The position numbers and the translations under genes are program-made. This document shows, one piece after another, positions 1 to 58,624 of a DNA stretch of 58,624 nucleotides (position 1 is the first letter of the stretch; every line of letters starts with the position of its first letter). The notes below the pieces were generated by a model that was not told the origin of the DNA, made no database searches, and saw only the letters and a program-made list of their open reading frames with translations. The DNA comes from Candidatus Vecturithrix granuli. GTDB lineage: Bacteria; Moduliflexota; Moduliflexia; Moduliflexales; Moduliflexaceae. The DNA lies in the NCBI GenBank assembly GCA_000739535.1, contig DF820463.1, forward strand, positions 544,727-603,350, read 5' to 3'.

Positions 1-60
1 GAAACTCCAGTTTCGCGGCTATCAACGATGCGCGAAACTGGAGTTTCGCGCTACATTTTC
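1..60 (+). repeat. Leader repeat A, copy 1 (double hairpin, left end cut by window)
   Basis: The first arm (from base 1) and the second arm CGCGAAACTGGAGTTTCGCG (31-50) are reverse complements, and each is also a near-palindrome. The RNA can therefore form two local hairpins or one long helix. The element ends CTACATTTTC and is followed at once by GGGGAG and the ATG at 73. Other copies lie at 9580, 9699, 22824 and 28653, with single-hairpin relics at 23048 and 27453. It is unlikely to be coding, although its reading frame is open into the downstream gene. Confidence 0.85.
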
Positions 61-72
61 AGGGGAGAAAAC

Positions 73-372
73 ATGATACTGGCACGCGTAAAAGGGTCGG
101 TCGTATCTACTCATAAGAGTGAAAAAATTGAGGGGATCAAATTCTTGCTCCTGGAAGCATTAGATCCTTCGACGATGGAAGGGAAAGGGAGCTACGTTGT
201 GGCGATGGATGCGGTCGGAGCCGGGCCTGGGGAAGTGGTCTTTTATGTCTCCGGCAGCAGCGCCAGAATGACGAAGGTGACGGACAAAAAACCGGCTGAT
301 GCCTCGATCATTGCCATTGTTGATAATATCGAGATAAATGGGCAGTATGTCTATCAAAAAGGACAAGAATAA
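73..372 (+). CDS. BMC vertex protein, EutN/CcmL family (BMC-P 1)
   Basis: This 99-residue protein is a pentameric shell protein that would cap the vertices of a bacterial microcompartment. It has the family pattern: an N-terminal strand ILARVKGSVV, a central LLLEALDP, the VAMDAVGAGPGEVVFYVSGSSAR core and a C-terminal ASIIAIVDNIEI. An upstream in-frame ATG at 28 exists but would translate the repeat hairpin. The ATG at 73, preceded by GGGGAG, gives a standard BMC-P length. It is the first of four BMC-P genes before position 3125, followed by an aldehyde dehydrogenase, RpiB and DeoC, which places it in a sugar-phosphate type BMC locus. The paralogs differ in sequence and may form mixed vertices. 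Confidence 0.92.
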   Translation: MILARVKGSVVSTHKSEKIEGIKFLLLEALDPSTMEGKGSYVVAMDAVGAGPGEVVFYVSGSSARMTKVTDKKPADASIIAIVDNIEINGQYVYQKGQE

Positions 373-377
373 TTATC

Positions 378-477
378 GCCACGAAGACACGAAGACACAA
401 AAAAAGTTTAAAAGCACAAATGCTTTGGGAGAAAATTTTTTTCGTTTTTAATCTTCGAGCCTTTGTGCCTTTGTGGC
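378..477. repeat. Imperfect inverted repeat between BMC-P 1 and BMC-P 2
   Basis: The left arm GCCACGAAGACACGAAG (378-394) faces the right arm around CTTTGTGCCTTTGTGGC (461-477) with several mismatches, around an A/T-rich centre. This forms a long hairpin between two co-directional shell genes. It may act as an attenuator or mRNA stabiliser, or be an old insertion. Confidence 0.6.
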
Positions 478-487
478 AAATTGTATT

Positions 488-775
488 ATGATTCTGGGAA
501 CAGTGGTAGGGACAGTGGTTGCAGAAAGACGCGCCGACCAGATTGAGGCTGCGAAGTATTTGCTCATCGATCAATGCTTACAAAATGGAACAGGAAAGAA
601 CAACTTCCTCGTGGCCTTAGACATGATCGGCGCAGGGCCTGGAGAAGTGGTCCTCTTGAGTCAGGGAAGCGCTGCCCGTCAGACAGACCTGACTGACAAC
701 AAACCAATGGATGCCATTATCGTAGGCATCATTGACCAGATTGACGAGCAAGGGACTGTGGTATATAAAAAGTGA
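488..775 (+). CDS. BMC vertex protein, EutN/CcmL family (BMC-P 2)
   Basis: This 95-residue pentameric shell protein begins MILGTVVGTVVAE and contains FLVALDMIGAGPGEVVLLSQGSAAR and a C-terminal AIIVGIIDQID, all standard EutN/CcmL features. An in-frame ATG at 473 adds five residues from the hairpin arm. The 488 start fits the family N-terminus, although no strong ribosome-binding site is visible and the preceding bases are the right arm of the inverted repeat. It is most like BMC-P 1 in this window (shared GAGPGEVV core), which suggests a local duplication. Confidence 0.9.
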   Translation: MILGTVVGTVVAERRADQIEAAKYLLIDQCLQNGTGKNNFLVALDMIGAGPGEVVLLSQGSAARQTDLTDNKPMDAIIVGIIDQIDEQGTVVYKK

Positions 776-785
776 GCTAAAATGA

Positions 786-1054
786 CTGAAATACTGAAAG
801 TGACTAAAGTTGAAAGGTAACTATTTACCAGGATTTTCGCCGTAGGCGATACAGTAATTGTAGTTATAGATTACCCTCTCTCCCTACCGCGTAGCGGTTG
901 CGGTATGGATCGCCTATGGCGAATATCGGAGGGATGGGGGGCTTTTTACTACAATACCGTATCGCCTACGGCGAAAAGATGAGCTAAATAGTAATGTCGA
1001 AAGTGACTAAAGTTGAAAGTTACTTCACTTTAGTTCACTTTAGTCACTTAGAAT
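786..1054. repeat. Nested inverted repeats (family E) between BMC-P 2 and the aldehyde dehydrogenase
   Basis: This gap holds no gene. The outer part has AGTGACTAAAGTTGAAAG twice (about 798 and 1002). The second copy folds with ACTTTAGTCACTT just before the dehydrogenase start. The inner part is an inverted repeat of TCGCCGTAGGCGATACAGTA (about 837) with its mate near 958-980, plus the small palindrome CCGCGTAGCGGT (about 889). Related units lie at 7805-7965 and 52820-52856. Confidence 0.65.
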
Positions 1055-2479
1055 ATGGTGGAACTACTTGAACAGAATATTCGGGTATTAGTTGAGGATA
1101 TTGTCAATAAACTCAACGTAAAGGAAATCCTTCGAGAGTCAGACAACAGTTCGGGGCATGGAATCTTCCCCGATATGAACGGGGCGATTGCCGCTGCCAG
1201 AATTGCCCATCAAGAAATCATGAAACTGACGCTGGAGACGCGCAAAGCGATTATCAAGAGTATGCGTGAAACCATTCTGGCACACAACGAGCAGTTGTCC
1301 CGCAATGCTGTCGAAGAAACCGGTCTGGGCTGCTGGAGGAATAAGCTGGTCAAAAATGAATTGGTGGCTCTCAAAACACCGGGAGTGGAAGATTTAGAGG
1401 CCGTATCCTATACTGATGATCACGGGCTGACTCTGGTTGAACGTGCGCCCTACGGCGTAATCGGCGCGATTATTCCGGTCACAAATCCATCTTCGACCGT
1501 CGTAAATAATGGTATCGGGATGGTGGCTGCCGGCAATGCCGTGGTGTTCAATCCGCATCCCTCGGCCAAAAAGGTCTCCTGCCTCACGATTTCCTTGTTA
1601 AATGATGCCATTGTAAAAGCCGGGGGACCGCGCAATTTGTTGACGGCCATCGTCCAACCGACGATTGATTCGGCGCAAGCCCTGATGAAACACCCACAGA
1701 TTGATTTGTTAGTCGTGACCGGGGGACCGGCCGTCGTGCGCGTGGCAATGAACAGCGGTAAGAAAGTGATTGCGGCCGGACCAGGGAATCCCCCCTGTGT
1801 CGTAGATGAAACGGCGGATATTGAGAAAGCCGGGCAAGATATTGTCAATGGGGCAAGTTTTGATCATAATATCGTCTGTATTTGTGAAAAAGAACTGCTT
1901 GTCGTAGCATCTGTGGCTGATCGCTTAAAACAGGTCATGCAGCGTCATGGCGCTTATGAATTGACGCAAGACCAGATCGAGAAGGTGACGAAATTGGTGA
2001 TCGCTGAACCAGGAAGCCCTGGCAAAGAAGGGGTTCCCAACAAAAAATACGTTGGGAAATCCCCGCAAACCATCGCCCAGGATATCGGACTGAACGTTCC
2101 GGAATCTGTTAAACTCCTGTTCTGTGAAGTCGGAAGCGAACATCCTCTGGTCTGGACAGAACAATTGATGCCGGTCCTACCCCTGGTACGCATGAACAAT
2201 GTGGATGAAGCCATTGAACTGGCCGTAGAATGCGAACATGGCTTTCGACATACGGCCATCATGCATTCTCTAAATGTGAAAAAGCTCTCGAAAATGGCCC
2301 GTTGTATGAACTGCTCGATCTTTGTGAAGAATGGCCCATGTTATAGCGGATTGGGGCAGGGAGGTGCCGGATTTACCTCATTTACCATTGCCAGCCCGAC
2401 CGGTGAGGGGCTGACCAGAGCGCGAACTTTTACACGAGAACGCCGCTGTACGTTAGTTGATTATTTTCGAATTGTCTGA
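1055..2479 (+). CDS. CoA-acylating aldehyde dehydrogenase, PduP/EutE type, BMC-targeted
   Basis: This protein of 474 residues would oxidise an aldehyde, here most likely acetaldehyde from DeoC, to an acyl-CoA with NAD+ inside the microcompartment. Residues 1-27 form a short amphipathic helix (LEQNIRVLVEDIVNKL) of the encapsulation-peptide type, followed by a linker. The catalytic domain is full length. Motif VTNPSS lies near 142 and GNPPCVVD near 244-251. The catalytic cysteine is probably C275 in VCICEKE, which aligns with PCIAEKE of PduP. The C-terminal GLGQGGAGFTSFTIASPTGEG is typical of the family. It sits between shell genes 2 and 3. No start with a strong ribosome-binding site is visible, and the hairpin of the preceding repeat ends just upstream. 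Confidence 0.93.
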   Translation: MVELLEQNIRVLVEDIVNKLNVKEILRESDNSSGHGIFPDMNGAIAAARIAHQEIMKLTLETRKAIIKSMRETILAHNEQLSRNAVEETGLGCWRNKLVKNELVALKTPGVEDLEAVSYTDDHGLTLVERAPYGVIGAIIPVTNPSSTVVNNGIGMVAAGNAVVFNPHPSAKKVSCLTISLLNDAIVKAGGPRNLLTAIVQPTIDSAQALMKHPQIDLLVVTGGPAVVRVAMNSGKKVIAAGPGNPPCVVDETADIEKAGQDIVNGASFDHNIVCICEKELLVVASVADRLKQVMQRHGAYELTQDQIEKVTKLVIAEPGSPGKEGVPNKKYVGKSPQTIAQDIGLNVPESVKLLFCEVGSEHPLVWTEQLMPVLPLVRMNNVDEAIELAVECEHGFRHTAIMHSLNVKKLSKMARCMNCSIFVKNGPCYSGLGQGGAGFTSFTIASPTGEGLTRARTFTRERRCTLVDYFRIV

Positions 2480-2574
2480 ATAGAACGCGGATTAGACTGA
2501 TTGGACTGATTATCGCAGATAGAAAAAGAAAAATCAGTGTATATCAGCCTAATCAGTCTAATCAGTGTTCTATT
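2480..2574. repeat. Imperfect palindrome between aldehyde dehydrogenase and BMC-P 3
   Basis: GATTAGACTGATTGGACTGAT (2489-2509) pairs with the complementary series of AATCAG motifs at 2545-2564, and the ends AATAGAAC / GTTCTATT also match. The whole 95-bp gap is one long hairpin ending seven bases before the next ATG. It lacks a T-run in the plus direction, so simple rho-independent termination is not the obvious role. Confidence 0.65.
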
Positions 2575-2580
2575 CCCTCT

Positions 2581-2859
2581 ATGAAATTAGGAAAAGTCAT
2601 CGGACGAGTCGTATGCACCCAAAAATTGGAGTATTTTAACGGATTAAAATTACTCCTCGTGCAACCCATTGATGAGCACCAGCAAAAGACAGGTGATCCG
2701 ATTGTAGCCTTTGACGCCGCCCAGGCTGGAGAAGGGGATCTTATTTTTTATGAAACCAGTAAAGAAGCGGGCTGGGCTTTACGGGAATGGTTCACGCCGG
2801 CCGACGCTGCCATACTTGGAATTGTTGACCATCTGGACGGAGGAGGAATAACGCAATGA
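2581..2859 (+). CDS. BMC vertex protein, EutN/CcmL family (BMC-P 3)
   Basis: This 92-residue shell vertex protein starts MKLGKVIGRVVCTQK and has PIVAFDAAQAGEGDLIFYETSKEAGWALR and a C-terminal AAILGIVDHLD. Compared with BMC-P 1 and 2 the loop after GDLIFY is different, pointing to a different vertex role. Its last four bases overlap the start of BMC-P 4 (ATGA), so the two are almost certainly translated together and probably made in equal amounts. Confidence 0.9.
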   Translation: MKLGKVIGRVVCTQKLEYFNGLKLLLVQPIDEHQQKTGDPIVAFDAAQAGEGDLIFYETSKEAGWALREWFTPADAAILGIVDHLDGGGITQ

Positions 2860-3125
2860 TCCTGGGAAAAGTTGTCGGTGATGTCGTCTCAACCATGAAA
2901 CATCCGGATTATGATGGTTATAAAATGTTGATCGTTCAGCCTGTGGATCATCAAGGACAAGCAGTCGGAAAATCATTGTTGGCCGTCGATTCGGTTCAGG
3001 CCGGGATTGGCGATATGGTGCTTGTTATTGATGAAGGCGGCTCCGGGAGAGCGATTTTAGACGCTCCGGAAAATCGAACAGTCCGAACTGTCGTCTGTGG
3101 CATTGTGGATGAAATTGAAACGTAA
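2856..3125 (+). CDS. BMC vertex protein, EutN/CcmL family (BMC-P 4)
   Basis: This 89-residue vertex protein has the family features MILGKVVGDVVSTMKHPDYDGYKMLIVQP, LLAVDSVQAGIGDMVLVIDEGGSGR and VRTVVCGIVDEIE. The start overlaps the stop of BMC-P 3 by four bases and is preceded by GGAGGAATAACGC, a strong ribosome-binding site inside BMC-P 3. It is the last shell gene in this window. No BMC-H or BMC-T hexamer gene is present here, so the shell tile genes must be elsewhere, most simply to the left of base 1. Confidence 0.9.
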   Translation: MILGKVVGDVVSTMKHPDYDGYKMLIVQPVDHQGQAVGKSLLAVDSVQAGIGDMVLVIDEGGSGRAILDAPENRTVRTVVCGIVDEIET

Positions 3126-3171
3126 TACATCCTATGTCTCATGGAATGTCTTGAGGCATGACGTAGTGATG

Positions 3172-3274
3172 TATAGCCATCCTAAATGATTTGTGTCTCG
3201 ACTCCGCTCGACAAACGTTGCGGTCACTGAGCGGAGTCGAAGTGACATGATACAACTGATTTAGAATGGCTATA
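3172..3274. mobile_element. TA-flanked MITE-like element, family F, copy 1
   Basis: The ends TATAGCCATCCTAAATGATTT and its inverted counterpart ending AGAATGGCTATA bracket a core with TCGACTCCGCTCGAC and GAGCGGAGTCGA. It is about 103 bp with terminal inverted repeats beginning TATAGC. Related copies lie at 52912-53013 and 58087-58189. The TATA ends would fit insertion at TA, as in IS630/Tc1 relatives, but no transposase is present. It sits in the gap before rpiB. Confidence 0.7.
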
Positions 3275-3282
3275 GACAAATC

Positions 3283-3870
3283 ATGGCACAAATAGATATT
3301 GAAAAAATTGTTCAGCAGGTTGTGAGTCAGGTTCTTTCGCAGAACGCTCCTGAACCCTCTGAAAGCGAGACTCCCTCTCCACGTTCCGTAAATGAGAAAG
3401 ATATGGTACGCCGTGTGGCGATTGGATCGGATCATACAACGGTCGAGCATAAAGAAATCCTGAAAAACTATCTGCAAAGTATAGGGTACACAATGGTAGA
3501 TGTCGGTCCATTCTCCAAAGAACGCGTCGATTATCCGGATTACGCCGCCGCCGTTGCTCGCAAAGTCGCAAATGGCGATTGTGATCGGGGAATTATGCTG
3601 GATGGCGCAGGGATTGGTTCTTCGATGGTCTGTAATAAAGTACGTGGAATTCGAGCGGCCTTATGCTATAACATGAAAACAATTGTGAATAGTCGAGAAC
3701 ATAATAATGCCAATGTGCTGACACTGGGCGGGCCATTACATAGTGGGGCTGAGTTATGCGAAATGGCCAAACTCTGGCTGGAAACCCGATTCGGGGGAGG
3801 ACGTCATTGGCCGAGAATTAATAAAATGATGGCAATTGAACGCGAGGAACGACTCTATGGATCAAAATGA
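3283..3870 (+). CDS. RpiB/LacAB-family sugar-phosphate isomerase with encapsulation peptide
   Basis: This protein of 195 residues is about 45 longer than ordinary RpiB. Residues 4-20 ([17 protein letters not shown]) form an amphipathic helix joined by a Pro/Ser/Glu-rich linker, as in BMC cargo. The isomerase domain starts near [10 protein letters not shown] (42-51). It keeps [10 protein letters not shown] (the active-site His of RpiB) and [11 protein letters not shown]. At the catalytic-cysteine position of E. coli RpiB the motif reads LDGAGIG, with D107 in place of Cys, so the proton-transfer residue may differ. It would interconvert ribose-5-P and ribulose-5-P or a related sugar phosphate. 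Its end overlaps deoC by 14 bases. Confidence 0.88.
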
Positions 3871-4657
3871 ACTGATTACTCAAATTACGAACGAAGTCAT
3901 GAAACGGCTGCAAGCTGAGATGAGCAGGCAGAGCGTTCAACCTGGAGCCGCTGTCAGCGGCGGTGGAAAATTCACGGGCGCAGACCCGGCGTCACTGGCA
4001 AAATATATTGATCATACCATGCTCAAACCCGATGCCACCCTGGCGGCGTTTGATAAGCTGTGCGATGAAGCCAAACAGTATGGCTTCAAATCGGTGTGCG
4101 TGAACTCCTGCCGGGTGCCGTATGTCACGAAAAAACTTCAGGGGACGAACGTCAAGGTGTGTTCAGTGATTGGGTTTCCACTAGGGGCAATGGACAGTCG
4201 GGCCAAAGCCTTTGAAGCGCGCCGGGCCATTGAAGAAGGGGCGCAGGAACTGGATATGGTAATCAATGTGGGGGCCTTAAAATATGGCGAACTCAAGTAT
4301 GTGGAAGATGATATTCGCGCGGTACGACGAGCGACCCGTGGCACCACCATCTTGAAAGTGATTATTGAAACCAGTCTCTTGACGGATGAAGAAAAAGTGC
4401 TGGCGTGCGAAATTTCCAAAAAAGCCGGGGCGGATTTTGTCAAAACCTGTACCGGTTTTGCCGGCGGCGGGGCCACCGCCGAAGATCTGCGATTAATGCG
4501 CCGGGTGGTCGGCCCGGATATGGGCGTCAAAGCCAGCGGCGGCATCCGCAACTACGATAAAGCGGTGCTCGTCCTCAACGCCGGCGCGAATCGCATCGGC
4601 TCTGTATCCAGCGTCCCCATCGTGACCGGCGTACGGGCTGAAGACGCGGGATATTAA
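3857..4657 (+). CDS. deoC: Deoxyribose-phosphate aldolase, BMC-targeted
   Basis: This protein of 266 residues cleaves 2-deoxyribose-5-phosphate to acetaldehyde and glyceraldehyde-3-phosphate. The start at 3857 is chosen because GAGGAA lies seven bases upstream; the in-frame ATG at 3836 is less likely. Residues 1-21 ([20 protein letters not shown]) form an amphipathic helix like an encapsulation peptide, followed by a Gly-rich linker. The class I aldolase domain begins [15 protein letters not shown]. It has ELDMVIN, the Schiff-base Lys in [14 protein letters not shown] and the second active-site Lys in [10 protein letters not shown]. It lies downstream of the shell genes and overlaps rpiB, so its acetaldehyde product would be captured by the PduP-like enzyme in the same compartment. 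Confidence 0.95.
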
Positions 4658-4663
4658 GCCCTG

Positions 4664-4754
4664 GGCATCAATGCCCAGTCTCAAAGCTGAAGCAGACTAA
4701 AGTCTGCTAAAAGCTGATAAACAGGGCGATTTAGCGTCCTTCAGCTTTGAGACC
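4664..4754. repeat. Nested hairpins after deoC
   Basis: The segment contains TGGGCATCAATGCCCA, an inner GCAGACTAAAGTCTGC, and a long arm pair TCTCAAAGCTGAAG (4679) with CTTCAGCTTTGAGA (4739). Another copy of the arm TCTCAAAGCTGAAG occurs at 52763. It could act as a terminator of the BMC operon, but lacks a clean T-run. Confidence 0.6.
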
Positions 4755-4789
4755 GGCCATTGATGGCTGGGTTAAAGTATGGATGACTT

Positions 4790-5554
4790 ATGCTCTTAAA
4801 GGAACCCCTGTATCTCCAGTTAGCCAAGAAGTTACGAGCTGAAATCCAGAAAGGAAATTTTGAAGAGGGCGATCAATTTTACGCAGAACGGGAAATTTGC
4901 CGAAAATTTGATATTAGCCGAATCACAGCGAATAAAGCCATTTCGATTCTGATTACAGAAGGCTACTTAGAACACCGTAAAGGCAAAGGCACATTTGTTA
5001 AAAGCAGCGAGAGCCTCTGTAATATGAGTGAGCTGATGAGTTTTACCAAAATGGCGGCCTTGATGGGGCGAAATGTCTCAACGAAGGTGTTAGAATTCCG
5101 CAAAACCCAGGTCGCAGAATTTCCTGAAGCTGTCGCCAATCATCTGAACGTCGGCAAAGAAGAAGACGTGTTTTTTATCAGACGCGTCCGCTGCCTTGAA
5201 GAGAAACCTGTAATCTTAGATCGACGAGTTATTCGCGCCAGGTTTTGTCCCGAACTAAACGAAACCATGCTCAGCGGTTCTCTTATCAGCGGTTTGGAAA
5301 ATCGCTTCGGGCTTTACATTACCGGGTGGGATCAGAGAATACAAGCCGTGTCGATTGATCAAGAGGAAGCGCAGTTGCTTGAGATGAAAGCCGGCGATGC
5401 TTGTCTCTCACTTAAGGCGGTCGGACTTTTAGAAGATTCTTCCCCCTTATGGTATGAATGGTCTCTATTCCATGGTCGTCATTTTATTTTCAGTAACCGA
5501 GTAAACGTCCATAATCCCTCCCAACCCGCCGAAAGAGTGTATATCGAATCCTAA
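4790..5554 (+). CDS. GntR/HutC-family transcriptional regulator
   Basis: This protein of 254 residues has an N-terminal winged helix (PLYLQLAKKLRAEIQKGNFEEGDQF ... RITANKAISILITEGYLEHRKGKGTFV, residues 4-70). A UTRA-type ligand domain follows (VFFIRRVRCLEEKPVILDRRVI, then LSLKAVGLLEDSSPLWYEWSLFHGRHFIF), which binds small effectors such as sugar phosphates in relatives. It follows the deoC hairpin region in the same direction. The likely role is control of the BMC operon in response to a (deoxy)ribose phosphate; this is inferred from position only. No clear operator was identified. Confidence 0.88.
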   Translation: MLLKEPLYLQLAKKLRAEIQKGNFEEGDQFYAEREICRKFDISRITANKAISILITEGYLEHRKGKGTFVKSSESLCNMSELMSFTKMAALMGRNVSTKVLEFRKTQVAEFPEAVANHLNVGKEEDVFFIRRVRCLEEKPVILDRRVIRARFCPELNETMLSGSLISGLENRFGLYITGWDQRIQAVSIDQEEAQLLEMKAGDACLSLKAVGLLEDSSPLWYEWSLFHGRHFIFSNRVNVHNPSQPAERVYIES

Positions 5555-5569
5555 AAATACAAAAAAAAT

Positions 5570-5848
5570 ACTACAGCGAATTGAGAAATGGAACGTATTC
5601 GGACGAACAGTACAGCAAATCGAGAACACTACATCGAATGAAGAAATGGAACGAATTTATTTTGGAAGATAAGGGATGTATGTGAGAAAAGCAAGAAAAT
5701 TCGTTCTATTTTGATTCATCGTCGTCTTTTTCTATTTCGATGTCGTATTCATAATTCGTTCCATTTCTTCATTCGATGTAGTGTTTTTCCCAACTCGCTT
5801 TAATGTCCTCCTCCCAATTCGTTCCATTTTCCAATTCGTTGTAGTGCT
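5570..5848. repeat. Nested palindrome of four related arms (family H)
   Basis: Outer arms ACTACAGCGAATTGAGAAAT (5570) and its inverted counterpart ending CCAATTCGTTGTAGTG (about 5847) enclose inner arms ACTACATCGAATGAAGAAAT (5629) and TTTCTTCATTCGATGTAGTG (5763-5782). All four are variants of one unit. The structure spans almost 280 bp with no gene inside. A shorter single copy lies at 7640-7709. It looks like a MITE inserted into another copy of itself. Confidence 0.75.
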
Positions 5849-5892
5849 CTTCCCGATTACAATACGCTCACAAAAAAACTGATTCTTTTTGG

Positions 5893-6096
5893 ATGGTATG
5901 GGGGGGGGGGAAATTTTCTCATCTTGCCTGGTTACTGCCTTTGCTGCCTCCGATGCATAGCTACTGTGAACCCTTTGCAGGTTCCGTCACCGTGCTCTTA
6001 AACGGCAAGAAGTTCTCTGGACAACCTACCATCTGGGGGATTTTATGCAAAAGGAATTATTGGCAGCATGATGGACTCATGAAGCTTGTCCTGTAA
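5893..6096 (+). pseudogene. Remnant of a D12-class DNA adenine methyltransferase
   Basis: The first 40 residues contain GGKFSHLAWLLPLLPP and SYCEPFAGSVTVLLN. These correspond to the N-terminal part of Dam/D12-type N6-adenine methyltransferases (GGK, then PP...Y.EPF.GS..V, the SAM-binding motif). Similarity ends after about residue 40, and the reading frame runs into unrelated sequence and a stop at 67 residues. The rest of the enzyme is absent, so this is a truncated relic. It lies among repeats between the BMC and pectin loci. Confidence 0.65.
6035..6058 (+). repeat. 24-bp direct repeat, left copy
   Basis: GGGGGATTTTATGCAA followed by AAGGAATT recurs at 6367-6390 with two mismatches. The pair brackets about 310 bp containing a gene fragment, which could mark a deletion or insertion boundary. 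Confidence 0.6.
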
Positions 6097-6144
6097 AATC
6101 AGATGGTAAGTATCATCGAAATCCATCTTTTTCCGATCAGCTTC

Positions 6145-6363
6145 CTAGGGCAAGGAATCATAGCCTGGAGTGGAGAGGGTCACTATCGTCACGTTCGGCA
6201 GTACATCGCGCACAAACGTCTCAAAGACATCTGTTTTGCCACTCCGAAATAGAATAACTCCGATAGAATGCAGCGAAAAATCAGAAATCTTGAACTCGCC
6301 GGAATGATTTGCCAAAAAGGGGTTACAGGTCTCTTTTTTGGCTTGCTCTAACAAGATTTCCAA
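6145..6363 (-). pseudogene. Probable fragment of a PIN-domain-like protein
   Basis: This reading frame of 72 residues contains GEFKISDFSLHSIGVILFRSGKTDVFETFVRDVLPNVTIVTL. It resembles the middle part of a family of PIN-like toxins with a conserved LHSIGV segment. The C-terminal Asp-rich motif (DDAYQY type) expected in that family is missing because the frame stops early. Recognition is from memory of the motif, so it may be something else. It ends next to the second 24-bp direct repeat. Confidence 0.35.
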
Positions 6364-6366
6364 TTC

Positions 6367-6390
6367 GGGGGATTTTATGCAATCGGAATT
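6367..6390 (+). repeat. 24-bp direct repeat, right copy
   Basis: GGGGGATTTTATGCAATCGG and the next four bases match the copy at 6035-6058 in 22 of 24 positions. It ends at the stop codon of the GH105 gene. Confidence 0.6.
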
Positions 6391-7529
6391 TAATCGAACT
6401 CAAGGCTGGCATAGAGAAAGGCGGCGACGCCTTTAAAATCGTTGGTGCGGCGTTCTGTGGTGACGTAATATTCGTAATCGGCGTTGGAACGTAAGCTGCC
6501 GACGCTCACGGTGTCCGTCAGGTAAAATCGTCCCTTTTGATCGAAAAACACATAGTGGTCAATCAGCCGTTGATAGGCCTGTTCAGCTTTTGACCGAAAG
6601 ACGGGATCGAGATAGCCTTTTCTGACGCCTTTGGCAAAGGCGTAGGCAAACATGGCGGTGCAAGAGGTTTCAGGCCAGTTGTCGGGACGTTCACGCTTAT
6701 CGAGCACCTGATACCACATCACGGCCTCAGGATGCTGATACCTTGTCAGGCTGGCTGCGAGATGCTGAAAAATCGAGAGCAGCCGGTCATAGCCGGCATG
6801 GTCGGCTGGCAGCCAATCCAGGCAATCCACCAGGGCCATGATGTACCAGCCGATGGCGCGACCCCAGAATTCCGGCGAAGTGCCGCGTTCACGATGGGCC
6901 CAGACCTGGGTTTTGGTTTCATCCCAGCCATGATACAACAGGCCGGTGCGGGGATCGTACGTATGTTGATAAATTAAGGTGATCTGGTGTACTGCTTCAT
7001 CAAAATAGTGCGGTTCATTGAAGGTCTGGGCAAATTCGACCGAAAAAACTTCGGCCATATAAATCCCGTCCAGCCACATTTGGCTCGGATAAATAAGCTT
7101 ATGCCAGTAGCCGCCTTCACTAGTGCGCGGCTGTGCATCAAGCTGGGTTTTCAGAGCATACGCCGCGGTTTGATATTTTTCTATTCCTGTTTCCCGGTAA
7201 AGCGCGAGCAGCAATCTGCCGGGTAAAATATTATCTAAATTATAGGCGGCTTGCTGGTATTTCGTGGGATCAAATTCACCAGCCTGATTGATGAACAGAT
7301 CAACCCACTTCACAAGGTAGTTCCAATACGCCTGCCTGCCGGTTTTCTGCCATAAGGCAAACAAGGCATTCACAAAAAACCCGTTTTGATACACCCATTC
7401 GCCCGGATGATGATTGTGCAGGTCTTTGGGATCAGGATAGGTCGCTAACACGGAATCTGCAACGATTTCCGCCCAGGAACGGATGGAACCATAGTGCATG
7501 ATATATTCACGACTTGTCATGGTGGTCAT
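6390..7529 (-). CDS. GH105 unsaturated rhamnogalacturonyl/glucuronyl hydrolase
   Basis: This protein of 379 residues is an intracellular enzyme that removes the unsaturated uronic acid left by pectin lyases. The start at 7529 has a strong AGAGGGGGG five to six bases upstream; a longer frame would run into repeat DNA. Family features are HPGEWVYQNGFFVNALFALW near the N-terminus, the catalytic Asp in MWLDGIYMAE, YHGWDE, SPEFWGRAIGWYIMAL and ETSCTAMFAYAFAKGVRKGYL. There is no signal peptide. It lies downstream of GH28 and the sugar importer on the same strand, forming a pectin/rhamnogalacturonan-use cluster. Confidence 0.9.
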   Translation of the reverse strand: MTTMTSREYIMHYGSIRSWAEIVADSVLATYPDPKDLHNHHPGEWVYQNGFFVNALFALWQKTGRQAYWNYLVKWVDLFINQAGEFDPTKYQQAAYNLDNILPGRLLLALYRETGIEKYQTAAYALKTQLDAQPRTSEGGYWHKLIYPSQMWLDGIYMAEVFSVEFAQTFNEPHYFDEAVHQITLIYQHTYDPRTGLLYHGWDETKTQVWAHRERGTSPEFWGRAIGWYIMALVDCLDWLPADHAGYDRLLSIFQHLAASLTRYQHPEAVMWYQVLDKRERPDNWPETSCTAMFAYAFAKGVRKGYLDPVFRSKAEQAYQRLIDHYVFFDQKGRFYLTDTVSVGSLRSNADYEYYVTTERRTNDFKGVAAFLYASLEFD

Positions 7530-7639
7530 AATCGCCCCCCTCTTTGAGCAAATAGGTAAGTATTTGAGCAGAAAAATTTTTATAAAACCGGAATGCGAAA
7601 GCTCGACTTTAGCGTTGGTCATCGTTTCGACTATCATCA

Positions 7640-7709
7640 CTACAACGGATGAAAGAATGGAACGGATTATATGGTCGTTATCCGTTTGATTCTCAAATCC
7701 GTTGTAGTG
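7640..7709. repeat. Inverted repeat, family H single copy
   Basis: ACTACAACGGATGAAAGAAT (7640) faces its inverted counterpart ending TCAAATCCGTTGTAGTG (7693-7709). It is the same unit as in the nested palindrome at 5570-5848 and lies upstream of the GH105 start. Confidence 0.7.
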
Positions 7710-7744
7710 CTGACCCAAACGATGGCCAACGCCTTCGACTTTCG

Positions 7745-7771
7745 CTGTCAAAGACGAGCTTTGACACTCCT
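7745..7771. repeat. Short hairpin, family G
   Basis: TGTCAAAGACGAGCTTTGACA is a hairpin with eight-base arms followed by CTCCTG. A fuller copy lies at 53047-53099. Confidence 0.6.
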
Positions 7772-7804
7772 GAGCGTGTTCATTAACATAGAGTTCTTGT
7801 TACT

Positions 7805-7965
7805 ATTTAGCTCATCTTTTCGCCGTAGGCGATACAGTATTGTAGCAACGAGGGCGGCTCACCTCCCGCATATCTTTCGCCGTAGGTGATCCAGAACCGC
7901 TACGCGGTAGGAAATCCCGGGGACGACGCAAAGGCTACAATACTTCAACCGCTACGCGGTAAAAA
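7805..7965. repeat. Family E repeat cluster
   Basis: It contains TCGCCGTAGGCGATACAGTA (7813-7832), TCGCCGTAGGTGATCCAG (7878) and CCGCTACGCGGTA twice (about 7897 and 7950). It matches the cluster at 786-1054 and reaches into the 3' end of the GH28 gene, whose last residues and stop it supplies. Confidence 0.65.
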
Positions 7966-9567
7966 TCCCTGCGTAACGTGAGTAAAATACCGATCATCAA
8001 GAAAAATATTGCGGGTTTGCTGTCCCTGAAGCTGAATAAAATTCTCGCTCAGGCTCCCTTGCAGGCAGGCATGAATACAGGCATTTTCCACTTGATTCAA
8101 GACGATTCCCGGTATCTCTTTGCGAAAATTTTTCAGACTGAATCTATAAATTTCAATATCCTGGCTTTCCTCAAGAAAAAGCCCTTCGCCCTGCTGCGTC
8201 TCAATCCGCACATGCGCAAATTGCACATCTTGCAGATATTTGCCCCAGATGCCTTTGCCCGCCATTGGCTTCAGTCCAAACATCATTGCCGGCGGTTCTG
8301 TAATTTCTTCGAGCAGCGGGGACATTTCAATCAACAGGTCATGAAATCGCACTTCCTGAATGGGCATCTCCGGCAAACCATGCAGAAAACCAGCTGCGGC
8401 GCGGACTTCTCGGGCTGTAATATTCGCAAAGGCCATATTACGAAATACGGGGGTAGTTTCCGTTATTGGCTGCGGTTCAGAGGAAAAATACCAATCCTCC
8501 GGTTTTGCCCCGCAGCGATAAAACATGTTCATCACAATCGGGCTTAACACGCGTTTCATCAGGATATTACTAACGCGAAGGTCTTCAACGATTCCGCCTC
8601 TGCCGCGGCGGGCCTTGAGTCTGATGCCTCTATCCGTGCCGAGAAAGATGCAGTTTGAAATTGTCACATTCCGCACACTGCCGGCGATTTCGCTGCCAAT
8701 CACGACTCCTCCGTGCCCATGCAGCATGGTGCAATTCGTAATCGTGATATTCTCGGTTGGTTTTCCCACGCGGCGACCGTCCGCATCCATCCCGGATTTT
8801 AAACACAGACAATCATCGCCGACGTCAAAATAACAATCGGAAACTCTGACATTGCGACAGGAATCAAGATCCAATCCATCGGTATTCGGAGCATTTGGAG
8901 GGTTTTTAAAGGTCACGCTGCGAATCACCACATTCTCACAATAGACCAGGTGCGTATTCCAGAAGGGCGAATTCTGATGGGTTAACCCTTCTAAATGGAC
9001 ATTGCGGCAATTCATAAACTGCACTAAAGGTGGGCGCAGAAACTGAGTTTCTCGTCCGCCACCGCCTGATCCGCTCGATTCGTAGCCTGTATTTAAACGC
9101 GCCAATTCGCGTTCGAATTCCGTTTCAGGGCCGGTTCTGCCTTGCTCGCGACGTTCTTTGAAAGCATCCCACCATACAGATCCCTGTCCATCCAGCGTTC
9201 CTCGCCCTATAACACTAATATTTTCGAGATTGTTTCCATAAATCAACGGAGAAAAGCCATAACACTCGACCCCTTCCCAACGGGTTTGTACCGGCGGATA
9301 ATCTTCAAAATCACGGCTAAACAGCAAGGTCGCGCCAGCGTCAAGGTATAAAGTGATAAAGCTGCGCAGGTGCAGACTGCCGGTCAGATAAATTCCGGCA
9401 GGAAAATAGATTGTCCCACCTCCATGTTGGGCGCACTGGTCAATGATCTGCTGAATCGCCCGGGTCTCTTTCCTGATCCCATTCCCAACCACTCCCAAAG
9501 CACGCACATTATAGGCGGGAAGAGATACAGTGGAGGGGTATAAACTATTGTAGATAGGCATTTCCAT
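7945..9567 (-). CDS. GH28 polygalacturonase-family glycoside hydrolase
   Basis: This protein of 540 residues is a right-handed beta-helix enzyme that cleaves galacturonan or rhamnogalacturonan. The start at 9567 has AGGAG five to six bases upstream; a longer in-frame start would translate the leader repeat. It has the beta-helix entry GGGTIYFPAGIYLTGSLHL and all GH28 active-site motifs in order: NTDGLDLDS, GDDCLCLKSG, GHGGVVIGSE and RGIRLKARRG. There is no obvious signal peptide, so it probably acts on imported oligosaccharides. The last residues (QGFLPRSG) and the stop come from a family E repeat, so the native C-terminus may have been altered slightly. Confidence 0.93.
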   Translation of the reverse strand: MEMPIYNSLYPSTVSLPAYNVRALGVVGNGIRKETRAIQQIIDQCAQHGGGTIYFPAGIYLTGSLHLRSFITLYLDAGATLLFSRDFEDYPPVQTRWEGVECYGFSPLIYGNNLENISVIGRGTLDGQGSVWWDAFKERREQGRTGPETEFERELARLNTGYESSGSGGGGRETQFLRPPLVQFMNCRNVHLEGLTHQNSPFWNTHLVYCENVVIRSVTFKNPPNAPNTDGLDLDSCRNVRVSDCYFDVGDDCLCLKSGMDADGRRVGKPTENITITNCTMLHGHGGVVIGSEIAGSVRNVTISNCIFLGTDRGIRLKARRGRGGIVEDLRVSNILMKRVLSPIVMNMFYRCGAKPEDWYFSSEPQPITETTPVFRNMAFANITAREVRAAAGFLHGLPEMPIQEVRFHDLLIEMSPLLEEITEPPAMMFGLKPMAGKGIWGKYLQDVQFAHVRIETQQGEGLFLEESQDIEIYRFSLKNFRKEIPGIVLNQVENACIHACLQGSLSENFIQLQGQQTRNIFLDDRYFTHVTQGFLPRSG

Positions 9568-9579
9568 GACTTCTCCTAT

Positions 9580-9650
9580 GAAAATGTAGCGCGAAATTCC
9601 AGTTTCGCGCATCGTTGACAGCCGCGAAACTGGAGTTTCGCGGTACATCG
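9580..9650 (-). repeat. Leader repeat A, copy 2 (upstream of GH28)
   Basis: On the minus strand it reads CCGCGAAACTCCAGTTTCGC, a spacer, CGCGAAACTGGAATTTCGCG and CTACATTTTCATAGGAG, followed by the GH28 ATG. The Shine-Dalgarno that serves the gene lies at the end of the conserved element. Confidence 0.85.
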
Positions 9651-9655
9651 TATTT

Positions 9656-9801
9656 TCATTGCGTCGAGTGAGCGGCGACGTTCATGATAACTCCTATGAA
9701 AATGTAGCGCGAAATTCATTTTCGCGCACCAGTGAGACGCCCGCGAAAAGGAATTTCGCGGTACATCGTATATTCATTACATCGGGTGAGCCTACGCTCA
9801 T
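9656..9801 (-). other. Two mini reading frames between leader repeats
   Basis: On the minus strand, CACAGGAGTTTCC precedes an ATG at 9801 that opens a 35-codon frame beginning MSVGSPDVMNIRC. It runs through leader copy 3 and stops at 9694. Its TAG overlaps the next TAGGAG, which precedes an ATG at 9685 opening the 9-codon frame MNVAAHSTQ that ends at 9656. A near copy of the first frame (MSVGSPDAMKIRCTAK) lies beside the iorA leader. There is no evidence of translation, and the frames may be by-products of repeat structure. Confidence 0.4.
9699..9768 (-). repeat. Leader repeat A, copy 3 (degenerate)
   Basis: Two hairpin arms (GCGCGAAATTCATTTTCGCG and the CCGCGAAAAGGAATTTCGCG arm) have drifted from the consensus but keep the layout and the CTACATTTTCATAGGAG end. 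It is in tandem with copy 2. Confidence 0.75.
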
Positions 9802-9808
9802 GGAAACT

Positions 9809-9866
9809 CCTGTGAAACTCCAAGGATTCCTCATAAGCTTCGTTCAAGATCATTCCTTTGTCATGT
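9809..9866. repeat. Family B hairpin, partial
   Basis: It begins GTGAAACTCCAAGGATTCCT and has related TCATTCCTTTGTCAT at the other side. This is a degenerate member of the GAAACTACAAG hairpin family seen at 22940, 25798, 27325 and 44988. Confidence 0.45.
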
Positions 9867-9867
9867 A

Positions 9868-9900
9868 AGAAACCGGGTTTTTGTCAAAAACCCGGTTTCT
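9868..9900. terminator. Terminator-like hairpin, family C
   Basis: AGAAACCGGGTTTTTG pairs with CAAAAACCCGGTTTCT around a small loop. It lies just past the stop of the sugar permease gene on the minus strand. Near-identical hairpins lie at 11787, 20480, 24421, 27492 and 35017, all at gene ends. Confidence 0.7.
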
Positions 9901-9922
9901 CTCGCTGACTTCTTTTCACAGT

Positions 9923-10816
9923 TCAACCTTTCAAGCCGGATGTGCTAATTCCCTCGACGATGTACTTTTGGAAGAGTATAAAGATAAGAAACACCGGGAG
10001 TAATGAGAGCGTGGACATCGCAAAGATCGCGCCCCAATCAGTCTGTCCCGAAGGATCGGCAAAGGTGCGCAACGCCATCGAAATGGTGTAGAGCCTCGGA
10101 TCATTCAGATAAATTAACGGTGTGAGAAACTCAGACCAGGTCCAGTAAAATGAAAAGATAGCTGAAGTAATCAGGGCCGGTTGGATCAAGGGCAGCATAA
10201 TTTGGAAAAAGATGCCAGCTTTACTGCACCCGTCAATTTTCGCGGCCTCATCCAATTCTTTGGGAATGCCGCGCATAAACTGCACCATCAAAAAGATAAA
10301 GAAAGGATGTCCGAAAAAGCGAGGGATCAGCAGGGGTTTAAAGGAGTTCAGCCATCCTAATTTGCTAAACATGATATATTGGGGAATAAGCAGCACTTGC
10401 TGCGGCAGCATAATCGTCAACAGCATCAGCATAAACCAGACTTTGCGGCCAATAAATTGAATGCGGGCAAAGGCATAGGCAACCACCGCCGAGGAAGCGA
10501 CCTGGGCGATAGTACCGACGCCGGTATAGAAAAAGGAATTTTTAAAAAAGGTGGCAAAGGTAATGCCGCCGAAGCCTTTCCAGCCATTGGCATAATTTTC
10601 AAACATCAATTGTTTCGGCCACAAAGAAGTGACATTGGTCCAGATTTCATGCGGCGCTTTAAAGGAACTGGCCACCAACCAGAGAATCGGATACATCATC
10701 AGGAATCCAAACACCCAAATTGAACCATGATAGAGGATGTCCTGCGGAAGCGTTTTCGTCCAGGGCTTGAGAGATGTCGATTTCATTTCCAGCGTTGTCG
10801 TGCGCATCCTATTCAT
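9923..10816 (-). CDS. CUT1 sugar ABC transporter permease (MalG-like)
   Basis: This protein of 297 residues is an inner-membrane permease with about six transmembrane segments. The first is WVFGFLMMYPILWLVASSF. The ATPase-contacting EAA loop reads ELDEAAKIDGCSKAGIFFQI with the following MLPLIQPAL. The start at 10816 follows AGGAGGAAAAT. It is the third gene of a binding protein - permease - permease operon. No ATPase gene lies here, as is common for CUT1 systems that share an MsmK-type ATPase. The neighbours GH105 and GH28 suggest that oligogalacturonides or rhamnogalacturonan fragments are carried. Confidence 0.92.
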   Translation of the reverse strand: MNRMRTTTLEMKSTSLKPWTKTLPQDILYHGSIWVFGFLMMYPILWLVASSFKAPHEIWTNVTSLWPKQLMFENYANGWKGFGGITFATFFKNSFFYTGVGTIAQVASSAVVAYAFARIQFIGRKVWFMLMLLTIMLPQQVLLIPQYIMFSKLGWLNSFKPLLIPRFFGHPFFIFLMVQFMRGIPKELDEAAKIDGCSKAGIFFQIMLPLIQPALITSAIFSFYWTWSEFLTPLIYLNDPRLYTISMALRTFADPSGQTDWGAIFAMSTLSLLPVFLIFILFQKYIVEGISTSGLKG

Positions 10817-10825
10817 ATTTTCCTC

Positions 10826-11761
10826 CTATTCCTCTAACTCCGTTTCATAATACACCCAATATTTTGAGGACTTAAAAACCAGAGCCGTAAAAAAGGCGAT
10901 TACCGCGAGCAACACCCAGGCCATGGCTGCACTGTAGCCCATTTCCAGAGTCACAAATCCGCGTTGGTACAGATAGAGCGTGTACATCAACAAACGATCG
11001 CGGGGCGCGCCATTGCCGCCAGACACAATAAACGCTTGCGTAAAAATTAAAAAGCCGTGAATCATTTGCATCACCAGATTAAACAAGATTACTGGCGTTA
11101 ACAGAGGTACGGTAATATTGCGAAAGCGGGACAAATACCCGGCCCCGTCAATGGAGGCCGACTCATATAGTTCGGTCGGAATTTGTTTGAGGCCTGCTAG
11201 AAAAATCAACATAGGCGAGCCAAACTGCCAGGCCGCCAGGACTATCAGAGTCCAGATCGCAGTTTTGGTATTGCCTAACCACGCAGGGCCAACCACGCCA
11301 AACCAGGCCAGGACAAAGTTCACGACGCCTTCTTTGCCAAAAATCTGCCGCCACATCACCGCGACCGCCACGCTGCTGCCGACAATCGAAGGCGCATAAA
11401 ATACGGCTCGATACACTGGGATCATGCGGCGCTTGGTATTGAGCAGCATAGCGACAAGCAAAGCAAACCCTAAACGCAGGGGAATTGCTGTGGTCACATA
11501 AAAAAAGGTCGCTTTGACTGAACGCCAGAATCGGAGATCATGAAAGAACATGCGTTCAAAATTGGCCCATCCGATCCATTTGGGTGCTGCCAGAATATTG
11601 TATTCCGTGAATGCGAGCACCAGAGACGCAAGAATGGGTAACAGTGTAAAGGTGAAAAAACCTATCAGCCAGGGCGATAAAAACAGATACCCGCTCCAGG
11701 CATCCTGCCTGAACAATGAACCGGGCTTTTTAGCAACAGATTGTTGGAGAATTTGCCCCAT
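10826..11761 (-). CDS. CUT1 sugar ABC transporter permease (MalF/UgpA-like)
   Basis: This protein of 311 residues is the partner permease. A cytosolic N-terminus is followed by YLFLSPWLIGFFTFTLLPI as first membrane segment and further segments such as FYAPSIVGSSVAVAVMW. The EAA loop reads ELYESASIDGAGYLSRF with ITVPLLTPVIL. It ends in a TAG that lies within the ribosome-binding site region of the next permease, so the two are translationally linked. It is separated from the binding-protein gene by a terminator-like hairpin at 11787, which may lower permease expression relative to the binding protein. Confidence 0.92.
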   Translation of the reverse strand: MGQILQQSVAKKPGSLFRQDAWSGYLFLSPWLIGFFTFTLLPILASLVLAFTEYNILAAPKWIGWANFERMFFHDLRFWRSVKATFFYVTTAIPLRLGFALLVAMLLNTKRRMIPVYRAVFYAPSIVGSSVAVAVMWRQIFGKEGVVNFVLAWFGVVGPAWLGNTKTAIWTLIVLAAWQFGSPMLIFLAGLKQIPTELYESASIDGAGYLSRFRNITVPLLTPVILFNLVMQMIHGFLIFTQAFIVSGGNGAPRDRLLMYTLYLYQRGFVTLEMGYSAAMAWVLLAVIAFFTALVFKSSKYWVYYETELEE

Positions 11762-11786
11762 AACGTCTTCCTCACGATATTGTAAA

Positions 11787-11817
11787 AAAACCAGGTTTCT
11801 TGAAGAAACCTGGTTTT
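11787..11817. terminator. Terminator-like hairpin, family C, between binding protein and permeases
   Basis: AAAACCAGGTTTCTTG and AAGAAACCTGGTTTT form a hairpin of about 15 base pairs. It sits after the sugar-binding protein gene, a place where partial termination commonly sets the higher level of the binding protein. Confidence 0.7.
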
Positions 11818-11841
11818 AGTCTTGTTTGGCATCCTGCTTGA

Positions 11842-13140
11842 CTATTTGCTGAGAATAGGAGTTGCCATGTTTCTGAGGTTCGCCACGCCTTCTTCAGGCG
11901 ATATTTCCTTTAACAGAATGGGATCAGCAAATTCCGGCAGATAGACGTTATTGTACACATCGCTGTGGGCGGCAGGATCAGCAGGCGGCAGCGGGCTGCC
12001 ATCACTCTCTACTTTTTCAACAAACGCAAAAGAGGCTTGTTCAGCTTTGCCTAACATCTCTGTGATGCCTTTCCGTACATCGGAAGAGACCGGGACGCCA
12101 CGATCAGCCAACAAAATTTGTCCTGCCTCGATAGAATTAATAAAGAAGTCAATAAACATGGCCGCTTCTTTCGGATGTTTCGCATCTTTAGTGATCGAGA
12201 AGAACATTGAGGGTTTGATGTAGTTCGATGAACAGCAGCCATCTTTTGGCCGAGGCAGATGCATAATCGTCAGGTTCCGATCTTCACCGGCGGCTTTCCA
12301 GATTGCCGCCATCTGATTACTCCAATAGGCCACCATGGCGGCCTTTCCCTGCACAAGGGCGCTTCCTTCGGGACCAGTAGTAAAATATTCCGCCAGTTCA
12401 ACATCTCGTGGAATATAGGCACCGGCATCAATCAACCGCACAAGCATACTCATGTGATTAGTAAGAGGCTGATCGTCGGTATATCCGAGAGATTTACCAT
12501 CAGCGGCGTAATTATTCTGTCCATAACCCAGATAAATCGACTTCCAGATATTATGGTCGGCAAGCGTGCCGCCGCCGCCCCAGATCCCTAATTTTTCATG
12601 CAGTTTGAGCGCAATCTGTTCATAATCTTCCCAGGTCCAATTCTGCGCAGGCAGATCAATGCCGGCTTTTTGGAAGGCATCCACGTCCAAAATCATGCCT
12701 AAAGAATTGGTTCCTAGCGTCACTCCATAGAGTTTCCCGTCAACTTTTCCTCCCTGAAGTACGGATTCTGATACATTGGAAAGATCAAGCATCCCGGAGG
12801 CCACATACTCATCCAGCGGCAGCAGCAGGCCATTGGCGACCCATTCTGCGATTCTGGCGTAATCGTGCTGCATAATATCCGGCAAATTGCCGCCGGCGGC
12901 CTGGGTGGTCAGCTTGGTGAAGTAATCGCGCCATCCGCTGAATTCATAGACAACTTTGATGTTCGGATACTGTTGTTCAAATAACTCAATGACTTTAATC
13001 GTCAAATCGTGCCGTTGCTGCGATCCCCACCAGGTCAGCCGCAGTTCGATCGGCTCCTCAGCAGTTGCGGTGACAACATCCAACATCATGAACAGGCTGA
13101 CGACAACGAGCAATAACATCCATCTTCCCAGTTTTTTCAT
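11842..13140 (-). CDS. Sugar ABC transporter substrate-binding protein (CUT1)
   Basis: This protein of 432 residues is exported; MKKLGRWMLLLVVVSLFMML... is a signal peptide with processing probably near ATAEEP. The start at 13140 has GGAGGG eight bases upstream; the ATG three codons earlier is less likely. The mature part begins IELRLTWWGSQQRHDLTIKV and has the family 1 binding-protein pattern (FEQQYPNIKVVYEF, LPDIMQHDYARIAEW, GKLYGVTLGTNSLGMILD, then the WTWEDYEQIALKL hinge region). It would deliver pectin-derived oligosaccharides to the two permeases downstream. It is transcribed divergently from the lacI-type regulator. Confidence 0.92.
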   Translation of the reverse strand: MKKLGRWMLLLVVVSLFMMLDVVTATAEEPIELRLTWWGSQQRHDLTIKVIELFEQQYPNIKVVYEFSGWRDYFTKLTTQAAGGNLPDIMQHDYARIAEWVANGLLLPLDEYVASGMLDLSNVSESVLQGGKVDGKLYGVTLGTNSLGMILDVDAFQKAGIDLPAQNWTWEDYEQIALKLHEKLGIWGGGGTLADHNIWKSIYLGYGQNNYAADGKSLGYTDDQPLTNHMSMLVRLIDAGAYIPRDVELAEYFTTGPEGSALVQGKAAMVAYWSNQMAAIWKAAGEDRNLTIMHLPRPKDGCCSSNYIKPSMFFSITKDAKHPKEAAMFIDFFINSIEAGQILLADRGVPVSSDVRKGITEMLGKAEQASFAFVEKVESDGSPLPPADPAAHSDVYNNVYLPEFADPILLKEISPEEGVANLRNMATPILSK

Positions 13141-13539
13141 GATACACACCCTCCATGTTAAAAATGAACTTTACAGACAATATTGAACTATTGTGACCTT
13201 CTCAAAATACGATTTGCTTTAAATTTTTGTCAAGTCTTTTCTGTAAAAATATTATCTTTTTCATGATAAATTACATGTAAATATTGATATTTTTTGATGT
13301 AAATAAAAATATAAAGATTTTTCTTGCAACTTTTTATGACCTTCGCTATTTTATGATAAAGTGAGGATTTAAAAAGATAAAGTCTTTGTATAGAATTCAC
13401 TTGATAAGCTCTGTTTCTGTTGTTAAAGAACGTGTATAAATTTTATAAAAGTTGATTTTTGCATAAATTTTACTGTAAATATATAATGAAAAATATTTTA
13501 TTTACAGTGTAATTTTATAAACGTATTAAAAGTATCATT
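13141..13539. promoter_or_regulatory. Divergent A/T-rich control region with TTAC...GTAA palindromes
   Basis: This 400-bp gap between the binding-protein gene (minus) and the LacI regulator (plus) is much richer in A and T than its flanks and holds no gene. Three short palindromes share the half site TTAC/GTAA: TTACATGTAA (13271-13280), TTTACTGTAAA (13469-13479) and TTACAGTGTAA (13502-13512). The last two lie close to the regulator start. They are candidates for operators of the adjacent LacI-type protein, although classical LacI operators usually have a central CG. Individual -10/-35 boxes cannot be assigned with confidence in such DNA. Confidence 0.5.
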
Positions 13540-14583
13540 ATGAACATAGAAAAAACCAATCCGACGCTGGAAGATGTTGCTTCTCATTCTGGAGTTTCTA
13601 TCGCAACGGTTTCACGGGTGATCAACGCCTCAGGACCTGTCAGGAAGGAAGTCGAGGAACGGGTGAAACGGGTCATCGAAGAGTTAGGATTCGAACCGCG
13701 GCGAAAACGCTTGAAAACACGGACAAAACCCGCGATGATCGCCTGTATAGCCCCGGAGTTTTTAAATCCGGCGAATGCACAGATTCTTACCGGGGTACAG
13801 GAAGAATCCGAAAAGATGGGAATTCACTTATTGATTGTGCCTGTCAGTGAGAAACCCGGCAGCTTGCACCAGAATTTGCAGGTATTGACCCAGATCACTG
13901 TGGATGGAGTGATTCTGCACCATCTTGGGGTAGAGCCGCAAGAGGTTCTAGACGTGTGCAATCGCCAGGAAATTCCGATGGTGGTGCTCCGAAGGGACAT
14001 TGCGACCCCTCGTATCCATTGTATTGATACGGATCGAGAAAATGGAATGTATCAGGCTGCTAAATTTCTTCTGAATCTCAATCACACTCAGATTGCCTAC
14101 CTTTCGAGCTCTCCGGGTTCAGAAGTTGCTCAAGCCCGGTTACGCGGCGTGCGACGGGCATTGAATGAAGCAAATTTTGCGCTCAAACCGGAATTTTATC
14201 GCGAATGCCTTTCAACCGTTGATGATGGATTCCGCGCCGCCAACAATTTGCTCCGGTTGCCTGTCGGAAAACGACCAACGGCGATTCTGGCCTACAATGA
14301 TCTTGTGGCGATTGGGGCCTTACATGCTATTCGTACCGCTGGTTTGATGATCCCGGAGGATATTTCCGTAGTCGGGTTTGATAATATCCCTCTGACTTCG
14401 CATACCAACCCGCCTTTAACCACGGTGGCTCAACCACATTATCAGAAAGGACAACTGGCCGTGCAAAAACTCTATTATAGTCTGAATGGAGATGATGAGA
14501 CCGACCGTGAAGGGTTGACGCTGCTGGAATGTTCCCTGGTGGTGCGTGAATCTACCGGTCCCTGCTGCCGCAAAACCAATTAG
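13540..14583 (+). CDS. LacI-family transcriptional regulator
   Basis: This protein of 347 residues has an N-terminal helix-turn-helix TLEDVASHSGVSIATVSRVIN (residues 8-28) and hinge RKEVEERVKRVIEELGFEPRRK. A periplasmic-binding-protein-like effector domain follows (AQILTGVQEESEKMGI, VDGVILHHLG, IDTDRENGMYQAAKFLL, TAILAYNDLVAIGALHAIRTAGLMIPEDISVVGFDNI). It probably represses the adjacent pectin-use operon in the absence of a sugar signal. It is divergent from the binding-protein gene across an A/T-rich region containing candidate operators. Confidence 0.92.
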   Translation: MNIEKTNPTLEDVASHSGVSIATVSRVINASGPVRKEVEERVKRVIEELGFEPRRKRLKTRTKPAMIACIAPEFLNPANAQILTGVQEESEKMGIHLLIVPVSEKPGSLHQNLQVLTQITVDGVILHHLGVEPQEVLDVCNRQEIPMVVLRRDIATPRIHCIDTDRENGMYQAAKFLLNLNHTQIAYLSSSPGSEVAQARLRGVRRALNEANFALKPEFYRECLSTVDDGFRAANNLLRLPVGKRPTAILAYNDLVAIGALHAIRTAGLMIPEDISVVGFDNIPLTSHTNPPLTTVAQPHYQKGQLAVQKLYYSLNGDDETDREGLTLLECSLVVRESTGPCCRKTN

Positions 14584-14698
14584 GTTTGTAGTGCTTTGGG
14601 ACAGAAATTCTACTTAACAGACCCTGTCGGAGTTTGCTGGACAAGTCTGAGTTGTTCGACAAAGCCACCACGGCAAAGGATTCTCGAAGTAGTAAAAA

Positions 14699-15628
14699 CT
14701 ACGCGTATTCCAGGGTAAAATTGTGCGAACGTAACGCTTCAAGCAGCACACTGAGCTTCTCATCAGAAAGGGGTAGAAACGGCGGGCGCATCGCCAACCA
14801 ATGGTCCTGGTCTGTAATGTGAGCCAGATATGACTTTAAACCCGGAATAAAAGGATAGTGTTCAAATGTAACCCGGATAGTTGTCAAGTATGCCTGAAGC
14901 TCGTGAGCGCGATCCAGATCCCTGGCCTGCCAGGCGTCAAACACTTTTGCGGCTAAGCCGCAGGTGACATTCGTGGTGGCAGAGATGCATCCGACTCCTC
15001 CTACTTCCAGCGCATCAAGCAAATATTTTTCGGTGCCGGCATACAGGCGAAAGCCGGGAAACTCTTCACACATTGATTTGATATGCTTCCAATCGCCGCT
15101 CGAATCTTTCATGCCAGCAATTATATGCGGATAGCGATCAAGCAATCGCTGCACAACTTCTACGCTAAAGGGCACCGCGCTCATGTTAGGAAAGTGATAC
15201 AGGTAAATCTGCATCTGAGCATTGCCTACGCGCTCAATCACTTCCGCAATGGAGCGAAATACGCCGTCATCGCTGATATTTTTATAATAAAACGGCGGCA
15301 GCATGAGCACGTTTGATACGCCGTGTTCCAGGGCATGACGGGTCAGTTCGACGCTATCGGTCAGGGCGCTGCAGCCCGTTCCGAGCATAAAAACTCCTGG
15401 CGAGATCCCCCCTTGCAGCAAGGCGTCAAGGATTTCCATGCGCTCTTTCACTGAAAAGGAATTTGCTTCCCCGGTCGTGCCCATCACAGCCAGACCATTG
15501 CAGCCATGCGTTAATAACCAGCGACAATGGGTAAGTAATTTTTCAGCATCGACGCGTAAATCCGGGTGTTGAGGGGTAAGATTCGCGGCAAATACTCCGC
15601 CGGGCAATGTCTGTTTTACGGTATTCAT
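14699..15628 (-). CDS. DapA-family lyase/aldolase (possible 2-keto-3-deoxy sugar acid aldolase)
   Basis: This protein of 309 residues is a TIM-barrel, Schiff-base enzyme of the DHDPS/NAL superfamily. It has GTTGEANSFS (substrate carboxylate loop), YLYHFPNMSA with the catalytic Tyr, and the Schiff-base Lys in IIAGMKDSSGD. The start follows AAGGAGAAGGAT. The family includes lysine biosynthesis and sugar-acid aldolases. Because it lies beside pectin genes and a LacI regulator, a role in splitting 2-keto-3-deoxygluconate-like products of galacturonate breakdown is more likely than lysine synthesis. The exact substrate cannot be read from the sequence. Confidence 0.88.
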   Translation of the reverse strand: MNTVKQTLPGGVFAANLTPQHPDLRVDAEKLLTHCRWLLTHGCNGLAVMGTTGEANSFSVKERMEILDALLQGGISPGVFMLGTGCSALTDSVELTRHALEHGVSNVLMLPPFYYKNISDDGVFRSIAEVIERVGNAQMQIYLYHFPNMSAVPFSVEVVQRLLDRYPHIIAGMKDSSGDWKHIKSMCEEFPGFRLYAGTEKYLLDALEVGGVGCISATTNVTCGLAAKVFDAWQARDLDRAHELQAYLTTIRVTFEHYPFIPGLKSYLAHITDQDHWLAMRPPFLPLSDEKLSVLLEALRSHNFTLEYA

Positions 15629-15754
15629 ATCCTTCTCCTTATGATTCTGTGATGGTCATTCGAACATTTTTTCTGCTTCTGCATCTTTAAAATGTAGGAG
15701 AGCAGGGCTGTTCAATTCTCCACAATCCCTCTATAACTGCGTGTTCGGTCAACT

Positions 15755-15832
15755 AATGACGATATCGTTCTTGATTCTTTTGCTGGTTCTGGTACGACTG
15801 GTACTGCCGTCCACAAAATGGAACGAATATCA
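15755..15832 (+). pseudogene. Remnant of a DNA methyltransferase (SAM-binding motif)
   Basis: In the frame starting at 15755 the sequence encodes DDIVLDSFAGSGTTGTAVHK. This is motif I (F-GSG-T) at the C-terminal side of N4/N6 site-specific methyltransferases such as type III Mod proteins. The frame is cut at both ends and merges into the Res-like relic below. Only about 26 codons remain. Confidence 0.7.
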
Positions 15833-16085
15833 ACCGGATTTTGTCGCGGAAACGGCCGACCAGATTTATCTGCTGGAACCGAAAATGAGCAAAGAATTAG
15901 AAGCTAAGGACGTACTGGCGAAACGCAACGCGGCGGTTGCCTGGTGTCGTCATGCGACCGACCATGCTTTAGAAAATGCGGCCAAGCCCTAGCGTTACGT
16001 GCTCATCCTCCATGATGTCATTGCCGACAACATGGCGCTGGCCGGTTTGGCGGCGCAATATACGGAAATGTCTATCAAAAAATAG
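15820..16085 (+). pseudogene. Remnant of a type III restriction enzyme (Res) C-terminus
   Basis: The frame encodes WNEYQPDFVAETADQIYLLE, then KDVLAKRNAAVAWCRHATDH, and after an in-frame TAG at 15990-15992, RYVLILHDVIADNMALAGLA. This matches the conserved end of type III restriction endonuclease subunits (PDFV.ET...L.E.K, then RYVLIPHD.I..N.TL.GL). The TAG stands where Trp is usual (KPW). The helicase part is missing. Together with the methyltransferase scrap it is the collapsed end of a Mod-Res operon. Confidence 0.75.
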
Positions 16086-16183
16086 GCTCGTCCTCACATG
16101 TCATTGACATTGCACTCTCTCAATCATTTTTAAGCGCTATAGACGTCCGCAAATCCTTTCTTATGTGGCATCCCTGCACGTAC

Positions 16184-16540
16184 TTAATGTTTCTCATCAA
16201 CAAGCAGCATTGACAAGACAACATTGACGATTGAGAGCAAGACGGCCGCGATAATTCCGGCGAAAATGTCCGAAATATACAGTCCGCTGTACAAGGCGGA
16301 GGTCAGCAACAGCAGCAGACCGTTGATTACAAAGGTAAACAGACCAAAGGTCAGAATATTTAACGGTAAGGTCAGCAGCACTAAAAACGGTTTCAAAAAC
16401 GCATTGACGATGCCCCAAATCAACGCTGCAATAATCGCGCTCCATACGCCTCGCACCGACATCCCGCTATAGAGAGAGGACACAATCAGAAACGCCAGCG
16501 CATTAATCACCAATCGCACAAAAAAACTTCCTTTTTTCAT
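16184..16540 (-). CDS. YvlD/superfamily IV holin-like membrane protein
   Basis: This small protein of 118 residues has about four transmembrane segments (LVINALAFLIVSSLYSGM, AIIAALIWGIVNAFLKPFL, LTFGLFTFVINGLLLLL, AGIIAAVLLSIVNVVLSML) and the family pattern IVNAFLKPFLVLLTLPLNILTFGLFTFVINGLLLLL. Proteins of this family (PF04020) are common in bacteria and their role is not settled; despite the phage-holin name they are usually chromosomal. ATG at 16540 is chosen; a TTG four codons upstream is an alternative. It stands alone. Confidence 0.85.
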   Translation of the reverse strand: MKKGSFFVRLVINALAFLIVSSLYSGMSVRGVWSAIIAALIWGIVNAFLKPFLVLLTLPLNILTFGLFTFVINGLLLLLTSALYSGLYISDIFAGIIAAVLLSIVNVVLSMLLVDEKH

Positions 16541-16711
16541 AGTCTTACCCAATTTCTCGCCGCCGTGTCAGCAGTCTTAAATTCCACTCACACATTGACG
16601 CAAACCTCTTTTCTTAAAAATATGCAGGGTACATTACTGTTCGGCCAACTGGAATAATAAGTATCACTCATGCTACACACCTGAAGTAAAAAATGTATTG
16701 ACGAAGATACG

Positions 16712-17134
16712 TTACGCGAAACGTTGCGCAATTGGATGATCGGAATTGAGTTGTAATAAATCCCAACGATTTCCATAAAGATCCTCAAACACCGCGACCA
16801 TGCCATACGATGCCTGTTTGGGTTCTCTCACAAATGTCACCCCGTGAGAGATCATCGCCTTGTAGTCCCTCCAAAAGTCATCCGTATTTAAAAAAAGAAA
16901 CACTCTCCCTCCAGATTGATTTCCCACAAACGCTTCCTGTTCGGGTGTTGACGCTCTCGCCAGTAATACCGTCGTCCCCTGTGATCCAGGTGGAGCCACC
17001 ACCACCCATCGTTTATCTTGTTCAGGTTGATAGGTGTCTTCAATCACCGTGAAATGAAGCTTTTGGGTATAAAATGCGATCGCTTCATCATAATCCCTGA
17101 CGACCAGGGCGATATGGACAATTGATTGTTTCAT
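16712..17134 (-). CDS. VOC-superfamily (glyoxalase/bleomycin-resistance-like) protein
   Basis: This protein of 140 residues has the paired beta-alpha-beta-beta-beta modules of the vicinal oxygen chelate fold. The first metal-ligand region is VHIALVVRDYDEAIAFYTQKLHFTVIED. The C-terminal half has VFEDLYGNRWDLLQL, with the Glu typical of the second site. Substrate cannot be told from sequence; members include lyases, dioxygenases and resistance proteins. The following 220 bases upstream (17135-17356) show no gene. Confidence 0.85.
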   Translation of the reverse strand: MKQSIVHIALVVRDYDEAIAFYTQKLHFTVIEDTYQPEQDKRWVVVAPPGSQGTTVLLARASTPEQEAFVGNQSGGRVFLFLNTDDFWRDYKAMISHGVTFVREPKQASYGMVAVFEDLYGNRWDLLQLNSDHPIAQRFA

Positions 17135-17356
17135 ATTTTGTGTTTCCGATATCTCGCCGGGAGATCGCTAATTATTGTTGGACAATATCTTTTCAGAATC
17201 CCTATCAATATGAATGTTGTCAAGAAAAAACCGGTTTTATCGTGAGTGATGGAGCATTCTCAAAATTTTTAACTTTAGGGAAGGGGAAGCGTTTCACAAA
17301 AAAATTCCGGCATCAATCCTCTGAGAATCTGGTGGGTTCAGCATTCGCGAGGATGT

Positions 17357-19468
17357 CTAATTGAGCAATGTGAGCATCTCGTTTACGTCCGTTGCCGGCA
17401 AGCTGCACACGTAATTGCGGCAGATGTAGGCCGTCGCCTTGCCGTCGAGACTAACATAAGGTGTAATATAGGGGGCGAGTTGCAGAATTTCAGGCAATTC
17501 TTCCTCTGCGGGGCGCAGCACAACGACGCTGTTGGGCGTATAAGTTGTCCGTAAGGCCTGTAGCATGACGCGGGGATCTTCAGCGTCAGAGCGACCGACA
17601 ATAACGATTTCCTGCGTTGGACCAGCCGCAAAATCCAGGGCGTGCATGAGTTGGGCGTGGTTGGAAGCGGATTGCGTCACGCTTGCGGCAAAGGCCTGAA
17701 AAAGCTGCTGCGCTCGTTCTTCAAGTTCCGGTTGCGCGGTGAGTCTGCCAAGGCGGAGTAAATTCAGCATCGCAACCGAATTGCCGGATGGAATCGCGCC
17801 GTCGTAAAGTTCCTTCTGGCGTACCAGCAGCGTTTCGGCGTCATCGGCTGTGAAATAGAATCCACCGGCCTCGGCATCCCAAAAATGCGCGATCATTTCA
17901 GCATTGAACGCAAGAGCCTGTTTGAGATAGTTCGTGGCGAAAGTGGTTTCATACAATTCGATCAATCCCCAGATCAAAAAGGCGTAATCATCCACATTGG
18001 CAAGAATCGCCGCCTCGCTATCACGATAACGGTGCAACAGGCCGCCATCTTCACGACGCAGGTTGTCGAAGATGAATTGCATTGCCCGTTGGGCTGCGTG
18101 CGCATAATCTGGTTCATCCAGGATTTGCGCGCCTCTGGCCAGGGCAGCAATCATCAGACCGTTCCAATCGGTCAAAATTTTATCATCTTTGTGCGGATGA
18201 ATGCGTTGTTCACGCACCTCAAATAAACGTTGGCGGATCTGTTCGAGCTTCTGCCGTAAAGCCTCTTCAGACATTTGCAGCACAACAGCAGTTTTCTCGA
18301 CCGACTGCCGCAGATACACGATGTTTTCGCCGGTTTTGAGGCCTGTTGCCTGATCGCGGAAATTGCCGTTCGATTCGAAATTAAAGAGTTTGAGAATCAA
18401 ATCAGCATCCGTTTCTTCGAAAAGTTCCTGAATTTCTCTGGCCGACCAGACATAAAATTTTCCTTCCACGCCTTCGCTATCAGCATCTTCCGCTGAATAA
18501 AAACCGCCTTCAGGCGAGGTCATGTCTCGTAGGACATAAGTAAAAATTTCTCTGGCAACACGAGCGTATGTTTCTTTTCCGGTCGCCTGATAGGCTTCAA
18601 GATACGTCATGGAGAGCAACGCCTGATCATAGAGCATCTTTTCAAAATGCGGCAAGAGCCAGCGTTCATCCGTCGAATAGCGGTGAAAGCCGAACCCGAT
18701 GTGATCGTACATACCGCCCAATTGCATGGCCTGAAGCGTGCGTTCTACCATACTCAACGCGGTCTCGTCGTTGTTCCGTTTCCAATAGCGCAGCAGAAAC
18801 GACAGATTGTGCGGGGTGGGAAATTTCGGCGCAGCGCCGAAACCGCCGTGTCTCGCGTCAAAACGTCTGACAAGCTGAGTGTAAGCGTCGTGCAGGATGC
18901 CTTCTATTGCGGGTGTTTCCTGTCTTGTGGACGCAGGAAACACTGTCTGTTTTTCAAGAGCATCAACAACCTGATCCGCAGTTCGCAAGGCTTTTTCGTG
19001 CTCAGTCGTCCAAATCTGCTGAATCTGAGGAATCAAATCGGCCATGCCGATCCGTCCGAAGCGGCTGGTTTTCGGAAAATAGGTTCCGGCGTAAAAAGGC
19101 CTTTTATCGGGCGTCATGATGATCGTCAACGGCCAGCCGCCGCTGCCCGTGAGAAGTTGGCAGACGGTCATATAGATATTATCCAGGTCGGGGCGTTCCT
19201 CACGATCAACTTTAATCGAAACAAATACCGCATTCATCAACTCCGCAATCTGCGGATCTTCAAAGGATTCATGCGCCATCACATGACACCAATGGCAGGT
19301 AGAATAGCCAATTGAAAGGAAAATCGGTTTATTTTCCGCTCGCGCTTTTTCAAAAGCCTCTGGCCCCCAGGGGTGCCATGCAACTGGATTCTCCGCATGT
19401 TGCAGCAAATAAGGGCTTTTTTCATACTGTAAACGATTGAGGGGTGCTGTTGCTGTATGTTGTGTCAT
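17357..19468 (-). CDS. YyaL/SSP411-type thioredoxin-domain protein (DUF255)
   Basis: This protein of 703 residues has an N-terminal thioredoxin-like domain, [19 protein letters not shown] then [22 protein letters not shown] with a CHWC centre. A long alpha/alpha-barrel resembling sugar epimerase/isomerase folds follows ([28 protein letters not shown]). This is the full length of the widespread YyaL/spermatogenesis-associated 20 family, whose biochemical role is uncertain. It ends in [12 protein letters not shown]. It is monocistronic in appearance, with no strong ribosome-binding site visible. Confidence 0.93.
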
Positions 19469-19510
19469 AATAATTTACTCATCAGGATGTTTACAAAAAC
19501 ATCTCATAAA

Positions 19511-19867
19511 TCATGCTCTCCTAACCCTGATGCCACGAGGATTTGCAACCACAACTGCGCCTGAGAAGGTTTGCAAGTCATAATACTGTAATACGTTGTC
19601 TAATAACTCCATAACTGGGCGAATGCCATCCTCATCAGGACGCAGCAATAAAACCCCGGCATGTGTACCGGGCGGATAAACGCGAATATCTGCAAATCCT
19701 TTATCTGCTGTGATTAAAAAACGCCCTTCTTTTTGAACAGTTTGCCAAAGTTCAGGATCTTTCCATCCACCAAGACCTTGCTCAATAACGCTCATGGCTG
19801 AATATCCATGTTCACGCAATTCATAAACAACCGCTGACGGTAAATCTTCATCAACTTTAATACGCAT
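19511..19867 (-). CDS. DUF5615 PIN-like toxin
   Basis: This protein of 118 residues begins MRIKVDEDLPSAVVYELREHGY and has LITADKGFADIRVYPPGTHAGVLLLR. The Asp residues in VDEDL and ITADKGFAD are those conserved in DUF5615, a PIN-fold group related to Mut7-C. It overlaps the upstream DUF433 gene by 11 bases, the standard arrangement of DUF433-DUF5615 toxin-antitoxin modules, and would act as an RNase held in check by its partner. Confidence 0.85.
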   Translation of the reverse strand: MRIKVDEDLPSAVVYELREHGYSAMSVIEQGLGGWKDPELWQTVQKEGRFLITADKGFADIRVYPPGTHAGVLLLRPDEDGIRPVMELLDNVLQYYDLQTFSGAVVVANPRGIRVRRA

Positions 19868-20117
19868 AAGTTTTCTCTGTTATAGGGAATGGCGCAAAAA
19901 TGTCTTGTCGGACAACCTGAGCAGCATACGCCAACGCCGCGTGAATATCGGTTGTACTAATCTGCGGATACGCAGTTTGGATGTCCTGAAGAGAAAGGCC
20001 ATCAGCCAAACTTCCGATAATGATTGAAACAGGAATCCGCGTTCCGCGAATACATGGATCGCCGTGATGTAGAGATTGGTCAATAACGATGTGTGCTTGC
20101 CAGGCGTCATTTCTCAT
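19857..20117 (-). CDS. DUF433 antitoxin
   Basis: This protein of 86 residues contains IVIDQSLHHGDPCIRGTRIPVSIIIGSLADGLSLQDIQTAYPQIS. This is the DUF433 pattern (G-P-I-RGTRI-V, then a helix-turn-helix with YP.L). Start at 20117 is preferred (MRNDAWQAH, with GAGGG upstream); an in-frame ATG at 20177 would add 20 residues. It is the antitoxin and probable autorepressor of the pair with the overlapping DUF5615 gene. Confidence 0.85.
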   Translation of the reverse strand: MRNDAWQAHIVIDQSLHHGDPCIRGTRIPVSIIIGSLADGLSLQDIQTAYPQISTTDIHAALAYAAQVVRQDIFAPFPITEKTYAY

Positions 20118-20479
20118 AGAATATTTACCCTCGTAAAGACTCATTTCATTATACATTAAACGAATGTACTCATTCAAATGATGCTATCTCGCTTTGTTCT
20201 TGTCAAGGGAATGTGAGAAATTTTAGCATTTCTTGCCAGGGTCTTTTCCTGATTTCTTCTTTCGTTTTTTATTGAAATGAATAGGATGACGAAGAGAGGA
20301 TTCTCGGAAACCTTTTTTCGAAAACGCCCTGATAACTGGAAATGATTTCTCAAATATGTCAAAATTGGGTTTGAAACGCGATTTTGACAGACTGAAAAGT
20401 CCCTAAAATCAGGCGAAGATGTTTTCGAGAATTCTCGAAGAGGGCAGATCGTAAAATTTCCATGAATCGTTCATGCTGT

Positions 20480-20513
20480 AAAAAACCAGGTTTTTTCAAA
20501 AAACCTGGTTTTT
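20480..20513. terminator. Terminator-like hairpin, family C (after iorB)
   Basis: AAAAAACCAGGTTTTTTC and its complement form a strong hairpin with T-runs in both directions, just past the minus-strand iorB stop. The rest of the 20118-20535 gap shows no gene or repeat I can name. Confidence 0.75.
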
Positions 20514-20535
20514 CGTTATGTTGAGAAACTGGCGT

Positions 20536-21126
20536 TTATTTGCTCGCAGAATGTTCCTGCGCGAACGCACGGCCGACTTTCAGGGCTTTCAGGTTCATTT
20601 GCACGATCTTGTCTCCTTTGCGGCCAAAAATAAATTGAATCCCGGTTTGCAGTTTCTCATAATCCACATCAATAAAAGGCGAAGCCGCCCCCAACATCAC
20701 CATGTTCATGGCTTTCGGCGATCCGGCTTCTTTCGCCAACTCATCAGCGTCAATAATAATATTGCGCGGCAAAACGCGAATCGCATCCATGACTTTGTCT
20801 AATTCAGGGTAATTAGGAATATTGACAAAGGGTTTGGTATTCGTCACCAGCCAGCCTTGCTGCGCAAGATACGGCAGATAACGCAGCGATTCCATCGGTT
20901 CGACCGAAAGGATCAGTTGCGCCTGTCCGAAAGGGATCAGATCGGAAAAAATTTCGCGATCCGCAATGCGTAAATGCGATTGCACGGGGCCGCCGCGCTG
21001 GCTCATACCATGCACTTCCGCCTGTTTCAGATACAACCCTGAATCTACCGCCGCATATCCGATAATGGCGGCAATTGAAAGAATGCCCTGACCGCCGACG
21101 CCGGCAAGAATAATATCATTTCTCAT
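20536..21126 (-). CDS. iorB: Indolepyruvate/2-oxoacid:ferredoxin oxidoreductase, beta (gamma-domain) subunit
   Basis: This protein of 196 residues corresponds to the gamma domain of 2-oxoacid:ferredoxin oxidoreductases. It has DIILAGVGGQGILSIAAIIG near the N-terminus, the conserved EVHGMSQRGGPVQSHLR, and NIIIDADELAKEAGSPKAMNMVMLGAAS. It pairs with IorA, whose stop is 12 bases upstream of its start; the start follows AGGAGGGAACATGT. The complex oxidatively decarboxylates aryl- or other 2-oxoacids to acyl-CoA with ferredoxin as acceptor. The neighbouring aminotransferase could supply its 2-oxoacid. Confidence 0.92.
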   Translation of the reverse strand: MRNDIILAGVGGQGILSIAAIIGYAAVDSGLYLKQAEVHGMSQRGGPVQSHLRIADREIFSDLIPFGQAQLILSVEPMESLRYLPYLAQQGWLVTNTKPFVNIPNYPELDKVMDAIRVLPRNIIIDADELAKEAGSPKAMNMVMLGAASPFIDVDYEKLQTGIQFIFGRKGDKIVQMNLKALKVGRAFAQEHSASK

Positions 21127-21138
21127 ACATGTTCCCTC

Positions 21139-22809
21139 CTATGCGTTCTCGCTTTTCCGTTTGCGAGCTAAGGTCTGGATACACCCGCGTCGCGGAATCA
21201 CCACCGAAACCCCGTTGTATTCGACTTCTGCTTTCAAAATCTGCACCATCTCGTCGTAATTTTTGGGCAACGGTTCAAACACCCGGATATGTTCCGGAGC
21301 CACGCCGACGCCTTTGCAGATGTCTTCCAATTTGCCGACGCCGGGCGAATCCTGACCGCCGGTCATCGCCGTGGTCATATTATCCAGGATAACGACGACC
21401 ATGTTGCTGTTTTCATTCACGGCGTCCAATAAGCCTGTGATACCGGAATGGCTGAAGGTTGAGTCGCCGATTACGGCGACCGCCGGATACAAACCAGCGT
21501 CTGCCGCGCCTTTTGCCATGGTGATTGACGCGCCCATATCAACGCAGGTGTTAATTGATTCAAAAGGCGGCAGAAATCCCAGGGTATAACAGCCGATGTC
21601 TGAAAACACATGGCCTTTGCCGTAAGGTTCCAGAACTTCATTGAGAGCATTATACACATCGCGGTGCGGGCAGCCCTTGCACAATTCCGGCGGACGGGGC
21701 GCGACAATCTCAGAAATAGCCGGACCACTCGTATCTTCGTGTCCTAAGGCTCTGGCGACCAGATTCGGGTTCAATTCGCCGTCCCGCGGCAGCGTACCAT
21801 CCAAACGGCCTTTGATGATCAGCGGACGTTTGACATGCGCAATTTTGCCGGATTCCGCGCTGATGGCATCCAATGACACCTGACCGTAAGCCATATCGCC
21901 CAGATAGCCTTTGAGCATCTCTTCTACAATCGGCATCCCCTCTTCAATTACCAGAACTTGCCCGCATTCGGCAGCAAGTTGTTCAATCTGTTTGCGGGGC
22001 AGCGGGTACTGGCTGATTTTCAGAATAGGATGCGGGCATTCGCGGTCCTGCCAGTTTTCCATCAGATAATTATAAGCCAGGCCGCAGGCAATAATCCCTA
22101 AGGATTTATCAGGGCCGTCTTTATAAACGTTAAAGGGCGAGTTCTCAGATTCTTGAACAAAATCGGTCTGTTTGCCCAGGAGCAGTTTGTAGCGTTTACG
22201 GGCAATCGCCGGCAGCAGCATGAACTGGTTCGGGTCTTCCGGTTTGTGCAACGTGTTTTCTGCTATCGCTTCCCGTTGTTGGACTCCGGCGCGTGAATGC
22301 GCCAGGCGCGTGGTCAAACGAATCATGACCGGCACGTGATATTTCTCCGACAGCGCAAAGGCGTGAAAAGCCATATCGTAAGCTTCTTGCTGATTAGAAG
22401 GTTCTAAAACCGGCAGCATGGCAAATTTGGCATAAAATCGGGAATCCTGTTCGTTTTGGGACGAGTGCATCGAGGGATCATCCGCCGCTGCAACGATCAC
22501 TCCGCCGTTTGCCCCGGTTAACGCGGAATTCAGATATGGATCCGCCGCGACATTTAATCCGACGTGTTTCATACAAGCCATGGCCCGTTTTCCGGCGTAG
22601 GACATGCCTAATGCCGATTCTAACGCCGTTTTTTCGTTTGCAGACCAGGTCCGGTGCACGTTGCGTTCCTTCGCTTCCGGGCTGCGTTGAATATATTCGG
22701 GAATTTCGGTTGAAGGGGTGCCCGGATAGGCATACACCCCTGACAAACCAGCATCTAAGGCCCCTTGCGCCAGAGCTTCATCGCCCAGGAGTAATAATTT
22801 TTCTTTCAT
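21139..22809 (-). CDS. iorA: Indolepyruvate/2-oxoacid:ferredoxin oxidoreductase, alpha subunit, without ferredoxin domain
   Basis: This protein of 556 residues starts at 22809, where AGGAG lies six bases upstream. N-terminal KLLLLGDEALAQGALDAGLSGVYAYPGTPSTEIPE is the pyrimidine-binding domain. The C-terminal half has LCKGCPHRDVYNAL and the TPP motif GDSTFSHSGITG with ILDNMTTAMTGGQ. The protein ends soon after VSVVIPRRGCIQ, so the two-cluster ferredoxin domain found at the C-terminus of many IorA proteins is absent. It is co-transcribed with iorB. It is led by leader repeat A copy 4. Confidence 0.92.
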   Translation of the reverse strand: MKEKLLLLGDEALAQGALDAGLSGVYAYPGTPSTEIPEYIQRSPEAKERNVHRTWSANEKTALESALGMSYAGKRAMACMKHVGLNVAADPYLNSALTGANGGVIVAAADDPSMHSSQNEQDSRFYAKFAMLPVLEPSNQQEAYDMAFHAFALSEKYHVPVMIRLTTRLAHSRAGVQQREAIAENTLHKPEDPNQFMLLPAIARKRYKLLLGKQTDFVQESENSPFNVYKDGPDKSLGIIACGLAYNYLMENWQDRECPHPILKISQYPLPRKQIEQLAAECGQVLVIEEGMPIVEEMLKGYLGDMAYGQVSLDAISAESGKIAHVKRPLIIKGRLDGTLPRDGELNPNLVARALGHEDTSGPAISEIVAPRPPELCKGCPHRDVYNALNEVLEPYGKGHVFSDIGCYTLGFLPPFESINTCVDMGASITMAKGAADAGLYPAVAVIGDSTFSHSGITGLLDAVNENSNMVVVILDNMTTAMTGGQDSPGVGKLEDICKGVGVAPEHIRVFEPLPKNYDEMVQILKAEVEYNGVSVVIPRRGCIQTLARKRKSENA

Positions 22810-22823
22810 GATCATCTCCTCTA

Positions 22824-22893
22824 AAAATGTAGCGCGAAACTCCAGTTTCGCGCACCAGTAATCCGCCCGCGAAACTGGAGTTTCGCGGTACAT
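22824..22893 (-). repeat. Leader repeat A, copy 4 (upstream of iorA)
   Basis: On the minus strand, CCGCGAAACTCCAGTTTCGC, a spacer and CGCGAAACTGGAGTTTCGCG are followed by CTACATTTTTAGAGGAG and the iorA ATG. The layout matches copies 1, 2 and 5, with one extra base before the start. Confidence 0.85.
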
Positions 22894-22939
22894 CTGATTT
22901 TCATTGCATCGGGTGAGCCTACGCTCATGGCAACTCTTT

Positions 22940-23010
22940 TGAAACTACAAGGATGACTCATAAGCAAGGATGTGTGATCCCTGGTGATGTGAAATCCTTG
23001 TCGTTTCATT
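22940..23010. repeat. Family B hairpin
   Basis: GAAACTACAAGGATGACTCA at the left faces ATCCTTGTCGTTTCAT at the right. The element is flanked by CGGGTGAGCCTACGCTCATG-type linker sequence that also occurs at 9785 and 41740. Confidence 0.6.
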
Positions 23011-23047
23011 GTGCCGGGTGAACATCAGCTCATGACGTCTCCTCTGA

Positions 23048-23080
23048 AAATGTAGTGCGAAACTGAAGTTTCGCGCACAC
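23048..23080. repeat. Leader repeat A, single-hairpin relic
   Basis: AATGTAGTGCGAAACTGAAG and TTTCGCGCAC form one of the two hairpins of family A next to a CTCCTCT (minus-strand AGAGGAG). Confidence 0.6.
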
Positions 23081-23139
23081 GCGAGATCTTCATCTGAGAC
23101 ATGTGTTGAAATCACATTGAGAATTGTCAATTCTCAATT

Positions 23140-24165
23140 CTACTTCACTTCAACAATCCACCCTTCCGGGGCTTCATGTTCGCCGACTTGAATGGCAGTC
23201 AGGATGTCATACAGTTTTTTCGTGATGGGCCCGACGCCTTTGCCATCGCCGTAGAAGGTATGCAATTTGCCTTTATAGAAAATGCCGCCTATCGGCGTAA
23301 TGACCGCAGCAGTGCCGCAGGCGCCGGCTTCGACAAATTGATCAAGAGAATCTATCGGAATTTGACATTCTTCCACTTTCAATCCCAGATATTTCTGAGC
23401 GATTTCCACAATTGAGCGACGGGTAATGCTTGCCAGAATCGAAGGCGATTTGGGCGTCAGGAATCTATTGTCTTTCGTGATTCCAAAGAAATTCGCTGAT
23501 CCGACTTCTTCGATGTAGGTATGGGTGGCCGGATCAAGATATAAGACATCGGCAAAACCTTGTTTTTTGGCGATGCTCAATGGAAGTAAACTGGCGGCAT
23601 AATTTCCGCCGACTTTATATCCGCCTGTGCCATTGGGAGCAGCGCGGTCATAATCTGACACAACGAAATTCACCGGCGTCATGCCGCCTTTGAAATATGG
23701 CCCGACCGGACAGCCAAACACGGAAAAAATATACTCCGGGCTGGGTTTCACGCCGATATTTTCGCCATGGCCGAACAGATACGGACGAATATAGAAGGAT
23801 GCGCCCACGCCATAGGGCGGCACCCATTTTAAATTCGCCTTAACCACTTGCTGGCATGCGTTCACGAATTTTTCTTCCGGTACTTCCGCCATAAGAATGC
23901 CTTTGGCGCTGTGAATCATACGTTTCGCATTTTCATAGGGTCTAAAAAGCAACACCCGGCCATCTTTCGCAGTTTGCGCTTTTAAACCTTCAAAACAGGA
24001 TTGCCCGTAATGTAAGACCGTTGAACCTTCATTAATGCAGATCATATTATCTTCTGTGAGTTTTCCCTCATCCCATAGTCCATCTTTCCAGTAAGAAATA
24101 TACCTGAGTTCTGTCTTGCGATATTCAAATCCGATATTACCCCAATCTAAATTCACCTTTTCCAT
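23140..24165 (-). CDS. ilvE: Class IV (branched-chain type) aminotransferase
   Basis: This PLP enzyme of 341 residues belongs to fold type IV. It has LHYGQSCFEGLKAQ near the N-terminus, ASFYIRPYLFG, the PLP-binding Lys region NGTGGYKVGGNYAASL, YIEEVGSANFFGI, and the cofactor-phosphate region ILASITRRSIVEIA. The start follows AAGGAGGAAAATTATC. The sequence is that of the BCAT group, which exchanges amino groups between branched-chain amino acids and 2-oxoglutarate. In this cluster, beside IorAB and the saccharopine enzymes, it might also act on 2-aminoadipate; that is inference. Confidence 0.92.
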   Translation of the reverse strand: MEKVNLDWGNIGFEYRKTELRYISYWKDGLWDEGKLTEDNMICINEGSTVLHYGQSCFEGLKAQTAKDGRVLLFRPYENAKRMIHSAKGILMAEVPEEKFVNACQQVVKANLKWVPPYGVGASFYIRPYLFGHGENIGVKPSPEYIFSVFGCPVGPYFKGGMTPVNFVVSDYDRAAPNGTGGYKVGGNYAASLLPLSIAKKQGFADVLYLDPATHTYIEEVGSANFFGITKDNRFLTPKSPSILASITRRSIVEIAQKYLGLKVEECQIPIDSLDQFVEAGACGTAAVITPIGGIFYKGKLHTFYGDGKGVGPITKKLYDILTAIQVGEHEAPEGWIVEVK

Positions 24166-24307
24166 GATAATTTTCCTCCTTTTTTATTCCGGTAATATAG
24201 TGATTAGTTCAGTTAACAGGCAAATAACAGGGGTGAGATTTAGGCAAGAAATTTTTTCAAAAAGGTTCTTGCGGAAAATTTGTAGAAACAACCCGTATGC
24301 CTCTGCT

Positions 24308-24402
24308 AAAACTCCAAGGGTTTGGATTTCCCATAAGAAGAGGGCGTTCAGAAATCCGCCGCTCCTGGAAATCCTTGCTTATGTGAAATCCTGGTAGTTT
24401 CA
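24308..24402. repeat. Family B hairpin, degenerate
   Basis: TAAAACTCCAAGGGTTTGGA and the opposite arm GAAATCCTGGTAGTTTCAC are imperfect complements around a 50-bp centre with inner ATTTCCCATAAG / CTTATGTGAAAT. It fills the gap between ilvE and the terminator at 24421. Bases 24166-24307 show nothing recognisable. Confidence 0.55.
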
Positions 24403-24420
24403 CAAATCTATGGTCAAAGA

Positions 24421-24453
24421 AAAAACCGGGTTTCTTGAAGAAACCCGGTTTTT
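24421..24453. terminator. Terminator-like hairpin, family C (after saccharopine dehydrogenase)
   Basis: AAAAACCGGGTTTCTTG and AAGAAACCCGGTTTTT make a strong hairpin directly beyond the minus-strand stop at 24466. Confidence 0.75.
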
Positions 24454-24465
24454 GATGTCAGGTAC

Positions 24466-25785
24466 CTATTCAAGAGGGGTTACACATTCTTTACAGGCAA
24501 TCCCCAATTGTGCGAGTTCCTTGAGCACCGGTTCGTAAATGCCAGGAATTACTGGGATGTGTACGCCTTTGAGCGTAATTTTCCCTTCCAAAATCATTGC
24601 CACTCCAATCGCGGCCGGTAAACTGACGGTTCTCGACATGGCGGATTCGCCGCCCGGTTCCCCGGTCTGAATCAGCGTGGAGGTGATAAATTCTTGTTTG
24701 TCAGGATATTCTGCGATAAATTGATGATAGAGGATGAGTAAATCCGCATCGTCGCTCGCCATGGACAGTTTTTTCTGTAAGAGGGCACAGAACATATCCA
24801 TGACATTATTCTCATCCGGCAGCGGCGTGTCGTCAAACAGCCCTAACCAGGCGAATTTTTTGATGACCGTCGAATAGGTTTCCAGATTGAGGTACATGGC
24901 GGTTTCTTCGATAATATCATAACTCTCTTCTTCGTCAATCAGTTTCGCCATCATTTCCTGATACGTGAGTCCGCGCAGATCTTCACGCGGCGTATCGTCA
25001 AACAGCCCTAATTCCTGCGCCTTTTTCATGGTTTCACACCAGCCGATGTTACGCAGCGTGCCTCGGAACACGGTGTGCGCATCTTTTAAGCCGTAGATTT
25101 CCTGATAAGGCAGGGAATTGCGGTTTGTATAGGCTTCATACGTGCCAAGCCCTTCGACATCGAGCAGTTCATATTCTCGAAACAAATTTTTACTGGGGAT
25201 GAACACCACTTCGCCATCTTGCAGAAATTGGCCGTTATTTTTCCCGGCCATGACGACCCCGCGCGGACTCCAGGAAAATTTATAGCCAAACGGATTGGTG
25301 TTGCTTTGCAAAGCCGGTAAGCCGCCGCAATAGGATCTGAAACTCGTCACTTTCCCGCCTTTGTTCTCGACCCCATGGATGACTTTCATGGCCGACATGT
25401 GGTCAATGCCAGGATCCACGCCGATTTCATTCAAAATGATAATCCCGGCTTTTTTAGCCTCGCCGTCTAAGGCCCGCATCGCATCGCTCACATAGGAGGT
25501 CGTGACCATATCTTTCTTATGCTTGATGCAGAGTTCTGCGATTTTGACATGATAAATGTAGGGCAGTAAACTGACCGCGAGATCGCAACCAGCAACAAGT
25601 TGCTCCAAATGAGTATCATCCTGTACGTTCAATGCTTCAGCGGAACCGTTGGCATAGCCCTGAATCAAGGCTTCTGCTTTACCGACTGTGCGGCTGGCGA
25701 CTTTGACGGCGTAGCCTTTGTCTAACAAATAATGCACTAAGGGTTTGGACACTAATCCTGCGCCTAATACTAAGACTTTTTTCAT
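24466..25785 (-). CDS. Saccharopine dehydrogenase (glutamate-forming type)
   Basis: This protein of 439 residues converts saccharopine to 2-aminoadipate-6-semialdehyde and glutamate, or the reverse. The Rossmann motif KVLVLGAGLVSKPLVHYLL opens the protein. DLAVSLLPYIYHVKIAELCI, MVTTSYVSDAM, ILNEIGVDPGIDHMSAMKVI, YCGGLPALQSNTNPFGYKFSWSPRGV and AHTVFRGTLRNIGW follow the pattern of the SDH half of animal AASS. The start follows CAGGAGAACAACA. The gene upstream encodes the matching LKR, so the two halves of the fused eukaryotic enzyme are separate here. Confidence 0.92.
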   Translation of the reverse strand: MKKVLVLGAGLVSKPLVHYLLDKGYAVKVASRTVGKAEALIQGYANGSAEALNVQDDTHLEQLVAGCDLAVSLLPYIYHVKIAELCIKHKKDMVTTSYVSDAMRALDGEAKKAGIIILNEIGVDPGIDHMSAMKVIHGVENKGGKVTSFRSYCGGLPALQSNTNPFGYKFSWSPRGVVMAGKNNGQFLQDGEVVFIPSKNLFREYELLDVEGLGTYEAYTNRNSLPYQEIYGLKDAHTVFRGTLRNIGWCETMKKAQELGLFDDTPREDLRGLTYQEMMAKLIDEEESYDIIEETAMYLNLETYSTVIKKFAWLGLFDDTPLPDENNVMDMFCALLQKKLSMASDDADLLILYHQFIAEYPDKQEFITSTLIQTGEPGGESAMSRTVSLPAAIGVAMILEGKITLKGVHIPVIPGIYEPVLKELAQLGIACKECVTPLE

Positions 25786-25797
25786 TGTTGTTCTCCT

Positions 25798-25890
25798 GTG
25801 AAACTACAAGAATCTCATATAAGAAAGAATTGATTTCTGCCACACCTGCGATCACATTCTTTCCTATATAAGATTCCTGTAGTTTCATGA
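25798..25890. repeat. Family B hairpin (leader of saccharopine dehydrogenase)
   Basis: TGAAACTACAAGAATCTCAT with ATAAGAAAGAAT pairs with ATTCTTTCCTATATAAG and ATTCCTGTAGTTTCA. The arms are about 32 bases and cover almost the whole element. It lies just upstream of the ribosome-binding site. Confidence 0.8.
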
Positions 25891-25920
25891 TGCCGGGCAA
25901 ATAACCCGTTCGTGTTAATT

Positions 25921-25980
25921 GTTCGTAGTCGCCGCTTTAGCGGCGTTATGACCACGTCACTGAAGCGGCGACTACGAACG
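25921..25980. repeat. Family D double hairpin
   Basis: GTTCGTAGTCGCCGCTTTAG and CGGCG face CACTGAAGCGGCGACTACGA. Other copies lie at 35530, 41777 and 43961. Confidence 0.75.
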
Positions 25981-25990
25981 TGGATTACTC

Positions 25991-27310
25991 CTATAATTTT
26001 TTCACAAATTCTTGCAGATACGCGTAATCTTTTGTCAATTCCCCGTGATACAAAATCACGGCGCGTTTGAGCGTCTCAGGCAGGCCACATTGATCAAAGG
26101 GCTGCGTGAAATCCGCATCGAGCAGGGCCGGAACAAAGTCACGCAGAGTGTGACTAAAGGCTGTTGACGATTCACGCGACAATTCACAGGGCAGATTATC
26201 CACCGCCATCACAACCATGCCTTTGCCTGCAATCCCAGGCGTAATTTGTTCAGTAAAGGGGTCGTACACAAAGGTCGGTTTATTGGGTTTGGTGGAATCA
26301 ATGGTACACTCAATTGCCCCTTCAATGTCGCAGCTAATATCGCCAACCACCTTGAGCACCGGCGTCTTGCCATCAGCAAACATCTCTTTCAGATAGGCTT
26401 TGGTTAACACACGCGGATAGCGGGCTTCCCAGTAGATACAATTCACCAGCACGCCTAAATACGGGAGATAGGCTTCCATGCTGGATTCATATTTTTCAGG
26501 GTGTGTGTAGTAATCCTGCAACTCAAACTGCACACTGGCCTCTTTGGGTTTAACCATATCCTGTTCTTTAAAGATCACTTTGTACACGTGCCGGCGATCC
26601 TCTTTCCTGTTGGTGAACACCTCTTCGATTTGATCCGGAGCGATTTCAATTACTGGCAAGATGTTGATGATCTCCTGCGCTGCTTTGGAGACATTGCCAT
26701 AACCGGTCAGACCGATGATCAGCGGACTGATCTCGGCTGGAAGTCCATCGCGCTCAATTTTTTGGCCGACTTCTTTGACCGCCTGTTCCGCTTTTGTGAG
26801 ATTGTTATACATGTAAGTATGGTTCATCGCTTCAAAGGGATTCGGCATACCTTCCCAGGCCAGACGCTGACCCAAAGCCCACAGCGTATCAATCATCCCC
26901 GCATATCCGGCGAAGTTCCCGAAGAAAATCAGGCGCCGGCCCTTGTCATCCGTCACTTTTTCATAATCAATCAGCGAACACTTTTGTTCCATCATCGTTT
27001 TCAGCATGGGCATGTTATGCTCCTGCCCTTTGATCGTGTGCGAGAAAAAGATGTAAGTTTTCTCTGTCTGAAACAGTTCCGAGGGAATTTCTTTGACTGC
27101 AAACACAGCGGAACATGCGGACAGATCCTCGTTAATCGTGGCCCCGGCTCGGCGATATTCATCATCCGTGAAAATCCGAATCGGTGAAGGCTGCACCACA
27201 AACTCGATCTTGTGTTCCTTTGTTACCTGCTCGACATCCGCCGGAATAAGCGGCACACGTCTTTCCCATTCATTTTTATCTTCGCGGCGAATACCAATAA
27301 CCCGTTTCAT
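25991..27310 (-). CDS. Lysine-ketoglutarate reductase (saccharopine dehydrogenase, lysine-linked)
   Basis: This protein of 439 residues joins lysine and 2-oxoglutarate to saccharopine with NAD(P)H. It follows the LKR half of AASS and belongs to the AlaDH/PNT superfamily: VIGIRREDKNEWERRVPLIP at the N-terminus, IFFSHTIKGQEHNMPML, LIDYEKVTDDKGRRLIFFG then AGYAGMIDTLWALGQRL, LTGYGNVSKAAQEI, LVNCIYWEARYPRVLT, DISCDIEGAIECT and VDNLPCELSRESSTAF. The start follows AAGGAGGAGCCT. With the adjacent SDH it makes a split bacterial version of the saccharopine lysine pathway. Confidence 0.9.
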   Translation of the reverse strand: MKRVIGIRREDKNEWERRVPLIPADVEQVTKEHKIEFVVQPSPIRIFTDDEYRRAGATINEDLSACSAVFAVKEIPSELFQTEKTYIFFSHTIKGQEHNMPMLKTMMEQKCSLIDYEKVTDDKGRRLIFFGNFAGYAGMIDTLWALGQRLAWEGMPNPFEAMNHTYMYNNLTKAEQAVKEVGQKIERDGLPAEISPLIIGLTGYGNVSKAAQEIINILPVIEIAPDQIEEVFTNRKEDRRHVYKVIFKEQDMVKPKEASVQFELQDYYTHPEKYESSMEAYLPYLGVLVNCIYWEARYPRVLTKAYLKEMFADGKTPVLKVVGDISCDIEGAIECTIDSTKPNKPTFVYDPFTEQITPGIAGKGMVVMAVDNLPCELSRESSTAFSHTLRDFVPALLDADFTQPFDQCGLPETLKRAVILYHGELTKDYAYLQEFVKKL

Positions 27311-27324
27311 AGGCTCCTCCTTTT

Positions 27325-27415
27325 ATGAAACGACAAGAATCGTATATAGGAAAGAATATGATGTCAAATGAGGCAGAAATTTATTCTTTCCTATATGCAA
27401 TTCTTGTCGTTTTAT
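27325..27415. repeat. Family B hairpin (leader of LKR)
   Basis: TGAAACGACAAGAATCGTAT with AGGAAAGAAT faces ATTCTTTCCTATATGCAATT with CTTGTCGTTTTA. It lies about 10 bases upstream of the LKR ribosome-binding site and matches the element before the saccharopine dehydrogenase gene. Confidence 0.8.
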
Positions 27416-27452
27416 CATGCCGGGCGAATAACCCACGCATGACATCTCTTGT

Positions 27453-27485
27453 GAAAATGTCGCGCGAAATTCCTTTTCGCGCATG
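27453..27485. repeat. Leader repeat A, single-hairpin relic
   Basis: GAAAATGTCGCGCGAAATTC and CTTTTCGCGC form one hairpin of family A. On the minus strand it is followed by CACAAGAGATGTCATG and a short open frame MRGLFARHDK. Confidence 0.55.
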
Positions 27486-27491
27486 ATGTAG

Positions 27492-27524
27492 AAGAAACCG
27501 GGGTTTGGCAAAACCCCGGTTTCT
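27492..27524. terminator. Terminator-like hairpin, family C (after trmB-like gene)
   Basis: AGAAACCGGGGTTTTG-type arms (AAGAAACCGGGGTTTGG and AAAACCCCGGTTTCTC) form a hairpin directly past the minus-strand regulator stop. Confidence 0.7.
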
Positions 27525-27536
27525 CGCTATCGTCTC

Positions 27537-28331
27537 TTAACTTTCAGCTTTGATCACTTCGTAAATTTTTTTATCCTGTTCCGACAGTTCTTGCTGCTGT
27601 TCATACAATTTGTGCAGAAAATAATGATAAAAATCATGGCGCAGACTGTCGCGATTAGCAATGACAAACCAGTGGTTACGCGTCCAGTTGATTGGCGAAT
27701 GTTCCTCTTTACCCGTTTCGAAAATTCCGACTAACGCTTCGATTTTGTCAGCCACAAGATCTAACGACATCCCGCCTATGGTTTCCCTCAGTTTGCTGGA
27801 ATTCGGATGAACCACCTGAATATCGAAGGTTAGAGGCATCTCGCCCATCGCAATATAGCGGATATTCACCCCTCGTTTCGCGGCATCATGCAGATGTTTG
27901 TTCAAGTGGATCGCTGTCTCCGGGAAAAGACGAACATAGAGTTCGTGCTGAGCCGCTTTGATCATCTGCGTGGCCCGTTTCATCACATAATGATAGCCCT
28001 GAATCGCCCAGACATATTCATACATGCTCTCGACAGCCATCTCCTGAAGTTGATCTTCCAAAATTGCCAGATCGCTTTCAAACTGACTGCGCAGCCGTTG
28101 AATCAATTCATCCGGCGGAATCGGCACATACTGACCGTTCCCAACTTCCTGCACTAACCCTTTACGCGTCATGTTACGCAAAACATCGTAGATGCGCGAC
28201 CGGGCAATACCCGAGGCCTTACTCAGTTGTGACCCATTAGCCGGATGATTGGCGATTAAAGCCAGATAGCAGGACGTTTCGTATTGAGAAAATCCCAAAT
28301 CCCGGAGTTTACAATCTGTTTCCATCTTCAT
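27537..28331 (-). CDS. TrmB-family transcriptional regulator
   Basis: This protein of 264 residues has an N-terminal winged helix (LRDLGFSQYETSCYLALIANHPANGSQLSKASGIARSRIYDVLRNMTRKGLV, residues 9-60), then a coiled coil (PPDELIQRLRSQFESDLAILEDQLQEM) and a C-terminal effector domain with a phospholipase-D-like fold (VWAIQGYHYVMKRATQMIKAA). The family is best known in archaea but occurs in bacteria. It heads a run of minus-strand genes for LKR, SDH, aminotransferase and IorAB and is the natural candidate to control them. The promoter region contains an inverted repeat at 28413-28434. Confidence 0.9.
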   Translation of the reverse strand: MKMETDCKLRDLGFSQYETSCYLALIANHPANGSQLSKASGIARSRIYDVLRNMTRKGLVQEVGNGQYVPIPPDELIQRLRSQFESDLAILEDQLQEMAVESMYEYVWAIQGYHYVMKRATQMIKAAQHELYVRLFPETAIHLNKHLHDAAKRGVNIRYIAMGEMPLTFDIQVVHPNSSKLRETIGGMSLDLVADKIEALVGIFETGKEEHSPINWTRNHWFVIANRDSLRHDFYHYFLHKLYEQQQELSEQDKKIYEVIKAES

Positions 28332-28412
28332 GAGATTCGTAGTTTTCGCTTTAACAATTTCTGCCGCCAGAAGGCGGAAATTCGAACTATTATGGGTTAT
28401 ATAATAAAATAT

Positions 28413-28434
28413 TGTTGCTCTTTTTGTAGCAACA
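28413..28434. promoter_or_regulatory. Inverted repeat TGTTGCT-N8-AGCAACA upstream of trmB-like gene
   Basis: Seven-base perfect arms separated by eight bases lie about 80 bp upstream of the TrmB-type regulator in an A/T-rich intergenic region. The size suits a dimeric winged-helix protein and suggests autoregulation. The remaining 28332-28650 DNA holds no gene. Confidence 0.4.
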
Positions 28435-28652
28435 TTTCAAATGTTCATATAAAATCTGTCAATATTTTTCAGCAGCGACAATCCTGCAAAATAGTTCGTT
28501 GGTAATGGGTTTTTTGAGTAAACATGAATATTTTCAAAGAGTTACAAGAATGATTTTGATGAAAGAAAAATTTCTTAAACCAGAAATTAAAAGATTTCTT
28601 GACGCAAAATCCAACGTTAATTAACTCTGCAAATTACTTTTTCAAAGGAAGA

Positions 28653-28724
28653 AATGTACCGCGAAACTCCAGTTTCGCGGGCGGATGAATGGTGCGCGAA
28701 ACTAGAGTTTCGCGCTACATTTTC
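28653..28724 (+). repeat. Leader repeat A, copy 5 (upstream of ABC ATPase)
   Basis: ATGTACCGCGAAACTCCAGT with TTCGCGG, a spacer, and GCGCGAAACTAGAGTTTCGC with GCTACATTTTC are followed by AAAGGA and the TTG start at 28737. This is the best complete copy on the plus strand. Confidence 0.85.
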
Positions 28725-28736
28725 AAAGGAAAAATT

Positions 28737-29513
28737 TTGACCGAACATTCTTTACTCCGATTTGACCATATTTCCTTTGCTTACCGGCCAAAACACTCTT
28801 TGGTATTACAAGGGGTGCAGCTTGAGATTCCGGCGGGCAGCCTGACCACGATTTTAGGCCCTAACGGCGTTGGCAAATCCACGCTGCTCTTTCTGGCCTT
28901 AGGCTGGCTCAGACCATTGCACGGGCATATCTGGCTGGATGGCCGCCCTCAGCACGAGTGTACGCGCCGCGAAATGGGACAATTTATGAGTCTGGTGCCG
29001 CAGCAGGAACAACTGACCTTTGCCTATTCGGTTCTGGAATATATTCTTTTAGGACGCGCGCCGTATCTTTCCTCATTATCCGCCCCAGGCGCAGAGGATT
29101 ATGCGATTGCCCTGGAAGCTTTGCAGCAGGTCGGTATGGAGGATTTTGCGCAGCGCAATATCATGGAATTGAGCGGCGGCGAGCGGCAGATGGTGGTGAT
29201 CGCCCGCGCTTTAACGCAGCAGCCGCGCTTGCTGTTGTTAGATGAACCAACCACGCACCTTGACTTGCACAACAAAGCTCAGGTGCGCAACCTCCTACAT
29301 CGGCTTCAGCAACAGGGTGTGACTATTTTGATGACCACCCACGAACCGGAACTCGCCGTTGATCTGGCTTCGCACGTGGTCTTAATGCAGCAGGGGCGCA
29401 TCCTGTATGCCGGAACAACCGAAAACGCGTTTACTTCCGAACGGTTAAGCCAATTGTATCACTCGCCGGTACAGGTGGCGCAAATCGCTGGCCGTCAAGT
29501 CGTGTTATGGTAA
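28737..29513 (+). CDS. ABC transporter ATP-binding protein (FecE/BtuD type)
   Basis: This protein of 258 residues starts at a TTG after AAAGGAAAAAT; an in-frame ATG at 28689 lies inside the repeat. It has Walker A GPNGVGKSTLL, Q-loop SLVPQQEQLTFAYSVLEYILLGRAPYL, signature ELSGGERQMVVIARAL, Walker B LLLLDEPTTHLD and switch His in TTHEPEL. The Q-loop and the LGRAPYL segment are typical of iron-siderophore, heme and cobalamin importers. No permease or binding protein lies next to it here. It overlaps the following NTPase gene by seven bases. Confidence 0.92.
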   Translation: MTEHSLLRFDHISFAYRPKHSLVLQGVQLEIPAGSLTTILGPNGVGKSTLLFLALGWLRPLHGHIWLDGRPQHECTRREMGQFMSLVPQQEQLTFAYSVLEYILLGRAPYLSSLSAPGAEDYAIALEALQQVGMEDFAQRNIMELSGGERQMVVIARALTQQPRLLLLDEPTTHLDLHNKAQVRNLLHRLQQQGVTILMTTHEPELAVDLASHVVLMQQGRILYAGTTENAFTSERLSQLYHSPVQVAQIAGRQVVLW

Positions 29514-30034
29514 ACCTGGCAACGCTGCCCCGGCGTCTGATCGTGACCGGATTGTCCGGCTCAGGGAAAACCATGTATTGCCAGCAGGTCATCGCCGCCG
29601 CAAAATCAGCCGGATGGCGCATTGCCGGCATACTGTCGCCGCCGCGTTTTGCAGAGGGGCAAAAAACCGGGATTTTCGCGGTCGATCTGGCAAGCGGAGC
29701 AACGCGCCTGCTCGCTTCCTGCGTACCCGTACCGGATGAAATCAAAGGTGTGCGGTTTGGAAAGTGGGTGTTTGACCGCGATGCGCTGGCCTGGGGCAAT
29801 GAGCTGCTGTTCAACCTGCCGGCCAGTGATTTACTGGTTGTGGATGAAATCGGCCCGCTGGAATTTGATTTGCAGCAAGGGTGGCCGGTCTGTTTTCAGG
29901 CAATCTCGCGTCCTTTTGCCGCAATCACGCTGGCGACCGTGCGGCCGGCGTATCTGCCACAGCTTCAGACATTCTGGCGTGAGAGCGTCACACTGCATGT
30001 CGAGACTCAAAAATACGCTCCATCCAATCATTAG
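29507..30034 (+). CDS. THEP1-like nucleoside triphosphatase (NTPase_1)
   Basis: This P-loop protein of 175 residues has Walker A VTGLSGSGKTMYCQQVI, IAGILSPPRFAEGQKTGIFAVDLASG and Walker B DLLVVDEIGPLEFDLQQGW. This is the pattern of the THEP1/DUF265 family of nucleotide-triphosphatases related to RecA-like kinases. Overlap with the ABC ATPase gene indicates translational coupling. The biological role is unclear; a link to metal or cofactor uptake is suggested only by the neighbour. Confidence 0.85.
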   Translation: MVNLATLPRRLIVTGLSGSGKTMYCQQVIAAAKSAGWRIAGILSPPRFAEGQKTGIFAVDLASGATRLLASCVPVPDEIKGVRFGKWVFDRDALAWGNELLFNLPASDLLVVDEIGPLEFDLQQGWPVCFQAISRPFAAITLATVRPAYLPQLQTFWRESVTLHVETQKYAPSNH

Positions 30035-30141
30035 CTGACATCCATCTTTACAAGTAGTTAAGGTAAGTAACTACCCATATATCAGTTATCCTCAGTAGTA
30101 TCTTGGTTTTCCATCATAGCTCCCCAAAGGAGCAAACCATA

Positions 30142-31307
30142 CTACTGCTTAATGAGTGACAATTCTTCGAGTATCTCTCCAAAATAGAGTTGTATTGCTG
30201 ATACCTGATCTCCCTCAGAAAGAAAATCACGTAAACTTCGTTCACGAATAATGCAAACATCGGGTTCCTTTATTGAATCCAGATTTTCTCCACGCCAACC
30301 AGGGCGCGAAGCAATTTCTTTCATGGCATTAATAATTTTGATTCTCTGATTGACTTCAACATTGGGTTTAGCTTTGATATAGAGCATGACTGTTGGGTAG
30401 TCCGTATGCATGGTATATCCTAATCCACACCAAACGTCTTTGCTCATATCTGCAAACATGATATATCGTCCCCAATCTTTCAAAAACTCTACACTTTTTA
30501 TTGGGGTACAGACAGAACCGACAACCTCTTTAAATTTTATTTTTACATCACCCCACATCGTTTCATAGAGAAGGTTAACAACTTTCTGCATGTTGGATAA
30601 CGTTAATACATCGGTGACAGTAAATTGGTTACTTTGTGCCATACCATGCTCCTCCATAAATTTCAGAATTTCAGTGGTAAGAATATTGACAGGTTGCCTT
30701 TGTAGAAAATTATAAAATGAATACCAGCGCAATTGTTTAAAACAGACATTATGTTCAGGGACTCCTTTAAGGACAATACGTTCATCTTTTGGGTCGAAAT
30801 CTCGAGTAATATAGAGCAATATCCGCGTATGTATGTCAGGTGTATTTGACAATATGGTAGTGGTTAAATAGTAAGTGATGTCCGCTCGTTGAGCGAAGTC
30901 GAAACGAGCCGCTCACTGTTCCCCTCGACTTCGCTCAGGGAACGCATCACTTACCATTTAACCACTACCGACAATATTTCAGCATAGCGAGTCAGTTGAT
31001 CTGCCCCTTCTCCTGAACCAAGTCTTGACTCAATCAGGATTATTGTCCGTTTTTCCCCTTCGAATAGCTCAATAAGTATGTCAGGGTAACTTGCGATCTC
31101 ATAGTGTTCAAGAGGAGCGAATCGTTGTTGAGTCATAATACGGGAATGGGTATAGATATATGGCTCTTTTACAAGATTGATATACTTTAACCAGTCACAG
31201 AGGAATTCATGAGATGTACCCAGCACGTATGCAACGATCTCTGTAAAAAAATTTTCAAGCGGGATTACTCCTGCATGAAGATGTAATAAGCGACTAAACA
31301 GTCTCAT
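30142..31307 (-). pseudogene. PD-(D/E)XK nuclease-like gene split by a MITE
   Basis: The 5' part (31307 down to about 30970) encodes a protein beginning MRLFSRLLHLHAGVIPLENF with ASYPDILIELFEGEKRTIIL and IESRLGSGEGADQLTRYAEIL, a PD-(D/E)XK-like core in which the usual Lys is Arg. The 3' part (30852 to 30142) continues SNTPDIHTRILLYITRDFDP and ends in EILEELSLIKQ. If the 114-bp insert and one copy of the 8-bp duplication are removed, the frames join exactly as AEILSNTPDIH. The intact protein would have about 347 residues. Function is unknown; similar proteins are often annotated as PD-(D/E)XK nuclease family. Both halves have no other disabling change, so the disruption looks recent. Confidence 0.85.
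30856..30969. mobile_element. MITE with 8-bp target-site duplication
   Basis: The 114-bp element begins GGTAGTGGTTAAATAGTAAG and ends with the inverted counterpart CTTACCATTTAACCACTACC. It is flanked on both sides by GACAATAT (30848-30855 and 30970-30977). The inside contains further inverted sequence TTGAGCGAAGTCGA and TCGACTTCGCTCA. It encodes no protein. A shorter relative with the same termini lies at 47925-47963. Confidence 0.92.
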
Positions 31308-31630
31308 TATCCTTGATTTCTCCAGTTTTCATGCATACGATAGCTAACAATATTATTATCCAGGTGACTGCACACCATGAAAAATGGCGTTGATGATCGC
31401 TTGTGCCTTATGACATATTTCTGACCGTATTTCTCGTTGGTGTCAAGTTTTTTTTTCGGGGCGACGCGCCGCAAAAACGACGAGCGACCTGTCTCTATTT
31501 CCCGTCGTCTTGACATTTTTTCAGCCTTCTGGCATTGCAACTTGAAAAGAAAGTTGACAGGATTCCTATCGCTTATCAATACTATCTTCTGCCATAGGAA
31601 GAAAGAAAAAAGGCTAACCATTATTTCATA
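31308..31630. other. Intergenic region without a recognisable gene
   Basis: This stretch lies between the divergent split nuclease-like gene and pgm. It should contain both promoters. I see no convincing coding sequence, long repeat or RNA gene in it. Confidence 0.5.
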
Positions 31631-31644
31631 AGGAGGGAGAGCGT

Positions 31645-33300
31645 ATGAGCATACATGAATTCGCAGGCAAACCGGCGCCGCGGGAGTTGCTGGTGAATAT
31701 CCCCCGCTTAATGACCGCCTATTACATGTACACGCCGGATATCAGCGATCCGACCCAACAAGTCGCATTTGGCACGTCAGGGCATCGCGGCACATCCATG
31801 AAAAAGAGTTTTAATGAAGTCCATATTCTGGCGATTGCGCAGGCGCTCTGTGAGTATCGCCAGGTCCAGGGCACCAAGGGGCCATTATTTATCGGCATGG
31901 ATACGCACGCCCTGTCTGAAGCAGCCCTGGCAACGGCTGTGGAAGTGTTTGCCGCCAATAAGGTGGATATTATGCTGCAGCGCGGATTGGGCTACACGCC
32001 CACGCCCGTAATTTCACACGCCATTCTGACCTATAATCGGGGTAAAAACTCCGGTCTGGCCGACGGCGTGGTGATCACCCCTTCGCACAATCCTCCGAGC
32101 GACGGCGGATTCAAATATAACCCTCCTTCCGGGGGCCCGGCCGATACCAGCATCACCAAAGTGATTCAGAACCGCGCCAATGAGATTCTGCGCAACGGCT
32201 TGCAAGGTGTCAAACGCGTGCCGTTTGAACAAGCCCTCAAGGCTGAAACCACGCACGAACACGATTATGTGACTCCTTACGTTGAAGACTTGCAGCAGGT
32301 GATTGACATGCCGGCTATTGCCTCTGCCGGATTACACATCGGCGTTGACCCAATGGGCGGGGCTGGCGTGGCCTTCTGGCAGCCCATCGCTGAACGCTAC
32401 CACCTCAACCTGGAAGTCGTGAATCCGTACATCGATCCGACGTTTGCGTTTATGACGGTGGACAAAGATGGCAAAATCCGCATGGATTGTTCTTCCCCTT
32501 ATGCCATGGCCGGATTAATCAGCCTGAAAGATCAGTTTGACATCGCCTTTGGCAACGACCCGGATTACGACCGGCACGGCATTGTCACCAAAAGCGCGGG
32601 GCTGATGAATCCGAATCATTACCTGGCTGTGGCGGTCTGGTATCTGTTCCAGCACCGTCCAAATTGGCGTCAGGATGCAGCCATCGGTAAAACCCTGGTC
32701 TCCAGTTCGATGATTGACCGCGTGGCGGCTCATCTGGGGCGCAAACTTTCGGAAGTGCCGGTCGGGTTCAAATGGTTTGTGGATGGCTTGCTTGACGGCT
32801 CTTACGGCTTTGGCGGCGAAGAAAGCGCGGGGGCTTCCTTTTTGCGTCTGGATGGTACAGTCTGGACGACCGATAAAGACGGCATCATTCTCGATCTGCT
32901 AGCGGCTGAGATTACCGCGAAAACCGGCAAAGATCCGGCGGAACATTACAAAGCCCTTGAGGCGCAATTCGGCAGCCCGGTGTATGAACGCATGGACGCG
33001 GCTGCGAATCCGTCTCAAAAAGCTGCGTTGGGGAATCTTTCGCCGGAGATGGTTGAGGCCAGCGCAATGGCCGGCGAGCCGATTCTTGCCAAACTGACGC
33101 ACGCGCCGGGCAATAATGCCGCCATCGGCGGTTTAAAAGTGGTCACGGAAAATGGCTGGTTTGCAGCCAGACCTTCAGGCACAGAAGACATTTACAAAAT
33201 TTACGCCGAGAGCTTTAAGGGGCCGGAACATTTGCAGCAAATTCAGCAAGAAGCGCAGACCATTGTGAATGCTGCGTTTAAAGCCGCAGGTGTGGTGTAG
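31645..33300 (+). CDS. pgm: Phosphoglucomutase (alpha-D-glucose phosphate specific)
   Basis: This protein of 551 residues interconverts glucose-1-phosphate and glucose-6-phosphate. It has [17 protein letters not shown] near residue 42, the phosphoserine loop [22 protein letters not shown], the metal-binding loop [13 protein letters not shown], the sugar-binding loop [13 protein letters not shown] and the phosphate-binding [16 protein letters not shown]. This is the full length of the Pgm family. The start follows AAGGAGGGAGAGCGT, a strong site. It appears to be a single-gene unit, although the methyltransferase gene starts only 18 bases after its stop. Confidence 0.96.
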
Positions 33301-33318
33301 ATAACCACAAATACTACG

Positions 33319-34167
33319 ATGGAACAGAAAACAGTTGCATATCAGATTGAACCGCTCGCGCAGAACATTCAGGATGTCCGTTCACGCCATGAAGCCAACC
33401 GGGTAAGTTGGAACCAGGGGGCGCAGCGCTACACGGAAGAATTGGAAGACACGATTGAATTTTTACGCGCCGGAAACAGCAGCCTGCATCCGGTTGAACG
33501 CCGAAATCTGGGAGATTTGCGAGCATGGTGCCGCACGGCGATACATTTGCAGTGCGCTTCCGGCCGGGATACGCTCTCTCTCTGGAATGAAGGCGTGTCA
33601 CGAGTAATTGGCGTGGATATTTCCGATGTGCATATTGCCAACGCTCGACGTATAACCGAAGTACTTCAAGCGCCGGCTATTTGGTATCGCTGTGATGTGC
33701 TCGATACCCCGCATGAGCTTGATGGCATCGCCAGCCTGGTATATACCGGCCGGGGGGCGTTGTGCTGGCTGCACGATCTGAATCGGTGGGCCGACGTCAT
33801 TTTTCGCTTGCTGACATCAGGAGGCGTCGTGCATATTCTTGATGATCACCCGCTGACCTGGTTGTTCGATCCCAAGCAAGCGACCTTTATCTATTCTGGC
33901 TTCGATTATTTTGCGCATAGCGAGTCGTCTCAGGGCTGGTCGCCGAATTACATCGGCGATATAGGAATTCCTGTACCACAGCAAGCGCGGAAGTTCGAAC
34001 GCTTATGGCCGATTGCAGAGGTTTTTCAGACGCTGCAACGAGCAGGATTGACCATTGAATATTTGGGAGAGCACCCGGACGCCTATTGGGATTGCTTTCC
34101 CCATCTGAAGCCGGAATTGATCGGGCGCATTCCCATGACTTTTTCGCTTCTGGCGCGAAAGCCGTAG
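33319..34167 (+). CDS. SAM-dependent methyltransferase, class I
   Basis: This protein of 282 residues has motif I AIHLQCASGRDTLSLWNEG, motif II RVIGVDISDVHIANARR and SLVYTGRGALCWLHDLNRWADVIFRLLTSGGVVHILD. It is a small-molecule type Rossmann methyltransferase. The first 70 residues form a helical cap (VRSRHEANRVSWNQGAQRYTEELED). The substrate is not evident. It follows pgm after 18 bases in the same direction, with no clear ribosome-binding site, so it may depend on pgm translation. Confidence 0.88.
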   Translation: MEQKTVAYQIEPLAQNIQDVRSRHEANRVSWNQGAQRYTEELEDTIEFLRAGNSSLHPVERRNLGDLRAWCRTAIHLQCASGRDTLSLWNEGVSRVIGVDISDVHIANARRITEVLQAPAIWYRCDVLDTPHELDGIASLVYTGRGALCWLHDLNRWADVIFRLLTSGGVVHILDDHPLTWLFDPKQATFIYSGFDYFAHSESSQGWSPNYIGDIGIPVPQQARKFERLWPIAEVFQTLQRAGLTIEYLGEHPDAYWDCFPHLKPELIGRIPMTFSLLARKP

Positions 34168-34192
34168 CTGCGCTGCCATAAGAAAAGTTTGC

Positions 34193-34996
34193 ATGAACAT
34201 CATGACAAAACAACGAATTAAACAACTTGCCAATAATCCGCAGTTTATCCCGGATATTTACAACTATTGCGACCGTTGGTGCGAACGCTGCCCGTTTACC
34301 ACGCGCTGCCTGAATTTTGCTCTGAGCGAGGAACAATTTGCAGAACCGGAATCCCGCGATATTTACAATAAGCTTTTCTGGCAGCGCTTGTCAGAAATGT
34401 TTCGCTTAACGCGCGAAATGTTGGAAGATACCTTGCGGATGGAAGGAATCGAGCTTGATGCGCGCGATCGTGAGGCGGCAAAGGAAGAAGAACTGCTCAA
34501 ACAGCAGGCTGCCCGCCAAAATGATTGCGCTCGCGCTTCCAAAGCTTATGGGGATCTGGTGGATAAATGGTTTGATGAAAATAACGAAATTCTCCAGGAA
34601 CAGCGCCAGGTGTTGCGGGACAGGCTGCAGTTCGATCCGACTGACGCCGCGTGCCTGGATAAAGCCGCCGGTTTTGAAGATGTGCTCGAAATCATCCGCT
34701 GGTACCAGCACCAGATCTATGTGAAACTCATGCGGGCAATTTCAGGCCGTGCCAGTGAAGAGATGTTCCCGGAAGATGACTTGCCAAAAGATTCCGATGG
34801 TTCCGCAAAGGTGGCGTTAATAGGCATTGACCGCTCAATTTCGGCCTGGATGGCGTTACGGAATTTCCTGCCGGAATGCAAAGATGAGTTAATTGATGTC
34901 TTGGTTCAGCTTGATCGGCTGCGGCGGCAGATTGAGCGCGATTTCCCTGACGCCAGATCCTTTGTGCGGCCTGGTTTTGATGAAATACATGCCTGA
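34193..34996 (+). CDS. Hypothetical protein with N-terminal four-Cys motif
   Basis: This protein of 267 residues (or 264 from the ATG at 34202) has a cluster YNYCDRWCERCPFTTRCLNF near residues 23-42, a C-x3-C-x2-C-x5-C arrangement that looks like a metal site. The rest is mostly helical and charged (EEELLKQQAARQNDCARASKAYGDLVDKWF). I do not recognise a named family, though similar conserved hypothetical proteins with this Cys motif exist. It follows the methyltransferase gene in the same direction. Confidence 0.75.
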   Translation: MNIMTKQRIKQLANNPQFIPDIYNYCDRWCERCPFTTRCLNFALSEEQFAEPESRDIYNKLFWQRLSEMFRLTREMLEDTLRMEGIELDARDREAAKEEELLKQQAARQNDCARASKAYGDLVDKWFDENNEILQEQRQVLRDRLQFDPTDAACLDKAAGFEDVLEIIRWYQHQIYVKLMRAISGRASEEMFPEDDLPKDSDGSAKVALIGIDRSISAWMALRNFLPECKDELIDVLVQLDRLRRQIERDFPDARSFVRPGFDEIHA

Positions 34997-35016
34997 GTAA
35001 AGGTTTTCAGGTATCC

Positions 35017-35050
35017 TAAAAACCGGGTTTCTTGAAGAAACCCGGTTTTT
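35017..35050. terminator. Terminator-like hairpin, family C
   Basis: AAAAACCGGGTTTCTTG and AAGAAACCCGGTTTTT form a hairpin with a T-run after the Cys-motif gene. Confidence 0.75.
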
Positions 35051-35075
35051 CTGCCTGAGAATTGCTATAACTGTG

Positions 35076-35498
35076 ATGATTCAAGTGACTGACGATATTC
35101 ACATTGATGAACAGACCATACAGGAAGATTTTATCCGCGCGTCCGGCCCTGGCGGACAGAATGTCAATAAAGTCTCGACCGCCGTCCAACTGCGTTTTGA
35201 TGTGCGGCAGGCTGGGTTGCCCGACCCTGTGCGCCAGCGTCTGGAACAATTGGCCGGGAAACGTCTGACTGAGGAGGGTGTGCTGATTCTTGACGCCCGG
35301 CGCTTTCGGTCCCAGGAACGCAATCGAGAAGATGCGTTGGAGCGACTGTTGAACCTCATTCGTAAGGCCGCGCAACCGCCAACTCCGCGCCGTAAAACCA
35401 GGCCGCCCCAGGTTGTCAAGGAACGCCGCTTAGATTCAAAACGGCATCGCGGAAAGATCAAAAAGATGCGCCGGATTAATCCGCATATTGAAGAGTAG
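35076..35498 (+). CDS. arfB: ArfB-like peptidyl-tRNA hydrolase (class I release-factor domain)
   Basis: This protein of 140 residues has the catalytic FIRASGPGGQNVNKVSTAVQLRF with the GGQ motif, and lacks the codon-recognition domains of RF1/RF2. The C-terminal tail is strongly basic (RRKTRPPQVVKERRLDSKRHRGKIKKMRR), as in ArfB/YaeJ where it enters the empty mRNA channel of stalled ribosomes. It would release peptides from non-stop complexes. Start may be the GTG at 35073 or ATG at 35076; no clear ribosome-binding site separates them. Confidence 0.92.
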   Translation: MIQVTDDIHIDEQTIQEDFIRASGPGGQNVNKVSTAVQLRFDVRQAGLPDPVRQRLEQLAGKRLTEEGVLILDARRFRSQERNREDALERLLNLIRKAAQPPTPRRKTRPPQVVKERRLDSKRHRGKIKKMRRINPHIEE

Positions 35499-35529
35499 CG
35501 CGAAATACCATTGAAGCAATGAGAATCAG

Positions 35530-35586
35530 GTTTGTAGTAGCCGCTTCAGCGGCGTGATGAAACGCTAAAGCGTTCACTACGAACGT
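35530..35586. repeat. Family D double hairpin
   Basis: GTTTGTAGTAGCCGCTTCAG with CGGC, then AACGCTAAAGCGTT and CACTACGAAC. Two hairpins are enclosed by outer complementary ends. It ends just before the pepP ribosome-binding site. Confidence 0.75.
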
Positions 35587-35606
35587 AGATGTGCAAAGGA
35601 GGCAGG

Positions 35607-37382
35607 ATGAACGTACAGGAAAGAATTAAAGCCCTGCGAGAGTTGATGCAGCAGCACAATATAGATGCCTGGATTGCGCCCAGTGCGGATCCGCACCAGA
35701 GTGAATACCCCGCCGAGTGCTGGAAATCCCGCGCCTGGATTTCGGGATTTACCGGGTCGGCCGGAACGGTGGTTATTACTCAGAAAAAGGCGGGTTTATG
35801 GACTGATTCACGCTATTATTTGCAGGCTGATCGGGAATTAGCCGGCTCAGGAATCGCCTTGTTTAAAATCGGTCAACCCGATACACCGTCGTATAGCGAT
35901 TGGCTCGCTCAGGAATTACGTGAACACGCGGTCATTGGCTTTGATGGACAGATATTTTCCGCGGCACAGGGGGAGCAACTGCAAAAAGCCGTGTCCGCGA
36001 AACAAATTCAATTGGTTTATCAACAAGATCTTATTGCGCAGATCTGGCAAGATCGCCCGGCCATGCCTGCGAAACCGGTGATGATGTTGGAGCTGGAATT
36101 TGCCGGAGAATCGAGAGCATCCAAAGTTGCTCGGATACGCGAACGCTTGCAAAGAGCCGGTTCTGATGCGCACTTCATTTCGGCGTTGGATGACATTGCC
36201 TGGATGTTCAACATCCGCGGGAGCGATGTCGAATACAATCCGGTGACGATTGCTTACACGTATATTTCTCAGGATGAAGTGCGCTTATTTATTGATTCGA
36301 CCAAGCTTTCGGCGGAGGTGCAGGCGACTCTGCGGCGCGACAACGTGGTATTTTCCGAATATGAGGAGGTCTGGGCATTTTTACAGAAACTTCCGCAGGG
36401 AACAAGGATCCTGATCGATCCGGAGAAAACCTCGCTGGCGGTCAAAGACGTGCTCAGCCAGCATTGCACTATCAAAGAAGAGCAAAACATCGCCTTTACG
36501 CTCAAAGCGCAGAAAAATGAGATTGAAGTGCAAGGCATCCGTCATGCTCATGTACGCGACGGCGTGGCGATGGTCAAATGGCTCTACTGGCTGGATCAAC
36601 ACATTGACAAAGAGGAATACACGGAATACACGGTAGTTAATTCCTTACACGATTTGAGGAGTCAGCAGCAGCATTTTCAAGGGCTGAGTTTTCATCCGAT
36701 TGCCGGGTATCAAGCGAACGCTGCACTTTGCCATTATCGTCCTGAACCGAAAACCGCGCTGAAAATCCGACCCGAAGGAATTTTGCTGGTTGATTCCGGC
36801 GGTCAATATCTGGATGGCACCACCGACATTACGCGCACTATCGCGCTATCAGCCCCAACTGCGCAGCAAAAACAGGATTTCACGCTGGTGTTGAAAGGTA
36901 ATATTGCGTTGTCTCTGGCAAAGTTTCCGAAAGGCACAACTGGCGCGCAGCTTGACATCCTGGCCAGGCAGGCGTTATGGAATCATGGGTGCAATTACGG
37001 ACATGGCACCGGACATGGCATCGGACATTTTCTGAACGTCCATGAAGGGCCGCAACGGATTCATGTCAATAATTATGTGCCCTTAGAATTGGGCATGGTC
37101 TGCTCCAATGAACCCGGTCTATATCGTACTGACCAGTATGGAATTAGAATTGAGAACACCATTGTGGTTGTTCCGGCCGAAACAACGGAATTTGATACCT
37201 TTTATCAGTTTGAAACCGTGAGCCTGTGCCCCATCGATCTTGATTTGATTGAAGCATCCTTGTTGAGCCAGGCAGAAAGAGCCTGGTTGAATGCCTATCA
37301 CCAGCGCGTGTATGATACGCTCTCGCCATTTTTGAACAAAGAGGAATGCGCCTGGCTGCGACGTGAAACGCGAGCAATTTGA
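35607..37382 (+). CDS. pepP: Aminopeptidase P family (Xaa-Pro aminopeptidase)
   Basis: This protein of 591 residues removes N-terminal residues preceding proline, using two metal ions. The three-domain layout matches the long (eukaryote-like, about 600-residue) form. Two creatinase N-type domains come first (MNVQERIKALRELMQQHNID...). The catalytic domain has LLVDSGGQYLDGTTDITRTI (two Asp ligands), GTGHGIGHFLNVHEGP (His) and SNEPGLYRTDQYGIRIENT (two Glu ligands). The C-terminal domain ends LNKEECAWLRRETRAI. The start is set by AAGGAGGCAGG before the ATG at 35607. Confidence 0.93.
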   Translation: MNVQERIKALRELMQQHNIDAWIAPSADPHQSEYPAECWKSRAWISGFTGSAGTVVITQKKAGLWTDSRYYLQADRELAGSGIALFKIGQPDTPSYSDWLAQELREHAVIGFDGQIFSAAQGEQLQKAVSAKQIQLVYQQDLIAQIWQDRPAMPAKPVMMLELEFAGESRASKVARIRERLQRAGSDAHFISALDDIAWMFNIRGSDVEYNPVTIAYTYISQDEVRLFIDSTKLSAEVQATLRRDNVVFSEYEEVWAFLQKLPQGTRILIDPEKTSLAVKDVLSQHCTIKEEQNIAFTLKAQKNEIEVQGIRHAHVRDGVAMVKWLYWLDQHIDKEEYTEYTVVNSLHDLRSQQQHFQGLSFHPIAGYQANAALCHYRPEPKTALKIRPEGILLVDSGGQYLDGTTDITRTIALSAPTAQQKQDFTLVLKGNIALSLAKFPKGTTGAQLDILARQALWNHGCNYGHGTGHGIGHFLNVHEGPQRIHVNNYVPLELGMVCSNEPGLYRTDQYGIRIENTIVVVPAETTEFDTFYQFETVSLCPIDLDLIEASLLSQAERAWLNAYHQRVYDTLSPFLNKEECAWLRRETRAI

Positions 37383-37399
37383 CGGCGCCTCGAACATCT

Positions 37400-37487
37400 A
37401 TGCCTGGACATTAATGTCCAGGCTCAACTTGAAAATAGTCTCAAGCCTGATAGAGAATACCCGAGATTTTTCAAAGACTCGGGTGTT
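37400..37487. repeat. Two hairpins after pepP
   Basis: GCCTGGACATTAATGTCCAGGC is one hairpin (about 37400-37422). ACCCGAGATTTTTCAAAGACTCGGGT is another at 37459-37484 and could serve as the pepP terminator. Confidence 0.6.
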
Positions 37488-37605
37488 ACATAACCAACTT
37501 ACAGCATGACAGTGACGTGAGTTCGGGATAAGAAAATACATGTTTTCAGCCCCAGAAGGCAACATCTCGGTAGTCATCTCACGTTATTTTCACTTTGTCA
37601 AATTT

Positions 37606-37713
37606 GGAGAACTACAAGGAAAAAAGATAAGAAAAGGATGTTCTGGGGAGGGACATCGATCATCAAAAAAATCTATCCTTCTTCTTATCTCTTCTCCTTG
37701 TAGTTCCCCAAAC
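37606..37713. repeat. Large family B hairpin (leader of serine hydrolase)
   Basis: GAGAACTACAAGGAAAAAAG with ATAAGAAAAGGAT faces ATCCTTCTTCTTATCTC with TCCTTGTAGTTCCC. The arms are about 35 bases. It ends about 17 bases before the start of the serine hydrolase gene. Confidence 0.75.
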
Positions 37714-37729
37714 ACGGCAAAGTAAAATT

Positions 37730-38752
37730 ATGAGCGCAATGGAAAAAAATGTACAAGACCTGATACATAAATTAGAACAAACAGCTTTGAAAACAGAGTT
37801 CTCGGGAGTTATTTCGCTATTTGAAGATACGGGCAGTCTTTACAATAAAGCCTTTGGATACAGAGACGTGAAAAACAAGCTGCCGAATACGACCAATACA
37901 AGATTTGGGATTGCCTCCGGGACAAAGGTCTTTACAGCGTTGGGAATTGGCAAGCTGATTGACCAGGGGGTAATCTCGCTGGGAACGACTATCAGGGAAA
38001 TTGATCAAAAGTATGTGACATTTATTGACGAATACGCGACAATTCAGCATTTGCTGACGCATACCTCTGGAATCTATGATTATTACGACGAGGAGATACA
38101 TCAGGACGTTGATAACTTTTTCGTTGAAATCCCGTGGTGCGAATTGGAAACACCGTCAGACTATTATCCCTTATTTAAAAACAAGGTCATGAAGTTTCAC
38201 CCCGGCGAGCGGTTTTCTTATTCTAATGGTGGCTATGTCTTTTTGGGGATGCTTATCGAAAAATTATCGGGCATGCTCTATCGAAATTTTGTCCAGGAGC
38301 ATGTCTTGAAAGCCGCCGATATGCCCAATTCCGGTTTTTACGCCTTTAATGACCTGCCTGAAGACACCGCTATCGGCTATCTGGAGGACCGGAAAACGAC
38401 AAATATCTATCATCTTCCGATAAGAGGCGGCGGAGACGGGGGGATGTACACCACGACAGAGGATCTGTGTTCTTTTTGGCACAAGTTGTTTTCCAATAAG
38501 ATCCTTTCCAGGGAACTCACGGCAATCTATTTGAATACCCATTGGACATTTAACGACACGGACGGATATGGCTGTGGGATCTATAAACGCATTGATAACA
38601 GCATGTTCTCGATTGTGGGTGGTGACGCCGGGGTTGGTTTTTATTCCAGCTACCTCGTACAAGAACAATTGACGATCAACATTCTTTCAAATATTACAGA
38701 CGGAGAAAATGCCATAAGAGATATTGTCATAGATTTTTTTTCTAACGGCTGA
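37730..38752 (+). CDS. Beta-lactamase-related serine hydrolase (class C fold)
   Basis: This protein of 340 residues has the penicillin-binding fold. The catalytic SxxK is S63-K66 in ASGTKVFTALG, the second motif is YSNGGYVFLGMLIE (Y-x-N), and the third is a Gly-rich GGGDGGMYTT. LLTHTSGIYDYY and YPLFKNKVMKFHPGERFSYSNGG are typical of the esterase/peptidase branch (PF00144). There is no signal peptide, so it is probably cytoplasmic. Substrate is unknown, and resistance to beta-lactams cannot be concluded from the fold. Confidence 0.9.
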   Translation: MSAMEKNVQDLIHKLEQTALKTEFSGVISLFEDTGSLYNKAFGYRDVKNKLPNTTNTRFGIASGTKVFTALGIGKLIDQGVISLGTTIREIDQKYVTFIDEYATIQHLLTHTSGIYDYYDEEIHQDVDNFFVEIPWCELETPSDYYPLFKNKVMKFHPGERFSYSNGGYVFLGMLIEKLSGMLYRNFVQEHVLKAADMPNSGFYAFNDLPEDTAIGYLEDRKTTNIYHLPIRGGGDGGMYTTTEDLCSFWHKLFSNKILSRELTAIYLNTHWTFNDTDGYGCGIYKRIDNSMFSIVGGDAGVGFYSSYLVQEQLTINILSNITDGENAIRDIVIDFFSNG

Positions 38753-38814
38753 TAACCAAATAGGGGAAAAATGAAAATTATACGCGGTGTACGGAATTGA
38801 ATTATAAAAAAAAC

Positions 38815-38842
38815 TTGACATAAATAAAGTACTTTGTATAAT
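38815..38842 (+). promoter_or_regulatory. Sigma70-type promoter overlapped by AAAGTACTTT palindrome
   Basis: TTGACA (38815-38820) and TATAAT (38837-38842) are consensus boxes with a 16-base spacer. The spacer contains the perfect palindrome AAAGTACTTT (38826-38835). A repressor bound there would block RNA polymerase. It drives the winged-helix regulator at 38965. The same palindrome next to TATAAT recurs at 40131. Confidence 0.8.
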
Positions 38843-38964
38843 AAAGTTAAAATAGCAAAAGAGACCCGTGGAAACTGTAGAATCTTCGTTATCACGAATG
38901 AGATTGGAAGGTGAGCATATTTGTGGTGGGATCGTCAAATAGATGAATACGGGGAGGGAGGAGC

Positions 38965-39264
38965 ATGAATCCGGCAGAATTGAATAAAGTGATCCATGAA
39001 CGGGTCAGATTGGCAATTATGTCGGCGCTGGTGACTCGTGGCAGACTGACCTTCCCTGAGTTAAAGGAAATGCTCGACGTGACCGACGGCAATCTGAGTG
39101 TGCATGCCGCGCTGCTTGAAAAGCATGGCTTGATCCGCATAGACAAAGATTTTCATGGCAAGAAACCTCGCACTACCTTCTCAATTACCGAGGAAGGACG
39201 CCGACAATTTCAGGAATATATCGTAGAACTGGAACGAATGCTGGCTCAGGTGAAGAAAGCGTAG
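38965..39264 (+). CDS. Winged-helix regulator (HTH_34/MarR-like)
   Basis: This protein of 99 residues is a single winged helix: HERVRLAIMSALVTRGRLTFPELKEMLDVTDGNLSVHAALLEKHGLIRIDK, a wing KDFHGKKPRTTFSITEEG, and a dimerising C-terminal helix. This is the PF13601 type of small regulator, usually beside a membrane-protein gene. The start follows GGGAGGGAGGAGC. It probably binds the AAAGTACTTT palindrome in its own promoter and in that of the operon at 40177. Confidence 0.9.
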   Translation: MNPAELNKVIHERVRLAIMSALVTRGRLTFPELKEMLDVTDGNLSVHAALLEKHGLIRIDKDFHGKKPRTTFSITEEGRRQFQEYIVELERMLAQVKKA

Positions 39265-39282
39265 GTCTTTGTGGAATCGCCT

Positions 39283-39320
39283 TAAAGAACTACAAGAATG
39301 AGGAATAAGCAAGAATTTTG
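39283..39320. repeat. Family B arm, half element
   Basis: AAAGAACTACAAGAATGAGG with AATAAGCAAGAAT matches the left arm of the 44988-45054 hairpin. The right arm is missing. Confidence 0.5.
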
Positions 39321-39375
39321 TGATTTCCGCTGATAACAGCAGTTTTCGTCAAACAAAAGTCAATGGAGGTGAAAT

Positions 39376-39999
39376 ATGGGAATAGCTGATATTGAAAAGG
39401 ATCTTAAATTTATTCGCCAGACCATGGAATCGTCGTCGCGCTATACGAATGTTCCGGCTTCCGGGTATCTGGCGGCCGGCTTCCTAGGACTGATCGGCGT
39501 CTGGGGGACATATCTGTTGTTAGGGGATCATAAAATCCTGAACATCACCTTGATTACTCCGAAAGATATTCAGCGATTGATGTTACTCTGGCTGTTGGTG
39601 TTTGTGTCAGCTCTGAGTGTTGTCATGTTTTGCGCCTGGCATAAAGCTCGCAAACATGGGCACTCTGCCTGGAATTCCCTGGCCGCGCGCATGTTCCTGT
39701 CGCAGACCCCTGTGATCTTTGTCGCGGGTGTGCTCAGCGTGGCCTTGACCAGAGAAGGCTATCTGGATCTTATTCCGGGAGTTTGGCTGGGAATCTATGG
39801 GACGATCTTATATTCCTTCTCCTATTTCACCGGAGTTGAACACAAAATCGAAGGCGCGGCGTTTATCGCGCTTGGCACGCTTGTGCTCTTTGTACAGGGC
39901 AAAATCGGCTTGTTTTTGATGGGACTCGGTTTTGGAGGAATCCACCTGGTTGCAGGCTGTTGGAGGCTTTTCTTAGAGAGGCAATGCTATCGGAAGTAG
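39376..39999 (+). CDS. Hypothetical membrane protein linked to winged-helix regulator
   Basis: This protein of 207 residues has about five to six transmembrane segments (GYLAAGFLGLIGVWGTYLLL, LMLLWLLVFVSALSVVMFC, FLSQTPVIFVAGVLSVAL, LIPGVWLGIYGTILYSFSYF, FIALGTLVLFVQGKIGLFLMG). The start follows TGGAGGTGAAAT. Proteins of this shape commonly follow HTH_34 regulators in many bacteria, but their function is unknown to me. It is co-directional with the regulator 112 bases upstream. Confidence 0.8.
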   Translation: MGIADIEKDLKFIRQTMESSSRYTNVPASGYLAAGFLGLIGVWGTYLLLGDHKILNITLITPKDIQRLMLLWLLVFVSALSVVMFCAWHKARKHGHSAWNSLAARMFLSQTPVIFVAGVLSVALTREGYLDLIPGVWLGIYGTILYSFSYFTGVEHKIEGAAFIALGTLVLFVQGKIGLFLMGLGFGGIHLVAGCWRLFLERQCYRK

Positions 40000-40033
40000 T
40001 CACTCCTTGTGGTTACAGGGTTGTTTCTCCTCA

Positions 40034-40086
40034 TCTCGACTTCGCTCGATGAGCGGAATGCCGGACGTCGAGCGGAGTCGAGACGG
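40034..40086. repeat. Hairpin with family F core
   Basis: CATCTCGACTTCGCTCGATG and GTCGAGCGGAGTCGAGACG are imperfect complements. The core matches that of the TA-flanked elements at 3172 and 52912 but the TATAGC ends are absent. Confidence 0.6.
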
Positions 40087-40117
40087 CATCTATCAATGAT
40101 ATTATTTTTTTATTTTA

Positions 40118-40147
40118 TACTTTGTAAAATAAAGTACTTTATATAAT
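40118..40147 (+). promoter_or_regulatory. Promoter with AAAGTACTTT palindrome (operon 40177-43932)
   Basis: AAAGTACTTT (40131-40140) is followed immediately by ATATAAT (-10 box 40142-40147). The half site TACTTT also occurs at 40118-40123, giving TACTTT-N7-AAAGTA. The layout around the -10 box matches the promoter at 38815, so both units are probably controlled by the winged-helix regulator at 38965. Confidence 0.7.
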
Positions 40148-40176
40148 TTTAAACCATTCATAGCAAAAAGGAGGTT

Positions 40177-41289
40177 ATGGTGGATATTGCAATTCATGTT
40201 GCCGCGGCGGCCGTGACATGTCAGGCAGCCTTATATCTTGATGCTCGCACGCCAGATCCTTCACTTTCTGCCAGGCGGCCATATCTTTTTGGAACTGGCT
40301 GTTTCGCGCTTGGGATTTTATCGCACCTGGCGTTAGATACGATTCCTCATTGTAATATGCTCTATAGTATCGGAAATAGCCTCCTCCCAGACTTTTTCCC
40401 TGAATCACTCTGGAAATTGTTGAAAGTAGGTATCTGTATCCCTCCACTCATTCTCTGGTTTCTTTTTCTTGCCAGAGATCATCCGAAATTTGTACTCGCC
40501 GCCCTTGCAGGCGGACTGTACCCGGATTTCGAAAAAGGGGCGTATCTTGCTACACTTCTTCCCCGGTCGTTCGTGCTCTTCCCTTTCCATAGCTACTCGT
40601 ATTCATCCTCCGGGTGGGAAGTCAAATACCGGCATGTGCTGATTGTCGCTGAAATTGGACTGCTATCCGGATTATTAGCTCTGATGCACTGGTTCGGACA
40701 AAAACATCGCACTCAGCATCCAGGGCCAAACAGTTCGTTTAAAGCCTGGTACCGCGAAATCCGGCTTCACCTTCGCTCCTTCGCTGGTACCATCCTGGAG
40801 AAAACTGTCTGTCGGTTCTCAGTACAACAGTTGACCATCATCTATTTTTTCAGCCTTATCACTATTTTCGTATTATCAGATACAGGGTGGCCTCAGCACG
40901 TTCAAACGGAATTGTATATGTATGTTCCGCAGGTGTGGGGCAAACACCTACCGTCGCGTTTACCTTATGACGATAAAATTGCCCATTTCTTGATGATGGG
41001 GATGTTAGCGTTGCTGGCTAACCTGAGTTTGCACATCTCCGCTTTCAAAATACCGCGCATGAACATCCTGAAAGGAAGTGTGTTTGTACTCACTTTTGCG
41101 ACGCTTGAAGAAGGATCGCAGTTGTTCTTCTCGGCGCGAACCTTTTCCTGGGGGGATTTGATGGCGAGTTATCTCGGGGTCATCTGTGCTGATGTCCTTC
41201 TCCGCTATCTTATCCATCATCGTCAGGTAGCTGAAAAAAGATTACCGACAATACTCGCAAAAATGGTGTATCAACAGAGTCAACAATAA
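40177..41289 (+). CDS. Fusion of YdjM-like membrane hydrolase and VanZ-like domain
   Basis: This protein of 370 residues has two parts. Residues 1-190 resemble YdjM-type membrane-bound metal-dependent hydrolases: IAIHVAAAAVTCQAALYLDA, LGILSHLALDTIPHCNML, LAGGLYPDFEKGAYLATLLPRSFVLFPFHS. Residues 225-350 form a VanZ-like four-helix domain: DKIAHFLMMGMLALLANLSL, FATLEEGSQLFFSARTFSWGDLMASYLGVICADVLLRYL. Start at GTG 40177 or nearby (MVDIAIH), after AAAAGGAGGTTATG. The N-terminal half is paralogous to the gene at 41859. The substrate is unknown; a role in the cell envelope is likely from membrane topology. Confidence 0.8.
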   Translation: MVDIAIHVAAAAVTCQAALYLDARTPDPSLSARRPYLFGTGCFALGILSHLALDTIPHCNMLYSIGNSLLPDFFPESLWKLLKVGICIPPLILWFLFLARDHPKFVLAALAGGLYPDFEKGAYLATLLPRSFVLFPFHSYSYSSSGWEVKYRHVLIVAEIGLLSGLLALMHWFGQKHRTQHPGPNSSFKAWYREIRLHLRSFAGTILEKTVCRFSVQQLTIIYFFSLITIFVLSDTGWPQHVQTELYMYVPQVWGKHLPSRLPYDDKIAHFLMMGMLALLANLSLHISAFKIPRMNILKGSVFVLTFATLEEGSQLFFSARTFSWGDLMASYLGVICADVLLRYLIHHRQVAEKRLPTILAKMVYQQSQQ

Positions 41290-41308
41290 AGTGATGGAGG
41301 AAAAAACG

Positions 41309-41707
41309 ATGTTCGGAAAAACCTTTTGGAACTATGGGTTGGGGATTCATCTCAGTGTTGTGACGACAATTTCGCTGTCAGCGTATTGGGGAATCTTACC
41401 GACGACCTACAAGGTCATTCCCCACGCTGATTTATGGGGGCATCTGGTGCTTGTGGGATTATTAGCCTTTTTTCTCGATGGGGCGTTCCGCTTTCGCCCT
41501 CTTTTTTCCGGTAAACTGGCGTTTTTGCGGCTCGCTCCGGCGTTGATGATCGTGATCGCTGCGCTTGAAGAACTTCTCCAATCCTTTTCTCCACGCCGCA
41601 CAGCGAGTATTTCTGATTTTCTCGCTGACGTGCTTGGTATTTTATTAGGGTCTTGGTTTGCAAAGTATCTGGTTGAACGCTACGGCGAGACCTCTGAAGC
41701 GAAGTAA
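41309..41707 (+). CDS. VanZ-like membrane protein
   Basis: This protein of 132 residues has four transmembrane helices with VanZ features: HADLWGHLVLVGLLAFFLDGAF near the N-terminus and ALEELLQSFSPRRTASISDFLADVLGILLGSWF at the C-terminus. The start at 41309 is preceded by GGAGG eight bases away; starts at 41291 or 41294 would place that site inside the gene. It duplicates the C-terminal domain of the upstream gene, whose stop is 20 bases away. VanZ proteins confer teicoplanin tolerance in enterococci, but most family members have unknown roles. Confidence 0.88.
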   Translation: MFGKTFWNYGLGIHLSVVTTISLSAYWGILPTTYKVIPHADLWGHLVLVGLLAFFLDGAFRFRPLFSGKLAFLRLAPALMIVIAALEELLQSFSPRRTASISDFLADVLGILLGSWFAKYLVERYGETSEAK

Positions 41708-41776
41708 CAATTTCGTACTACATGGTCAATGGAGTGAATATGAGCGTAGGCTCACCCAACATCATGAAAATCACAA

Positions 41777-41832
41777 GCTCGTAGTAGCCGCTTTAGCGGC
41801 GTAAAGAAACGCTAAAGCGTTTACTACAAACG
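41777..41832. repeat. Family D double hairpin
   Basis: GCTCGTAGTAGCCGCTTTAG with CGGC, then AACGCTAAAGCGTTTACTAC. It lies about 20 bases before the ribosome-binding site of the gene at 41859. Bases 41739-41770 repeat the family A linker ATGAGCGTAGGCTCACCC. Confidence 0.75.
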
Positions 41833-41858
41833 GTTATTTTCACAGGAGGACAGATATT

Positions 41859-42458
41859 ATGGATTTACCGATTCATCTGGCAACCGGGGCGTTAGTTGGC
41901 AGCGTGGTTCTTTATGTTGACCAGACCATGCCTCACAATTCCAATTCACCTCGACAATTGGTAAAGGTAGGCGTTGCATGTTTTTTGCTGGGGGTGCTTT
42001 CCCATCTGTTATTGGATGCGATGCCGCACTACGACTGGTTATTTTACATTACAATTTTTAAACCGCTTCCTTTCTGGTGGCACATTCCGCAGGTTATTGC
42101 GGCCATACCGGTCGTAGCATTCACCTGGTACATGCTGCACGATCATTCGGTCATCGCCATGATCTCGCTCCTGGGCGGAATCTATCCTGACCTTGAAAAA
42201 TTGGCCTATTTTGATTTCCACCTGCCGCGTGAGCTTGTCATCTTTGAGCAGCATAGCTGTTATCTCTCGCAATGGAGGTCCTGGGAACTTGCGCATAAAA
42301 CATTCTTGATCGTCTTTGAAACGCTTTTGCTACTCACGTTATTGATGTTAGCGTATTGGATTTCAGTGCAACGGAACAAACGTGCGCTTTCAACAGCGTA
42401 TTTTGAGGTGACATATGAAAACATACTGGCATCCAAAACAGATGCAGATTGCGCCTGA
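41859..42458 (+). CDS. YdjM-like membrane-bound metal-dependent hydrolase
   Basis: This protein of 199 residues shares all key blocks with the N-terminal half of the 40177 gene: DLPIHLATGALVGSVVLYVD, LLGVLSHLLLDAMPHYDWLF, LLGGIYPDLEKLAYFDFHLPRELVIFEQHS. Conserved His/Asp residues (IH, LSHLLLDAMPHYD, YPDLEK, QHS) could bind metal. About four transmembrane segments are predicted. The start follows CACAGGAGGACAGATATT. Its end overlaps the radical SAM gene by 44 bases, so the two are tightly linked. Confidence 0.82.
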   Translation: MDLPIHLATGALVGSVVLYVDQTMPHNSNSPRQLVKVGVACFLLGVLSHLLLDAMPHYDWLFYITIFKPLPFWWHIPQVIAAIPVVAFTWYMLHDHSVIAMISLLGGIYPDLEKLAYFDFHLPRELVIFEQHSCYLSQWRSWELAHKTFLIVFETLLLLTLLMLAYWISVQRNKRALSTAYFEVTYENILASKTDADCA

Positions 42459-43932
42459 GTTACATCCGGCGTTTCGTCCTGAAAGAGTCGAACGACATAT
42501 TGTGTTACTGCTCAACCCCTTTTATCCTAAAGATCCCCGCGCCAGCTTCGGCAAACATGTGCTCACGCCAACACTGGCGTTAACCAGCCTGGCTGCCGCG
42601 ACGCCGCCGGAATGGGAGGTCAGGTATTGGGATGAAAATCTGCTGCAAGGGCCGCCGCCCTGCGAACCGTTTCCCCAGGTTGTGGGAATCACCGTCCACC
42701 TCACCTTTGCCAAACGAGCGCACGCGCTGGCAGAGTGGTATCGCGCACGCGGCGCAATCGTGATTCTCGGCGGCCTGCACGTGCAATCCTGCCCGGATGA
42801 GGCGGTACGACATGCTGACGCCATCGCCATCGGTAACGGCGTCATTCTCTGGCCGCAGATTTTGCGCGATATTGACCGCAACTGCCTGCAAAAAGTCTAT
42901 CGGGCCGGATATGAAAATTCGTTTGATGCTGAGCCTTTCCCGATGCGCGATCTGCTTCCGCGCCGCAGCTTTTTGACAACAACCAGTCTGATCGCCACGC
43001 GCGGCTGTAAAAATCGCTGTACCTTCTGCTATCTGGCAACGAGCAAAATACGTATGCCCTATCGCTGCCGCAGAGTACGACAGGTCGCGCTGGAATTTGT
43101 GATGGATGACCAGCCTTACGCGGTGTTTACCGATAATAATCTGGGGTCTGATCCGGAGTATTTACGCCAACTCTGCCAGGCGCTGCGTCCGCTCGAAAAA
43201 ATCTGGAGCGCGGCCGTGAGCCTGGATGTGACCGATGATCCCTCGCTGGTGCGAGAAATGGCGCTGGCCGGATGTACGGGCGTGTTTGTGGGCTTCGAAA
43301 CCCTTTCAAATGAAAATCTGCATGAAACCAACAAAAAGAACACGCCAGCGCCCAAAGAGTACTCCCGGCGGGTGGACATTTTTCATCAAAATGGCATTCA
43401 AGTCAATGGCAGTTTTGTGTTTGGCTTTGATCACGACACGCCCGAGGTGTTCGAGCAGACAGCAGATTGGATTGAACGAAATCGCCTTGAGTGCGCCACC
43501 TTCCACATTCTGACGCCCTATCCGGGCACGCCGTTATTTCGGCAATTTGAACAGGAAGGGCGTTTGCTGCACAAAAATTGGGAACTCTACGATACCGCGC
43601 ATGTTGTTTTTCGCCCGAAACTCATGAGCGCTGAAACATTGGAAGAAGGGTATGGCTGGTGTTATCAACGCCTGTTTTCTCATCGTTCGATCTGGCGGCG
43701 GCGACCACAAGATGTCAAAGCGATCGCCCCGTATCTCGCCATGTCATACTTATATAAACGTTCAAACTGGCTCTGGAAATTTCTGATTGAGCATCAATTG
43801 ACAGCACTTGTCTGGCGGCCTATCGTTGAATGGACGCGGCGGCGTCATGTCAAATTTCGGCGGCAACTCGCTTCGACGCCGAAAATTGCCCAGGAACAGA
43901 CTGTTATTGTTCCTGTCAGTCCAGGAGTGTAA
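42415..43932 (+). CDS. B12-binding-type radical SAM protein
   Basis: This protein of 505 residues has an N-terminal Rossmann region (HIVLLLNPFYPKDP, VVGITVHLTFAKRAHALAEW, IVILGGLHVQSCPDEAVRHADAIAIG) of the cobalamin-binding type but without the classic DxHxxG. A radical SAM domain follows with C198-C202-C205 in RGCKNRCTFCYL. Further blocks FVGFETLSNENLHE, NGSFVFGFDHDTPE and FHILTPYPGTPLF match the large family that includes hopanoid and bacteriochlorophyll methylases. The C-terminal tail is basic. It overlaps the YdjM-like gene, and together with the VanZ domains suggests modification of a lipid or envelope component. Confidence 0.9.
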   Translation: MKTYWHPKQMQIAPELHPAFRPERVERHIVLLLNPFYPKDPRASFGKHVLTPTLALTSLAAATPPEWEVRYWDENLLQGPPPCEPFPQVVGITVHLTFAKRAHALAEWYRARGAIVILGGLHVQSCPDEAVRHADAIAIGNGVILWPQILRDIDRNCLQKVYRAGYENSFDAEPFPMRDLLPRRSFLTTTSLIATRGCKNRCTFCYLATSKIRMPYRCRRVRQVALEFVMDDQPYAVFTDNNLGSDPEYLRQLCQALRPLEKIWSAAVSLDVTDDPSLVREMALAGCTGVFVGFETLSNENLHETNKKNTPAPKEYSRRVDIFHQNGIQVNGSFVFGFDHDTPEVFEQTADWIERNRLECATFHILTPYPGTPLFRQFEQEGRLLHKNWELYDTAHVVFRPKLMSAETLEEGYGWCYQRLFSHRSIWRRRPQDVKAIAPYLAMSYLYKRSNWLWKFLIEHQLTALVWRPIVEWTRRRHVKFRRQLASTPKIAQEQTVIVPVSPGV

Positions 43933-43960
43933 GCCCTAAGCCCGATGTCCGATTATATTA

Positions 43961-44027
43961 GCTCGTAGTAAACGCTTCAGCGTTTCTGAAAAGATTGAAA
44001 ATAAAGCTAAAGCGTTGACTACGAACC
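43961..44027. repeat. Family D double hairpin, variant
   Basis: GCTCGTAGTAAACGCTTCAG with CGTTT and AGCTAAAGCGTTGACTACGA. It sits between the convergent radical SAM and aldo/keto reductase genes and may terminate either. Confidence 0.7.
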
Positions 44028-44041
44028 TTACGATGCTTATT

Positions 44042-44902
44042 TCAGTCAACAAACAACGACGTCATGCCGAGTCGTTGCGCCATATCCTGCATGGCATCAT
44101 CAGATGGACCGACCTGAAAACGCGCGGCCGCATCTAACACTTTTGGCAGGAGATGAATATCGGCGACCGTGTTTAAAAAAAGTTGAGACCGACTCAGTAC
44201 CCAATGCACCGCCAGATCGATATCCCGCTGATCTTCCAACGGTTCATACCAGGTGGCGCGAGTTTGCTCTTTTTCGCCCCAGGGGCCGCGCGTCAGAGAT
44301 TTTATGGTCTGAACGGCGACCTGCTTTTCCTGACAGACTTTGAGCAATTTTTCCACGTCAGCGGCATATTGCGGATTTTGCATGAGCACATAATTGTACG
44401 GAAACAGCACGGAATCGAAATCAAAGCGTTCTAAACTGCGCAGGTGCATTGCCGGAGCAGTCAGGCCATGCCCGGTCACGCCTAAAAAACGGGTCAATCC
44501 CTGTTCGCGGGCTTCAAGAAACGCCTCTAACGCGCCCCCGGGGCCCATGGCAATCTCCCATTCTTCCGGTTTCACCAACACGTGCATCTGCCACAAATCC
44601 ACGCTGTCAACTCGCAGGCGTTCTAATGAACGCTGTAATTCCTCTTTGGCTTCCTGATAAGTGCGTTTTTCCGTTTTGGTCGCCAGAAAAAAGGTGTGAC
44701 GATGTGCTTTCATCCAGGGGCCGATACGCAATTCCGCATCCCCATAGCTTGCGGCCGTGTCAATATGGTTGACGCCGTAGTGTAGCAGCAAATCTAACGT
44801 CCGATCCGCTTCATCCTGCGTAACCTGACTTAATGCCGCCGCGCCAAAAAGCGTGCGCGTACTCAGATGGCCTGTCCGGCCAAAGGCTTGTGTTGTAATC
44901 AT
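44042..44902 (-). CDS. Aldo/keto reductase
   Basis: This protein of 286 residues is a TIM-barrel NAD(P)H-dependent oxidoreductase. The tetrad residues are visible: Asp and Tyr in [10 protein letters not shown], Lys in FFLATKTEK and His in DLWQMHVL. The start follows ATAGGAGGTATGCC. The C-terminal half has [18 protein letters not shown] and a helix-rich end. Substrate cannot be named. It is separated from its neighbours by hairpin repeats and appears to be transcribed alone. Confidence 0.9.
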
Positions 44903-44987
44903 GGCATACCTCCTATTATCATTGGCATTGGTCTTTCATAGAAGAAGCTATCATGAGCGACTACTCATCCGACGCAATGAAACTACA

Positions 44988-45054
44988 GGAATAAAGAATA
45001 AGCAAAAATCATTCCGAAGAGAATTCTTGCTTATTCTTTATTCCTGTAGTTTCA
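44988..45054. repeat. Family B hairpin, near perfect
   Basis: TGAAACTACAGGAATAAAGA with ATAAGCAA pairs with TTGCTTATTCTTTATTCCTG and TAGTTTCA, leaving a loop of about 15 bases. This is the cleanest copy of the family and lies between the aldo/keto reductase and the end of the TRAP operon. On the plus strand it follows a short ATGAGCGACTACTCATCC linker. Confidence 0.85.
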
Positions 45055-45066
45055 AAAGAGCCGCTA

Positions 45067-46356
45067 TTATCTTCTCAATCCCATGAGCATGTCGGGCAGG
45101 GCGGTCACGAGACCCGGGAAAATGATGATCAGCACGAGCACGATCCCCAGAGGGATCAGAAAGGGCAGCGTTGTCTTGACCACGTCCTCGAATTTGAGAC
45201 CCGAAACCTGGGCCATCACGAAGAGGACGATCCCGAAGGGCGGGGTCAGAAGTCCGATCATCAAGTTCAGCACCATCACGACGCCGAAATGCACCGGGTC
45301 AATCCCCACCTTCTCGATGACTGGCATAAATAGGGGACCCAGAATCAGGATGGCTACCGTGGAATCCAGAAAACAGCCTACTGCCAGCAGGAAGAGGTTG
45401 ATGATGATCAGGATCACCAGCGGGTTTGTGCTGATGGTCGTCAGGGACTCGGCGATGCGGATCGTCATTCCCGACCGCATCAGGACCCAGCCGTACATCG
45501 CCGACGCGGCGACGACAAAGCCGATCATCGCTGTCTCCCTGGCCGTCTCAATAAAAGCCCGGACAATGTCTTTCCACGAAAGCTCCCGGACGACAAATAC
45601 TCCGATGATGAGAGCGTACGACACGGCCACGCCGGCCGCCTCGGTAGGAGTGAAGAAACCGAGCCAGATGCCGCCCAGCAGGATGACCGGCGTCATGAGG
45701 GGAAGAATGGCGTCGAGAAAACTGCGGAACGCGATCGCTAAAGTCGGAAAGGGCTGCCGGGGAAGATCGTATTTCTTGGCGTAGAAAGCCACCATAAGCA
45801 TCAGGATCACGGTCATCAGCACACCCGGGATGACACCGCCGAGAAACAGACGTCCAACGGAGACGCCGGACACGAAAGAGAAAACGACCATGGGCAGGCT
45901 CGGCGGGAAAATGGGGCCTATAGTGGAAGAGGCAGCGGTAACAGCCACGCTGAATTTCCTGGAATACCCGCCTTTGGTCATGGCGTCAAGTTCTATTTGA
46001 CCAAGCCCTGCCGCGTCCACCACCGCCGCTCCGGACATTCCCGCGAAAATGAGGCTGGCCACCACATTGGCGTGGGCAAGGCCGCCAGGCAGGAATCCCA
46101 CGAGCGTGTCGGCGAACTTGAAGATCTTCTCGGTGATGCCCGCGGTGTTCATCAGCTTCGCGGCGAGAATGAAAAGGGGGATGGCCAGCAGGATGAAATT
46201 CTGGAGGCCGAACTGCATCTTCTGGGAAAGTACGGAAAACTGGAAAATCGAACCGCCGACGAGGGTCGCCGCAAGGGCGGAGATGCCCAGGGCCAGGGCC
46301 ACGGGCAGGCCGATGAGCAGAAGGACGATCAGTCCCAGCGTAAGAATGAGAATCAT
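45067..46356 (-). CDS. dctM: TRAP transporter large permease (DctM)
   Basis: This protein of 429 residues has about twelve transmembrane helices: MILILTLGLIVLLLIGLPVAL at the start, FILLAIPLFILAAKLMNTAGI, GLAHANVVASLIFAGMSGAAVVDAAGLGQIELDAM, TAASSTIGPIFPPSLPMVVF, PLMTPVILLGGIWLGFFTPTEAAGVAVSYALI and MVLNLMIGLLTPPFGIVLFVM. It is the ion-coupled membrane subunit. The start at 46356 overlaps the dctQ stop (ATGA) after GGGAGGTGCCGC. The DNA here is richer in G and C, with C-ending codons, than the flanking genes. Confidence 0.95.
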   Translation of the reverse strand: MILILTLGLIVLLLIGLPVALALGISALAATLVGGSIFQFSVLSQKMQFGLQNFILLAIPLFILAAKLMNTAGITEKIFKFADTLVGFLPGGLAHANVVASLIFAGMSGAAVVDAAGLGQIELDAMTKGGYSRKFSVAVTAASSTIGPIFPPSLPMVVFSFVSGVSVGRLFLGGVIPGVLMTVILMLMVAFYAKKYDLPRQPFPTLAIAFRSFLDAILPLMTPVILLGGIWLGFFTPTEAAGVAVSYALIIGVFVVRELSWKDIVRAFIETARETAMIGFVVAASAMYGWVLMRSGMTIRIAESLTTISTNPLVILIIINLFLLAVGCFLDSTVAILILGPLFMPVIEKVGIDPVHFGVVMVLNLMIGLLTPPFGIVLFVMAQVSGLKFEDVVKTTLPFLIPLGIVLVLIIIFPGLVTALPDMLMGLRR

Positions 46357-46832
46357 GCGGCACCTCCCGTCCCGGAACCCGCAGGAATCCTGCCGGTCAG
46401 GTCGTAATAAAGATTCAGGAGAAGATAGAAAATCATGATAATCCCGGAGAGTAAAAGCACCAGATACATGTACCCGATCTTCATCCATGCAACCGTCGGG
46501 AGTTCGATGGTCCAGTTGAGTCGCACATTGTCCCAGGCTCCTAACGTGAATATGGCCAGAAACCAGAGCATCAGAAGACGTCCGACGATGCGGAGAATTT
46601 TTTGAACTCTCTCACTCATCCGGTCGATCAGCACGGTGATCTTGATGTGCGATTCATCCTGCATGATTGCTGCGGATCCGATAAAGGCCAGAAAAATGAA
46701 GGAATATTGGGCAAGCTCTTCAGACCAGGAAGCGGGGATTTTCAGGATTACCCGAAAAACCACCGTCAGCATCGTGATGACGAACATGCACAACAGAATA
46801 ACTGCGTTGAACCTTTCTATGAATTTACGCAC
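46353..46832 (-). CDS. dctQ: TRAP transporter small permease (DctQ)
   Basis: This protein of 159 residues has four transmembrane helices and the DctQ pattern: FNAVILLCMFVITMLTVVFRVIL, PASWSEELAQYSFIFLAFIGSAAIMQDESHIKITVL, LLMLWFLAIFTLGAWDNV and YMYLVLLLSGIIMIFYLLLNLY. Start is a GTG at 46832 after AGAGGGGATAAGT. It lies between dctP and dctM as usual. It ends GRIPAGSGTGGAA, overlapping dctM by four bases. Confidence 0.92.
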   Translation of the reverse strand: MRKFIERFNAVILLCMFVITMLTVVFRVILKIPASWSEELAQYSFIFLAFIGSAAIMQDESHIKITVLIDRMSERVQKILRIVGRLLMLWFLAIFTLGAWDNVRLNWTIELPTVAWMKIGYMYLVLLLSGIIMIFYLLLNLYYDLTGRIPAGSGTGGAA

Positions 46833-46906
46833 ACTTATCCCCTCTCGAAAGAAAAATTACCCCGAAGGCCGGGCGGCCTACGGGGTCTCAGTGTCACGGG
46901 ATGCTT

Positions 46907-47905
46907 TTATTGCAGAGCGGCTTTCACTTTTTCGTAAAATTCGGGATCCCACTCTTCCTTAGCCATCTGGTCGATAACCGGCTGTACGGCCTGTTTAAAG
47001 GCGTTCTTGTCGACCTTGATCAGGGTCATGCCGAGTTTCTCGAGTTCCTCGACGAACCGGGCGTCGCCGTCCTTCGTGATGTCATTAGCGTAGGCGACAG
47101 CTTCGTTCATCGCCGCGGTCAGAAGATCCTGGTCCTCCTTGCTCAGAGTGGCCCACCATTGCGCCGAAGACAAGACCCGAGCAGCGGAGTAGATATGTTC
47201 CGTGGCCATCATATACTTCTGAGCTTCGTAAAACTTGTAGTTCAGGATCGTCTCCGGCGGGTTTTCCTGAGCTTCCACAACGCCGGTCTTCAGCGCCATA
47301 TAGACTTCACCAAAGGCGATGTTCGACGGAAGGGCCCCCAGGTGCTCCCATACCTTGAACCACGCCTTCACCGGGGGAAGTCTCATTTTGAGGCCTTTTA
47401 CTTCTTCCACTGATGTAACCGGCCGGTTCGCAGTGAGGTAACGCGCCCCGCGCAGAATAACGCCGTCGGTCCGCACGCCTCTCTCTTTTTCGATCAGGGC
47501 GGAAAGGTCTTTGCCCGGACCGTTCCAGAACTTCCAGAAGTCGTCCTGACTCGCGAACACGTAGGGAACTTCGGAAATGTAGTATTTCGGGAAGTAGGTA
47601 GAAATGTCGTTGGTGCCGAGCACACCGTACTCCACCGAGCCTTGAGACAACAGTTCGAAGGTCTGACGTTCGTCACCCATGGCATTGGACGGGTGGATCA
47701 GGATTTCGATCCGGCCGCCGGAGCGCTCAGCGACGAGTTCTTTGAACTTGTTGAGTCCCATGTCCTAGGGAGAACCGGGTGGAAAGGTTGACGCGATATT
47801 GGCAGTTATTTCCGCCGCTGCGGCCTCTTTTGTTCCGGTTGCAAAGGCAAAAACCACACCCGCGATCATGAGCAGACAGAGGGAAAGTGAAATTACCTTT
47901 TTCAT
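46907..47905 (-). pseudogene. dctP: TRAP substrate-binding protein (DctP) with in-frame amber codon
   Basis: From the ATG at 47905 (after GAGGAGGAGCT) the frame encodes a signal peptide MKKVISLSLCLLMIAGVVF and AFATGTKEAAAAEITANIAS. It is interrupted at codon 47 by TAG (47765-47767) in STFPPGSP-stop-DMGLNKF, and continues in the same frame for 284 codons with FELLSQGSVEYGVLGTND, YFPKYYISEVPYVFASQDDFW, GLKMRLPPVKAWFKVWEHLGA and EAQENPPETILNYKFYEAQKYM. These are normal DctP blocks. CAG to TAG is the simplest change. The remaining gene is intact, so the stop may be recent, suppressed or a sequencing error. Confidence 0.88.
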
Positions 47906-47924
47906 AGCTCCTCCTCTAAAATTT

Positions 47925-47963
47925 GGTAGTGGTTACGTCATCGCTGACGACGTAACCACTATC
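47925..47963. mobile_element. Short relative of the 8-bp-TSD MITE
   Basis: The 39-bp element GGTAGTGGTTACGTCATCGC ... GACGTAACCACTATC shares its termini with the 30856 element. It is flanked by TAAAATTT and TGAAATTT, an almost perfect 8-bp duplication. It sits just upstream of the dctP ribosome-binding site. Confidence 0.75.
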
Positions 47964-48125
47964 TGAAATTTTTGTAACCCCATCATAGACAAGCGGGTAA
48001 GGTAGGGGAGGTTTTGTGGGATGTCAAGTTTTTTTTGTAAAATGTGCCATGGCGCCATCTGTATAACGCTGACACCCATTTTGCCATTGAAAGACCGGAC
48101 GAATTACCCTTTCCCTTTCTCAATA

Positions 48126-48644
48126 TTATTTCTTTTTGAGCCGGATCAGGGCGCCTTCGAAATATTGTTCGATTTGCGTTTCTTCGAGAAATTCAGGGGC
48201 AGTATCAGGAATACCCTGGTAATACACAGTCATATCCGGTTTCTGGTCTTCTTCAATCTCTTCGCTCTTGTAGAAGAAAAATCGGCGTTCCGTTTTGTTT
48301 CGAAATGAGGCCCGATTCAATTTGAGCAGATTCTGTTCTTCGAATGTTTCCCCCTTGGTTACCCATTCTTCTTCTTTTGAAAAGGGATTCACCGCCAGTA
48401 CACGATAGTGCTGAAAGGGTTTTCCCGCTTCAGCGGTGCTGATCAGCTTGATGTACACCAGCGAATGTTCATCATCTGCCCCTTTAAGAATCGCCCAAAA
48501 AATCGCAAGACCTTCAGCCTGAAAGACTGAATCGGCGCCATGATATTCGTGCTTTTCTGCGGTTTCTGCAAACAACGCCTGATTTCCAACGAAACCAATC
48601 ATGGCAAATCCGAGAGTAAGCAGCAAACACAGATATTTTTTCAT
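48126..48644 (-). CDS. Hypothetical exported protein linked to FbpABC-type importer
   Basis: This protein of 172 residues has a clear signal peptide (MKKYLCLLLTLGFAMIGFVGNQALFA, cut probably after LFA). The mature part is acidic and polar with FRNKTERRFFFYKSEEIEED near the middle. I do not recognise a family. The start overlaps the stop of the ABC ATPase gene by four bases with GGGAGGTAGAAAA upstream, so it belongs to the importer operon and may be an accessory periplasmic factor. Confidence 0.75.
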   Translation of the reverse strand: MKKYLCLLLTLGFAMIGFVGNQALFAETAEKHEYHGADSVFQAEGLAIFWAILKGADDEHSLVYIKLISTAEAGKPFQHYRVLAVNPFSKEEEWVTKGETFEEQNLLKLNRASFRNKTERRFFFYKSEEIEEDQKPDMTVYYQGIPDTAPEFLEETQIEQYFEGALIRLKKK

Positions 48645-49738
48645 TTTTCTACCTCCCCGGGTTGTAAAATTTTGATATTCCTGGGATCGAGTTGTATGCC
48701 AACCCCCTGATCCAGCGCAAAGGTCTCGTGTTCTAAGGGATCATACGAGGTCACATTGATCTGCTGCCCCTGAATATCCACAACATATTCGACTTTTTCG
48801 CCTAAAAACGTGCGCTCGCGGATCACTCCGCGAAAATGTCCCTGGTCCGGTTGGTGAAGTTTGATGAATTCAGGGCGGACAAACACATTCAGGTTTGTAT
48901 CAGGATGAACCTGCGCGGAGGCATCCTGAAGCTGATAGGTGTGATCAAAAATGTTCAGGCTCATGACATCGTTTTCGACAGTATTCACGCGGGCTGGTAA
49001 CGTGTTAATTTTCCCGATAAATTTTGCGACAAATTCTGTTTCAGGCGCAAAATACAATTCTTCTGCTGCGCCAATCTGCTCGATTCTCCCTTGATTCATC
49101 ACCACAATCCGATCCGAAATCGCCATGGCTTCTTCTTGATCGTGTGTCACATAGACCGCGGTGATATGCAGGGCTTTCTGGAGTCGTCGAATTTCGCTGC
49201 GGGTATAAACGCGCAGCTTTGCGTCCAGATTGGAAAGGGGTTCGTCAAACAAGAGGACTTTAGGCTTGATCACTATCGCGCGCGCCAGGGCCACGCGTTG
49301 TTGTTCACCCCCTGAAAGCTGATTCGGAAATTGATGTTCATAGCCTTTCAACCCCACCATTTTTAAGACGTCCGACACTGTCGGAACAATTTCCGCTTTG
49401 GTCATTTCTTTCACTTTCAAGCCATACGCCACATTTTCAAAAATCGAAAGATGCGGAAATAAGGCATAATTCTGAAACACAAATCCGATATTCCGCCGGT
49501 TTGCCATGAAATCTGTGACATCTTCATTGCCGATATAAACACGACCGGCGTCCGGGGTTTCAAAGCCCGCAACCATCCGTAATGTCGTGGTTTTGCCGCA
49601 GCCAGAAGGGCCTAACAGCGTCAACAGTTCTCCCGGCTTGATTTCCAGATTGACATCGTTGACTGCCGCGACTTCTCCCTTGACTTTGTGGATGAAGGTT
49701 TTACTAATATGTTGTAATCGAATATTCACAGCTTCCAT
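48641..49738 (-). CDS. ABC transporter ATP-binding protein (FbpC/PotA type)
   Basis: This protein of 365 residues has Walker A LLGPSGCGKTTTLRMVAG, Q-loop IGFVFQNYALFPHLSIFENVAYGL, signature QLSGGEQQRVALARAI, Walker B VLLFDEPLSNLD and switch His YVTHDQEEAMA. A C-terminal TOBE-type domain follows (VFVRPEFIKLHQP, GVIRERTFLGEKVEYVVDI). It would energise the fused permease upstream. Substrate class is that of Fe3+, phosphonate, thiamine or polyamine importers; iron is the usual annotation. Confidence 0.92.
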   Translation of the reverse strand: MEAVNIRLQHISKTFIHKVKGEVAAVNDVNLEIKPGELLTLLGPSGCGKTTTLRMVAGFETPDAGRVYIGNEDVTDFMANRRNIGFVFQNYALFPHLSIFENVAYGLKVKEMTKAEIVPTVSDVLKMVGLKGYEHQFPNQLSGGEQQRVALARAIVIKPKVLLFDEPLSNLDAKLRVYTRSEIRRLQKALHITAVYVTHDQEEAMAISDRIVVMNQGRIEQIGAAEELYFAPETEFVAKFIGKINTLPARVNTVENDVMSLNIFDHTYQLQDASAQVHPDTNLNVFVRPEFIKLHQPDQGHFRGVIRERTFLGEKVEYVVDIQGQQINVTSYDPLEHETFALDQGVGIQLDPRNIKILQPGEVEK

Positions 49739-49749
49739 CGTACGTTGAT

Positions 49750-51462
49750 TTATCCTCCAAGTAGATTCGACATCTGGGGTGCTCCCGGTTGTCGAAATAC
49801 TCTGAGAAACATGCTGATCGCGATTGTCACCAGAAATACGATGAGCACCACAATAATAGAGAATGCGGCGGCAACGCCTAATTCTAATTCCGTCATTTTC
49901 TCTAAAATCCTGACCGTGATCAGGGTCCAGTTGATCGAAACCAGAAAGATCGTGGCACTAATGGCCGTCATCGAGCGAATAAACACCACGCCTAATCCGG
50001 TAAATAAGGCCGGAAGGACAAGAGGAATCGTAATGCGCCGGAATGTTGTCGTTGAATCCGCGCCGAGACCCAGCGACGCCTCTTCGATGCTCGGATCGAT
50101 CTGTTGCAAAATAGCAACGGTCGTACGAATTCCTGTGGCTCCGTAACGAAACACATAACAGGCAATAATGATGAACGCCGTGCCGGTAATGGCGATCGGG
50201 CGGTCATTAAAGGCGATTAAATATGCGATTCCGACAATTGTGCCAGGCAGTGAGTAATTCAGCATAGAAACGATTTCCATCATCTGGCGGGAAATAAATT
50301 GTTTCTTGGCGACTAAATAGCCGACAATCACCCCGTAAAATCCACCGGCCAACATTCCAAAGAAGGCGATGATCAAGGTATCTTTCATAGCTTTAAGCCC
50401 TTCAGTGAACACGACATAATAATGTTTGCAGGTTATGGTATGGTTTGCCCCGAACGCCCGAACGATTGAGGCATAAAACAGGAGCAGATAAAAATAAAGA
50501 ATCAGGGTGCAAATCAGCAAACAGATACCCAGCAGGAGGTATTTAACTTTCGGGTTGACGCTTTTGATCTGGGTCTGCGCTCCGGATTTCCCGGTGATGG
50601 TGACATAGTATTTGCGGCTAACCCAATAGCGTTGCAGAAAAAACACCGCGATGGCCGGCACAAGGAGGACAAAGGAGAGCACCGCGCCGCCTTTTAAGTC
50701 AAACAATCCGGTAATTTGGAGATAGGCTTCAGTCGGAAGCACAGGAAAACTATTGCCGGCAAGAATCAATGGGGTTGCGAAATCAGCAAGCGAGGCCGCA
50801 AAGAGCAGCAAAAAGGCATTGGCTAACCCTGGAATTGTGAGCGGAAGGGTGACGGTTTTAAAGACTCTCCAGCGCGAACTGCCCAAACTATAGGCCATAT
50901 CCTCAACGTTGGGATCAATCCCTGACAAAATCGCTTTCAGAGTCATGTAGGCAATAGGAAAGAAGGTGATGGTCTCAGCAAACAGGGTGCTATGCAAGCC
51001 ATAGACGTTGAAATTCTTAATGCCCAGGAGTTCATACGTGATCAAACCTCTGGGGCCAAAAGAAAAGATCATGGCAATTGCGGTCGTAAAGGGGGGAGAA
51101 ATCAAAGGCAGAATAATCGCCGCATCTAAAAAGCGCATCCATCCTTTAGAGAGATTGGAACGTGCCGCCGTAAAGGCAAAGAAAAAACCGAGAAGGGTTC
51201 CGCAAATTCCAACGAGTATGCCAAGCAGCAGGCTATTCCGGAAAGCTTTGAGTTGAGTCCTGGTTCCCAGGGCATTCAGAATATTACTCAGCGTAAAATG
51301 TCCATCCGCTTCAAAGCTCAGGATAAAAATCTTAGAAAGCGGATAAATGATAAATAACACTAAAAACGCCCAGATCACAACGACGCTCAAGAGCAATGCA
51401 GGGTCTTGAATCAGCGTTCCAAAAGGATTTTTTCTTTGAGAGACAGAAAATGCAGGCATCAC
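49750..51462 (-). CDS. ABC transporter permease, two-domain FbpB type
   Basis: This protein of 570 residues contains two permease domains of about 280 residues each, giving about twelve transmembrane segments. EAA-like loops are seen as EDMAYSLGSSRWRVFKTVTLPL in the first half and EEASLGLGADSTTTFRRITIPLVLP in the second. The fused layout is typical of Fe3+ FbpB-like permeases. Start is GTG 51462 or ATG 51459. It lies between the binding-protein and ATPase genes on the minus strand, 11 bases from the ATPase start. Confidence 0.93.
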   Translation of the reverse strand: MMPAFSVSQRKNPFGTLIQDPALLLSVVVIWAFLVLFIIYPLSKIFILSFEADGHFTLSNILNALGTRTQLKAFRNSLLLGILVGICGTLLGFFFAFTAARSNLSKGWMRFLDAAIILPLISPPFTTAIAMIFSFGPRGLITYELLGIKNFNVYGLHSTLFAETITFFPIAYMTLKAILSGIDPNVEDMAYSLGSSRWRVFKTVTLPLTIPGLANAFLLLFAASLADFATPLILAGNSFPVLPTEAYLQITGLFDLKGGAVLSFVLLVPAIAVFFLQRYWVSRKYYVTITGKSGAQTQIKSVNPKVKYLLLGICLLICTLILYFYLLLFYASIVRAFGANHTITCKHYYVVFTEGLKAMKDTLIIAFFGMLAGGFYGVIVGYLVAKKQFISRQMMEIVSMLNYSLPGTIVGIAYLIAFNDRPIAITGTAFIIIACYVFRYGATGIRTTVAILQQIDPSIEEASLGLGADSTTTFRRITIPLVLPALFTGLGVVFIRSMTAISATIFLVSINWTLITVRILEKMTELELGVAAAFSIIVVLIVFLVTIAISMFLRVFRQPGAPQMSNLLGG

Positions 51463-51495
51463 ACTATCCCGATTGATTGTTGGAAAGTCATGGAA

Positions 51496-51532
51496 TGCTC
51501 CGGCCTCCGGGAGAAACCGGAAGGCCGGAGCG
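51496..51532. repeat. Hairpin between binding-protein and permease genes
   Basis: TGCTCCGGCCTCCGG and CCGGAAGGCCGGAGCG form a GC-rich hairpin around a short loop in the gap after the binding-protein gene. It could lower downstream transcription or stabilise the upstream mRNA. Confidence 0.65.
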
Positions 51533-51575
51533 TGGAGATCGATGTTCTTATTACAAAAATTCCATGCTCAATCCA

Positions 51576-52598
51576 CTATTGAAGCACTTCCTGTACCCAC
51601 TTTTCAACAATGCGTTTGCGATGTTCACCGGCAAAATCACTATCAATCGGGAAAATATTAGTGCCTTCCAACACTTTGGCCAGGCCCGGTTCGATTTGAA
51701 CATCAGGATGAGCCGGCACAAAATTGATCTGGTATTGGGCATAGAGGTTTTGCATCGCTGGACTTGTGGCCCAGTCAATCAGCTTTTTCCCGACTTCAGG
51801 ATTCTTTGCCCCTTTAATTAAGGCAATCGCCTCAACCGCCGTTCCGATTCCCTCTTTTGGGAAAGAGACAACGACATCATAGCCCTCCTGCTGAGTTTTC
51901 AGCGCATCAACGATGAAGAAAATGCCGGCGCCCGCCTGGCCCAGGCCAACAGGAATTGTCCCGCCGCCGCCGCTTTTGGTATAGACCTGGACATTCTGGC
52001 GTAATTTTTTCATATACTCAAACGCTTGATCTTCATTACGCTTGAACACTTCCAGAATCGAAAAAATACGGGTCACCGCAGTCCCTGAGGTTCTGGCGTC
52101 AGCCATTTGCAACATTCCTTTGTACGCCGGATTGAGCAGATCATCCCACGAAGCCGGGGGCTGGAGGTTATTCTCCTCCAAAAATTTCTTATTGCTCATA
52201 AAAACCAGAGGATCATCTGCAATTCCCACCCAATAGCCTTCAGCATCTTTAAATCGATCGGCCAGGGCTGCAAAGGCTTCGGGTTTGTATGGTTCAAAAA
52301 CATCTTCCTTCACGCCAGCACTGAAGGTTTCCACAGGGCCGCCAAACAACACGTCAACCTGTGGATTGCTCTTTTCCGCGATCACTCTGGCCAGGGCTTC
52401 GCCTGATGAAAAGCGCACGAAATTGACATGAATCCCGGTTGCTTTTTCAAATTCTTCAAACATTGGTCTCGCCCAGTTTTCAGGCCAAATCGAGTAAACA
52501 TTGACTGCATCCGCCGCTTGAAGGCTTCCAGCCCAGAACAATCCAATAACAGCGACACAAACTGCCAGTACAAGAACAGAATTTTTTAACTGTAACAT
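51576..52598 (-). CDS. ABC transporter substrate-binding protein (FbpA/AfuA-like)
   Basis: This protein of 340 residues has a signal peptide MLQLKNSVLVLAVCVAVIGL followed by FWAGSLQA, then the mature AADAVNVYSIWPENWARPMF. It has the family pattern of group 1 iron-type binding proteins: FEKATGIHVNFVRFSSGEALARVIAE, DVLFGGPVETF, SNKKFLEENNLQPPASWDDLL, GGTIPVGLGQAGAGIFFIVDAL. Start at 52598 has GGAGG seven bases upstream; an in-frame ATG at 52643 is less likely. Substrate may be Fe3+ or a phosphorus compound. Confidence 0.92.
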   Translation of the reverse strand: MLQLKNSVLVLAVCVAVIGLFWAGSLQAADAVNVYSIWPENWARPMFEEFEKATGIHVNFVRFSSGEALARVIAEKSNPQVDVLFGGPVETFSAGVKEDVFEPYKPEAFAALADRFKDAEGYWVGIADDPLVFMSNKKFLEENNLQPPASWDDLLNPAYKGMLQMADARTSGTAVTRIFSILEVFKRNEDQAFEYMKKLRQNVQVYTKSGGGGTIPVGLGQAGAGIFFIVDALKTQQEGYDVVVSFPKEGIGTAVEAIALIKGAKNPEVGKKLIDWATSPAMQNLYAQYQINFVPAHPDVQIEPGLAKVLEGTNIFPIDSDFAGEHRKRIVEKWVQEVLQ

Positions 52599-52735
52599 TG
52601 TAATACCTCCATCAAGTGAGTTCATACCGATTCTGAATGGCATAAATTGTTAATCATCGCACTTCCTCGATACAAGCTGACCTATCTCCAAATACTTTAG
52701 AATGTCAAGAGAATTTCACAAAGCGATGGAGAAAA

Positions 52736-52860
52736 AAGCGTGACAACTGGCGATCAATCGCCAATCTCAAAGCTGAAGTACGCTCAAGCGCACTCTATGC
52801 TGTTAAACTCACGTTACGCAGAGATTCTTTACCGCGTAGCGGTTACAGTATTGTAGAATC
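52736..52860. repeat. Repeat mosaic (deoC-type arm plus family E)
   Basis: TCTCAAAGCTGAAG (52763) matches the arm after deoC, and ACCGCGTAGCGGTTACAGTA with TTGTAG (about 52830-52856) matches family E. No gene is present in 52644-53046. Confidence 0.55.
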
Positions 52861-52911
52861 CTGGCCTTCGGAGCACCCTAAAGAGCGGAACTGAGGAACT
52901 CACGTTGAGTA

Positions 52912-53013
52912 TATAGCGATCCTATTTGATTCGTGTCTCGACTTCGCTCGACAAGCGTCCGGTCACTGAGCGAAGTCGAAGTGACATGTGACAAATGATT
53001 TCGGATTGCTATA
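52912..53013. mobile_element. TA-flanked MITE-like element, family F, copy 2
   Basis: TATAGCGATCCTATTTGATT and its inverted end TTTCGGATTGCTATA bracket a core TCGACTTCGCTCGAC / GAGCGAAGTCGA. The ends and core match the 3172 element, with extra TA dinucleotides on the outside. It has no coding capacity. Confidence 0.7.
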
Positions 53014-53046
53014 TATAGCATTATTCATGAGCATTAACCACATTCA

Positions 53047-53099
53047 CAGGAGTGTCAAAGCTCGGCTTTGGCTGTCAAAGCCGAGCTTTGACACTCCTG
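53047..53099. repeat. Hairpin, family G
   Basis: CAGGAGTGTCAAAGCTCGG and CCGAGCTTTGACACTCCTG are perfect complements separated by about 15 bases. A short copy lies at 7745. Confidence 0.8.
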
Positions 53100-53175
53100 C
53101 TTTTGAGGTCAATTCAACTGCATAATGCTGTAATACAAATATGACCGTTCTGTTCTGGTTTTCCGTGCTCTGCCG

Positions 53176-54765
53176 TTATGGTTGATCAGGAATTACTTTC
53201 CACTCTTCCAGATTCCGCTGTTCCTGGTGAAAATTGATGCCCATCAAGAAAATCTTCTTGCCGCTGCCGCGATATTTGTCGGTATAATGCTTTTCATGAA
53301 TTTGCCGCAGAGCGGCGTCCGCACTCTGGTTGCACTTGAATTCGATAATGTAAATTTTTTCGGGGAACTGCACGACGAGATCAATCCTGCCTTTACTCGT
53401 CAATACGCTGCTCTGCACCTCTACCATGCCAGAGGCGGACATCATCAGATAGAAAATGGTGTGAAAATAGGCTTCGTCGCGCTGCGATTCGATATCATAG
53501 GGAATTGAAGCAAAAATCGTCTGCATGGTTTCAAAAAATTCCGAAAAATCCTCCTGGCGCAAATACCTGGGCAGTTTGAGTACCTGGGAACTGATGGCCG
53601 GGCTGCGTCTGGCTGTTAATCCGAGCAGCAAGGCTTCTGTAAACGCATGTTTGACTTCCTGGTTCGGATAGTTCAGGGTGTAAATCCCCTGCTGCACGTT
53701 CTGGATGGTCAGATAGCCGGTCTGATACAATAAGGCTTCGGGCCACAGATTTTCTAATTCAAAGTTGGTAAAAATCGTCCGGCTGACTTCCAATCCCTCG
53801 ATTTGCGGCAGATTGTAGTCTTCCTGCCGCAGGAGATTCACCAGAAAACTCGGCGTGGCGCTTTCAAACCAATAGTCCCGGAACTCCAAATCATTAAACG
53901 CATTCAGCACGGAAAAGGGATTATACACCCGCACGGGAGCATCGCAAAACCGATAGCCGTTATATTTTTGGGCCAGGGTCTCAAGCACCTGCGCGGTCGT
54001 CCGGCCCAATTTCTGAGCGAAGTTCTCAATCTGCTCCGCAAACACATCTTCAAGTTCCGTCTGCGTATAGCCCAACATTTCCACATACGACTCAACCATG
54101 GAAATATCCCGCAGATTATTCAAATCTGAAAACAACGAGACTTTGCTGAATCTGGATACTCCGGTCAAGAACACCAGTCGTAGCTTGTCGGAGATGGATT
54201 GGCCTTTTAAAATTCCAAAAAACGTCTTGAGCACATCCCGGTTGCCTTTGGCAATCTCCAGATGCTCTTGACCTTTGCCAAGGTGTTCGATGATGCGTTT
54301 ATCGTATTCATCAATTACGATGACAACCGGATATCCGGTTTTTTTGTACAGGGAGGTTATTAATTGCAAAAAGAAAATCTCGATTCCCGGAGCCTTCAGC
54401 GTCACCTCAAATTCATCAGCGATTTGATGCAGCCGAAAGGCCAGTCCTTCTCGTAAGGCTTCTGAAGAACTTCCAGGGATTTCATTAAAATCGAGAAAAA
54501 TCACCGGATGCGGCTGCCAGTCCCAATCGCGCTGCTCCGCAATCCATAAGCCTTCGAACAGGTCTCTGCGCCCTTGAAACAGGCATTCCAGCGTCGAAAC
54601 CAACAGTGATTTGCCGAAACGGCGCGGACGAGACAAAAAATAAAACGTGCCTTCCGTAACCATGCGGTAAATGTGCTGCGTTTTATCTACATACAGGTAG
54701 CCTTCCGTGCGCATCTTCTCAAACGAAGAGATGTCCACCGGCAGTTTTTGGCGTAATGGTTCCAT
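53176..54765 (-). CDS. AAA-ATPase-like protein with C-terminal PD-(D/E)XK domain
   Basis: This protein of 529 residues starts at 54765 after AGAGGAGGCTCA; a longer frame has no support. The N-terminal AAA-ATPase_like domain has LPVDISSFEKMRTEGYLYVDKT, then Walker A YFLSRPRRFGKSLLVSTL and Walker B YPVVIVIDEYDKRIIEHL. The C-terminal domain has GRIDLVVQFPEKIYIIEFKC, a PD-(D/E)XK core (D, E-x-K). This two-domain family (PF09820 with PF08011) is very abundant in some anaerobes and filamentous bacteria. Its role is unknown, possibly in defence or mobile DNA. Confidence 0.93.
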   Translation of the reverse strand: MEPLRQKLPVDISSFEKMRTEGYLYVDKTQHIYRMVTEGTFYFLSRPRRFGKSLLVSTLECLFQGRRDLFEGLWIAEQRDWDWQPHPVIFLDFNEIPGSSSEALREGLAFRLHQIADEFEVTLKAPGIEIFFLQLITSLYKKTGYPVVIVIDEYDKRIIEHLGKGQEHLEIAKGNRDVLKTFFGILKGQSISDKLRLVFLTGVSRFSKVSLFSDLNNLRDISMVESYVEMLGYTQTELEDVFAEQIENFAQKLGRTTAQVLETLAQKYNGYRFCDAPVRVYNPFSVLNAFNDLEFRDYWFESATPSFLVNLLRQEDYNLPQIEGLEVSRTIFTNFELENLWPEALLYQTGYLTIQNVQQGIYTLNYPNQEVKHAFTEALLLGLTARRSPAISSQVLKLPRYLRQEDFSEFFETMQTIFASIPYDIESQRDEAYFHTIFYLMMSASGMVEVQSSVLTSKGRIDLVVQFPEKIYIIEFKCNQSADAALRQIHEKHYTDKYRGSGKKIFLMGINFHQEQRNLEEWKVIPDQP

Positions 54766-54803
54766 TGAGCCTCCTCTATCAAAAACACAAAAATATACAC
54801 GTA

Positions 54804-55144
54804 TTATGCTACAGCAAATTCTGTCAAGGGGAGAACCTCCGGGGGTTGAAAGGCTAACACGATATCCTCTTTGGGCACTCCGGCTTGTAGCAGATCCGGG
54901 GTAATTCCATGCTCCAGCCAATCCTCTTCAATCCAAAATTTACTGTTCTGCAAGCGCACATACACGGTGGTGCCTCGGACACGATGTTGCCCTGACCAAC
55001 CGACAGAAATCAGCATGTAATGGTCTCGTTCTTCATCAAACACAAGCTCTGTTTCCTTGCCCGGTTTGGGGCGGCGATTGAGTAATTCCGCATAACGGGT
55101 TAACACCCTTTTGATAGCTGACGATACGTATTTAATTTGTCCAT
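54804..55144 (-). pseudogene. xisI: Orphan xisI with N-terminal frameshift
   Basis: The main frame encodes IKRVLTRYAELLNRRPKPGK, ELVFDEERDHYMLISVGWSG, VYVRLQNSKFWIEEDWLEHG and GVPKEDIVLAFQPPEVLPLT with FAVA. This matches XisI, a factor of cyanobacterial fdxN-element excision that also occurs in other phyla. The expected N-terminus MDKLNTYRQ is present in another frame from ATG 55144, preceded by AGAGGAG seven bases away, and stops after 15 codons. One missing base near 55117 would join the frames as YRQAIKRVL. An alternative ATG at 55166 keeps the main frame open but lacks the family N-terminus. No xisH partner is seen. Confidence 0.8.
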
Positions 55145-55216
55145 AGAAGAATCTCCTCTCTTTCAATGTTCGCCTGCCCCTAGAATTTTGTCAAGTGCGG
55201 AACGCCTGATATTGCG

Positions 55217-55376
55217 TAAAACTACAAGAATCGCATATAAGAAAGAATGAGCCTTCCTTGGGTTTGGGTTTTCATTTACCCCAACACCCCAAAAAATTTT
55301 TTCACAAGAGGGAGAAACCCCCTCTTGACTCCCCCAAAACCAAAGGATCAAATGACCAAATGACCAAATAATCAAA
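55217..55376. repeat. Family B half element and short tandem motif
   Basis: TAAAACTACAAGAATCGCAT with ATAAGAAAGAAT (55217-55248) is the left arm of a family B hairpin without its mate. AAATGACCAAATGACCAAAT (about 55350) is a short tandem run. A hairpin of GAGGG/CCCTC type lies near 55307-55325. No gene is recognised. Confidence 0.5.
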
Positions 55377-56387
55377 TCATTGTCTGGAACGAACCGCGCG
55401 AACGTAGTTGGCGTCGTCGAAGCCGTTCCAGTCCACGACGCCGAGGTTGAAATCGACGCTCCACGCCGACCCCGACGAATCTTTGTCTTTTATTTGCTAA
55501 ATATCCGCACTCCATACCCATGTTTGTGTTTGATCAAACCGGCGATCAATAAACAAGTCATTCGAATTCTGCTCTTTTTTCACGAGCGAACACAGTTCCT
55601 CTACCGTCGGCAGCCGCCAGTCCGTATAACCAGCGAGGTTTAGACCTTCGACATACTCCCGCGCCTGATCATACGTCAGCGGCTCCGGTGAGCCGGACTG
55701 CTGCCACGTTAAGCCGGTGGCGTGGTCAAAGATAACCTGCCCTTCTTGTTGGGGTTTGAAGCGGTTGTCAATAAAGGTCCCCACGTAATTGTCAGCCTTC
55801 ACGTAGAGGGAGAGGTGTTGACGCTCCTCCTCGTTGGGCAGCGGTTTGTTGCGCAGGCGGTAAACAAACCCCGCTTCATCCTGGGCTTTCAGTCCGAGAC
55901 AGGGTTGGTAGGCGATCTGCTCATTCTGTACCACCGTTTGCCATTCCACCCGCGTCAGATTGCGCGTCGCCTGCTGGCAGACCCGATCCAGCAACTCCTC
56001 AGTTTCTCCTTCCGGGATGACCAGAGTTCTTTGCAGCACATCCCTGATCTGATCCCCAATATTGGCCTGATAGGCGTCATTCAAAAAATAGGCCTGCCGC
56101 GCCAGTAATGCGGCCTGTTCGCGCTCGCCTTTATAGAAGTGTTGATCCGCATCGGTCACTAAAGACTGGACAATCGAAACATGATAGAGGCGCAGGGCCT
56201 CATTACGGGATTGCATGGCCAAATACGCGGCGACGCCGGCCGCGACCGCAAAGAGGAGCAGCGCCGCAATCACCCCGCATTTAAGCCATTTCGCATGCTG
56301 TTCTTTGCAGAAGGTGTGTTTCATCAATTGCACATTAAATATACTAAACACGTTTTGGTCAGAGAAGTCAACAGAATTTGCATTCAA
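55377..56387 (-). pseudogene. Truncated STAND/TM-DUF1566-type protein with in-frame amber codon
   Basis: The frame encodes a transmembrane segment (CGVIAALLLFAVAAGVAAYLA), then SRNEALRLYHVSIVQSLVTD and FYKGEREQAALLARQAYFLN, a region found after the membrane anchor of large STAND/WD40-type proteins. A DUF1566 domain follows (TFIDNRFKPQQEGQVIFDHA, TGLTWQQSGSPEPLTYDQAR, YTDWRLPTVEELCSLV). At 55497-55499 a TAG interrupts TWVWSADI-stop, after which the same frame gives GSAWSVDFNLGVVDWNGFDD and ANYVRAVRSRQ to a TGA at 55377, the normal DUF1566 end. The N-terminal effector and NTPase parts are missing and no ribosome-binding site is seen. The tail is GC-richer and rich in AAC/GAC codons. Confidence 0.7.
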
Positions 56388-56628
56388 ATTTATGCTTGCT
56401 CAGGAAAAGCGATGCTTCATATACCTTCCGGTTGGAGAAAACCGAACAAGATGGTACAGTGAGTGTAACATCCGTTCGGCATCTTCAACCAGCGGTTTAT
56501 TTCTTCTGTTTGCAGAAGAATATTCCAAGATATTTCTTGCCTGTTCTGACCGAGAATGATATAAACATCTGTAAATTTTTTATACTGAAGAACAGCCCGA
56601 AAAATCTTGAAAGGAGATGGGTTTCCTC

Positions 56629-57972
56629 ATGAAACATGCAAGCTTGCGTATCAAATTGTTACTCTCAGTCTGGCTGCTGAATTTTTGCGGTACTTGGTAC
56701 AAGCACGATTGTTCAGATTACGACGCTGCGGCGAGATTACCTGGAGGCGATTGAATGGCGTGCCGAAGCTCTGGCCCAAAGCCTGATCATTGATATTACC
56801 CGGGCCGCGCAATATATCTTGAACGTCCAGGAACTCTTAAAAACGGTAGTGATTCGATGCGCCCGTCTCTATGAAGCGAATGCTGCCAAGAATCTTACTC
56901 ATGTCGCTGTGATCGATAAGGAAGGAACTATTGCCGCGCATAACAATTATAGTTTCATAGGAACTACGATCAAAAGCCCACATTTGTTGGAACAATTTCA
57001 ACGTCAGGGACAAACCACCGTTCTCGATGAAGATATCTATCATACGCTTGTTCCGATTTTCAAGCCATCGTCGCACATACCGAAATCTCGAAAAGTTTAT
57101 CCCAGGGGACGATTCAGGATGCCCGTGAAGGACAAGCAGCGGTCGAACAGGTGATGTCCGGCATGGAGACTATTGACCAGACCGTGACGACCGCATCGGG
57201 ATCTATTACTCGTTTTGCCCAGCGTTCGCAGGATATTGGTACAATTCTTGATGTGATTCAGGGCATTGTGGAGCAAACGTCGCTGTTGGCATTGAATGCG
57301 TCAATTATTGCCGCTCAGGCTGGTTCACACGGTCGAGGGTTTGCTGTTGTTGCAGAGGAAATTAAGAATCTGGCCGATGGCGTGCGAGCTTCGACAAAAG
57401 ACATTGGAGCGATCGTGACCACCTTGAAAACGGAAACGCAGCAGGTCGTGCATAATATTCATGAAGGGGCAGAGAAGGTGAAAACCGGAGTCTCCCAAAC
57501 TCAACAAGCCCGCGAAACCCTCAGGAAAATTATTGACAGCGCGGAACGATCTTCGTTGGTTGTGACCGAGATTGCCGAGACGCTGCACGGATTATTGCAG
57601 AACAGTCGCCAAATTGCCGCTGCGATGACGCGAGTGAGTACGATGACCACTGATATTATGCGCGCCACGAATGAACAGCAAACCAGTACTGTCCAGATTA
57701 GTACTGCCGTTGAGCATATTAACGATATGGCCGCTCAGATTCATCAGGCCGCCGCAGAACAATTAACCGGCGTACACCAACTGCTTGATGCAAGCCAACA
57801 GATCACCTTCATGATGAGTCAGAATCGAAAGAGTTCACATCAGATTGGAGAAACCACAAAGGAACTCTCCTTGCAGGCTGAGATGCTCTTACAAACGGTT
57901 GATCGTTTTAAATTGTGTCAAGAGAATCAGAACATAGAGGACTTTACACGGGAAAATGCCATGCTGATATAA
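56629..57972 (+). pseudogene. Degraded methyl-accepting chemotaxis protein
   Basis: An ATG at 56629 after AAGGAG starts MKHASLRIKLLLSVWLLNF, then shifts frame near 56690 into IVQITTLRRDYLEAIEWRAE, DITRAAQYILNVQELLKTVV and HVAVIDKEGTIAAHN. Near 57060 the frame shifts again, and the second membrane segment and HAMP domain seem to be deleted. From 57065 the signalling domain is intact: SGMETIDQTVTTASGSITRF, QTSLLALNASIIAAQAGSHG with RGFAVVAEEIKNLADGVRAS (hairpin tip), and a long coiled coil to NQNIEDFTRENAMLI. At least two frameshifts and one deletion make a functional receptor unlikely. Confidence 0.85.
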
Positions 57973-58086
57973 ACGAATCGCTTTTTCCTGTATGCTAAAG
58001 AGAATTGATTGACAGAAGATGAACGCAGACTGTTTTCTGAGCGCACACATAATTTCATTGACAAACATAGCTATAATATATCATGA

Positions 58087-58189
58087 TATAGCGATCCTAA
58101 ATCAGTTGTGTTATGTCACTTCGACTCCGCTCAGTGACTATGCCGGTTGTCGAGCGGAGTCAAGACACGAATCATTTAGGACTACTATT
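58087..58189. mobile_element. TA-flanked MITE-like element, family F, copy 3 (degenerate)
   Basis: TATAGCGATCCTAAATCAGT and the imperfect opposite end AATCATTTAGGACTACTAT bracket TCGACTCCGCTCAG and GTCGAGCGGAGTC. It matches the copies at 3172 and 52912 but the right end has drifted. Confidence 0.6.
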
Positions 58190-58310
58190 TCTTTAAGCCA
58201 TGGTCTGAGATAACAAGCAGGCATTAATGGAAATACACATTTTCCCCCTTTTTCTATCCCCGGAAGGGAATGGATGGAGTCGGGAATTTTAGAAGGAGTA
58301 ACAAACAGCA

Positions 58311-58574
58311 ATGACACTGAGAAAAAAGATTTTATTGTTAATTTATGTTCTCATGTTTCTGATTATTCTTGCGATGTCAGCCACATATTATATGCTGTTT
58401 ACGAATCAGATTGAGGAACATTCACACAATCAGGTCATCAATGCGTTTACCTTAATTTTCGATGATATTGACACACGAGTGCGCAATATTACGGCAAAAT
58501 TCGAGCAATTTATTTCGACCTCGCTTTCCGGACCGATTTATATGATCCAACTGATTGACTCATGTTACGTATGA
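58311..58574 (+). CDS. N-terminus of a membrane sensor or chemoreceptor, possibly frameshifted
   Basis: The protein begins MTLRKKILLLIYVLMFLIIL with AMSATYYMLFTNQIEEHSHN, a single transmembrane segment followed by a helical extracytoplasmic region. This is typical of the first part of chemoreceptors, histidine kinases or diguanylate cyclases. The start follows AGAAGGAG. The frame stops at 58574 after 87 residues. A one-base shift near 58562 gives VTYEKKVPYHGVVNLHTKWL and stays open to the end of the window, so the gene is probably broken or a base is missing in the sequence. Confidence 0.6.
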   Translation: MTLRKKILLLIYVLMFLIILAMSATYYMLFTNQIEEHSHNQVINAFTLIFDDIDTRVRNITAKFEQFISTSLSGPIYMIQLIDSCYV

Positions 58575-58624
58575 GAAAAAAGTCCCATACCACGGTGTTG
58601 TAAATTTACACACGAAATGGTTGA

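Follow-up and report, generated by a model that had tools for sequence, protein, structure and literature searches.

The window, by which we mean the whole stretch of 58,624 nucleotides of the Candidatus Vecturithrix granuli genome analysed here, contains a family of palindromic repeat units, several of which lie directly in front of genes (Table 1). An earlier note on this DNA had placed copies at positions 1, 9580, 22824 and 28653 before four unrelated genes, and this was borne out by the gene assignments: EutN_CcmL/BMC-P, GH28, an iorA-type POR_N/TPP enzyme and an ABC ATPase. In the last case the gene would start at a TTG that follows GGAA. The fifth copy does open onto a 9-codon frame, as had been claimed, and that frame (MNVAAHSTQ, minus strand) is the leader of the next, tandemly arranged unit. 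The arm CGCGAAACTCCAGTTTCGCG and its complement have 16 matches in the window (up to three mismatches) against 0.02 expected, and the end motif has 10 against 1.83 expected. Copies not listed earlier are two with a single arm (27463-27481 and 23056-23075) and three whose core differs (right ends 25793-25803, 41838-41848 and 45050-45060). No match to Rfam at the gathering score was found in the window.

Table 1. Repeat units in the window and the genes or frames onto which they open.
Position	Strand	Parts	Followed by
1-67	+	Unit cut by window edge: part of arm 1; arm 2, 31-50; right end CTACATTTTCAGGGGAG, 51-67	EutN_CcmL/BMC-P gene 73-372 (+)
9573-9694	-	Complete unit: left GGAG and leader, 9669-9694; arm 1, 9623-9642; arm 2, 9590-9609; right end, 9573-9589	GH28 gene 7945-9567 (-)
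9691-9810	-	Tandem unit upstream of 9573-9694, one GGAG in common: leader, 9787-9810; arms, 9742-9760 and 9708-9726; right end, 9691-9707	9-codon frame 9656-9685
22816-22937	-	Arms, 22868-22887 and 22833-22852; right end, 22816-22832 (ATTTTTA variant)	iorA-type POR_N/TPP enzyme gene 21139-22809 (-)
22934-23042	-	Tandem unit, different palindromic core ACAAGGAT...ATCCTTGT: leader, 23019-23042; right end, 22934-22944	
23039-23075	-	Single-arm remnant: arm, 23056-23075; right end, 23039-23055	Leader of unit 22934-23042 (frame MS-stop)
25793-25803	-	Right end TTTCACAGGAG of other-core unit	Saccharopine dehydrogenase-like gene 24466-25785
27446-27481	-	Single-arm copy: arm, 27463-27481; degenerate right end CGACATTTTCACAAGAG	19-codon frame
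28640-28731	+	Leaderless unit: TTTCAAAGGAA on either side; arms, 28660-28679 and 28695-28714	ABC ATPase gene 28737-29513 (+), TTG start
41731-41848	+	Core GTAGTAGCCGCTTTAGCG...CGCTAAAGCGTTTACTAC: leader, 41731-41754; right end, 41838-41848	Gene 41859-42458
44944-45060	+	Core CTACAGGAATAAAGAATAAGCAA...TTGCTTATTCTTTATTCCTGTAG: leader, 44944-44967; right end, 45050-45060	

The unit is longer than first described, extending about 45 nt further upstream; it measures about 120 bp, begins just past a GGAG, and has the full frame GGAG-TTATC-ATGAGC-nnnn-GCTCACCCG...ATGAAA-(core)-TTTCA-nn-GGAG-n(5-10)-ATG. In 21 isolated copies, conservation before the left GGAG is weak (a single T at 71%) and is strong after it (GGAG-TTATC-ATGAGC-nnnn-GCTCA). 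At the right end (consensus CTACATTTTCANAGGAG), conservation stays at about 90% through CTACATTTTCA, the commonest base reaches 34% and then 78% at the next two positions, and the border GGAG is conserved at 96–100%; conservation is near zero in the spacer that separates this GGAG from the start codon, which is host sequence. Conservation thus stops at both borders, and the unit therefore lies between two GGAGs, one of which tandem neighbours have in common. In 21 of the 22 scored units with the CGCGAAA core, the stretch that runs from ATGAA to the right GGAG measures 87–93 nt. The two bases preceding the GGAG disagree between left and right (the first is equal in 13 of 37 comparisons, versus 11.0 when shuffled), and no target duplication longer than (A)GGAG, these two bases included, was seen in the 37 comparisons. 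The claim that the ribosome-binding site belongs to the repeat therefore holds in part: a GGAG does stand within the frame at the right, but the left border carries one too; ahead of the right GGAG come two weakly conserved bases, and the spacer is that of the host, so that GGAG may be either target or cargo of the unit.

Leaders vary. A second type, ATGTGTT..GGCAAACGCACCAC, begins at the same place before the same double hairpin; an example of the ATGTGTT..GGCAAACGCACCACGGCGAATAAAAATTTTATGGTCAGGGGAAGATGGATGTAG leader is seen in locus L125 at about 5640-5780 (C18:445639-445783), with further copies in C21 and C18. The loop between ATGAGC and GCTCA occurs in 25 versions among 47 leaders, yet is four bases long in 39 of the 47; the leaders at 9787-9810 and 41731-41754 of the window are examples of these near-free bases. 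Covariation in the leader stem is absent, with 33 of 47 Watson-Crick versus 32.7 when shuffled.

The core is most often the double hairpin, but other palindromic cores (ACAAGGATT..., CGCTNAAGCG..., CCGGACAAGG...) occupy the same frame, in the window as well as elsewhere. The sequence TTTCANNGG[AG][GA] stands just upstream of 52 genes, 36 of which have the double-hairpin core, and for eight of the remaining 16 an inverted repeat of 10 bp or longer lies no more than 150 nt away, versus 112 of 705 GGAG genes outside this set; in a few others of the 16, inspection by eye shows recognisable cores that fall under the threshold. No frame empty of a core was found, the shortest span (41 nt) holding a CGCGAAA arm with an unclear right end.

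The source genome comprises 8.38 Mb in 21 contigs (completeness 93.79%, contamination 10.75%), and several units adjoin runs of N in it (for example, C14:182417-182741 and C10:50205). The arm has 871 matches genome-wide (433 forward and 438 reverse, up to three mismatches) against 1 + 1 for a reversed-pattern control, although one hairpin may count on both strands, the arm being palindromic except at its centre. The family thus runs to hundreds of copies, and is larger than the earlier note described. In three other genomes of the phylum the arm has no match. A 31-nt right-end pattern (up to three mismatches) has 218 matches among the 40 genomes searched, all of them in its own genome. A scan of a collection of genome contigs that may have excluded that genome gave no match to a 31-nt pattern. 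The motif TTTCANNGGAG-n3-9-ATG occurs 267 times genome-wide (control, 4), and 8, 10 and 11 times in three relatives (controls, 3, 4 and 3). Because repeats probably break the assembly, the copy counts are probably lower bounds.

The position of the units relative to genes was determined in a sample of 2,458,624 bases (2.46 Mb, 29% of the genome), read in stretches, in which a home-made codon-pair model blind to the Shine-Dalgarno motif called 1879 genes (82% coding). Right ends like CTACATTTTCA-nn-GGAG number 88: 50 open onto a called gene, 20 onto the leader of a tandem neighbour and 18 onto neither. Of these 18, five face an uncalled frame with 30 codons or more and 13 face nothing (one being a false match to a left end). 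A called gene is accordingly faced by 50 of the 68 non-tandem right ends, and GGAG stands 5–10 nt from the start in 46 of the 50, whereas only 15 of 143 opposite, outward-facing ends lie at a called gene start, despite a wider search range. When distances were measured to refined starts, with Shine-Dalgarno motifs rewarded equally in every repeat family, a gene start lay no more than 40 nt from 58 of 89 arm clusters and at 20–40 nt from 52 of 89, compared with 7.1% for random intergenic placement; of the 84 clusters that have a neighbouring start, 26 are more than 40 nt away from it. Only three of 104 clusters lie inside genes. In a GGAG-type REP family of the same genome, six of 43 lie within 40 nt of a start, and for 29 of 43 no feature is closer than a stop codon; that family favours stops, and the preference for starts is therefore no general property of repeats in this genome. 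No excess on the G-rich (replication) strand was found (50 of 88 units versus 1199 of 1879 genes). The idea of the earlier note, in which a preference for gene starts and a fixed distance from end to ATG were essential, survived these counts.

Sense orientation and fixed position before start codons could indicate a portable translation-control leader, in which a double hairpin beside the Shine-Dalgarno motif would be bound by a protein, a small RNA or the ribosome, would control a set of genes and would be kept by selection. The RNA of one unit folds better than its shuffles (z -4.2), and the arrangement is analogous to the SAS/ESAS motifs of phages, thought functional by their authors (PMC3203893, in the parts consulted). 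However, its fold as DNA is at least as strong (z -5.1), and the two predicted scores cannot tell RNA from DNA. The genes behind units also argue against such control: of 46 listed outside the window, 20 were scanned, all 20 match Pfam, and except for three solute-binding proteins they are all in different families, including dapF, rpiB, Prismane, PfkB, AFOR and Creatininase. There is no conserved leader peptide, the frame stopping after two codons in 13 of 47 leaders and being long in the others, and because the genes are unrelated and the peptide is not conserved, no regulon is apparent. The GGAG is predicted to be slightly more open behind units (mean 0.45 unpaired, n = 44) than in native GGAG genes (0.36, n = 200), and the cores are interchangeable and can be inverted. 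We consider this explanation unlikely; of the two readings offered in the earlier note, a mobile repeat landing at gene starts fits better than a portable translation-control element.

Insertion is indicated by the tandem arrays, by flanks that are unrelated between copies, by the lack of the family in relatives and by an iorA orthologue free of the element, but a pair of occupied and unoccupied sites was not found at the DNA level. The iorA orthologue of a family relative (75% identity) starts one codon apart and lacks the element. The rpiB gene of that family relative starts five codons inside the frame of the present genome's gene, with its own GGAG, and those of two order relatives also start five codons inside, with GGAG absent nearby; the relatives are too distant for a DNA-level comparison of empty sites. 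Within the 2.46-Mb sample, neither a paralogous flank pair nor an empty site was found. The joined flanks of 32 units likewise have no second contiguous place there except for self-matches of tandem arrays, and this, together with the unrelated flanks of the copies, speaks against a spread by duplication, gene conversion or homologous recombination between arms instead of transposition, which we regard as very improbable. Recombination has nevertheless acted on units, as indicated by the variable orientation of the core (spacer 1 forward in 27 and reversed in eight of 70 pairs) and by mixed arm pairs.

The units might also have inserted at many upstream places, with selection sparing a unit only where its arrival happened to replace or recreate a Shine-Dalgarno motif. 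The right GGAG, best conserved of all and beside two poorly conserved bases, is what purifying selection on a ribosome-binding site would give. However, the left ends of the 21 isolated copies serve no gene and still start at GGAG, and the right ends that face another unit (20 of 88) also carry it, so that we regard this origin as quite unlikely.

The core itself has the character of a REP. The hairpin is perfect, 20 bp long and of high copy number, as in REP/BIME repeats, and ATGTAG closes the commonest 8-mer preceding the arm, ATGTAC being frequent too. The 188 hits over two strands correspond to about 94 inverted hairpin pairs in the sample, 70 of which end in the Shine-Dalgarno motif. In these 70, the last base of the foot on the gene side is C (GTAG on the other strand) in 62, G in seven and T in one, and on the far side C (GTAC) in 44, G (GTAG) in 25 and A in one. 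Both arms carry the same loop bases in 44 of 70 pairs (39 CTCCAG, four TTCCT and one TTCCAA), a match to be expected either from the long helix or from one REP present in paired copies. The hairpins, their GTAG/GTAC feet and the inverted arrangement are in keeping with REP/BIME repeats; in described REP hairpins GTAG serves as guide with cleavage at CT or CA, and GTAC variants are cut at GA/GT (PMC8266576, in the parts consulted).

The genome has 12 hits to PF01797 (Y1 transposase/RAYT), and none of the 12 is flanked by the present hairpin within about 1.5 kb (3-kb loci). One RAYT gene (L042; G000:C13:24948-28139, 1020-1950; PF01797, 25.8 bits) has clustered GTAC-CGCGAACCTCCCGGTTCGCGG hairpins on either side in a complete REPtron-like arrangement, and its flanking GTAC-CGCGAACC...GGTTCGCGG hairpins are a sister motif of the present core. 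A RAYT-like gene (L040; G000:C18:824243-827479) is flanked by GGAG-TGCGAAAGCTCTGCTTTCGC hairpins, a family that is frequent in the genome near stop codons. At G000:C13:34160-34461, 12 alternating hairpins (GTACCTCGAAACTCCAGTTTCGAGG / GTACCGCGAAATTGTATTTCGCGG) stand in tandem at the 3' end of a permease-like gene.

Of known systems, REP/BIME/REPIN elements with their RAYT (TnpA-REP) are alike in their perfect 20-bp hairpins, high copy number, GTAG-type foot, inverted pairs and intergenic position, and also in that sister hairpins flank a RAYT in the present genome. However, described REPs sit near gene 3' ends (PMC3733652 and PMC12306157, in the parts consulted), whereas the present family stands at 5' ends and has a composite frame with a Shine-Dalgarno motif, a leader ATG and swappable cores. 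The SAS/ESAS of Cluster K mycobacteriophages resemble it in layout only: a Shine-Dalgarno-containing motif stands just before the starts of a subset of genes, and about half have 17-bp inverted repeats directly upstream. They number 11–19 copies in phage genomes, are conserved among related phages at members of the same gene families and, in the description as far as consulted, are without a leader ATG, a second Shine-Dalgarno motif, tandem arrays or core exchange; their consensus GGGATAGGAGCCC, from a phage genome, does not match the right end found here in a bacterial genome of 8.4 Mb (PMC3203893). The BOX, RUP and SPRITE repeats of pneumococcus are likewise modular, structured, small and clustered, and insert into each other, but they are over-represented between convergent genes and, by the parts of the description consulted, have no Shine-Dalgarno junction (PMC3049150). 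For a MITE of a DDE transposon, the check for a target-site duplication gives GGAG on both sides with disagreement in the two bases before it. Elements of the IS200/IS605 type insert as single strands on the 3' side of a fixed, short target sequence, which is not duplicated. After such insertion, by these elements or their non-autonomous derivatives, the target would remain on the left and a site brought in by the element would lie on the right, as here; however, no autonomous copy with the present ends was found, and the left hairpin is without covariation support. In the open-licence literature we found no description of such a repeat family at gene starts.

In short, we favour, at somewhat better than even confidence, the view that the units are non-autonomous mobile repeats of REP type whose landing places are Shine-Dalgarno sites. 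A unit would consist of the leader TTATC-ATGAGC-nnnn-GCTCACCCG...ATGAAA, a palindromic core (most commonly two inverted REP hairpins) and TTTCA-nn-GGAG, followed by the 5–10-nt spacer and start codon of the host. Because GGAG stands on either side of the unit, the gene would keep a ribosome-binding site at the normal distance after its arrival, and host gene expression would presumably survive; the right-hand GGAG could then receive another unit, giving rise to tandem arrays. The units would move by transposition, and GGAG itself may be the target, perhaps in single-stranded DNA processed by a HUH enzyme of RAYT/IS200 type. More tentatively, and with a confidence that falls short of even, we suggest that this transposition is targeted to Shine-Dalgarno motifs by elements that carry or recreate one at their far end and are near-neutral at almost any gene start, so that unrelated palindromic cores could exploit the GGAG-to-GGAG frame and translation starts could serve as a safe harbour.

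Small repeats of REP type have been described mostly at gene ends, and a family at gene starts that keeps the ribosome-binding site intact would be new. If the proposed reading is true, mobile DNA would have a new means of persisting in a genome densely packed with genes, and 5' leaders could arise in bulk by a new route. The genome would also offer a natural experiment, with about 270 sites that have the same Shine-Dalgarno junction and interchangeable cores.

Follow-up and report, generated by a model that had tools for sequence, protein, structure and literature searches.

A 114-bp MITE with IS1-like ends inside a nuclease-like gene of Candidatus Vecturithrix granuli

The interrupted gene and the inserted element

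Candidatus Vecturithrix granuli UASB270, a wastewater bacterium, belongs to the candidate phylum KSB3 (PMC4312070). The window, a stretch of 58,624 nucleotides from contig DF820463.1 of its genome, contains a minus-strand gene for a PD-(D/E)XK-like protein that is cut in two by a short element. The locus comprises the following features, in window coordinates:

30142–30852, minus strand: C-terminal half of the interrupted gene, 236 aa counted from a TTG; the frame continues into the element
30848–30855, no strand: target-site duplication, left copy, GACAATAT
30856–30969, no strand: MITE of 114 bp, assigned to the IS1 family
30856–30880, plus strand: 25-bp terminal inverted repeat on the left, GGTAGTGGTTAAATAGTAAGTGATG; 22 of 25 positions are shared with the ends of the L102 IS1 element from another genome
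30883–30944, no strand: core of two hairpins, with the 12-mer GAGCGAAGTCGA in opposite orientations at 30891–30902 (plus) and 30925–30936 (minus)
30945–30969, minus strand: right terminal inverted repeat, 25 bp
30951–31307, minus strand: 118-aa N-terminal half of the interrupted PD-(D/E)XK-like gene, ending at a stop codon within the element; candidate active site D76, E93-x-R95
30970–30977, no strand: target-site duplication, right copy, GACAATAT

The original prediction of a 114-bp element between two perfect 8-bp copies of GACAATAT was right in coordinates and sequence to the base. The 25-nt arms are 96% complementary with a single mismatch, and the whole element forms one long hairpin with folding z scores of about -12 as RNA and about -11 as DNA. 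It has neither a transposase gene nor other coding capacity. In the window, GGTAGTGGTTA was found four times with at most one mismatch, at an expectation of 0.23.

Removal of the element and one copy of GACAATAT yields a single frame of 347 codons from an ATG through AEILSNTPDIH, and the insertion point corresponds to codons 111–113. In the filled site, the N-terminal reading frame, starting at 31307 on the minus strand, ends after 118 codons, and the C-terminal part is a separate frame whose TTG start falls within the target duplication. An uninterrupted plasmid protein of Fusobacteria ZRK30, annotated as PD-(D/E)XK, aligned with 26% identity across residues 1–347, thus frame and homologue both bore out the predicted splitting of one gene of about 347 residues. 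The rejoined protein matched the PADLOC PDC-S26 profiles (E 1e-7, residues 76–132) across the junction, and weakly Pfam PDDEXK_4 with an E-value of 0.015, below the cut-off. The candidate active site consists of D76 and E93-S94-R95, an ExR in which arginine takes the place of the lysine of ExK; the Fusobacteria homologue has E-K-K, as judged by eye from the alignment. Among 144 related genomes, a close orthologue was not found; one genome (G034) gave a weak match that also crossed the junction. A search for a solved structure matching the rejoined protein returned none. Between 30700 and 31400 no intrinsic terminator was found, and promoter-like sites were present at the level of shuffled sequence. 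The protein should be truncated within a few codons of the insert, and the split gene is very probably inactive. A putative restart of translation at the TTG of the C-terminal half is possible.

Copies, target duplications and age of the insertion

The host assembly, a metagenome bin of 8,384,694 bp in 21 contigs, has many N gaps at MITE repeats. At least 40 copies of the 114-bp element with at least 95% identity are present, and the genome has 185 exact ends GGTAGTGGTTA, where the reversed control gave 6. Exact 8-bp duplications flanked 41 of 63 elements examined; for the intact elements of the host genome, a subset counted from the same table, the proportion was 38 of 58. In the control, 37 of 3906 mismatched flank pairs (about 1%) agreed within one mismatch. 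The duplications have an average A+T content of 76%, compared with 52% for the window. Inverted ends of 25 bp, the lack of genes, the copy number and the duplications at most of the examined elements all upheld the earlier identification as a MITE. Elements with these ends occur in sizes of 47–50, about 110–115, 141, 179–197 and 304–306 bp; the 47- and 50-bp forms, whose duplications are still perfect, have the appearance of internal deletions. The same ends are not confined to the host: a scan of species genomes revealed MITEs of 171–172 bp with the exact 25-mer end in the Chloroflexi groundwater MAG JACRLB01, where exact 8-bp duplications flank two of the four, and in one other genome further MITEs combine these ends with 8-bp duplications.

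Two private variants are common to the window copy and one other copy (L002), which is therefore its nearest sister among the aligned copies. Just two copies, the window copy and L021, among 18 whose duplications are intact have at least 60 codons of open frame on either side, so the disruption of a gene by this MITE is an exception. Together with the perfect duplication and the open frames on both sides, this rarity makes a recent insertion likely. The near-identical arms, also cited in favor of recency in the original prediction, are no sign of it, since every copy of the family has them. Proof of mobility had likewise been claimed; the duplication documents past transposition, whereas present mobility does not follow; an intact IS1 transposase gene was not found in the assembled genome.

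The parent transposon and rival explanations

A genome search by the ends had been proposed as the way to the parent, and it led to the IS1 family and to a complete element in another genome. The element was detected by searching 400 relatives of JACRLB01 for the first 14 bases of the end; matches to this 14-mer alone occur in about chance number, and the weight rests on the IS1 genes that they enclose or adjoin. The matches in the single genomes L101, L105 and L106 look like chance. At L102:738–1514 lies an IS1 element of 777 bp with the ends AGTAGTGGTTAAATCGCAAGTGATA and GGTAGTGGTTAAATCGCAAGTGATA, identical to the MITE at 22 of 25 positions. It encodes InsA, a zinc ribbon protein (NCBIfam transpos_IS1, 1e-18), and InsB with the DDE domain (PF03400, 1e-21; NCBIfam, 2e-34), in a -1 frame relation at an A8 slippery run as read from the sequence. 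A target duplication was looked for at this copy and none was found. The likeness between MITE and IS1 element is limited to the ends. In genome G159 the same ends are present at four contig ends and adjoin the same InsB C-terminus.

The sole IS1 transposase gene found in the host assembly, with a second query in agreement, is a broken relic with a one-base frameshift in an A run and a TAG; its ends GGTAGTGGGTCAAATC and GGTAATGGGTTAAATC are related to those of the MITE. Two queries against the assembled host genome, 21 scaffolds with N gaps, did not find an intact IS1 transposase gene. At L095:1103–3042 (G000 C14, near 393,400–395,400) an IS1-family element was observed that is broken and has inverted ends of its own; it contains a gap of 968 N, perhaps another inserted element. 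Another genome has, at the end of a contig (L100, G040:C20:1–500), the remnant of an IS1-like transposase whose right end is CACTACC, the inverted form of GGTAGTG. Several candidates for a full parent were rejected. Matching ends 1581 bp apart (L031, C13:8928–10508) enclose an N gap, and what lies at the right belongs to the end of another repeat, which occurs without these ends at L066–L069 as well; probably another element was inserted in a MITE. This multi-copy element, ending in AATTACGTCTTTTCAAAG...GCGTAACATGACT, was seen at scaffold gaps at L031 and L066–L069, with one copy apparently inside a MITE. The copies at contig ends, L032–L034, are further MITEs with ends of the class of the 114-bp element. 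Viral contigs contained no IS1 relatives, no nuclease relatives and no exact ends.

Transposases of IS1-type elements act in trans on the ends and generate 8-bp duplications; for the IS1 family, target duplications of 8–9 bp are characteristic. As the explanation of the whole locus we strongly favor a non-autonomous IS1-family MITE that was moved by an IS1-type transposase in trans and interrupted the gene. An InsA-InsB' fusion with zinc ribbon and DDE domain, supplied in trans, would recognize the GGTAGTGGTTAAATNGTAAGTGATG ends and cut an A+T-rich target with an 8-base stagger, the repair of which would give the 8-bp duplication; the window copy would thus have entered the nuclease-like gene at codons 111–113 and ended translation within a few codons. 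From the ends, the length of the duplication and the target composition we infer movement by an IS1 transposase. The enzyme would once have been present in this lineage and have since decayed, or be hidden in assembly gaps; a resident parent in the N gaps would be an intact IS1 element with the ends GGTAGTGGTTAAAT.

Duplications of 8 bp are made by several transposase families, and the ends could be merely IS1-like while a transposase of another such family, e.g., IS1595, ISL3, IS66 or ISAs1, moves the MITE. That no intact IS1 gene was found in the assembled host is in line with this, as is a Microcystis MITE that was assigned to ISL3 from its ends and 8-bp duplications (PMC11448079). We nevertheless regard another mover as improbable, because the ends agree at 22 of 25 positions with those of an IS1 element that has both genes between them, four further IS1 fragments (G159) have the same ends, and a non-IS1 transposase was not seen between such ends in searches that covered IS1 transposases. 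Still less credit is due to the proposal that the two halves are separate functional genes with the element as an old, tolerated boundary. Both halves are indeed open, with a TTG in the duplication as the start of the C-terminal frame, which continues into the element, and the 144 genomes offered no close orthologue by which selection could be gauged; the duplication, however, is perfect, the homologue is one chain across the junction, and the candidate active site and the remainder of the fold lie on opposite sides of the element, which makes this reading very improbable. A structural hairpin repeat of the REP/BIME type with 8-bp repeats by chance would account for the strong folding and for the 531 occurrences of the core motif in the genome. 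Its probability is close to nil in view of the exact duplications of differing sequences at 38 of 58 host elements, where the control yields about 1% within one mismatch, and of the exact restoration of the gene frame.

The IS1 family, including IS1, IS1N, ISAba3 and the L102 element, has in common with the MITE the ends starting with GGT(A/G)(A/G)TG, 8-bp duplications and A+T-rich targets, but its members have about 770 bp and a transposase gene, while the MITE has 114 bp and none, and the insides are unrelated. Bacterial MITEs with similarly long inverted ends are reportedly the Nezha family of cyanobacteria, said to have been described by Zhou et al. in 2008. ISAba3-like IS1-family elements have 24-bp ends starting with GGTGGTG, and the Tn6645 insert bounded by them has 8-bp duplications (PMC6382973). 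MITEAba12 of Acinetobacter is also non-autonomous, measures 113 bp, has imperfect inverted ends and interrupts genes, and its parent was assigned from the ends and the duplication length only, as for the 114-bp MITE; it differs in its parent ISAba12, 9-bp duplications, 16-bp ends and an A+T-rich inside, for which a hairpin core was not reported (PMC6382973). A 187-bp MITE of Microcystis PCC 7806 likewise has an 8-bp duplication and a hairpin and cuts a gene in two, but carries ISL3-type ends GGCTCTTCG (PMC11448079).

We thus regard the 114-bp repeat as a new IS1-family MITE, a kind of element already known, and its insertion as clear-cut but rather ordinary. This provides an IS1-family parent for a high-copy MITE from a candidate phylum that only metagenomes have revealed; its ends are also present in other genomes, a Chloroflexi MAG among them. 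Dozens of copies retain perfect duplications in a genome whose parent gene seems to have been lost or broken: either miniature elements outlive their transposase, or the assembly hides it.

A hairpin core common to elements with different ends

The common hairpin core is a more novel lead than the MITE itself. The 12-mer GAGCGAAGTCGA occurs 531 times in the genome, against 0 for the reversed control, which is more than two per MITE copy counted. The core consists of two copies of GAGCGAAGTCGA or GAGCGGAGTCGA in inverted orientation, whose matched stems differ between elements. Among 30 sampled core sites, 21 core-bearing elements were recognized by eye, all belonging to four end classes:

Ends GGTAGTGGTTAAATNGTAAG (the MITE ends): 8 of 21; IS1-like, 8-bp duplications
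Ends GGTAGTGG..CCTGTACATGATG: 3 of 21; IS1-like, 8-bp duplications at L134 and L137
Ends TATAG.GATCCTAAAT (TATAGNGATCCTAAAT class): 4 of 21
Ends CAGGGCTGTTAAGTTCT: 6 of 21

At least two of the four kinds do not look IS1-like; the TATAGNGATCCTAAAT ends presumably resemble the IS630 family, and the CAGGGCTGTTAAGTTCT ends, as we take it, the ISAs1 family. This raises the testable question of what makes distinct transposons share one interior. That the core is a module acquired by elements of unrelated transposase families is a tentative suggestion, to which we give slightly less than an even chance; such a module is perhaps kept for the binding of a host factor or as an aid to replication or transposition. 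In the window, GAGCGAAGTCGA or GAGCGGAGTCGA cores with other ends were observed at 3170–3270, 40000–40120, 52905–53025 and 58090–58200, of the TATAG.GATCC type and, at 40000, of a degenerate CAGGG type.

REP palindromes of the GTAG and CGTC families resemble the core as high-copy hairpin pairs in dimer form, but have loops of 4–5 nt (CGTC) or a GTAG tag (PMC3733652). An identity of the core with CGTC-type REPs was rejected, as the described stems, loops and tails differ. The literature searched contained no description of the GAGCGAAGTCGA motif. A plasmid search with the MITE gave only a 33-bp core match, in Pseudanabaena. The hairpin CCTGAGCGAAGTCGAAGG occurs with differing complementary stems in 90 stretches of viral contigs, hence the motif is widespread; in many metagenomic viral contigs (L173–L252) its 12-nt center is invariant between stems that differ and remain complementary. 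A palindrome of 39 bp, GGTAGTGGTTACGTC...GACGTAACCACTATC, is located at 47925–47963 of the window, immediately before the ribosome-binding site of a gene on the minus strand; it is probably a trimmed MITE remnant and could fold in the leader.
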